Virus record (IMG/VR): IMGVR_UViG_3300038418_000005
Coordinates: 1-28,357 of that record
Origin: a virus
Strand: one strand, 5' to 3'
Length of the DNA: 28,357 nucleotides
The notes beneath the pieces are model-generated. The model did not search any database, was not told the DNA's origin, and was given only the letters and a program-made list of their open reading frames with translations. Numbering within the stretch: position 1 is the first letter of the stretch; each line of letters starts with the position of its first letter. Shown piece after piece: positions 1 to 28,357 of this stretch. The position numbers were made by a program, and so were the translations under genes.

Positions 1-725
1 ATGTTGCACCTATAGAGTTTGGGGGCAGAATGCATGAGCTATTGCAGGAACATTACTCCAACAGTCAGATATATCCTGCTAGTCAAAATGAAGCTCTCGA
101 ACTCGAAGCTGGAATTATGATGCAAGCCTATCAGCGCCACTATCCTGTTGAGCCATTTGAAGTTATAGACGTTGAACGAACCTTCAAAGTCCCTCTCAAC
201 GAACGCCATTATCTCGTCGGCAAGATTGATTTGCTTGTGAAGTATCCTGAGCGAGAGTGTATGGATATTATTGACCACAAGACTGAGAAGCGCGGGGGTA
301 AAGGAAATTCCGTTCAGGCATGGGCTGCTAGGGACCAAGCTAGCATTTATCTATATGCCGCTCGCAAAGTTTATCCTGATGTGGCGATTGGGAATTTCAT
401 CGTTAACATTCTAACTCGTCAGAGCGATAAGGGACAGCAAGGGCCATCATTCCCTGAGCGTCAGAAGCTCGAACGGTCGCCGGAACAGATCGAAATTGCG
501 ATCCGCGATATCATCTATATTGCAGATCAAATCGAGTTCATGCGGCAAGAGTACGGCGATAGAGTCATCTGGCCGTGTAACCGCGAACAGTGTTCGGGGT
601 GGTCACAGTGTCCTTATTATCTGCCTCACTTGTGGGGCTGGAGCGACGAGATGAAGCGCACGAAGTTCAAGCCAAGGGAGGAGTATCTTGATCTCGAAAA
701 TATCAAACCGTTGGCTGGAAGCTAG
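1..725 (+). CDS. PD-(D/E)XK nuclease, RecB/Cas4-like (5' partial)
   Basis: Predicted DNA exonuclease of the RecB/Cas4-like PD-(D/E)XK superfamily, likely acting in phage recombination or end processing. The frame is open to the left edge: codons before the first ATG (position 30) read VAPIEFGGR and join MHELL, which resembles the family's N-terminal FG..xHE motif, so the true start is outside the window. Visible core motifs, counted from that ATG, are GKIDLLV near residue 64 (metal-binding Asp), IIDHKTEK near residue 80 (D-x-K) and a downstream QASIYLYAA (Q-x3-Y helix). The C-terminal part has three cysteines (CNREQC, then C five residues on), as in the Fe-S-binding members; a fourth cysteine, if present, would be upstream. 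It overlaps the next gene by 38 nt. Family assignment is confident; the exact biochemical role is inferred from the family. Confidence 0.82.
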   Translation, partial: VAPIEFGGRMHELLQEHYSNSQIYPASQNEALELEAGIMMQAYQRHYPVEPFEVIDVERTFKVPLNERHYLVGKIDLLVKYPERECMDIIDHKTEKRGGKGNSVQAWAARDQASIYLYAARKVYPDVAIGNFIVNILTRQSDKGQQGPSFPERQKLERSPEQIEIAIRDIIYIADQIEFMRQEYGDRVIWPCNREQCSGWSQCPYYLPHLWGWSDEMKRTKFKPREEYLDLENIKPLAGS

Positions 726-879
726 AAAGAATTGGGGCTTCTCAACCAGAGATGAAGCGAAGGAAAAAAAGGAAAATTGGGCAACTCGTGTGTGTCCCAT
801 CTGCGGACAGGTTTTGCTCAAGCTCGTTCGGAGTGTTGAGCCTGTAGAGTGTAGATGTGGAAAGTACGTTTGGAGGTAA
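688..879 (+). CDS. Small zinc-ribbon protein
   Basis: 63-residue basic protein with a C-terminal zinc ribbon (CPIC and, about 16 residues later, CRCG). The start is a TTG at 688, chosen because a strong Shine-Dalgarno (GGGAGGAG, 676-683) lies four bases upstream; there is no earlier ATG. It begins inside the nuclease gene and ends just before the next start, so it belongs to the same transcript. Function is unknown; such proteins often bind nucleic acid or another protein. The first 35 residues are charged and lack recognisable motifs. Confidence 0.6.
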   Translation: MISKISNRWLEARKNWGFSTRDEAKEKKENWATRVCPICGQVLLKLVRSVEPVECRCGKYVWR

Positions 880-881
880 AC

Positions 882-1136
882 ATGAAACAGTGGAATGAAA
901 TGTCACCAGAAGAACAGGAAGCTGAGACTGTTCTTTTTACTCAGCATCCTATTGAATGGCTCAAGCGGCATCAGGGGATGCTTGAGAATCCATTCTTCGA
1001 CAATCCCATGACCAACTTCAGCGAAGATGATTATAGCCGGATGTTTGCCATTCAGGGGAATGGAGTGGCTTGCGTTTTAGTTCAGAACGCTGATGGCACT
1101 CGTACATGGTATCTCGAAGATACAACAGGGGGTTAA
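882..1136 (+). CDS. Hypothetical protein
   Basis: 84-residue acidic protein, not recognised. I chose the ATG at 882 rather than the in-frame ATG at 855, because TTTGGAGG sits seven or so bases before 882 and the upstream option overlaps the previous gene with no ribosome-binding site. The C-terminal half (GNGVACVLVQNADGTRTWYL) looks like a short beta-strand pair. It lies in a tightly packed early operon, two bases from the previous stop. Confidence 0.7.
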   Translation: MKQWNEMSPEEQEAETVLFTQHPIEWLKRHQGMLENPFFDNPMTNFSEDDYSRMFAIQGNGVACVLVQNADGTRTWYLEDTTGG

Positions 1137-1137
1137 G

Positions 1138-1260
1138 ATGCCAACAAACAAACAGGCGAAGCCTAAGCCCGTACCGCCTAAGTCCATGCAATTTCAGGGG
1201 ATAAATGCGGAATACTTTGGTCATGGCTGGAAATCGCCGAAGCGCAAAAAGCCGCAATAA
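1138..1260 (+). CDS. Very small basic hypothetical protein
   Basis: A 40-codon frame (begins MPTNKQAKPKPVPPK, ends in KSPKRKKPQ) that starts one base after the preceding stop and has a G-rich sequence (CAGGGGG) just upstream. The product would be lysine- and proline-rich. Only spacing and the start context support it; no homologue is recognised. It could be a non-coding spacer. Confidence 0.45.
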   Translation: MPTNKQAKPKPVPPKSMQFQGINAEYFGHGWKSPKRKKPQ

Positions 1261-1315
1261 TAGATGATGCAGCGCAAAAAATTTTCTGGAGGTGTAGGAC
1301 CCTTTGGAGGTGGAA

Positions 1316-1480
1316 ATGGAATTTCAAACTCAGAAGCGAATCTTCTGCCCGAAATGCAAGCAGAAACGCATTTGCAGGGTGAAGTATAATAGCGGCAATC
1401 CTGCTTGGATATGCGGGAAGTGTAGGACAATCGTGCAATATGTGGGGCGGGTGCAACTTGCTAAAAAGGAAACTACTTAG
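1316..1480 (+). CDS. Small zinc-ribbon protein (54 aa)
   Basis: 54-residue frame beginning MEFQTQKRIFCPKCKQKRIC and containing a complete four-cysteine zinc ribbon: CPKC followed about 19 residues later by CGKC. An excellent Shine-Dalgarno (TTTGGAGG) precedes the ATG at 1316 by about five bases. It overlaps the start of the SprT-like gene. It resembles in architecture the zinc-ribbon protein at 688-879. Function unknown; the cysteine pattern and ribosome-binding site make it a real gene despite its size. Confidence 0.72.
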   Translation: MEFQTQKRIFCPKCKQKRICRVKYNSGNPAWICGKCRTIVQYVGRVQLAKKETT

Positions 1481-1856
1481 CATCGTTCTAGCTGTCTGTC
1501 TTGCTACGGGAGGGGTGTATTCACAGTCCGGGCGTGTTGCTTCTCCGCCACTTACCCATCAGTATCGCGAGTACAACCATGAGTTCTTTGAGGACAAACT
1601 CCCCAAAGACCTGATCGTCTATTGGGGTCCAGCCGGGGGAGATCATTTCATAGCCTACACCTATCATCTTGGTGAGCCGGATGTCTGGATCGAGATGAAC
1701 CCGAAGTACAATCTAGCCTCTACTGAAACCTTCTTGAACCTTCTCCATGAGATGTGTCACGTCTCTGTAGGACAGACGTTCGATGCTCATGGTCCGAAGT
1801 GGCAGAAGTGCATGCATAATCTGGCAGATGTGGGAGCATTTGACGACTTGTGGTAA
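1440..1856 (+). CDS. SprT-like zinc metallopeptidase with N-terminal signal sequence
   Basis: 138-residue predicted zinc metalloprotease. The motif LLHEMCHV (His103, Glu104, His107) followed by DAHGPKW (His117) gives the HExxH...H metal site and the following HG-x2-W...M pattern typical of SprT-like domains. SprT/Spartan relatives are usually cytoplasmic, so the N-terminus is unusual: a basic KRK is followed by a hydrophobic run (LLSIVLAVCLATGG) that looks like a signal peptide or membrane anchor, with a possible cleavage after VYS. The start is uncertain: ATG 1440 or TTG 1458, which would give LLKRK directly. The frame overlaps the preceding zinc-ribbon gene. Substrate unknown; a secreted form could act on the envelope or periplasmic proteins, which is inference. 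Confidence 0.75.
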   Translation: MWGGCNLLKRKLLSIVLAVCLATGGVYSQSGRVASPPLTHQYREYNHEFFEDKLPKDLIVYWGPAGGDHFIAYTYHLGEPDVWIEMNPKYNLASTETFLNLLHEMCHVSVGQTFDAHGPKWQKCMHNLADVGAFDDLW

Positions 1857-1876
1857 AATCATAATTTGGAGGAAAT

Positions 1877-2116
1877 ATGGATAGCTTTTCAATTGGACAA
1901 TTTATAAGACACAAAGTGTATGGAACAGGAGAAATAACATTCTTGGAAGAGATGTTTTGCAGACATGGTTTACTTTGGGAAACTGATGGTGGCCACACAT
2001 TCCCTGATTCTAAGACGGTTTCTCTATTTATAACCGCGAAATTTAATAAATTTAGCAATTCCGTGGGAAATGAATTTCGATTTGAATACAATAAAAACTT
2101 TGTAAAGGCAGTCTAA
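1877..2116 (+). CDS. Hypothetical protein, possible SH3/Tudor-like small barrel
   Basis: 79-residue protein with a strong Shine-Dalgarno (TTTGGAGG) before ATG 1877. The opening IGQFIRHKVYGTGEI resembles the small beta-barrel opening (G-x-V-x-H-x-x-F-G-x-G) found in CarD-type and helicase-tail domains, suggesting protein or nucleic-acid contact. This is fold-level resemblance only. The gene is visibly more AT-rich than the tail genes and sits between the SprT-like gene and the sigma factor. Confidence 0.72.
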   Translation: MDSFSIGQFIRHKVYGTGEITFLEEMFCRHGLLWETDGGHTFPDSKTVSLFITAKFNKFSNSVGNEFRFEYNKNFVKAV

Positions 2117-2142
2117 TCTATAATATAGAAAGGTAATCATGT

Positions 2143-2652
2143 ATGGATATCAACGAGTCGTACCAAAGCTGGAAGTCCAACCCTTGTCCTGACACATACG
2201 AACAGTTTGGGAAGTATCTCCTGCAATTCTTAACCCGTCAACTTCGGGCTAGGTATGGTGAGGAAGCCCCTTGGTATGAGGATCAGGATGCTATCAGTCG
2301 AACTGTGGTTGAAGTCCTCCGGGATGTCTCTCAATTCAAAGGAGATAGCCAGTTTTCCTCATGGGCGACATCCATTCTTCGGCATAACTGCAATGATATT
2401 GAAGAAGAACGAGATAGAAGGAATGAGGTTGATCTTGACGAAGCGGCTGTCGTTCCTGATATCAGACGGTCTGTAGAAGAGAAATATGCCCTCAAGGAGT
2501 TCGTTTCTCACCTTTCCAAAAGTCAGCAAGTTTTAGCAAAACTTCAATTTCATGGCTATACTGACGAAGAAATCGCTGACAAGCTCAAAATTCCCGTAGG
2601 AACAGTCAAAAGTCGGTGGAATACAATTTTAAAACTCGCAAAGAAAAAATGA
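2143..2652 (+). CDS. ECF-like RNA polymerase sigma factor
   Basis: 169-residue sigma-70 family protein of the compact two-domain type. Region 2 is seen around residues 60-90 (FSSWATSILRHNCNDIEEER, the 2.3-2.4 helix with aromatic and arginine residues), and region 4 at the C-terminus contains a helix-turn-helix (GYTDEEIADKLKIPVGTVKS) followed by a basic tail. There is no region 1.1 or 3. It would redirect host RNA polymerase to phage promoters; no phage RNA polymerase is seen in this window. A weaker alternative ATG lies at 2139 in another frame; 2143 gives the full domain, with AAAGG upstream. A TATAAT-like sequence lies at about 2119-2124, but I see no properly spaced -35. A hairpin-rich gap follows. 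Confidence 0.85.
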   Translation: MDINESYQSWKSNPCPDTYEQFGKYLLQFLTRQLRARYGEEAPWYEDQDAISRTVVEVLRDVSQFKGDSQFSSWATSILRHNCNDIEEERDRRNEVDLDEAAVVPDIRRSVEEKYALKEFVSHLSKSQQVLAKLQFHGYTDEEIADKLKIPVGTVKSRWNTILKLAKKK

Positions 2653-2880
2653 ACTAATGTGCCTCCAAAACCGCCTTATGATTGACAGCATCTTTTATTG
2701 ATGCTGTCTCATCGTTGGCATCAGCCAACTCTGCAATGGCAAGCCTGAAGCTCAATTGCTTAGGCTTGAGGCCATCACAGGGCACCGCAGGAACTCTATC
2801 AAGGAGCTACATGCGTCCCAACAAATAGGGCGGGTCAGTCATCAAGCTGGCCCGACCCTAATCCCACCAGGAGAATCCCT
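2653..2880 (+). ncRNA. Hairpin-rich intergenic region, candidate structured RNA or leader
   Basis: This 228-nt gap, large for this compact genome, holds four consecutive inverted repeats. (1) GACAGCATC 2684-2692 with GATGCTGTC 2700-2708, a perfect 9-bp stem with a 7-nt loop. (2) GTTGGC 2714-2719 with GCCAAC 2724-2729, loop ATCA. (3) A long stem, 2736-2751 with 2758-2775, built of 5+6+4 bp with small bulges. (4) GGGTCAG 2832-2838 with CTGGCCC 2847-2853 (one G-U in RNA), which can alternatively pair as GGGTC 2832-2836 with GACCC 2854-2858. Between 3 and 4, AAGGAG precedes an ATG at 2811 opening a five-codon frame, MRPNK. There is no U-tract, so it is not a plain terminator. A TTGACA sequence (2682-2687) overlaps hairpin 1, so an operator role is also possible. 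Confidence 0.4.
2684..2708. repeat. Perfect 9-bp inverted repeat (dyad)
   Basis: GACAGCATC and GATGCTGTC flank a 7-nt T-rich spacer. The left arm overlaps a consensus -35 hexamer, TTGACA. It could be an operator for a dimeric regulator or the first hairpin of the structured region after the sigma gene. No TATAAT-like -10 is found at 16-18 nt spacing, which weakens the promoter reading. Confidence 0.6.
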
Positions 2881-3165
2881 TTGGAACGAATCCACATTCG
2901 TAAGAAGAAAACTGGCTATAACCCACGGAGTCCAGGCAGGTTAAGTCCTGAGAGAATGTTCCAGTCACGTGCTTACATGGATGAATACCTGAAGACTCAA
3001 ATAGACTTCTTCGCATCCATAACGGCCAGTGATGAAGACGCAGAGCGATACCGGAAAGCATGGCCTAAGACTGGAACCATAGGACCGATCTGTGATACTG
3101 GTGCTCCCCCTAAAGAGGATATTCCTTTTCAGGAAGACAACTATTCTGAAGATTCCAAACCATAA
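2881..3165 (+). CDS. Hypothetical protein upstream of Sak4-like gene
   Basis: 94-residue hydrophilic protein, not recognised. The start is TTG 2881, supported by AGGAGA at 2869-2874. The N-terminus is basic (ERIHIRKKKTGYNPRSPGRL) and the C-terminus acidic (many D/E after residue 78). It ends ten bases before the Sak4-like ATPase, so it is probably co-translated with it and could be an accessory of the recombination module; this is context only. Confidence 0.65.
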   Translation: MERIHIRKKKTGYNPRSPGRLSPERMFQSRAYMDEYLKTQIDFFASITASDEDAERYRKAWPKTGTIGPICDTGAPPKEDIPFQEDNYSEDSKP

Positions 3166-3175
3166 GTGAGGGTAA

Positions 3176-4021
3176 ATGGCTCTCGTCATAAAAAATACCA
3201 AAGACTTAATCTCTCCTAAAGACTTCAAACTAAAGGTGTTAGTGTTCGGACTTGCAGGCTCAGGTAAGACAACCTTCATGTCCACTTTCCCGAATCTTGG
3301 AGCAGGGGTGTGTGAGACAGGACACGGCTCAGGGCTGTTGTCCGTGGCAACCAAGAACTTTGACTATGTAGAGTTGAAGTCCTACGATGACTTCGATGCA
3401 TTCTGCTCAGGGGCTATCTTTAAGGATAAGGAAAGTCTAGGCTTAGACTCCCTTACAGAGATGGTCAAGACGTTCATCAAGGACAAAGCTCTGACCATTC
3501 CCCGTGCGAAGGGTGACTCTCAAAAGAGATTGATGGGTGTCCCAGAACTAGACGACTATGGAACTATGGGTGAATTGACCCGAAAGCTCCTACGCAAGAT
3601 TCTTGATAGGAACCAGCATATCCTAGTGACGGCTGGCTTCCGTGTGGATAGGCCCGACCCTGAGAGTGGACAAGGTGAAACTCTCATGGGGCCTGATCTA
3701 CCAGGCCAGATGTTTCTAGGCTCGACTGCAATGTTTGATGTTGTGTTGTGTCTCAGAACCAGAGCTATCCTCAAAGACCCGAAGGATGCCAAGAGCCGTA
3801 CACTCCAGAGGTATTTCCTTACAGAGTATAATGGTTCTGGTATCATAGCTAAGAATAGACTCAGCGTTGAGTTTGACCAATCCTTCTTACCTACCGAAAT
3901 GACATTTGATCCCCGTAAAAACCTTGGTACGTTTGATGATATCTATTCAAGAGCTTTGACTGAGTACACGAAGGTCTTTGAGGCAAATGTGAAACCACTA
4001 CCAGCAGCTTTACCAAGCTAA
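3176..4021 (+). CDS. Sak4-like RecA-fold ATPase (AAA_24), recombination
   Basis: 281-residue P-loop ATPase. Walker A is GLAGSGKTT at residues 25-33; a Walker B-like LGLDSLTE lies near residue 90, and a conserved strand ILVTAGF with following polar residues near residue 150. This architecture matches the AAA_24/Sak4 phage proteins, RecA-core ATPases that assist annealing of single strands together with a phage SSB. It sits just upstream of a candidate ssDNA-binding protein (4647-5093), the usual pairing, interrupted here by an HNH gene. Start ATG 3176 is preceded by GTGAGGGTAA. No obvious loss of catalytic residues. Confidence 0.82.
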   Translation: MALVIKNTKDLISPKDFKLKVLVFGLAGSGKTTFMSTFPNLGAGVCETGHGSGLLSVATKNFDYVELKSYDDFDAFCSGAIFKDKESLGLDSLTEMVKTFIKDKALTIPRAKGDSQKRLMGVPELDDYGTMGELTRKLLRKILDRNQHILVTAGFRVDRPDPESGQGETLMGPDLPGQMFLGSTAMFDVVLCLRTRAILKDPKDAKSRTLQRYFLTEYNGSGIIAKNRLSVEFDQSFLPTEMTFDPRKNLGTFDDIYSRALTEYTKVFEANVKPLPAALPS

Positions 4022-4045
4022 TAGGGTCGAGAAAGCTGAATATGA

Positions 4046-4498
4046 TTGGTAGAAAGAAATAGATACTATACAAGAAAAGAACATGGAATATGTACGGCTT
4101 GTGGAGTGAGTCCTGCCGATGCTCCCAAAATAAGATGTCAAGAATGTAAAGAGAAATTAGATAAGTATCAGAAAGTTCAACATCGAAGAAGAAATAAAGT
4201 TTGTATAGAGAAAGTAAAAGATATTGTTTTTGTTCACTACGGAAAATTTTGCGCCTGTTGTAAATGTACTGAATCAGTTTTTCTTACCTTAGATCATGTC
4301 AATAATGATGGCGCAAAACATAGAAAAGAGATCGGTACTGGAAATCAGGCTTTGTATCGTTGGGTAATCAAAAATAATTTTCCAGATTCAATTCAAGTTT
4401 TGTGTTTTAATTGTAACTGTGGTAAAGCTAAAAACAAAGGAATTTGTCCGCATAAGGTTGGGGGGGATGAAGCTGCAAAAATAAGTCTCACCATTTAG
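4046..4498 (+). CDS. HNH endonuclease (free-standing homing-type)
   Basis: 150-residue zinc-binding HNH nuclease. An N-terminal zinc knuckle (CTACG ... CQEC, residues 16-34) is followed by the HNH core: CACCKC, then LTLDHVNNDGAKHR (catalytic His), LYRWVIKNNFPDSIQVLCFNCN and a closing CPH. This order is characteristic of small phage HNH enzymes that spread as homing endonucleases. No ATG is available; the frame opens after a TGA at 4043 with TTG 4046, with only a weak ribosome-binding site. The gene is more AT-rich than its neighbours and separates the Sak4-like ATPase from the SSB-like gene, consistent with insertion into a recombination operon. Its last 45 nt form part of a predicted RNA structure. 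Confidence 0.83.
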   Translation: MVERNRYYTRKEHGICTACGVSPADAPKIRCQECKEKLDKYQKVQHRRRNKVCIEKVKDIVFVHYGKFCACCKCTESVFLTLDHVNNDGAKHRKEIGTGNQALYRWVIKNNFPDSIQVLCFNCNCGKAKNKGICPHKVGGDEAAKISLTI

Positions 4499-4592
4499 CA
4501 CAGAAATGTGCTATACCTAGCAGACCCTCTGGGTAAGTGAGCAAGGTGGACGCTCTGGATAGAGCGTGCAGGCAGTCTCTCCCAACCTTTTT
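4454..4592 (+). ncRNA. Nested structured-RNA candidate ending in a T-run
   Basis: All the pairings listed are non-crossing. Outer stem AAGGTTGGG 4454-4462 with CCCAACCTT 4581-4589 (9 bp, perfect); CTGCA 4473-4477 with TGCAG 4567-4571; CTCAC 4487-4491 with GTGAG 4537-4541. Inside the last are TAGCACA-GAAA-TGTGCTA (4496-4513, seven pairs, GAAA tetraloop, starting at the HNH stop) and ACCC-TCT-GGGT (4524-4534). CGCTCT-GGAT-AGAGCG (4551-4566) abuts the TGCAG strand. A run of five T (4588-4592) follows. A competing stem, AAGGT 4543-4547 with ACCTT 4585-4589, would form a local terminator, so the outer stem could act as antiterminator. The 5-bp stems could be chance; the 9-, 7- and 6-bp ones less likely so. 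Confidence 0.4.
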
Positions 4593-4646
4593 CGATTCCC
4601 TGTTGTACAACAACTAGAAGTAAAACTTCAATTGGAGGAAAACCAA

Positions 4647-5093
4647 GTGCCATTTGTTGACGTACTGTTAAGTGATGTAGAACTAGAGAAAATAGCACCA
4701 ATCCCCGCTGGACCTTATGTGTTCCAGCTACAGCCAGGAGCGGAGTATCGAATCAATCCGTTCACGAGCCAGGAAGAGTTGAACGTTCGGTTCGACGTGG
4801 CCGATGGGGATCAAGCGGGTAGGGTAGCGTTTGCGACGTATCCCGACCCAACAGCGTTGTCACCCAAAACCAAAAAGCCTATGTCGTGGTCTGCCCAGGC
4901 TCTCAAGAAACTTGAGATTGCTCTAGGGACGGATTCACTTCCAGGCGAAGACCCCAAGACTTATCTCAACCGTGTTGCTACATCAGCGCATTCTCGCATA
5001 TCAGCACAGATGGTTCAGAACAACTATGTGAAGAATGGCGTAACGGTTGAACAGACACAGTTTGGAATTTTCACAGTCGCACCTTCAGCTTAA
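4647..5093 (+). CDS. Candidate ssDNA-binding / recombination accessory protein
   Basis: 148-residue protein. The frame is open from 4566, but the GTG at 4647 is chosen because GGAGG (4634-4638) precedes it at eight bases, whereas nothing supports 4566. The first half is beta-rich (PAGPYVFQLQPGAEYRINP, then NVRFDVADGDQAGRVAFATY), suggesting an OB-like barrel; the second half is helical, with a possible tail (NNYVKNG ... FGIFTVAPSA). Position after the Sak4-like ATPase fits a phage SSB, a usual partner. No diagnostic SSB motif or acidic C-terminal tip is seen, so the function is inferred from fold impression and context. It is followed by a strong terminator, implying an operon end. Confidence 0.6.
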   Translation: MPFVDVLLSDVELEKIAPIPAGPYVFQLQPGAEYRINPFTSQEELNVRFDVADGDQAGRVAFATYPDPTALSPKTKKPMSWSAQALKKLEIALGTDSLPGEDPKTYLNRVATSAHSRISAQMVQNNYVKNGVTVEQTQFGIFTVAPSA

Positions 5094-5104
5094 GCCTGAC
5101 AAGC

Positions 5105-5147
5105 AGTCTGGTCCCAGACTTGAAATAGGATAGGATGTAGTCACATC
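5105..5147 (+). repeat. Two short hairpins before the terminator
   Basis: AGTCTG 5105-5110 pairs with CAGACT 5115-5120 across GTCC, and GATGT 5134-5138 pairs with ACATC 5143-5147 across AGTC. They lie in tandem between the SSB-like stop and the intrinsic terminator. They may protect the 3' end of the mRNA or be part of a small RNA; no other signal is seen. Confidence 0.5.
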
Positions 5148-5149
5148 TG

Positions 5150-5182
5150 CCGGGGTAGTTCAAAGCTACCCCGGTTTAATTT
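5150..5182 (+). terminator. Rho-independent terminator
   Basis: CCGGGGTAG (5150-5158) and CTACCCCGG (5166-5174) form a perfect 9-bp GC-rich stem with a 7-nt loop, followed by TTTAATTT. It is the clearest intrinsic terminator in the window and separates the recombination genes from the replication genes. The next gene starts 23 bases after the tail, so a promoter for it would have to overlap this region or readthrough must occur. Confidence 0.85.
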
Positions 5183-5204
5183 CTAGGAGGAAAAGGGTAC
5201 TAAG

Positions 5205-5360
5205 ATGATTGTCAAACGCAATGATGGATATCATGTCGTTAGCCCAACTCATAAGGACAAGGAAGGCCACATGAAGAACTTAGGTGGCCCATACAAGACC
5301 CGAGATGAAGCTGCTAAGCGGCTTGCTCAAGTTGAATACTTCAAGCATCAGGGAAAGTAA
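5205..5360 (+). CDS. Small hypothetical phage protein (51 aa)
   Basis: A 51-codon frame beginning MIVKRNDGYHVVSPTHKDK, with a C-terminal half (NLGGPYKTRDEAAKRLAQVE) that has the look of small phage proteins with a helix predicted to pack on a short hairpin. Its stop abuts the ATG of the next gene (TAAATG), supporting translation. AGGAGG lies upstream at about 5185-5190, rather far from the ATG. Function unknown. Confidence 0.72.
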   Translation: MIVKRNDGYHVVSPTHKDKEGHMKNLGGPYKTRDEAAKRLAQVEYFKHQGK

Positions 5361-5561
5361 ATGAAGAAATTCAAATTTAGAGTCGGTCAAGTAATTTACA
5401 AAGATGATGTACAAGAATACCTTCGTATCTCCCACAAGTATCGAGATGATGATGGTACCACTATGTATGTCCTAGCATGGAAGGATGATGCGGATTATGA
5501 TTGTGCATCAGAGAAAGATTTAAGGAGACTCCATAAAAGTGAAGAAAGCTCTCCTACATAG
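5361..5561 (+). CDS. Hypothetical protein, small barrel-like
   Basis: 66-residue charged protein starting immediately after the previous stop. FKFRVGQVIY and later MYVLAWKDD suggest a small SH3-like beta barrel; the C-terminus is polar. No catalytic motif. It overlaps the next gene by 23 nt, and its sequence contains the ribosome-binding site (AAGGAG near 5521) for it. Function unknown. Confidence 0.68.
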   Translation: MKKFKFRVGQVIYKDDVQEYLRISHKYRDDDGTTMYVLAWKDDADYDCASEKDLRRLHKSEESSPT

Positions 5562-5781
5562 CCACATAAAAGGCCACTGGAAACAAGATGCTTATTATCC
5601 CTCTGGCGAGCCATACTCTGACCTGAATTACTATCCCAAAGAAGTCCGCATATGCTATGATTGCCTTCACGGGAAGGGTATCTACCATGATGAACATGGC
5701 TATGTTATGTGTGAGAAGTGTATGCTTAAGAGGGCTGAGAAGTGTGGTGTCAAGCTAGTTTGGATTCCAGATGAAAGTTAG
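5539..5781 (+). CDS. Zinc-ribbon hypothetical protein
   Basis: 80-residue protein from a GTG at 5539. A CYDC pair (residues 38-41) and a CEKC pair (residues 58-61) make a probable zinc ribbon, with histidines between them. Its end overlaps the start of the UDG-like gene, so the two are translationally coupled. Function unknown; it is one of several zinc-ribbon proteins in this early region and may assist DNA or protein binding. Confidence 0.7.
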   Translation: MKKALLHSHIKGHWKQDAYYPSGEPYSDLNYYPKEVRICYDCLHGKGIYHDEHGYVMCEKCMLKRAEKCGVKLVWIPDES

Positions 5782-6265
5782 GGACTGCCCAAAATGTGAG
5801 GGATGTCCTCTCAGGCAAAAATTTCCTGACAACAATCTCTGTCCACCTCGAATGGGTCCTAGCCTCAGAATTGTTGTAGCAGAAGCTCCTGGTGAAGAAG
5901 AATCAATTAAGCTAGAACCCCTCGTTGGTGGGAGCGGTCGAATAGCCCAGTCTATGTATCGTAAAGCTGGTGTGAATTGGGATGAGCTAACTCTAATCAA
6001 TACTATCAATTGCAGACCCCCTGACAATGTATTCCCAACAGATAACAAGGCTCGCTCGTATTGCTCTGAGGCTGAAGGTGAGCAGATCGTCAAGCATTGT
6101 ATCAAGAATCATGTCCTGCCTGTTCTAGAATCCCGTCCGTGGACACGACTAGATATTATTGGAGCGAAGGCTTTATATTGGTTGACAGGTTTGACTTCTA
6201 TTTTCAAGTGGCGTGGTAGCTCGTTGACTGTGGATACAGAAGATGTTCGAAAACGTGTGAGCTAA
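5771..6265 (+). CDS. Uracil-DNA glycosylase-like protein (family 4/5 type), lacking its C-terminal motif
   Basis: 164-residue protein resembling Fe-S-containing family 4/5 uracil-DNA glycosylases, which excise uracil from DNA. Visible parts are an N-terminal CPKCEGC cluster (Cys6, 9, 12), motif 1 AEAPGEEES (residues 37-45), LVGGSGRIAQ (51-60), the LINTINCRPP segment (Cys81) and Cys98. The spacing matches the four cluster cysteines of the family. The late RG and DIIGAKALYWLTG segments are present, but the frame stops before the family's HP-S/A motif. That motif (ATIHPAALMRD) appears at residues 8-18 of the DNA polymerase encoded next, in the -1 frame. The genes overlap as TAATG. The product may be an incomplete enzyme, may assemble with the polymerase, or may be fused to it by frameshifting. 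Confidence 0.8.
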   Translation: MKVRDCPKCEGCPLRQKFPDNNLCPPRMGPSLRIVVAEAPGEEESIKLEPLVGGSGRIAQSMYRKAGVNWDELTLINTINCRPPDNVFPTDNKARSYCSEAEGEQIVKHCIKNHVLPVLESRPWTRLDIIGAKALYWLTGLTSIFKWRGSSLTVDTEDVRKRVS

Positions 6266-8226
6266 TGTCCTTGATTCCCGCTATTGCTACCATCCATCCA
6301 GCCGCACTCATGCGCGACTCTAGCATGATGCCAGCCTGTATCTCAGACTTAATGAAGGGTACTCAAGTCCCACCACAACACTATAACTTAAGCCCAACTT
6401 TAGAAGAGATGGAGGCTTTCCATGCGGAATCTCTGGTCTTTGACATTGAAACGAATAGGTTCACGCAAGACATTACCGTCGTTGGAATCTCTGATCTTAG
6501 ACAACTTTATCATGTCCTTGTCGCCCCCTTTCAAGGGGAGTACGTTAATCAACTCAAACGCATCTTCCTTGAAGCTAAGGAAGTTATAGGCCAGAACATC
6601 ATTGGATTTGATCTCGACCACCTAGCTATAGCAGGTGTAAGGCCACAACCTAACGTCCAAACCTGGGATATCATGCTGATGCACCATTTACTTCAGCCGG
6701 ATGCCCCTCACGACTTAGAGTTTATAGCTTCCGTCTTCACAAACATGGTTGCATGGAAACATCTTAGTCACAGCGATCCTCTATACTACAATGCTTGTGA
6801 TGTGGATGCAACAGCCCAGATATTCAGAGCCATCCTACCACTGTTAAAGATGTATAAGTTGCTCGATCTCTACAATCTAGTCCAAGTCCCAATCGCCAAG
6901 ATATGCAAGATGATGACGGAGACAGGGATTAAGGTTGACAAGAATCGAATCAGGTTTATTCGAGAGAAATTCCAGCTAGAGTTGAATGAATGTGAGACAC
7001 ATCTTCCAGAAGAGTTGAAGCCATATGATAAATCCATCCGTGTTCGTGTGCTTGCTCCCGAAGGAACAGTTGGCAAAAGCGGAAAACTGGTTAAGTACAC
7101 ACATACACCAGGGACAAAACGAGTGGTCCCTTGGGACTCTCCAGCCATCGTCCGACACTGGCTTTACGAAACCATGCACTTTCCCGTCCAACTCCACGCT
7201 CACACAAAAAAGATCACAGCGGATAAGACGGCACTCGACAGGCTGTTCCGTAAGACACAACGCCCAGAGCTAAATGCTCTCCGTAAGGTAAGAGAACTTG
7301 GCACACTTATCTCAACATTCCTACAGGACCCTACCGACGAGCAAGAGCTTGCCGTGGATCGTATTCATACCTCCTTCCTCGTTCATGGGACTAACACTGG
7401 TCGCCTTGCTAGTAGCGGTCCTGATATGCAGAATATTCCTGAAAGAGCCAGATATATTTATGTCCCGTCATATTCGGATTGGTGTTTCGTGGAGGCAGAT
7501 TTTTCAGGTATTGAGAACAGGCTCGCAGCATGGTATGCTAACGACACGGATAGATTGAGACGGCTTTCCGTGCCAGGATTCAGTGAGCATAAGTGGTTGT
7601 GTAATCAGATATTTGGAATCCCTGAGAATGAGGTTGATAAGAAGTCTGATGAATATTGCCGAGCCAAGCATACGAATCACGGTGCTGATGCTGGAATGGG
7701 ACCGCGCAAGATGTCCATCCAGTATAACATTCCTGAGAAGGATTGCAAAGACCTGCTGTTGATGTGGAAGAAGCTGAATGAGAAATCAGTTCAATGGCAG
7801 GAACGAGTTGGGAATACAGCCGTACAGAAAGGTATCTTGACGAATGCTTTTGGTCGTAAGCGATGGTTCTGGTCACAGACGGCTTACACGGAAGGAATCA
7901 GATTCATATTGCAGGGTACTGGCGCTGATATTTGTTTCAGAACTATGATTGGATTGTACTACGAGCGCATCCAATGGCCGATAGAGTTGGCTCTTAAGGT
8001 TTGCCCAATCCTAGCTCCCATTCCATATCCTGCTAGATTAGTTTTGCAAGTCCATGACTCTCTATTGTTTGAGTGTCCATACAATCTCCGTGAAGCTGTA
8101 ATGACTTGTATGAGGACTGTAATGGAACAGCCGTGGAAAGAGTTAGCTGGCTATGCTATACCTGTAGATATCAAAGCAGGTGAGCCAGGAATGTCATGGG
8201 GAGAATTGAAGTTACAGGAGGTTTAG
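6265..8226 (+). CDS. DNA polymerase I family (PolA-type), with N-terminal UDG remnant
   Basis: 653-residue family A replicative polymerase. Residues 8-18 hold a UDG-type HP motif. The proofreading domain has the DEDDy set: FDIETN (Asp60, Glu62), IIGFDLDHL (Asp116) and YYNACD (Tyr185, Asp189). The polymerase domain has TGRLAS and PDMQNIPER (388-405), motif A VEADFSGIENRL (Asp422), O helix RAKHTNHGADAGMG (476-489) and motif C VLQVHDSLLFE (His607-Asp608). Against E. coli Pol I, Lys478 matches K758, His482 matches F762 and Ala486 matches Y766. The first is conserved; the other two are changed. His at 762 is seen in some viral PolA proteins, but Ala for Y766 is unusual. Start ATG 6265 overlaps the UDG-like stop. 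There is no 5' nuclease domain, as usual for phage PolA. Confidence 0.93.
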   Translation: MSLIPAIATIHPAALMRDSSMMPACISDLMKGTQVPPQHYNLSPTLEEMEAFHAESLVFDIETNRFTQDITVVGISDLRQLYHVLVAPFQGEYVNQLKRIFLEAKEVIGQNIIGFDLDHLAIAGVRPQPNVQTWDIMLMHHLLQPDAPHDLEFIASVFTNMVAWKHLSHSDPLYYNACDVDATAQIFRAILPLLKMYKLLDLYNLVQVPIAKICKMMTETGIKVDKNRIRFIREKFQLELNECETHLPEELKPYDKSIRVRVLAPEGTVGKSGKLVKYTHTPGTKRVVPWDSPAIVRHWLYETMHFPVQLHAHTKKITADKTALDRLFRKTQRPELNALRKVRELGTLISTFLQDPTDEQELAVDRIHTSFLVHGTNTGRLASSGPDMQNIPERARYIYVPSYSDWCFVEADFSGIENRLAAWYANDTDRLRRLSVPGFSEHKWLCNQIFGIPENEVDKKSDEYCRAKHTNHGADAGMGPRKMSIQYNIPEKDCKDLLLMWKKLNEKSVQWQERVGNTAVQKGILTNAFGRKRWFWSQTAYTEGIRFILQGTGADICFRTMIGLYYERIQWPIELALKVCPILAPIPYPARLVLQVHDSLLFECPYNLREAVMTCMRTVMEQPWKELAGYAIPVDIKAGEPGMSWGELKLQEV

Positions 8227-8505
8227 ATGTTCAAAGTTGGTGATTTAGTTGTACTCAAGAATACAGGTGATCCGGTTCAGATTATTGGCTATGAGCCTGT
8301 TCCTGAAGGTGCTCAAGTGGAAGCGTTTATCGTCCGTAGGCCAGATGCCGGACAATCAGGTTTGACTTATCACCAAGATACATTCTTCAAGTTTGAGCTA
8401 TGTACCCTCAAGCAGTTCCTAGCTCGCAAGATCAAGGAAGCTCAGCTTCAGAAGAAGATGCAGAAGAGATTAACCGGGACGCCGGATGTAGCTCAACAAA
8501 TATAA
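8227..8505 (+). CDS. Hypothetical protein, SH3/KOW-like N-terminus
   Basis: 92-residue protein beginning directly after the polymerase stop. FKVGDLVVLKNTGDPVQIIG is typical of small SH3/KOW-like barrels; a basic helix (ARKIKEAQLQKKMQKR) occupies the C-terminus. It lies between the polymerase and the helicase and could be a replication accessory. Function is not assignable from sequence. Confidence 0.78.
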   Translation: MFKVGDLVVLKNTGDPVQIIGYEPVPEGAQVEAFIVRRPDAGQSGLTYHQDTFFKFELCTLKQFLARKIKEAQLQKKMQKRLTGTPDVAQQI

Positions 8506-8520
8506 CAAGCGGAGTAATTC

Positions 8521-9270
8521 GTGGCCCAGACCATTGGAGAATTACTCTCAAGGCCTATTCCACCCACCAAGTATCATGCCTATCCTGTTATTCCAGTTAA
8601 GGGAATCGTTCTCATTGGAGCACAGCCTAAGTCTTATAAGTCATTCATAGCATTGAACATAGCATATGATTTAGCTGCTGGTCGAATGGCCTTAGATGCC
8701 TGGGCTGTAGATGAACCCAAGACCGTGCTTCTGCTGGAACAAGAGTTAGGCGAATATAGGCTTCGAGACAGAATAGATGGGTTACACAAGTTCCGTGCCA
8801 GTCCCATAGCGGCACGGAATTTCTACTATGTGTCGAAAGACTTAGTATGTAAGGTAGATTCAACTGATGGAATCAAGAACATAGAGAGACATATTGAAGG
8901 TTGTCATCCACAGGTAATAATCTTTGATCCTCTGATTTGGTTCCATAATCAGGACGAGAATGACAACTCCCAGATGCAGAGAGTCATGGAGAGGTTTATT
9001 GGACTCCAGGAAAAGTATGGACACTCCACAATTATTGTGCATCATATGGGGAAGCCCGGAGAAACCCGAATGGGATATGATGCTAACTCCTTACGGGGAG
9101 CGTCAGCAGTATTCGGTGCAGTGGATAGTGTCATCACCGTTCAAAAGCCAGTCCAAAACGATCCCACCTATCTACGACTACATTTTGTATTGAGGAATAC
9201 TGAGAACCCATTCCCAATGGATATTCAACTAGATGGCGCTACAAAAACTTTCAATAGGATAACTAACTAA
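8521..9270 (+). CDS. RepA/DnaB-like hexameric helicase ATPase (AAA_25)
   Basis: 249-residue RecA-fold ATPase of the RSF1010 RepA-like group, the usual replicative helicase of compact phage genomes. Walker A is GAQPKSYKS at 33-41. The catalytic glutamate is probably in LLLEQELGE. Walker B is VIIFDPLIWF, followed by IIVHHMGKPG and a late LRGASAVFGAVDSVI sensor region. A primase domain is absent, so primase must be supplied by another gene or the host. GTG 8521 is the start; GCGGAG lies upstream. It lies two bases before the exonuclease gene and belongs with the polymerase in the replication module. Confidence 0.84.
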   Translation: MAQTIGELLSRPIPPTKYHAYPVIPVKGIVLIGAQPKSYKSFIALNIAYDLAAGRMALDAWAVDEPKTVLLLEQELGEYRLRDRIDGLHKFRASPIAARNFYYVSKDLVCKVDSTDGIKNIERHIEGCHPQVIIFDPLIWFHNQDENDNSQMQRVMERFIGLQEKYGHSTIIVHHMGKPGETRMGYDANSLRGASAVFGAVDSVITVQKPVQNDPTYLRLHFVLRNTENPFPMDIQLDGATKTFNRITN

Positions 9271-9271
9271 C

Positions 9272-9985
9272 ATGCCTGATCCCAAGATTCTATTCTTTGA
9301 CTTAGAAACCAGTGGCGTGAATGGCTTGCAAGCTGATCTCGCTACTACACTTTGCTTTGGCTACAAGTGGCTTGGTGAAGAAAAAACCCATGTTCTCACT
9401 GTTGACCAATTCCCGAATTGGTTCTCGTACAACAAAGGGATCAATGATAAGCCATTGCTCCAAGCTGCCCTTCAGATTATGGAGAGAGCGGATTTGCTGG
9501 TAGCTCATTACGGCGAACGCTTTGACCGGAAGTTCTTCCAGGGCCGATGCGCTATTCACGGACTCACACCACCTCCACCAACGAAGCTCCGTGATACATG
9601 GCGGATTGCCCGGACTGCTTTCAAATTCTCCAGCAATCGTCTAGGAAAACTGTCTGAGATTCTCAAGTTAAAGCAGCGCAAGCATATCCATAAGAAAGCT
9701 AACGAATGGCCTGGATGGTGGCTACGAGCCATGTCCGGGGATCACAATGCTATTGCAGCTATGGCAAAGTATTGTGCCCAAGATATCAGAACACTAGAAG
9801 CGCTCTATCTCCGTATTAGACAGTATGACTACCCACATCCACGAGTGTTTATGAACAGAGAGAAGTGTGGAGTGTGTGGTGGAAACATCTACTATAGAGG
9901 ATTTGCATTCGTTGGTGTGAATCGGTATCGTCGGTTCCAATGTTCAAAATGTGGGAAATGGGGCCGCGAGACTAAGAAGGTTTAA
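9272..9985 (+). CDS. DEDD 3'-5' exonuclease (RNase H fold) with C-terminal zinc ribbon
   Basis: 237-residue nuclease. The DEDDy motifs are FFDLETSG (Asp10, Glu12) near the N-terminus, VAHYGERFDRKFF (central Asp) and YCAQDIRTLEALY (Tyr and Asp of motif III). This predicts a metal-dependent exonuclease related to the proofreading or RNase D/T families. A zinc ribbon (CGVCGGN then CSKCGKW) ends the protein and could grip DNA. The polymerase already has its own proofreading domain, so this enzyme probably processes ends or recycles DNA; that is inference. Start ATG 9272 follows the helicase stop by one base. Confidence 0.82.
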   Translation: MPDPKILFFDLETSGVNGLQADLATTLCFGYKWLGEEKTHVLTVDQFPNWFSYNKGINDKPLLQAALQIMERADLLVAHYGERFDRKFFQGRCAIHGLTPPPPTKLRDTWRIARTAFKFSSNRLGKLSEILKLKQRKHIHKKANEWPGWWLRAMSGDHNAIAAMAKYCAQDIRTLEALYLRIRQYDYPHPRVFMNREKCGVCGGNIYYRGFAFVGVNRYRRFQCSKCGKWGRETKKV

Positions 9986-10564
9986 ATGAAGAGATTCAAT
10001 ATAGGTATAGACATAGATGGAGTTCTTTCCGATTTCGTAGGTGGTGCAAGAATACTCTTTAAGTCTATGCTTAATGGGTGGCCCTCTGATGATCTTATTC
10101 AAACTTCATGGGCATTCTCTTCTCTAGGTATAACTGAAGAAGAGGCTAAGCTCATGTGGAAGAAGCTTAACTCTATCTATAACTGGTGGATCGGCTTATC
10201 TCCATATGTCCATACTGAGTTTCTCCCACATCTCTGTGACAATCATCGTTGTGTATTCATCACAGATCGTATGGATGGAACCGGATATCCTATTGAGAAG
10301 CAGACACAACTTTGGCTTCATCAACAATATAATATAGACTATCCTACAGTTCTCATATCTCGTAATAAGGGAGATATAGCTAGAGGATTAGGATTGGACT
10401 TCTATATTGATGATAAGCCTGAGAATGTGTTGGATGTCATTGAAAAGGCCCCGCGCTGTAAAACATTCCTTCAGCGTAGAACGTACAACGAGGCTTGCGC
10501 TTACCCTGCGGTTGAGAGTCTTAACCAGTTTGATAGAATAATTGAACGACACGCTAGGAGCTAA
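9986..10564 (+). CDS. HAD-family 5'(3')-deoxyribonucleotidase-like protein
   Basis: 192-residue haloacid dehalogenase-fold phosphatase. Motif I is GIDIDGVLSDF (Asp9 nucleophile, Asp11), motif II is FITDR, motif III/IV is the NKGDIARGLGLDFYIDDKP stretch with Lys and the two acidic residues. The cap sequence has several Trp residues typical of the NT5C group, which dephosphorylate deoxynucleoside monophosphates. All key residues are present. It is immediately followed by the dNTP diphosphohydrolase-like gene, so the two may act in sequence: dNTP to dNMP, then nucleoside. Substrate is not provable from sequence. Confidence 0.78.
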   Translation: MKRFNIGIDIDGVLSDFVGGARILFKSMLNGWPSDDLIQTSWAFSSLGITEEEAKLMWKKLNSIYNWWIGLSPYVHTEFLPHLCDNHRCVFITDRMDGTGYPIEKQTQLWLHQQYNIDYPTVLISRNKGDIARGLGLDFYIDDKPENVLDVIEKAPRCKTFLQRRTYNEACAYPAVESLNQFDRIIERHARS

Positions 10565-10565
10565 G

Positions 10566-11030
10566 ATGCCCACCGGAGATAAGCACGATTTGGGAAAGTT
10601 ACGTTATGATCTTGTAGCACCAGAAGGGTTGAAAGGTCTGGTGGAAGTTCTAACCTTCGGAGCTACAAAGTATGCAGATCGAAATTGGGAAAAAGGATTG
10701 GCGTGGGGAAGAGTATTTGCCGCGCTAATGCGTCACATGTGGGCATGGTGGAATGGGGAGAGTATTGATCCTGAAACTGGATTATCCCATCTGCATCATG
10801 CCGCATGCAACATTCACTTTTTACAGACATACGAAACGCGACATACGGGGACGGATGATCGTCCTAAACCAGCGAGGACAAATGAGGAAATTTTTGAAGC
10901 TCTTGATGATATGCTCATTCATACTGACTTGGAACCAGACGGGCATGGAGGCTATATCGTCACAGCGGGAAGTCCCTTTGAATGTGATGATAGCTCCGGC
11001 AGTTCGTGTACCCCTTCTGCTGACAAGTAG
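10566..11030 (+). CDS. dATP/dGTP diphosphohydrolase-like protein (dGTP_diPhyd_N)
   Basis: 154-residue protein. Residues 1-90 match the dATP/dGTP diphosphohydrolase N-terminal family: KHDLGKLRYDLVAPEGL, LTFGATKYADRNWEKG, ALMRHMWAWWNGE, IDPETGLSHLHHAACN. The family is related to all-alpha NTP pyrophosphohydrolases, where E, H and D residues bind Mg-dNTP. It likely cleaves dATP or dGTP to the monophosphate. The C-terminal 60 residues are acidic and unrecognised, and are overlapped by the next gene. ATG 10566 with AGGAG five bases upstream is preferred over TTG 10542. Homologues occur in 2-aminoadenine phages, but also in phages with ordinary DNA. Confidence 0.8.
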   Translation: MPTGDKHDLGKLRYDLVAPEGLKGLVEVLTFGATKYADRNWEKGLAWGRVFAALMRHMWAWWNGESIDPETGLSHLHHAACNIHFLQTYETRHTGTDDRPKPARTNEEIFEALDDMLIHTDLEPDGHGGYIVTAGSPFECDDSSGSSCTPSADK

Positions 11031-11571
11031 TTGGTATGGAGAAGCTTTTAGAGGCAAGCCAATGGCAAATGGGAAAATCTACAATCCAGATTTGCCAATT
11101 GCCGCTAGCAAGACTTTGCCATTTGGGACTAAGCTGGAGATACTAAACCCAACTACCAATAAGATGTTAACTGCTACAGTGTATGATAGGGGTCCGTATG
11201 TATGCGGGAGGGACTTAGATGTTAGCGAGAGTGTCGCTCGCAGGTTGGGGTTCTGGCGTAAGGGAGTCACGGAGCTTCTGGTACTCCCGCTTAATAATAT
11301 CCCGCCAGAGAGATTGTTTTATAGCACTACGCAGTGTCACAAGGTTAAGCCACGGCATGTCCGCCAATACGCCAGCGTTGTGTATAGCCACACCAAGCTG
11401 GTACGTTCCAAACTCGTTCGACCTATCATAACCACCAGCAAGATCAACCAGATGCTCACGAACCATTTTGTCCGAGCAAGCGTCCAGCAACCGCCGGAAG
11501 TCCTCCAGCTTGAATTGCCGCTCGTACCGGGCGCTGGTGGAGGATTTGATCTTAATGGTGGGATTGGATAG
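10882..11571 (+). CDS. RlpA-like double-psi beta-barrel protein, secreted
   Basis: From ATG 10882, 229 residues. It begins MRKFLKLLMICSFILTWNQT, a good signal sequence, followed by the RlpA-like barrel: SSWYGEAFRGKPMANG, IAASKTLPFGTKLEI, TVYDRGPYVCGRDLDVSES and a final GVTELLVLPL. RlpA proteins bind or cleave denuded glycan in Gram-negative septal walls; here a lysis or entry role is plausible. GCGAGGA lies before the ATG. The first 149 nt overlap the diphosphohydrolase gene in another frame. The barrel ends near 11290, and the remaining 94 codons, to 11571, show no motif and lie opposite the recombinase-like gene on the other strand. They may be a shadow of that gene. Confidence 0.72.
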   Translation: MRKFLKLLMICSFILTWNQTGMEAISSQREVPLNVMIAPAVRVPLLLTSSWYGEAFRGKPMANGKIYNPDLPIAASKTLPFGTKLEILNPTTNKMLTATVYDRGPYVCGRDLDVSESVARRLGFWRKGVTELLVLPLNNIPPERLFYSTTQCHKVKPRHVRQYASVVYSHTKLVRSKLVRPIITTSKINQMLTNHFVRASVQQPPEVLQLELPLVPGAGGGFDLNGGIG

Positions 11572-11853
11572 ATGGAGTTTGTTCTTCTCGATTAACCATT
11601 TCCAGAATCGGTTGAGAGCCGAAATCTCATTGGCGACGGCCTGGGTTTTGGCTCCATCTGATTCACGCCATGCTCGATAGTCAGTAATATCAGCTATAGT
11701 AAATTCTTCCAAGCCAACTGTGTTTGGGAAGTGTGAGAAAAATTTCTCAAGGTAGAAATCGTTCATATAAAATGTCCGGCTACCATAAAGACGTAGAAGT
11801 GTGGCTTCGTATTTCCCGAGCCAAGGCCGTATTGGAAAACGGATTGTCGTCAC
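11215..11853 (-). CDS. Tyrosine-recombinase-like protein lacking catalytic domain (core-binding type)
   Basis: 212 residues from a GTG at 11853, with AGAGGTGG about ten bases upstream. The N-terminal 110 residues look like the SAM-like core-binding domain of tyrosine recombinases (YLEKFFSHFP, ITDYRAWRES, QAVANEISALNRFWKWLIEK). A linker and FKLEDFRRLLDACSD resemble the opening of the catalytic domain, but no R...HxxR...Y set follows. It is therefore a DNA-binding remnant or a regulator, not a working integrase. The last third runs antisense to the RlpA-like gene (357-nt overlap). It may be an evolved short form or the product of a truncation. Confidence 0.62.
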   Translation of the reverse strand: MTTIRFPIRPWLGKYEATLLRLYGSRTFYMNDFYLEKFFSHFPNTVGLEEFTIADITDYRAWRESDGAKTQAVANEISALNRFWKWLIEKNKLHLSNPTIKIKSSTSARYERQFKLEDFRRLLDACSDKMVREHLVDLAGGYDRSNEFGTYQLGVAIHNAGVLADMPWLNLVTLRSAIKQSLWRDIIKREYQKLRDSLTPEPQPASDTLANI

Positions 11854-11865
11854 TGTATGATACCA

Positions 11866-11875
11866 CCTCTAGAGG
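11866..11875. promoter_or_regulatory. Palindrome in divergent intergenic space
   Basis: CCTCTAGAGG is a perfect 10-bp palindrome in the 37 nt between the divergent starts at 11853 (minus) and 11891 (plus); a second palindrome, CCTAGG, follows at 11878-11883. It carries an AGAGG on each strand, so it may simply embed the minus-strand ribosome-binding site. An operator role is possible but unproven. Confidence 0.35.
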
Positions 11876-11890
11876 GTCCTAGGTGTTTAT

Positions 11891-12124
11891 ATGAGTTCTC
11901 TATTAGATACTACTCTCTTTATTGTAGAAATCATCTTGCTTATTTGGATTGTTTGGCAGGGAGAAAAAATTCGATTCTATGAAAGGGAAGTCTGGCGTAT
12001 GCATAGAGAGCGCCACGAACAGCAAATGAAATGGCGTGAAGCCAAGCGTGCAGCTATACTTAAGAAATTAGAATCACAAGCTCAGGACCCATTACAGGTG
12101 GAACCAAGTGTCCAGCAAAACTAA
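11891..12124 (+). CDS. Small membrane protein with coiled-coil tail
   Basis: 77 residues. One transmembrane helix (FIVEIILLIWIVW, residues 10-22) is followed by a long charged helix (WRMHRERHEQQMKWREAKRA). AGGTG lies six bases before ATG 11891. This layout recalls inner-membrane spanins and small lysis proteins, but no diagnostic motif exists. It overlaps the next small gene by 17 nt. It sits between two minus-strand genes, next to the RlpA-like gene, so a lysis role is a reasonable guess only. Confidence 0.66.
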   Translation: MSSLLDTTLFIVEIILLIWIVWQGEKIRFYEREVWRMHRERHEQQMKWREAKRAAILKKLESQAQDPLQVEPSVQQN

Positions 12125-12212
12125 AGAGACTATTCGTACTGTATGCGCCTGTATAGCTGTAGTCATTCAATTTATTGGCTTGTGCTATCTACTTTTCTAT
12201 AGATATAGATAA
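12108..12212 (+). CDS. Tiny single-span membrane protein (34 aa)
   Basis: Frame from GTG 12108, preceded by AGGTGGAA at suitable distance, and ending with TAA at 12210-12212. The product has a short polar head (MSSKTKETIRT), then a hydrophobic helix (VCACIAVVIQFIGLCYLLF), then YRYR. It overlaps the previous gene in another frame. No lipobox is visible, so it is not an outer-membrane spanin. Its stop is one base from the stop of the convergent giant gene. Function unknown. Confidence 0.5.
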   Translation: MSSKTKETIRTVCACIAVVIQFIGLCYLLFYRYR

Positions 12213-12213
12213 G

Positions 12214-15200
12214 CTACTTAGCCGTCGTCCCCATTGGGCTCCAGCCAGTATTCACATTGCCGCTTGGAGTTGGTTCAAGAATCCCGACGAACGCCTGAAG
12301 AATGTTAAGTTTGGCATCGTGCATGTTCTTGAGATACTTCTGTCGGTCCTGTGGCGAGACTTGAGGATTCTGTTCAAGCTGTCGCTGCATAGAATTGATG
12401 TAAGCTAACTTTTCCTGCATCTTAACTGCCAGTGAACCCTTCTGAATACTATCCCTATTTGCGGCTAGATATCTACCAGCTTCATCAGGATCGCGCTTCT
12501 CTAAGTCCTTGAATGTCTTATAAGCTGGAGTTACCTTATCAATGTTGTTGTAGAATCTATCCTGTAGATCATGCTCTTGCTGATCCATTGGTGAGGAAAC
12601 GAATCGGGAGATGATTGGCCCTATACCCGGCTGCTGTCTCCAAGCTTCAGGACCTTGAACTTCCTTAGTTCGTTGGCCCATAAAGGGATCAAGAGCAGTA
12701 GTAGCAATCTCACCCGCACCAGCCGTTGTACCCCGCATGAAGGCATCTATTCTACGTGGAGATAGACCAGCAGCGCCAACAGCAGCTCCGATTCCACCTG
12801 CAACCAAAGCACCCGGCACACCATAATACATCCCACCCATAGCCCCTCCCATAGCCGCACCAGCACCCGCACCAGGAAGTCCACCTTCTCCCATAGTCCT
12901 AGCAACTGCACTGGTTCCAATACCATACTGATATCTTGGATCAATTCCTTGTTCGCGTTCAGGGACGATAGGCCCACCAGTCCCGGCGAACTGATAGTTC
13001 ATAAACTGTTCAGCAGGAATACGAAGTGCAGGATTCAAAGCTGACGCAGCGCCCTGTAGAGCAGTCTTTCCAAGGTGACCTTCTTTCAAAGCAAACTGTC
13101 CAGGAATCATACCAGAGATTTCATCTAGAGCAAGCTGTTCACCTGAACGAGTCTCTCTTCCACCAAGCTTGTTAAGAGTGTTCTCTATAGGATTGACTAA
13201 GATTCTGACAACATCAGGCTTGGGAATCTTATAGTAGATGGGGAGTGTCGCGCCCGATGAAGACTGGTAGGTTTGGCCAGTCAGGAAGCAGAAGTTGCGC
13301 TCTCGATCTCCAACAGAGACACGAGGCATTAGCGGCTTGCCATTCTCATCCTTCTGCTGAATGTTATGTTCGGCTAAAGTCATAGCCATTGCTGTTAAGC
13401 CACCAAGGAACACGGACATACGAGCAGGATTCTCAGCAAATTTGGCAAATACACGAGTTGTATCCTGCAACTTGGCGTTGAAGAACATGAATAGCAAGTT
13501 AGCTACAGGACCTAACTCACCAGCACGAGAATAGTCAGGTGCTCCACCATATCTACGCATCTCCCACTGAGCGGCCTTAACACTATATCCCATCTCACGT
13601 AGCCGCTGGAAGTGTGTCATCTTGATGGCATCTTCCATTGCTGCGTTGAAATCAGAGACAGTATCTATCATCCGTCCCTTAGCAAGCTTACCAGTCCAAC
13701 CAAGGTTGTCCAAGCTGATGAAGTGATCGGGTGTAATATTCCGTTGGAGAACACCAAATGCGCCACCAGACTTCATATACTCTTGCCATGCTGGACCTTT
13801 TGATAAAGACTCATATAGATTCTTGGCCCACAGAGTACCGAGTTGTTGAATGTCCTTTAAAGGTGTTTCCTTTCGAATACCACCTTCTGAGAGAATTGCA
13901 GCGCCCATCGTATCTCGTATTGCACGCATCGAAGTATAAGCAAGATTACCAGCAGTCGCTCCCTTACGGAGAACTTGTGCCGTCCATCTTGCCATTACTC
14001 CACCCATTAAATCATTCGTAATAGGAGATGCGTTCTGAAGTGTTTGACCTAACCAATCTGGAACAGAATAGGTCTTTACAACTCCATTCTCATAGTGTCC
14101 AACTAGAGCTTCACCTGCCTTGGCTTTGTAGTCTGCGGAGACAGGCGTAAAGTAGGAACCAACACCCTTTGGATCGTCATGGGCCAGCTTGAGGAAGTCT
14201 CCGATGACGTTGTTGCGAACAACTTCACGGATAGCTTCACCATTGGCATCGGCTGATGCCTGAATAGGATTCTTGGGAACTCGCTCGCTACCTTCCAGAG
14301 CCTTGATAACATTCTGTTGCCGCAGGTAGTATGGAGATTCCTTTCCTTGGAATCTCAGAGTGTTCGCGCTCATATCATCCATGATGCGCGTCATGGGGAT
14401 GTATTCATTACCACGAGCTATATAAGTTTGGTACTCATCATCTCCAATCAGACCATTCTGATGGATCATATCCAGAATCGTTCTGTTCTGATCGAATACC
14501 CGATTGGCAAGATCAGTAACAGCCTTAAATTTTTCAGGCGAGATAATGGCTTGCATATCCCCCAAAGCTCTCTGAGTCTTCTCAGGAGTGAAGCCCATAG
14601 GTGTGGCTTCACCAGAGCCAATACGATACTCCATATGCTCTTGCACAGCTTTAGCCTCAGCAAGATCATCTTCTAAAGCAACCTTCTGACGAATACTCAG
14701 ATTGGGGTCCTGAAGCTTGGTGTTTATATCCTGTATATCAGATTTGGCACGGCCTAACCGCTCGTTTAGGATATCATAGGTTCGTTCAAATCCACCCTTA
14801 AGATTTAGATACTCATAGAGATAATTAGCTATGCCACCCTTCTGAGCTTCCTCAATGATTTTACTATAGCCAAGGTTATGCATGGCTTGAGCACCACCAC
14901 TGAGGCCAAGAGCGCTACGGATAGTAACATAAGGGCTATCATCAACGCTTAGGTTACCACGCAAGTCTCGGAAGGCTTGACCTGGGGCTTTGATTAGGCG
15001 CAGGATAAGGTTGTTGAGTGGTCCAGGATGGTCATTAACAAAGACGAACCTATCAATCAGCTTGCGCTGTATCTCTCCAGGAAGTTGAACAAGCCGCTTG
15101 GTAAAATCAAAGTCTGGTCCGGCCATACTGCGCTGTTGCTTAGCTTGAATCTCCCGCATATCAGGATTGATAGCAGGTTCCTGCTTAGGACCTTCAAGCC

Positions 15201-18189
15201 AGCTTTTGAGACTTATATCATGCATGTTAAGAAGCGGTGTTATCTTACCAAAGGCTTCACGGACTGGCTTAAGATGCATCAGGGCTGGCGATACCGCACC
15301 AAGGAACGCTCCAACTGTTCCTCCAATAACAGCACCAGGAGCGCCGCCAAGCGCCCCACCAGCAGCAACTCCAGCAACCCCACCAAGGCCCATTCCACCC
15401 ATTATCTCTATGCCACGAGCGACACCGGCCTCTTCAGGAATCTTTAGGAAGTTCCTTTGCTTAGCAATCTCCTGTGAAAGATTTTCCCATCCAGCATCAA
15501 GCATAAGAGAATGCATACGATCAGGTCCACGAGTGTCAATTACCATCGCATGACCGTTGGAACCATACCACCAACTTGCATTCTCAATCGTACTTATAGT
15601 CTTAGGATCAAGTTTCCAAGCTTCAAATGCAGTAGGACTAACAACACGGAGCCATCCATTATCTAGCATGGCACGCATGGCGCTGCCAAGTTTGTCAGTT
15701 TCAGGCAGTAGAGCAGCAGCAATTGCATTGTGGCTCTGGCCGTGTCCACTGCCAATATATACTTTCCCATCAGCTGAGAGCCAGCCATCTTGTCCGGGTG
15801 GGCTGTCAAACGTTACCTTTTTAGGCTCCAGTCCAAGAGCGGCTGCACGTTCAAATATATGTCCGCTAGAGAAGTCTTGTTCTTCAACTGGAATGGCTGA
15901 TGGGAATTGAACATTTTTTACTCCAACAGCCCCACGTTCCTTGTTGCCACGACGGGCGATGATGTCATCAATTGTATCTACGAGTGACTGATGGAGTTTG
16001 GCTCGCTGATTCAGTTCATTGGCTCTTGCTTCTAACTCTTCGTTAGTGGGGATAGTATGAACCTTACGGCCCATTATTTGAGAGGCACGCTTAAGGTTCA
16101 TGTCCTCATATGGAGCCATTTCACGAACTGTGCCATCAGGATTAACAACAGGCTGAAGTGGTCGGCGACCATGTGTAATGTCTGAGGGGAATTTGCCGAT
16201 TGCTCTAGCATCCCTTTCCAGTTCATTTATCCGACTATTTATACCAGAAGTCTCCCAATCTGCCCCTGTATCTCCAGCAATGGTAATATCATCACGAAGC
16301 TTGTTGTATCTTTCGACGACGTTCTGCTTCATTTTCTCTAAGAAGGCAATCCTAGCAGTATCATCCATACCAGGGACTTTAGTATGACTATAATCTAACA
16401 TGTCTGGCGTAACTCTTGGCACTTGACCAACTGCTACAGATCGCAAACTTCGACCAAGAACGCGAACATCTGCATGCCGTTCTACTGGAATAATCTTATC
16501 AGTCTCAGGGTCAATTTGAAAGCCTTCCTTGGTATAGCCAACAGCCTTCTCTTCAACCATCAATCTACGTTGGTCGGCACCCCGTTGGGCTATATCAATT
16601 GCTTGCCTAATAAAATCTGCTTGTTTACCAGTCTTATCCGCCACATCAGCAAGCTGGTTACGCATGTCAAAAAGCTCAGTGCTACTAAGCTTACCAAAGT
16701 CAGCAGCAATTTCTGCTTTGGCTTTTTCGACATCAATAACAGGAGCAGCGAACTTCGCACGAGTCTCAGCGAGGGACGTTATACTATCCTGAATAGGCTC
16801 AGGTAGAGCTTTAGCTTCAGGAGTTGGAATAGGTTCAGGAGCTTGAACAGCTTCCGGCGTTTTATCCTCTTTAGGAAGTAGATCTGTGCTACGAGTCTTT
16901 GGGAAGTTGAACCACACATATCCATCACTATACACTGCCTCGACTACATCTTTAGGTGTTAAAGCCGCACCAGGACGCCGAGCTTCTGGTAGAGCCGCTG
17001 TTTCAACTCGGGAAACTCTCGGACGCGGTGGAGCTATGACTTCTGGGATTGGAACGGCAGAGACACTCTGGGACGGTGGTGCTGGAACGGGAGCTTCCTT
17101 AGCTTCAGGTCGCTCGATTACAGCAGCGGACCTAGCTTCAACAGGCGGTGCCTTAGAAAATGAGTCAGCCCGTTCTGCTGAAACATTACGAGTCTTTGGG
17201 AAGTTGAACCACACATATCCATCACTATACACTGCCTCGACTACATCTTTAGGTGTTAAAGCCGCACCAGGACGCCGAGCTTCTGGCCGTTCTGCTGAAA
17301 CATTACGAGTGCCTTGATCTATGCGAGTTCTCGATTGGAGCCATCCAACATCAGGCCCACCGACACCTTGAGCACCAGCATAGTTAACCGCAGCTTCATA
17401 GGCAGCACGTTCACCAGATGGGGCGCTCTTGATAAACTCTTCGTATGACGAAAGCTTAGGGCCACCAGTTATGGCATGTTGGGCTGAAAGCTTTGCCATC
17501 CATGCTCCTTCGAGCATCTGGGTAGCAATACGTTGACATTCGGGAATGTCATTTGCTTTCCAAGCTGCCATAAACTGTGGAGATTGTTGCAATACCCCAT
17601 GAGCTATAGCAGCAGTGAAGCCCCAACTAATGAGCTTTGATTGCGGCAATCCTAACATTAGGAGCATGTTCTCAGGCGTAGATAGCCCACTAGCCATCTG
17701 AAGTGTGCCAGTGATCATAGGGTGCTTCCGCTGTTCGCTTGGAGACAGGAATTGTTCAGGAGCTATAAGCTGTTCGGCATGTTGCTGATAAGAAGGAGAA
17801 TAGACAGTTTCCCTTGGCTCAAGTCCAAGGGCTTTAGACACTGAGGGTAGTTGAGATTGAAGGGCTCGACCGACCGCTGAATCTGCAACAGTAGCAGTCA
17901 ATCGGTCATAGATTGAAGGTGAAGGAGCCGCACCCATTGTAGGCCCTTGCGAAATACCAGGACCCACTTTAGGTGGGGCTATTGAAGTAGATGGTGCAGC
18001 TAAGATTTGATGTGCAGGAGCTTGAGAGAGAGCTTGCCCTCTCAAGTGAGCAAGGTACACTTCCTGATCTGAAGCACCAGCCTTGGCAAAGTCAGGATCA
18101 TTAGCGAGCAAGTATGCCCGTTGATCTTCTGGCTTTGAAGCTAGGAAGTCCTTGTCTTGCGTATAATCATATTGCTGCTGTTGAGTCAT
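12214..18189 (-). CDS. Giant internal virion / ejection protein with LPD38-like domain
   Basis: 1991 residues. The N-terminus (DYTQDKDFLASKPEDQRAY) contains short helical motifs. Pro/Ala-rich linkers (about 60-110 and 280-490) follow, with a 33-residue module repeated exactly at 302-334 and 401-433. A helical region comes next, then a glycine-zipper helix (about 926-966). Residues about 1480-1620 match the large polyvalent protein-associated domain LPD38 (FNAAMEDAIKMTHFQRLREM, then LLFMFFNAKLQDTTRVF). A second glycine zipper lies at about 1766-1806. Such proteins are packaged and ejected, and glycine zippers suit membrane insertion. It is the last gene of the late operon, the place of T7 gp16. 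ATG 18189 overlaps the upstream stop as TAATG. No lytic transglycosylase motif is recognised. Confidence 0.85.
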   Translation of the reverse strand: MTQQQQYDYTQDKDFLASKPEDQRAYLLANDPDFAKAGASDQEVYLAHLRGQALSQAPAHQILAAPSTSIAPPKVGPGISQGPTMGAAPSPSIYDRLTATVADSAVGRALQSQLPSVSKALGLEPRETVYSPSYQQHAEQLIAPEQFLSPSEQRKHPMITGTLQMASGLSTPENMLLMLGLPQSKLISWGFTAAIAHGVLQQSPQFMAAWKANDIPECQRIATQMLEGAWMAKLSAQHAITGGPKLSSYEEFIKSAPSGERAAYEAAVNYAGAQGVGGPDVGWLQSRTRIDQGTRNVSAERPEARRPGAALTPKDVVEAVYSDGYVWFNFPKTRNVSAERADSFSKAPPVEARSAAVIERPEAKEAPVPAPPSQSVSAVPIPEVIAPPRPRVSRVETAALPEARRPGAALTPKDVVEAVYSDGYVWFNFPKTRSTDLLPKEDKTPEAVQAPEPIPTPEAKALPEPIQDSITSLAETRAKFAAPVIDVEKAKAEIAADFGKLSSTELFDMRNQLADVADKTGKQADFIRQAIDIAQRGADQRRLMVEEKAVGYTKEGFQIDPETDKIIPVERHADVRVLGRSLRSVAVGQVPRVTPDMLDYSHTKVPGMDDTARIAFLEKMKQNVVERYNKLRDDITIAGDTGADWETSGINSRINELERDARAIGKFPSDITHGRRPLQPVVNPDGTVREMAPYEDMNLKRASQIMGRKVHTIPTNEELEARANELNQRAKLHQSLVDTIDDIIARRGNKERGAVGVKNVQFPSAIPVEEQDFSSGHIFERAAALGLEPKKVTFDSPPGQDGWLSADGKVYIGSGHGQSHNAIAAALLPETDKLGSAMRAMLDNGWLRVVSPTAFEAWKLDPKTISTIENASWWYGSNGHAMVIDTRGPDRMHSLMLDAGWENLSQEIAKQRNFLKIPEEAGVARGIEIMGGMGLGGVAGVAAGGALGGAPGAVIGGTVGAFLGAVSPALMHLKPVREAFGKITPLLNMHDISLKSWLEGPKQEPAINPDMREIQAKQQRSMAGPDFDFTKRLVQLPGEIQRKLIDRFVFVNDHPGPLNNLILRLIKAPGQAFRDLRGNLSVDDSPYVTIRSALGLSGGAQAMHNLGYSKIIEEAQKGGIANYLYEYLNLKGGFERTYDILNERLGRAKSDIQDINTKLQDPNLSIRQKVALEDDLAEAKAVQEHMEYRIGSGEATPMGFTPEKTQRALGDMQAIISPEKFKAVTDLANRVFDQNRTILDMIHQNGLIGDDEYQTYIARGNEYIPMTRIMDDMSANTLRFQGKESPYYLRQQNVIKALEGSERVPKNPIQASADANGEAIREVVRNNVIGDFLKLAHDDPKGVGSYFTPVSADYKAKAGEALVGHYENGVVKTYSVPDWLGQTLQNASPITNDLMGGVMARWTAQVLRKGATAGNLAYTSMRAIRDTMGAAILSEGGIRKETPLKDIQQLGTLWAKNLYESLSKGPAWQEYMKSGGAFGVLQRNITPDHFISLDNLGWTGKLAKGRMIDTVSDFNAAMEDAIKMTHFQRLREMGYSVKAAQWEMRRYGGAPDYSRAGELGPVANLLFMFFNAKLQDTTRVFAKFAENPARMSVFLGGLTAMAMTLAEHNIQQKDENGKPLMPRVSVGDRERNFCFLTGQTYQSSSGATLPIYYKIPKPDVVRILVNPIENTLNKLGGRETRSGEQLALDEISGMIPGQFALKEGHLGKTALQGAASALNPALRIPAEQFMNYQFAGTGGPIVPEREQGIDPRYQYGIGTSAVARTMGEGGLPGAGAGAAMGGAMGGMYYGVPGALVAGGIGAAVGAAGLSPRRIDAFMRGTTAGAGEIATTALDPFMGQRTKEVQGPEAWRQQPGIGPIISRFVSSPMDQQEHDLQDRFYNNIDKVTPAYKTFKDLEKRDPDEAGRYLAANRDSIQKGSLAVKMQEKLAYINSMQRQLEQNPQVSPQDRQKYLKNMHDAKLNILQAFVGILEPTPSGNVNTGWSPMGTTAK
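16890..16989. repeat. Direct repeat copy 1 (100 bp, exact)
   Basis: Identical base for base to 17187-17286; it encodes residues 401-433 of the giant protein. The module contains YSDGYVWFNFPK and is flanked by proline-rich linker. This copy lacks the 24-bp flanking sequence present on both sides of copy 2. Confidence 0.95.
17187..17286. repeat. Direct repeat copy 2 (100 bp, exact)
   Basis: Second identical copy, 297 bp from the first, encoding residues 302-334. A 24-bp sequence (starting CCGTTCTGCTGAAACATTAC) occurs at both of its ends, at 17170-17193 and 17287-17310, encoding the peptide NVSAER on either side. The perfect identity implies recent duplication, gene conversion, or an assembly artefact. 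Confidence 0.95.
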
Positions 18190-19457
18190 TAGGACCCCGG
18201 TGTAGGAGCGACTAATGCTGGCGGATTGTTCTTTTTATTGCGACCGGCCATGAACGTCGAGAAAGACTGTGGCCCACCTGTAGTGGGTCCTTGCTTCTGA
18301 GATTTAGCACCAGCTACAGCAGCCGGAGGATATTTCTCACGATTATCTAGATACTCTCGGAATCCGATTCTTTGCTGTGGTGCAGTGCTAGCTTGCCACT
18401 GAGCGAAGGACTTATCCATCAGAGTTACCTTAGCATCATATACAGATTCAACTTGGTCTAGGTAGTCTTTGTGAATATCCGCAGCATTACGAAACTGGTT
18501 CATACCGAGCTTACTAAACTCTTCCTCTGATTGCTTGGGAGGAAGTAGATTACGATAGTTAGCCTTCTCAGTATCAATGAACTTATCCATGTCTGCTTGT
18601 GGATGTGGAGCAGCTTGTTCAGCACCAGTACGAGTACCAGCAACCTGACCCATCATACCTGTATATAGTTTAGCTGCTTGATCTCCCTGAGCCTTAATCT
18701 TTGGATCATCACTCATTTGCATCTGAACAATATGTCCAGGAGTTAGGCCACCACCAGCCATAGCATTCGCTTGGCGCTCAGTAAGCTGATCTAAAGCCTT
18801 ACCCATAGCCTGAGCTTGGTCTGGAGATAGCTTTCTGTAGTCGCCATCCCAATTTGTGATCCCGGCCATAGAAGCAGCGAGGCCCATTCTCTGTTCTTCG
18901 GAGTTGGGCTGTTGGACTCTGCGAGCGTACCATTCAGACATTGCTTGGTTTCGCTCTTCCATAGAATGTCTCCAAGCTGGTTCGCTTAGGAGATTGGCAA
19001 TCTCAGCACTCGTCTTCTGCATTTCCATCTGTGGAGCAATCATCTGATAGGGTAACATCTGTTGTCTTAGTAATTGCTCGCGTTGTGCTTGACGAGCACC
19101 TAAAACACCACCAGCAACATTGGAGATATTCTCCCCAATAGTCATTCCTGGCTTCGTCATAGCTGCAGCCATGAATGCATTGTTGATTGCTCCAGCAAGA
19201 CGTGGATGGTTTTGACCAAATTGAGTATTCCCAAACATTTGATTCGTTGGGTATGCTCGTTGGGCCATTTGCCGATACTGATCGAGCATGCCACTAAAAT
19301 CAAACTGTCCACCTGGCTGTGAGGGAGTAGAAGGGGATGGAGCTACACTGGGAGGGATATTAGCAGGTGCAGTCCCACCCTGAGGGCCCGGTTGGGGCAT
19401 CATGGTCTGTAGGTAATTAAGAGGATTATATCCGTAGTCTATAGTATCATTGCCCAT
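18189..19457 (-). CDS. Internal virion-like protein, 422 aa
   Basis: The N-terminal 60 residues are Pro/Gly-rich (PGPQGGTAPANIPPSVAPSP), followed by a mostly helical, Gln- and Met-rich body (ARQAQREQLLRQQMLPYQM, SPDQAQAMGKALDQLTERQ). No enzyme motif is seen. By size and position, between the paralogous Gly/Asn/Gln-rich proteins and the giant protein, it corresponds to a T7 gp15-like internal core component; this is positional analogy. Its stop overlaps the giant gene's start, so the two are likely translated together. Confidence 0.7.
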   Translation of the reverse strand: MGNDTIDYGYNPLNYLQTMMPQPGPQGGTAPANIPPSVAPSPSTPSQPGGQFDFSGMLDQYRQMAQRAYPTNQMFGNTQFGQNHPRLAGAINNAFMAAAMTKPGMTIGENISNVAGGVLGARQAQREQLLRQQMLPYQMIAPQMEMQKTSAEIANLLSEPAWRHSMEERNQAMSEWYARRVQQPNSEEQRMGLAASMAGITNWDGDYRKLSPDQAQAMGKALDQLTERQANAMAGGGLTPGHIVQMQMSDDPKIKAQGDQAAKLYTGMMGQVAGTRTGAEQAAPHPQADMDKFIDTEKANYRNLLPPKQSEEEFSKLGMNQFRNAADIHKDYLDQVESVYDAKVTLMDKSFAQWQASTAPQQRIGFREYLDNREKYPPAAVAGAKSQKQGPTTGGPQSFSTFMAGRNKKNNPPALVAPTPGS

Positions 19458-19466
19458 ATTCGTTCC

Positions 19467-20102
19467 TTATCCACCGCCTCCAAGATTACCCCAATAACCA
19501 GCTGTGTTTGCACCCCCCTGAGATGTAAAGGGCATATTAAGATTGCTAGCAGCATAGCTTGCACCATAACCTTGATTCATGGCATTAGTTAAGGCTTGAC
19601 CACCAAACAAGTTTCGATCCTGTGACGGTGCAAATGACGCAGCACCACTTATGCCTGCTGCGGCTAGCTGTGGTAGCCAAGTACCAAGTCCAGTTGTCTG
19701 TTGAGTTGATGTTCCGCCAATCTGAAGTGGCCTATAGTTCATGCCAGTAATCATAGCACTGTTGCGAGTATTAGCTCCACCAATCAGCAAATTGTTCCGC
19801 ATTAGAGCTTGATTAGATAGCAGAGAGCGATTAAGACTTCCAGTTTGAGATGCATCAAAACCTGCTGAACCTTGTGTTCCTAAAGCTGTATTGTTAGCTG
19901 CCATTTGAGAAGCTTGAGAACGACCTTGAGCACCTACTGTAGCATTGCCCTGTGCAAGCTGCCCCTGCATGAACATATTCCCAGTTGGATTGGTGAGAAA
20001 TCCACCAAGATATCCACCAGCCGTTCTTTGCAATCCTTGATAGCTAGCGAGAGACTGGGGCTGATATGTATTTGATGTTTGAGTTCTTTGTGTAGTGGAC
20101 AT
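19467..20102 (-). CDS. Gly/Asn/Gln-rich virion-like protein, paralogue A
   Basis: 211 residues, low complexity, rich in G, N, Q, S and A. A conserved block, YRPLQIGGTSTQQTTGLGT followed by WLPQLAAAG, is also present in the next gene upstream in transcription order (20112-20594), and both N-termini begin MST with T/Q-rich sequence. The pair is a tandem duplication with later divergence. A C-terminal extension, absent from the partner, ends in GNLGGGG. The likely role is in the internal core or tail, as with T7 gp14-type small Ala/Gly-rich proteins, but this is inferred from position only. Confidence 0.72.
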   Translation of the reverse strand: MSTTQRTQTSNTYQPQSLASYQGLQRTAGGYLGGFLTNPTGNMFMQGQLAQGNATVGAQGRSQASQMAANNTALGTQGSAGFDASQTGSLNRSLLSNQALMRNNLLIGGANTRNSAMITGMNYRPLQIGGTSTQQTTGLGTWLPQLAAAGISGAASFAPSQDRNLFGGQALTNAMNQGYGASYAASNLNMPFTSQGGANTAGYWGNLGGGG

Positions 20103-20111
20103 AGATAACCT

Positions 20112-20594
20112 TTAAGCAGCCGCCAGCTTCTCACCTGTACTAATAGCCGCTGCTCCTAATTGTGGAAGCCATGTTCCAAGACCCGAGGTTTGCTCTGTAG
20201 ATGTGCCGCCAGTCTGCAATGGTTGATACATAGTTGCAGCCTGAGCAGTACCAGTTGCCAAGTTCTGAGCCTGAAGCAGAAGATTGCTCGTTCCAGCAGT
20301 TCGAGCCTGACCTGATGCTCGCTGAGCCTGATTGAGCATAGCTGTAAACATGGGGGAGTTTGGATTGATTCCCCGTTGAATGAGGCTCTGAACTAACGCC
20401 TGATTGTTCCCTTGTGTCTGCCCAAATACCTGATTGTTCATTTGGCCTTGCAGAAGATTTCCCTGCATCGCTTGCCAGGGATTAGTCATATTCTGCTGAG
20501 CAGCTGCAGTAGCGGCGGGATTCAACTGATTATAGACGTTCTGAGCAGTCGGGTCGTATGATGCTGTAGTGGTGGTTTGCTTTTTCGTACTCAC
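20112..20594 (-). CDS. Gly/Asn/Gln-rich virion-like protein, paralogue B
   Basis: 160 residues from a GTG at 20594 with AGAGG upstream. Ala- and Gln-rich helical sequence (PAATAAAQQNMTNPWQAMQG) precedes the block YQPLQTGGTSTEQTSGLGT and WLPQLGAAA shared with paralogue A. It stops shortly after the block, where A continues. It is co-directional with A and nine bases from it. Function unknown, probably a virion component. Confidence 0.72.
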   Translation of the reverse strand: MSTKKQTTTTASYDPTAQNVYNQLNPAATAAAQQNMTNPWQAMQGNLLQGQMNNQVFGQTQGNNQALVQSLIQRGINPNSPMFTAMLNQAQRASGQARTAGTSNLLLQAQNLATGTAQAATMYQPLQTGGTSTEQTSGLGTWLPQLGAAAISTGEKLAAA

Positions 20595-20603
20595 GACAAC
20601 CTC

Positions 20604-20951
20604 TTATAGTGTGCGCTTGAATCTCTGTTCTGGCGCAACACTGATCTGTTCCGCCCCCCATTTTACAACAGCCTTCATCCAGTCTTCATCGGATGCTAGA
20701 ACATTAAAGTAGTAGCTAGGAATTCCCCAAGCAGTCAGACATGTCTCAATATCCCGAACAAAGACTGCCTTCATCCGATCTGGATAGCCCTTTGGAAAGT
20801 GAACTGGATCAACCTCAACTGCATGACGAATGACAGCAAATGCGGTTCCTGCATCTGATTCAAGAGCCAGTACAGTGCAAGTTGGATCAAGGTCGCTATT
20901 GGCCTTGAGTGGTTCAATTTCCTCTGGTGTTGCTAAACGAATGCGATTCAT
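20604..20951 (-). CDS. GNAT-like fold small protein
   Basis: 115 residues. The opening MNRIRLATPEEIEPLKANSD and the beta pattern TCTVLALESDAGTAFAVIRH, followed by KAVFVRDIETCLTAWG, resemble acetyltransferase (GNAT)-fold proteins found among phage virion genes. The acetyl-CoA loop (Q/R-x-x-G-x-G/A) is not seen, so catalysis is doubtful. It lies between the membrane/coiled-coil protein and the paralogous pair. Family call is tentative; the gene itself is secure. Confidence 0.6.
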   Translation of the reverse strand: MNRIRLATPEEIEPLKANSDLDPTCTVLALESDAGTAFAVIRHAVEVDPVHFPKGYPDRMKAVFVRDIETCLTAWGIPSYYFNVLASDEDWMKAVVKWGAEQISVAPEQRFKRTL

Positions 20952-20968
20952 AGTTCCCTCCGTAAAAT

Positions 20969-21304
20969 TTACAGATGTTGATTTCTATATACTAGTATAC
21001 CAAGTTTGCCGTCCATTGAAATCAGGGTCTTAGTTGCTTCTTTTTGTTCTGCACCCCAATCATTCACACGCTCTTGAAGATGGGTAAGATGGTTGACGAC
21101 TACTGTATCTACGTTCGCTTTAGTATGCACTGCTAGGGCTTCTATATCTTTAGTTCTTGCATCAACCTTCTCCCAAGATGTTCGCATCTTGTCTATCGTC
21201 CCACGCAGAAGCCAAATAATACTAATAAGGGCAGGCCAACCGAGCATTCGCAAGAGTGCTCCGGCCCATTCCATAATTGCTTTTGTGTCTATTGGAGTTG
21301 ACAT
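20969..21304 (-). CDS. Membrane protein with coiled-coil domain
   Basis: 111 residues. A hydrophobic helix (MLGWPALISIIWLLRG, about residues 19-34) is followed by an amphipathic, heptad-like helix (KMRTSWEKVDARTKDIEALA) continuing to the C-terminus. Similar layouts occur in phage spanins, holin-associated proteins and tail accessory proteins. Its place between tail fibre and internal-core genes does not decide between these. ATG 21304. Confidence 0.62.
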   Translation of the reverse strand: MSTPIDTKAIMEWAGALLRMLGWPALISIIWLLRGTIDKMRTSWEKVDARTKDIEALAVHTKANVDTVVVNHLTHLQERVNDWGAEQKEATKTLISMDGKLGILVYRNQHL

Positions 21305-21311
21305 AAAGTGT

Positions 21312-22622
21312 TTACCAGTATCTCGCTTTCGTATTAGTTGGCTTGAGGCTATTAGTGGGATTCAATCCAGGATTCCAAACCAATGAGAAGTAATCCACTT
21401 GAATCCCCATTGACTCATATGTCGGACTGGCTGTATCATCATTCCCCAAAATCACAACTGGAACAACTGCTGGATATCCAGATATCGTTACACCAGATGA
21501 GTCGCTTCCTGATCCAGCACTCACTGGCAAATCAATAAAACCTATTGCTCCTGATGGATTCTGCCAAGAGAATGTCCCGTTACAAACTGTCTTAGTAACA
21601 AAGCCAGCAAGCGTTATTTTGCTGCCCATTCCCCAGAATCCAAGGAGACTGGATAGCCAAGTAATCTCTGCACAATTAGGAGTAGTACCAAATAGAAAAG
21701 CACCAATTCCACCTGCGGGAGTCATAGTAAAAGGTGAGAGAGTTACATTGAATGTGTTGGCTGGACTCCCATCAAGGACCATTGTCAATAGACCAGAAGA
21801 AGTACAAACCATATCTAGTCTATGCCAGTTGTTTGCGTCTGGAACTAAGGTTGTCACTTGAGTTAGACCCTGAGTGTTATTACGGGCTGGTGAAGTTGTA
21901 GTCTGATTCTGAACAGCCTCAAAGGTCATATTAGTATCATTGATACCTGCACCACTCGTGCTCGTATCATATCGCAGCCCATAGAATGTATCTGGCCTTG
22001 AAATGGATGTAGTTGCAATCAAACCTGGAGTTGTTACACCACCAAGACCTATATAGATTGCTTTCTGAGTTGTATCAAACACTGCTCCACTAGAATAGTA
22101 GTGTGGAACAAACCTAAACACCCAAGTAAGAATCCAATCCACATTATCAAAGAGAGCCCAAGAAGGCCCCCATACTCCTGTACTATTTACATTAGCTCCA
22201 CCACCGCTTAACATGAGCATAGCAGAAGAACTAGCAGCGTTATTGCTGTACCACTGAACTGAACCCAAGTTTGGAGGAGTTCCACCGACTATAGAAAGAA
22301 GTGGTGCAGTTCCTATTGAAAGCCACTCTAATTCACCTATGTTGCTTGCTGGACCCGTGCCGTTATATCCTGTACCTCCAGAAACAAAGTCATCCTCTAG
22401 AACAACAGCAGCAGGATCACCTTCCCACGGACTCCGACCGTGGATTAGACCATCTCCCTTACTTGGAGGGACTACAATAGCTGCTGGAGCAGCTTTATTA
22501 GTAGCATAGCTTACGCCACTTTTCAGACTATTCAAAGCTGTTGTAACACTCTCAGCCCATTTGTTTAGGACTGAAACTTGGCCCCTGGATTCAAAATCTC
22601 GAAGTTTGAGTGGCAGATACAT
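21312..22622 (-). CDS. Tail fibre/receptor-binding-like protein with lectin-like body
   Basis: 436 residues. An N-terminal 60-residue helical part (LKLRDFESRGQVSVLNKWAE) may attach to the tail, as in many podovirus fibres. The rest is beta-rich, with WHRLDMVCTSSGLLTMVLDG typical of concanavalin-like jelly-roll domains. No catalytic motif is recognised. ATG 22622 overlaps the stop of the nozzle gene (TAATG), so the two are translationally coupled. Host-range determinant by inference from position and composition; tail accessory protein is the alternative. Confidence 0.66.
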   Translation of the reverse strand: MYLPLKLRDFESRGQVSVLNKWAESVTTALNSLKSGVSYATNKAAPAAIVVPPSKGDGLIHGRSPWEGDPAAVVLEDDFVSGGTGYNGTGPASNIGELEWLSIGTAPLLSIVGGTPPNLGSVQWYSNNAASSSAMLMLSGGGANVNSTGVWGPSWALFDNVDWILTWVFRFVPHYYSSGAVFDTTQKAIYIGLGGVTTPGLIATTSISRPDTFYGLRYDTSTSGAGINDTNMTFEAVQNQTTTSPARNNTQGLTQVTTLVPDANNWHRLDMVCTSSGLLTMVLDGSPANTFNVTLSPFTMTPAGGIGAFLFGTTPNCAEITWLSSLLGFWGMGSKITLAGFVTKTVCNGTFSWQNPSGAIGFIDLPVSAGSGSDSSGVTISGYPAVVPVVILGNDDTASPTYESMGIQVDYFSLVWNPGLNPTNSLKPTNTKARYW

Positions 22623-25600
22623 TAGAATCTGTTGATAGGAATAATCTCAATAGTCAGACTTCCAAGAATTGTATCAGTCGGAAGACTAGCTAGTGAAGAT
22701 TTCGATGTGAATGTAAACTGGAAAAACTTGTTCTTAGTTAGTGTTCCTGCTAGCGGAACAATATAATCTCCGAATAATGATAAGACCAAAGGAGCATTAG
22801 TTACAGCAGCATTTACGGGTGTTATGAATTCAGACGCTAGAGAAGCGCCTTGAACAGTGGTAAGCAATCCAGGGTCAGATGTTTCAAGTTCTATCTGATT
22901 GAGAACCTTGTGAGAACCAGCATCTCCTAAATCTAGCCATGATGTTTTGATAGTGCTTGTAATTCCAATGGGTGTAGTATCGGCTCTATCTGTTACATAG
23001 TTAGGACCGAACTGCCGAACTATACCATTCGCGTCAATCATAATCCAGCGTGGAATGCCAAACAAGCTAATATAGAATATTCCAGTTGAGAACGAATCCG
23101 CACATTGCCACACATACCATTTCTTAAGTTGAGTATCGAATACACAGAGAGTATCAGGAACAGTGTTGGTTCCAGTTGGAATAGCTAGAATATAGAAATT
23201 GTATGTTCCATTACTTGCAAATTGAGCCCAACAGTTCTGAGCGGCGTTAACATTGATGGTGTTCAATGTACTCTGGATAGGGCGTCCTACATTATCATAA
23301 GTTGTGAAGTCGCCACCAAGGACCCTGAAATCCGGAGTCATCCACATTGTTCCAACTGGTGTTCCCTCTAGGAAGATAGTCTGCCAAACCTGTTGGTTCA
23401 GCAATCCGACTTCTTCAAAGAGAACATCAGGTGTAGAGAAGTCTGATGCACTGGTGCCAGTCAAGCGTCGAATTGAGTTCTCAGTTCCAATATAGAGAGT
23501 TATCCCATCACTCAGCAAGCCATGAATCTCTTCGGCTGAATTTGAAATGTTGATGACATTCCCAGGTGGCCAGTCTTCCTCATAACGTCCAGCGATGATT
23601 CCAGTAGATGTAACTAGTTCATCCAGGCTCTTGCTAAAGAAAAGAGACTGCCCATTAGCCATGAAGAGTCGGCCACGATGAACTATAGGATAGGACCCAT
23701 TAGCAGGTGGCTGCCAATTTCCAACAACTCCATGATCCACACCATTTGAATCTGTGTACTGATAGACATTGTTCTCAAGAAGCGTTGGTTCAGGTGTCGT
23801 ATCAGAATAAGTTGTCTGAGAGTTTGGAATCTCAGCTAGGAAGTACAGAGTGTCTGTATCACCACCATCAGCGGTGGCGAGTATGATCTTCTGATCTACC
23901 TGGGAATCAGGTGAGACAGGTATATTATAGAGTAGAACTCCCCCATCTGTTATCTCTCCAGTAAAAGCTGAAAGGGGAGAGAGATCGCTGATATCTCCAG
24001 TTACACTGTTGACAAAGACTACATAATAGTATCGCCCTGTAACGAGAGAAATAGCTCCAGAAGTCGTACTAGCAACAGCCACAGCAAACCATGTCACACC
24101 ACCATCAACAGTAGTCGAACCAACTGCGGCCCAACTGCTTGGTTCTGTAGCACCAGTCTTTCCAGAAATAACAACTGTTTCAATGTCGTTACTTGAATCA
24201 ACTATGGTTACTCCACCATACTGGGATGTAGAGGCAGGAGGAATAAATCCACCAGCCGGTAGAAACCACTTAGTAGAAGCTGCCCAAGCTACTGGTGGAC
24301 CTACAATACTCCATACGATGCTTGCACTATCATTAGTAGTGGTGCCATAAGTGGCTGCAGTATAAGGAGTAGGAAATGTTGGAGCAGAGGCACTAGTTGT
24401 TCCACCAGTTATACAGACTTCTATATTACCATTCGTATCTTCAATAACAGCAAAGGTTGTTGATCCAGGTGTCCAAGCAACTATTGGTGTATGCGCGGGG
24501 TATGTCTTCAATCCCATGTTCAGCCAGCGAAGTTGCCCATCATCTGTATATTGCCCGGCTGTAGGTGCCCAATACAAGCCAGATTCAGTAGCCGGAGTTG
24601 TACCACCAACGGTCGCAGCTTGGAGATAAACTGGTTGATTGAAAGCATTCGTTGTGGGGTTGTAGGCAGCAAAAGGACTGGTCGGTTCTACTACGGCGCA
24701 AGTTTGGAAATTGTTGGTAGCTCCCCATGTCATATAGTATGTTGAGGGAGCCCAAGCACCAGTAACAGGAGCAGGAGTTGTTCCAACCTGAATGAATCCT
24801 AGAAATTCCCAACGAACAGTACCATCTGGTGTAATAGCCCCAACTGTAGGATTGAATCCAGGATAGGTCGCTCCAGATGTTCCACCACCACCTTGATTAT
24901 TAAAGTAGAGAGCCTGGGTTTCAGGATCATAAATTATGGCTGGATTAGCTGCTGTTCCGTAACTATAGTGGCCTTCATCGTAGAAGTGATTCTGTATCCA
25001 GATACCAATCGGACCTTTGTTCGTCCAGGTTATAGGGCTATCTGAGGTCGTTCCACCTGGGGTTTGATTCCAATTAGGTGAACCCGGACCACTAGTTCCA
25101 ACCACTCCACCAGTATTGTTTCCAGTTGCATTAACACTTACAAGTTGCTGAACGTTATTATTAGTATCAACTGTTATACCAAACGTTGAAGATACTGTAG
25201 ATGCTGACCATGCACCGGATATACCAGAAGCAGTTACAGCTATATTAGGCGGTGTAATAGGAGCAGCTATCCCCCAGTTTGAAAGGCCATATAGATAGTT
25301 CCACTTCTTCCTATCAGCAGGAATACCATCTATCATATATGCCCAATCTCGGGAGTTGATTAGGAATGGAATAGATGCTCCAGCAGAGGGAGTAAAAATA
25401 TTAGTTAGAGCACCAGCCGCATTCCAGTATGAGATGGTATTTGTAGATGAAGCCACACCGGTTCCATCAGCACAGTAGGCAATCAGGGCTCGAATAGACG
25501 CAGCCTGACATGCATACAGCATCATTCGTTCTGCAAAGATAGCTGTGGACGGAGCCGAAACGTGATCGGCACCAGAAGTAAGGCCCGTATCTACACAAGG

Positions 25601-25819
25601 GAAGAAACGAGCATATCCGAACCTTCGCTGGAGCACACTAGTTAGCGGGGGAAGGATATTCGTTAATTGTTGGCACATATCAGGATTCTGAGCGGGTGGC
25701 TTAGTCCAGTCATCCTGCCCCGCAGAAATCCAAGTCCTGCGCTTGAACCGATATGTTTGTCCAGTCCTGTCTATCCAGGTGTATCCGACATTGACTGGTT
25801 CAATAGTAGTATCAGGCAT
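22622..25819 (-). CDS. Tail nozzle-like protein with repeated inserted modules
   Basis: 1065 residues. The N-terminal 150 residues and the C-terminal 450 (HRGRLFMANGQSLFFSKSL, SDGITLYIGTENSIRRLTG, WYVWQCADSFSTGIFYIS) give the beta-propeller-like pattern of podovirus nozzle proteins (T7 gp12-like). Between about 200 and 590 lie five related modules of 60-80 residues, each with a W...(D)G...W...G pattern: SPNWNQTPGGTTSDSPITW, GAITPDGTVRWEF, DDGQLRWLNMG and others. An FN3-like segment (GRYYYVVFVNSVTGDISDL) follows. The modules are probably surface-exposed binding decorations. It lies directly after the adaptor gene, as in T7-type phages. Confidence 0.78.
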   Translation of the reverse strand: MPDTTIEPVNVGYTWIDRTGQTYRFKRRTWISAGQDDWTKPPAQNPDMCQQLTNILPPLTSVLQRRFGYARFFPCVDTGLTSGADHVSAPSTAIFAERMMLYACQAASIRALIAYCADGTGVASSTNTISYWNAAGALTNIFTPSAGASIPFLINSRDWAYMIDGIPADRKKWNYLYGLSNWGIAAPITPPNIAVTASGISGAWSASTVSSTFGITVDTNNNVQQLVSVNATGNNTGGVVGTSGPGSPNWNQTPGGTTSDSPITWTNKGPIGIWIQNHFYDEGHYSYGTAANPAIIYDPETQALYFNNQGGGGTSGATYPGFNPTVGAITPDGTVRWEFLGFIQVGTTPAPVTGAWAPSTYYMTWGATNNFQTCAVVEPTSPFAAYNPTTNAFNQPVYLQAATVGGTTPATESGLYWAPTAGQYTDDGQLRWLNMGLKTYPAHTPIVAWTPGSTTFAVIEDTNGNIEVCITGGTTSASAPTFPTPYTAATYGTTTNDSASIVWSIVGPPVAWAASTKWFLPAGGFIPPASTSQYGGVTIVDSSNDIETVVISGKTGATEPSSWAAVGSTTVDGGVTWFAVAVASTTSGAISLVTGRYYYVVFVNSVTGDISDLSPLSAFTGEITDGGVLLYNIPVSPDSQVDQKIILATADGGDTDTLYFLAEIPNSQTTYSDTTPEPTLLENNVYQYTDSNGVDHGVVGNWQPPANGSYPIVHRGRLFMANGQSLFFSKSLDELVTSTGIIAGRYEEDWPPGNVINISNSAEEIHGLLSDGITLYIGTENSIRRLTGTSASDFSTPDVLFEEVGLLNQQVWQTIFLEGTPVGTMWMTPDFRVLGGDFTTYDNVGRPIQSTLNTINVNAAQNCWAQFASNGTYNFYILAIPTGTNTVPDTLCVFDTQLKKWYVWQCADSFSTGIFYISLFGIPRWIMIDANGIVRQFGPNYVTDRADTTPIGITSTIKTSWLDLGDAGSHKVLNQIELETSDPGLLTTVQGASLASEFITPVNAAVTNAPLVLSLFGDYIVPLAGTLTKNKFFQFTFTSKSSLASLPTDTILGSLTIEIIPINRF
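24050..25204 (-). repeat. Array of about five protein-level modules in the nozzle-like gene
   Basis: Approximate span coding for the five W/G-patterned modules. The repeats are clear only in protein sequence, not in DNA, indicating old duplications. Boundaries are approximate. Confidence 0.5.
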
Positions 25820-25822
25820 AGT

Positions 25823-26950
25823 TTAGAACGATGCAGGCCAAACACCAAGTATCTGTTGGTTGACATAAGTATTGACATCTGGCCGGATAAAGTCTGTATC
25901 TGGGAAGAGGTTCTTATCCCAAATCATTTCAGTAAGTCCACCCTTATAAGCTTCAGTAAAAGCTTGGAATGCTTCAGCTTGCCCTAAGAATCGAGAGACA
26001 AGCGCATCCACACCATGAACAACCACGTCCTGATACTTATCAGGAACCTGAAGCTGATCGGTAGTGTTAGCTAGAACTTTTCGAGCCTTATAGTATCGGA
26101 AGCTAATGATATAGCCCTTCATCTGTTCGAGAGTATTCTGAACAGGAACAGCAACACCAGTAGTTATCAATCCAGTTCCAGGCTCAGTCCAGTTGGTTCC
26201 AAGGGGAATAGGCGATGTGTTCTGGAGAGTCTCAGAACCTTCAGTTGTAGCTATGTAGATATTGTACCAGCCATATGTTACACCACTGGCTGTCATATCA
26301 AAGTCAAGAGTTGGGGATATAACTTGGCACAGACTGTTAGCTGGAATCAGTAGCTTGGCACCAAGCCCACTACCTGTACTCTCTCCGCTAAGAGAATCAA
26401 CAAAGGTTATCCGAGCATAGTAAACTCGTTGGGCCAGAGCACCAGAGACAACAGTAGTTAGAATAGGAGTATTTGGGACAGGCTGGAAGGTATTAGCATT
26501 GTCAGCGCCAGGGTAGATATGAAGGATATTTGGATCGTTCTCACTGTCCTGAAAGAACGTCCCTGGCTGTGCTGGACGAGTTTGGCCTGAACGATAGTTT
26601 AGGCTAGGGCCAATCGGTTGGTCACTTACTGACTGAAGGGCACGATCATTTGAGATGTCTCGGACGGAGTTCTTTTTGATGATAGCAACGTCTGATAGAT
26701 TAAGGTTCGTGTTGACGGTGCTTCCTGGACACTGATTAGATGGCCCAATCCAGTAATCCGTTTGAGCCAGAGAGGTCATAAAGTATTGATTCTCCGACAT
26801 CATAAACGGCCAGCGAGAGAAACGCAATACTTGCTTATGAACACGATTAGTATAATCAATCAGGATTTGCTGTCCAGGAGCAGCACTAGCAGACAACTGC
26901 AACCGGGTATCCTGACTAACCTTGTTGATTACATCTTGAACTGAAGACAT
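25823..26950 (-). CDS. Tail adaptor-like protein (gp11/tail tubular A type) with Ig-like insert
   Basis: 375 residues. The N-terminus (VQDVINKVSQDTRLQLSAS, LIDYTNRVHKQVLRFSRWPF) and C-terminus (VPDKYQDVVVHGVDALVSRF) match the helical adaptor proteins that join portal to nozzle. Between about 165 and 275 there is a beta-rich insertion (RVYYARITFVDSLSGESTGS) similar to the FN3-like segment of the nozzle protein. The next gene in transcription order is the nozzle. ATG 26950 abuts the previous stop. Family call from helix patterns and context. Confidence 0.76.
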   Translation of the reverse strand: MSSVQDVINKVSQDTRLQLSASAAPGQQILIDYTNRVHKQVLRFSRWPFMMSENQYFMTSLAQTDYWIGPSNQCPGSTVNTNLNLSDVAIIKKNSVRDISNDRALQSVSDQPIGPSLNYRSGQTRPAQPGTFFQDSENDPNILHIYPGADNANTFQPVPNTPILTTVVSGALAQRVYYARITFVDSLSGESTGSGLGAKLLIPANSLCQVISPTLDFDMTASGVTYGWYNIYIATTEGSETLQNTSPIPLGTNWTEPGTGLITTGVAVPVQNTLEQMKGYIISFRYYKARKVLANTTDQLQVPDKYQDVVVHGVDALVSRFLGQAEAFQAFTEAYKGGLTEMIWDKNLFPDTDFIRPDVNTYVNQQILGVWPASF

Positions 26951-27691
26951 TTAGGGCCTTCCCAGGTAAATTCTAACTGCCTCGATGATAGCCCCTCCAA
27001 AGATCATGTACTTAAGATTCCTCCGAGCATTCGTTTTCTTCAACGCTGAAATCTGATCGTTAAGAGCTTTCTTGTCCACGACACAGGTAGTTGCATCAGA
27101 GGAATGAGCAGTCTTCTCTGAGACAAGCTGCTTGTCAGCATCCTGAACGGCTCCTGTTAGACTGGTATTAGCATCCTGAAGCTTCTGGTTAGCTTGAGTT
27201 AGAGCCGGGACTTCGATAAGAGCCACCAAGGATTTCTGAGCAAGCGGTAGAGGAACCTGAAATATCCCCTGACTATCTATAGCCGGAGCGGGTTCCTGAG
27301 CTTCCTGGCCCCACTGTACAGCTAGAGCCGGAGCAGTAAGGGTAGGAACGGCTGCTACTTTCTGTTTAGCAGCGGCTTGAAGGGCCTGGGCAGCAGCTAT
27401 AAGAGCTTGTGCAGTCTCTTTTTGCTGAGCTTCACTATTAGCTAAGCTGATCTGAAGTTGCTGGTTTTGGGCTTGAAGTTGGATATTAAGAGCATCCTTC
27501 TCTTTGGCTTGCTCAGCAGATAAGGCAGCCCTAGCATCGGCTTTATCAGCTCTCTTGCTATCAAATAGATACACGCCGACGAATAGCGATACAATTAGAG
27601 CAACGGCAAGTATGGCATGAGACTTGCCAAACGTATAGACCTTCGCAACGTCGGCTTCGATCTTCTGGATTTCGCTAGGATTGGTGGCCAT
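26951..27691 (-). CDS. Membrane-anchored coiled-coil protein (spanin-like)
   Basis: Begins MATNPSEIQKIEADV. A transmembrane helix (AILAVALIVSLFVGVYLF) is followed by about 150 residues of Ala/Gln-rich coiled coil (AQNQQLQISLANSEAQQKE) and a C-terminal hydrophobic segment (YMIFGGAIIEAVRIYLG). In-frame upstream starts exist at 27709 (ATG) and 27751 (TTG), so the N-terminus is uncertain; none has a good ribosome-binding site, suggesting coupling to the overlapping small gene. The organisation resembles inner-membrane spanins or tail-anchored helper proteins. Function not proven. Confidence 0.68.
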   Translation of the reverse strand: MATNPSEIQKIEADVAKVYTFGKSHAILAVALIVSLFVGVYLFDSKRADKADARAALSAEQAKEKDALNIQLQAQNQQLQISLANSEAQQKETAQALIAAAQALQAAAKQKVAAVPTLTAPALAVQWGQEAQEPAPAIDSQGIFQVPLPLAQKSLVALIEVPALTQANQKLQDANTSLTGAVQDADKQLVSEKTAHSSDATTCVVDKKALNDQISALKKTNARRNLKYMIFGGAIIEAVRIYLGRP

Positions 27692-27884
27692 TGTGATCTT
27701 GTCTATCATTCCATTGAGAAAGCTGGTCGTGGATGATGCCCCATCCACCAATTGCTATAAGAGCTGAAGCAAATGCACCACCAAGCCTACCTACAGCAGC
27801 TAGAGTAATCGCTGCGGCAAGGGCTGTGACGGTCATAAACTCTCCAAACCCACCGAAGAAATCATACACCTTTGTCAAACTCAT
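27675..27884 (-). CDS. Small membrane protein, holin candidate
   Basis: 69 residues with two hydrophobic helices (FMTVTALAAAITLAAVG and GAFASALIAIGGWGII) and a charged C-terminus (NDRQDHNGHQS), a class II holin-like topology. ATG 27884 directly follows the HU stop, with GGAGGGG upstream. Its 3' end overlaps the start of the spanin-like gene in another frame. Holin assignment rests on topology and neighbours only. Confidence 0.6.
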   Translation of the reverse strand: MSLTKVYDFFGGFGEFMTVTALAAAITLAAVGRLGGAFASALIAIGGWGIIHDQLSQWNDRQDHNGHQS

Positions 27885-28187
27885 TTACCCCTCCAAACCA
27901 CGGAGATTCTTTGGATCATTAAGTGCTTCCTTCATACGCTGGCTTGGAATGAATACTGGAATAGTCCTCGCGTTCATATTCACTCGTTCGCCAGTGAAAG
28001 GATTCTTACGGATATAGGGTAGCTTCTTGCGAGTCTTGAATGTAGCAAACCCTCTCAGGTCCACTTCAACTCCACGCTTGAGAGAATCTATAATGGCATC
28101 ACAGACAGCTTCAACTGCTAGAGAAGCTTCTCTGCGAGGCATCTCGGTAGCAAGAACCACTCGCTCAACTATTTCAGCTTTATTCAT
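27885..28187 (-). CDS. HU/IHF-family DNA-binding protein
   Basis: 100 residues matching the HU fold: N-terminal helices (MNKAEIVERVVLATEM, AVCDAIIDSLKRG), then DLRGFATFKTRKK and the DNA-embracing arm region with RKNPFTGERVNMNARTIPVF, including the family's conserved N-P-x-T/F-G pattern. It bends or compacts DNA as a dimer. It lies near the start of the visible late operon and may act in packaging or regulation. No missing key residue. Confidence 0.92.
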   Translation of the reverse strand: MNKAEIVERVVLATEMPRREASLAVEAVCDAIIDSLKRGVEVDLRGFATFKTRKKLPYIRKNPFTGERVNMNARTIPVFIPSQRMKEALNDPKNLRGLEG

Positions 28188-28338
28188 TTGGTAGATGCAT
28201 GTAAATCCAAAGAATCCAAGCTATCATCGGCACGCCAACTAGAACAAGCCCTATTAAAGTTGGTAGGGATAGCCCCCATACGATTTTCACAGTGGTAACT
28301 GAACCCGACTCAACATTAAACTGCATGTGCTTTTTCAT
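28180..28338 (-). CDS. Small membrane protein (52 aa)
   Basis: Frame from ATG 28338, preceded on the minus strand by AAGGG at about six bases, ending with TAA at 28182-28180 and overlapping the HU start by eight bases. The product has a polar N-terminus (MKKHMQFNVESGSVTTVK) and one long hydrophobic region (about residues 20-46) including LIGLVLVGVPMIAWILWIY. It may be a holin-related or host-interaction protein. Function unknown. Confidence 0.55.
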   Translation of the reverse strand: MKKHMQFNVESGSVTTVKIVWGLSLPTLIGLVLVGVPMIAWILWIYMHLPNE

Positions 28339-28357
28339 ATTATCCCTTACTTGTTGC

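Follow-up and report, generated by a model that had tools for sequence, protein, structure and literature searches.

How a single uracil-DNA glycosylase (UDG) domain came to be encoded by two overlapping genes, and whether its two parts still work together, is the question raised by this locus. Polymerases of SPO1-type phages have the domain order UDG, 3'-5' exonuclease, polymerase. In the window (the whole stretch of DNA analysed, a 28 kb virus record), an ORF of 164 aa (ORF1) is instead followed by a separate 653-aa family A DNA polymerase (ORF2), and the UDG fold is distributed over both.

A UDG fold encoded by two overlapping genes

Both ORFs are on the + strand, as are all features given below. 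ORF1 (5771..6265) is identified as a truncated family-4-type UDG gene by profile matches and by relatives in which it forms one ORF with the polymerase; ORF2 (6265..8226) matches PF00476 (E = 3.4e-44) and PF01612 (E = 2e-4). Stop and start overlap in TAATG (6263..6267), with one base in common, which places ORF2 in the -1 frame relative to ORF1 and suggests that the two are coupled in translation. ORF1 carries the Fe-S cysteines C9 and C12 (CEGC, 5795..5806; columns kept in 34/35 relatives), C81 (CRPP, 6011..6013; 35/35) and C110 (KHC, 6098..6100; 34/35), and UDG motif 1 (EAPG, residues 38-41, 5882..5893), as read from its translation and the alignment of relatives. UDG motif 2, or HP motif (ATIHPAALMRD), lies by sequence and alignment at residues 8-18 of the polymerase (6286..6318). 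The arrangement agrees with an earlier note on this DNA, which had placed motif 1 and the cysteines in the first protein and the HP motif in the second, in the -1 frame behind a TAATG overlap, and the further one-base overlaps that it listed at 18189 and 22622 are both present.

ORF1 stops inside a beta-hairpin, and the last strand, HP motif and C-terminal helix of the UDG fold, which make up its C-terminal part, form the first ~30 residues of the polymerase. At the junction the UDG ends KWRGSSLTVDTEDVRKRVS before its stop codon and the polymerase begins MSLIPAIATIHPAALMRD; the last residues of ORF1 form a novel C-terminal tail (SLTVDTEDVRKRVS, 6221..6262), and the distance from the WRG codon to the HP codon is 86 nt compared with 60 nt in most relatives, making the junction 26 nt longer.

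Profile searches reflected this division. ORF1 matched only the first part of PF03167 (E = 0.0049, profile 11-69 of 141) and of the NCBIfam type-4 UDG profile (E = 1.5e-12, 9-107 of 184), whereas the UDG_fam4 match of a fused relative (L005) reached profile position 166 of 173. ORF1 scored 47 bits on TIGR00758 against a cut-off of 125, and its UdgX match was much weaker than that to family 4. Of the features expected of a family 4 UDG, the four Fe-S cysteines are present by sequence (the cluster itself is predicted), and motifs 1 and 2 are not in one protein, motif 2 being in the polymerase ORF. ORF2 exceeded the PF00476 cut-off (151.8 vs 34.3 bits) and fell just under that of PF01612 (21.7 vs 23.6 bits), and was counted as having both polymerase and 3'-5' exonuclease domains.

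In an AlphaFold model of fused L005, the break site corresponds to the turn between strands 152-154 and 161-166. The isolated UDG domain of this model matched family 4 UDGs, including 1ui1, with Z scores of ~22 (for Thermus thermophilus 1ui0 and Thermotoga maritima 1vk2, rmsd 2.3-2.7 over 171-174 residues), so that the fold assignment refers to L005. The Fe-S cysteines, EAPG and HP motifs are shared with these enzymes; ORF1 of the window alone differs from them in lacking the last strand, HP motif and last helix. Elsewhere in the window polymerase, motif B (7664-7720) reads HGADAGMG, with the conserved Tyr replaced by Ala, as also in L005. This is unusual among family A polymerases; other small residues occur at this position in L003 and L004, and NYG is kept in L006, L007, L011 and L020.

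Ancestry of the divided gene

Among the relatives fetched, the UDG and HP motif lie in one uninterrupted reading frame in 42 distinct ORFs of close relatives (matching the family profile at E < 1e-100). With both parts in one continuous ORF in so many relatives, chance is excluded, and by sequence ORF1 is the N-terminal part of an ancestral UDG-exonuclease-polymerase. Only the window lineage (with two sibling contigs) and a distant relative, L076, are broken at the hairpin among the relatives fetched. The polymerase tree pairs the window with the fused L014 as sisters (support 100/99) and puts L076 in another clade; the break therefore arose at least twice or moved horizontally. The L014 gene is continuous over the UDG, HP motif and exonuclease part, after which its contig ends inside the polymerase. 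Sequence comparison thus shows fusion to be the ancestral state of a single gene that was later split, and the suggestion of a split fusion in the earlier note, which had called for one-gene and two-gene forms to be compared among related phages, holds for all close relatives recovered outside the two split lineages. Relatives in bacterial genomes were mostly free-standing UDGs, with a few far polymerases among them, and none was split at the hairpin site.

Farther phage polymerases are also fused (BK063670, phiLo and PaBG gp205, PMC7412058). PaBG gp205 and the phiLo protein have the same order of UDG, 3'-5' exonuclease and polymerase, with a family-4-type UDG, but are single polypeptides where the window has two; the family A polymerase of Thermus phage phiLo, including its UDG-like part, has been solved (PDB 9qhs).

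A nuclease gene at the same hairpin and the origin of the split

In L076, the gene is split at the same hairpin as in the window by a LAGLIDADG-type homing-endonuclease gene. The UDG ORF of L076 ends KWRGSPITIDTNEIEQRVRD before its stop codon, and the tail of this truncated UDG (ITIDTNEIEQRVRD) resembles that of the window (LTVDTEDVRKRVS), each running up to the stop; no fused relative carries a tail like these. The nuclease gene (151 codons, AYCAGLFDGEGCI) overlaps the UDG end with its start and the TTG start of the polymerase with its stop (TTGA), and the polymerase then begins MKFKAISIIHPSALMRE. Its product matched phrog_5046 (E = 4e-27) and PF00961 LAGLIDADG_1 (E = 0.0012, under the Pfam LAGLIDADG cut-offs), and is 35% identical to proteins annotated as LAGLIDADG endonucleases from Streptomyces phages.

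The window and L076 tails aligned with a score of 34; the other 34 relatives reached at most 15 (mean -1, sd 8). Only 1 of 100,000 shuffles was as good, a figure to be read as a guide rather than a pre-planned test since the resemblance had already been noticed when the comparison was set up. A search for WRG..T[IV]DT across 2.9 million viral contigs found the pattern together with a UDG domain in no lineages but those of the window and L076. Elsewhere, L076 and the window are ~50% (UDG) and 41% (exonuclease part) identical; in the tail DNA 31/57 nt are alike, compared with 20-28 for four fused relatives. A common origin of the two tails is likely on these sequence comparisons, although the modest DNA likeness leaves shared descent unproved and convergence possible. 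A sliding comparison of the window and L076 gave no clear peak around the junction that would mark a co-conversion tract, and a candidate nucleotide remnant of the nuclease in the window (reading KMFENV before a stop, vaguely like MKLNNVSETD of L076) was rejected as too weak. LAGLIDADG-type genes akin to that of L076 also stand directly after complete T7-like polymerase genes on many contigs (L129-L158); a split of these polymerases was considered and discarded, as they are complete before the nuclease begins.

The reading that we favour, at a probability of roughly 60%, is fission mediated by a homing endonuclease that has since been lost, leaving halves that are coupled in translation and probably reassemble. 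An ancestral single gene for UDG, 3'-5' exonuclease and family A polymerase would have been cut inside the UDG beta-hairpin, where the WRGS strand joins the HP-motif strand, and the likely agent is a free-standing LAGLIDADG-type gene inserted at this hairpin, of the kind still visible in L076. The insert would have supplied a new stop-bearing tail to the UDG half and a start codon to the polymerase half; in the window lineage, loss of the nuclease would then have left the 26-nt longer junction and the TAATG overlap, through which translation of the polymerase may be coupled to that of the UDG gene. Homologues are continuous ORFs, as fission of this kind presupposes, and no intron or intein that would restore the product is present in the window. 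Counting against a nuclease origin, a nuclease gene lies between the halves at the L076 site but none remains at the window junction, and because L076 and the window are not sisters, the reading needs either a horizontal transfer or two independent insertions.

Several simpler accounts of the junction were weighed against this one. A single frame change would suffice to part the ORFs, so a sequencing or assembly indel might have produced them; yet two IMG/VR contigs from other metagenomes (3300038450_000009 and 3300040942_000001) have a junction identical to that of the window. Their alignments with the window, 9870 and 12785 bases long, contain 4 and 2 SNPs, respectively, and the block spanning the junction is ungapped. 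Agreement among three assemblies that SNPs tell apart, 26 extra bases instead of one, and the TAATG overlap reduce the chance of an error to almost nothing, in keeping with the view of the earlier note that the join is not necessarily an error and with its proposal of translational coupling, which the same contigs and overlap support. Programmed -1 frameshifting, which would join the ORFs into one UDG-polymerase at some frequency and was also raised in that note, is very improbable. ORF2 does lie in the -1 frame, which is open into the polymerase from an A AAA C run (at 6250-6254, two bases from the position the note gave), but no X_XXY_YYZ heptamer was found in frame before the 0-frame stop, the lone A4 (6250-6253) would make a poor slippage site, the polymerase can start from an ATG of its own that overlaps the UDG stop, the junction is longer by 26 bases, and in L076, the only other lineage found broken at this site, an entire nuclease gene separates the halves. 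The split and the coupling proposed in the note thus stand and the frameshift does not, and a homing-endonuclease insertion at the hairpin, the likely cause, had been missed.

A nuclease-free origin, in which a small insertion of the ordinary kind (net +26 nt) split the hairpin, the TAATG restart made the break tolerable and the likeness to the L076 tail is due to chance or convergence, is unlikely though worth keeping in view: hairpin loop length varies freely among fused relatives, the tail DNA likeness is modest (31/57) and the window has no remaining nuclease. Against it are a tail score more than twice the best among 34 other relatives, the confinement of the tail pattern with a UDG to the two split lineages, and the actual nuclease at the same hairpin in L076. 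It is also improbable that the UDG half is a dying remnant beside a polymerase that alone matters. In favour of this, some fused relatives (L011, L015) have degenerate UDG motifs, an indication that the domain can be done without; in L011 (2668-4929) the UDG of the fused polymerase is badly degenerate, with the N-terminal cysteines gone and HP changed to DP. The window UDG, however, keeps 34/37 conserved columns, with the four Fe-S cysteines, motif 1 and the Asn before CRPP in ORF1 and HP in the polymerase chain, and its divergence is no greater than that of fused relatives (65% identity between the window and L005, 60% between L014 and L005). From these conserved residues and a UDG half that shows no excess divergence, we infer that the halves still work together in the favoured reading of fission by a homing endonuclease.

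Other insertions, known split genes and what the split may mean

The same polymerase gene is interrupted at other places. Endo-VII/HNH genes split the exonuclease domain in L071 (2915-3370; PF02945 E = 3e-22) and L078 (3859-4242; E = 2e-19). L071 and L078 belong to different clades, and their insertion points nearly coincide (profile positions 277-286). Homing endonucleases of the Endo-VII type are known (F-CphI, PMC6083498). A UDG-polymerase of 1105 codons in L008 (2515-5829, contig 3300047462_000272) has an intein-like insert at motif B, starting CVTGDHEVLTSQGW (CVTGDHEVLT) and ending YFLCRYKDTVFVSGN (VFVSGN) before Ser. In L026 (MW202554.1, 1727-4364), a phage UDG-polymerase is annotated as two genes with the break between exonuclease and polymerase parts. 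Near the split in the window, though not part of it, an HNH-type nuclease ORF (4046..4498) lies ~1.3-1.7 kb upstream of the UDG gene; ~316 bases of it are missing in the near-identical L022, and this deletion of most of the ORF in a sibling indicates that nuclease genes come and go in the phage population of the window. Searched against Rfam, the window region (L017), L076, L071 and L078 had no match at E <= 1, on which ground a group I/II intron in the latter three was rejected, and the extra 26 nt of the window are too short for an intron. A split intein at the window junction was rejected, as no intein-like sequence was seen there and a tail of 14 aa could not accommodate half an intein.

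Fission of phage genes is already known as a kind, and the window is a new instance. In Aeromonas phage Aeh1, nrdA is split by mobE into nrdA-a and nrdA-b and is fully functional as two chains, and gp43A/B from the split gene 43 of phage 25 co-purify and polymerise; T4 topoisomerase gene 60 (mobA) and gene 43 of 44RR are further splits (PMC2988022). As in these, a single phage replication gene is divided into two coding parts, a homing endonuclease is associated with the division, and the chains stay separate, with no splicing; gene 43 of 44RR is, like the window, split without a nuclease, and the start of T4 mobE lies in a UAAUG overlap (PMC2988022) similar in kind to the TAATG here. The window differs in that its gene encodes a UDG-containing family A polymerase and is cut through the UDG active-site fold, and in that the candidate nuclease (in L076) is LAGLIDADG-type rather than HNH or GIY-YIG; association of its chains is a prediction here. 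As far as the account of Dassa et al. (2009) given in PMC6892783 goes, fractured genes with split inteins include phage DNA polymerase genes cut by a nuclease gene, a likeness to the window, which differs from them in its tail length.

The two chains would probably reassemble by hairpin complementation, with the polymerase chain giving the HP motif to the UDG active site. Uracil sensing tethered to the replisome, which the earlier note had proposed for associated halves, is a hypothesis of the same kind. A stronger version, in which the UDG chain needs the polymerase N-terminus for both fold and HP, so that a domesticated nuclease scar yields a composite active site in trans, is put forward tentatively, at somewhat less than even odds; if true, uracil recognition would be possible only when the UDG chain is docked on the polymerase, whether as glycosylase activity or as uracil binding. 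One gene thus offers a natural series of fused (42 forms), nuclease-inserted (L076) and split, nuclease-free (window) states, is also broken elsewhere by other nucleases and carries an intein-like insert in L008, which opens fission by nuclease genes, and its subsequent repair or domestication, to direct testing. A UDG that is naturally split, with its missing piece on the polymerase, may likewise provide a handle on the role of the UDG-like domain of phage polymerases.
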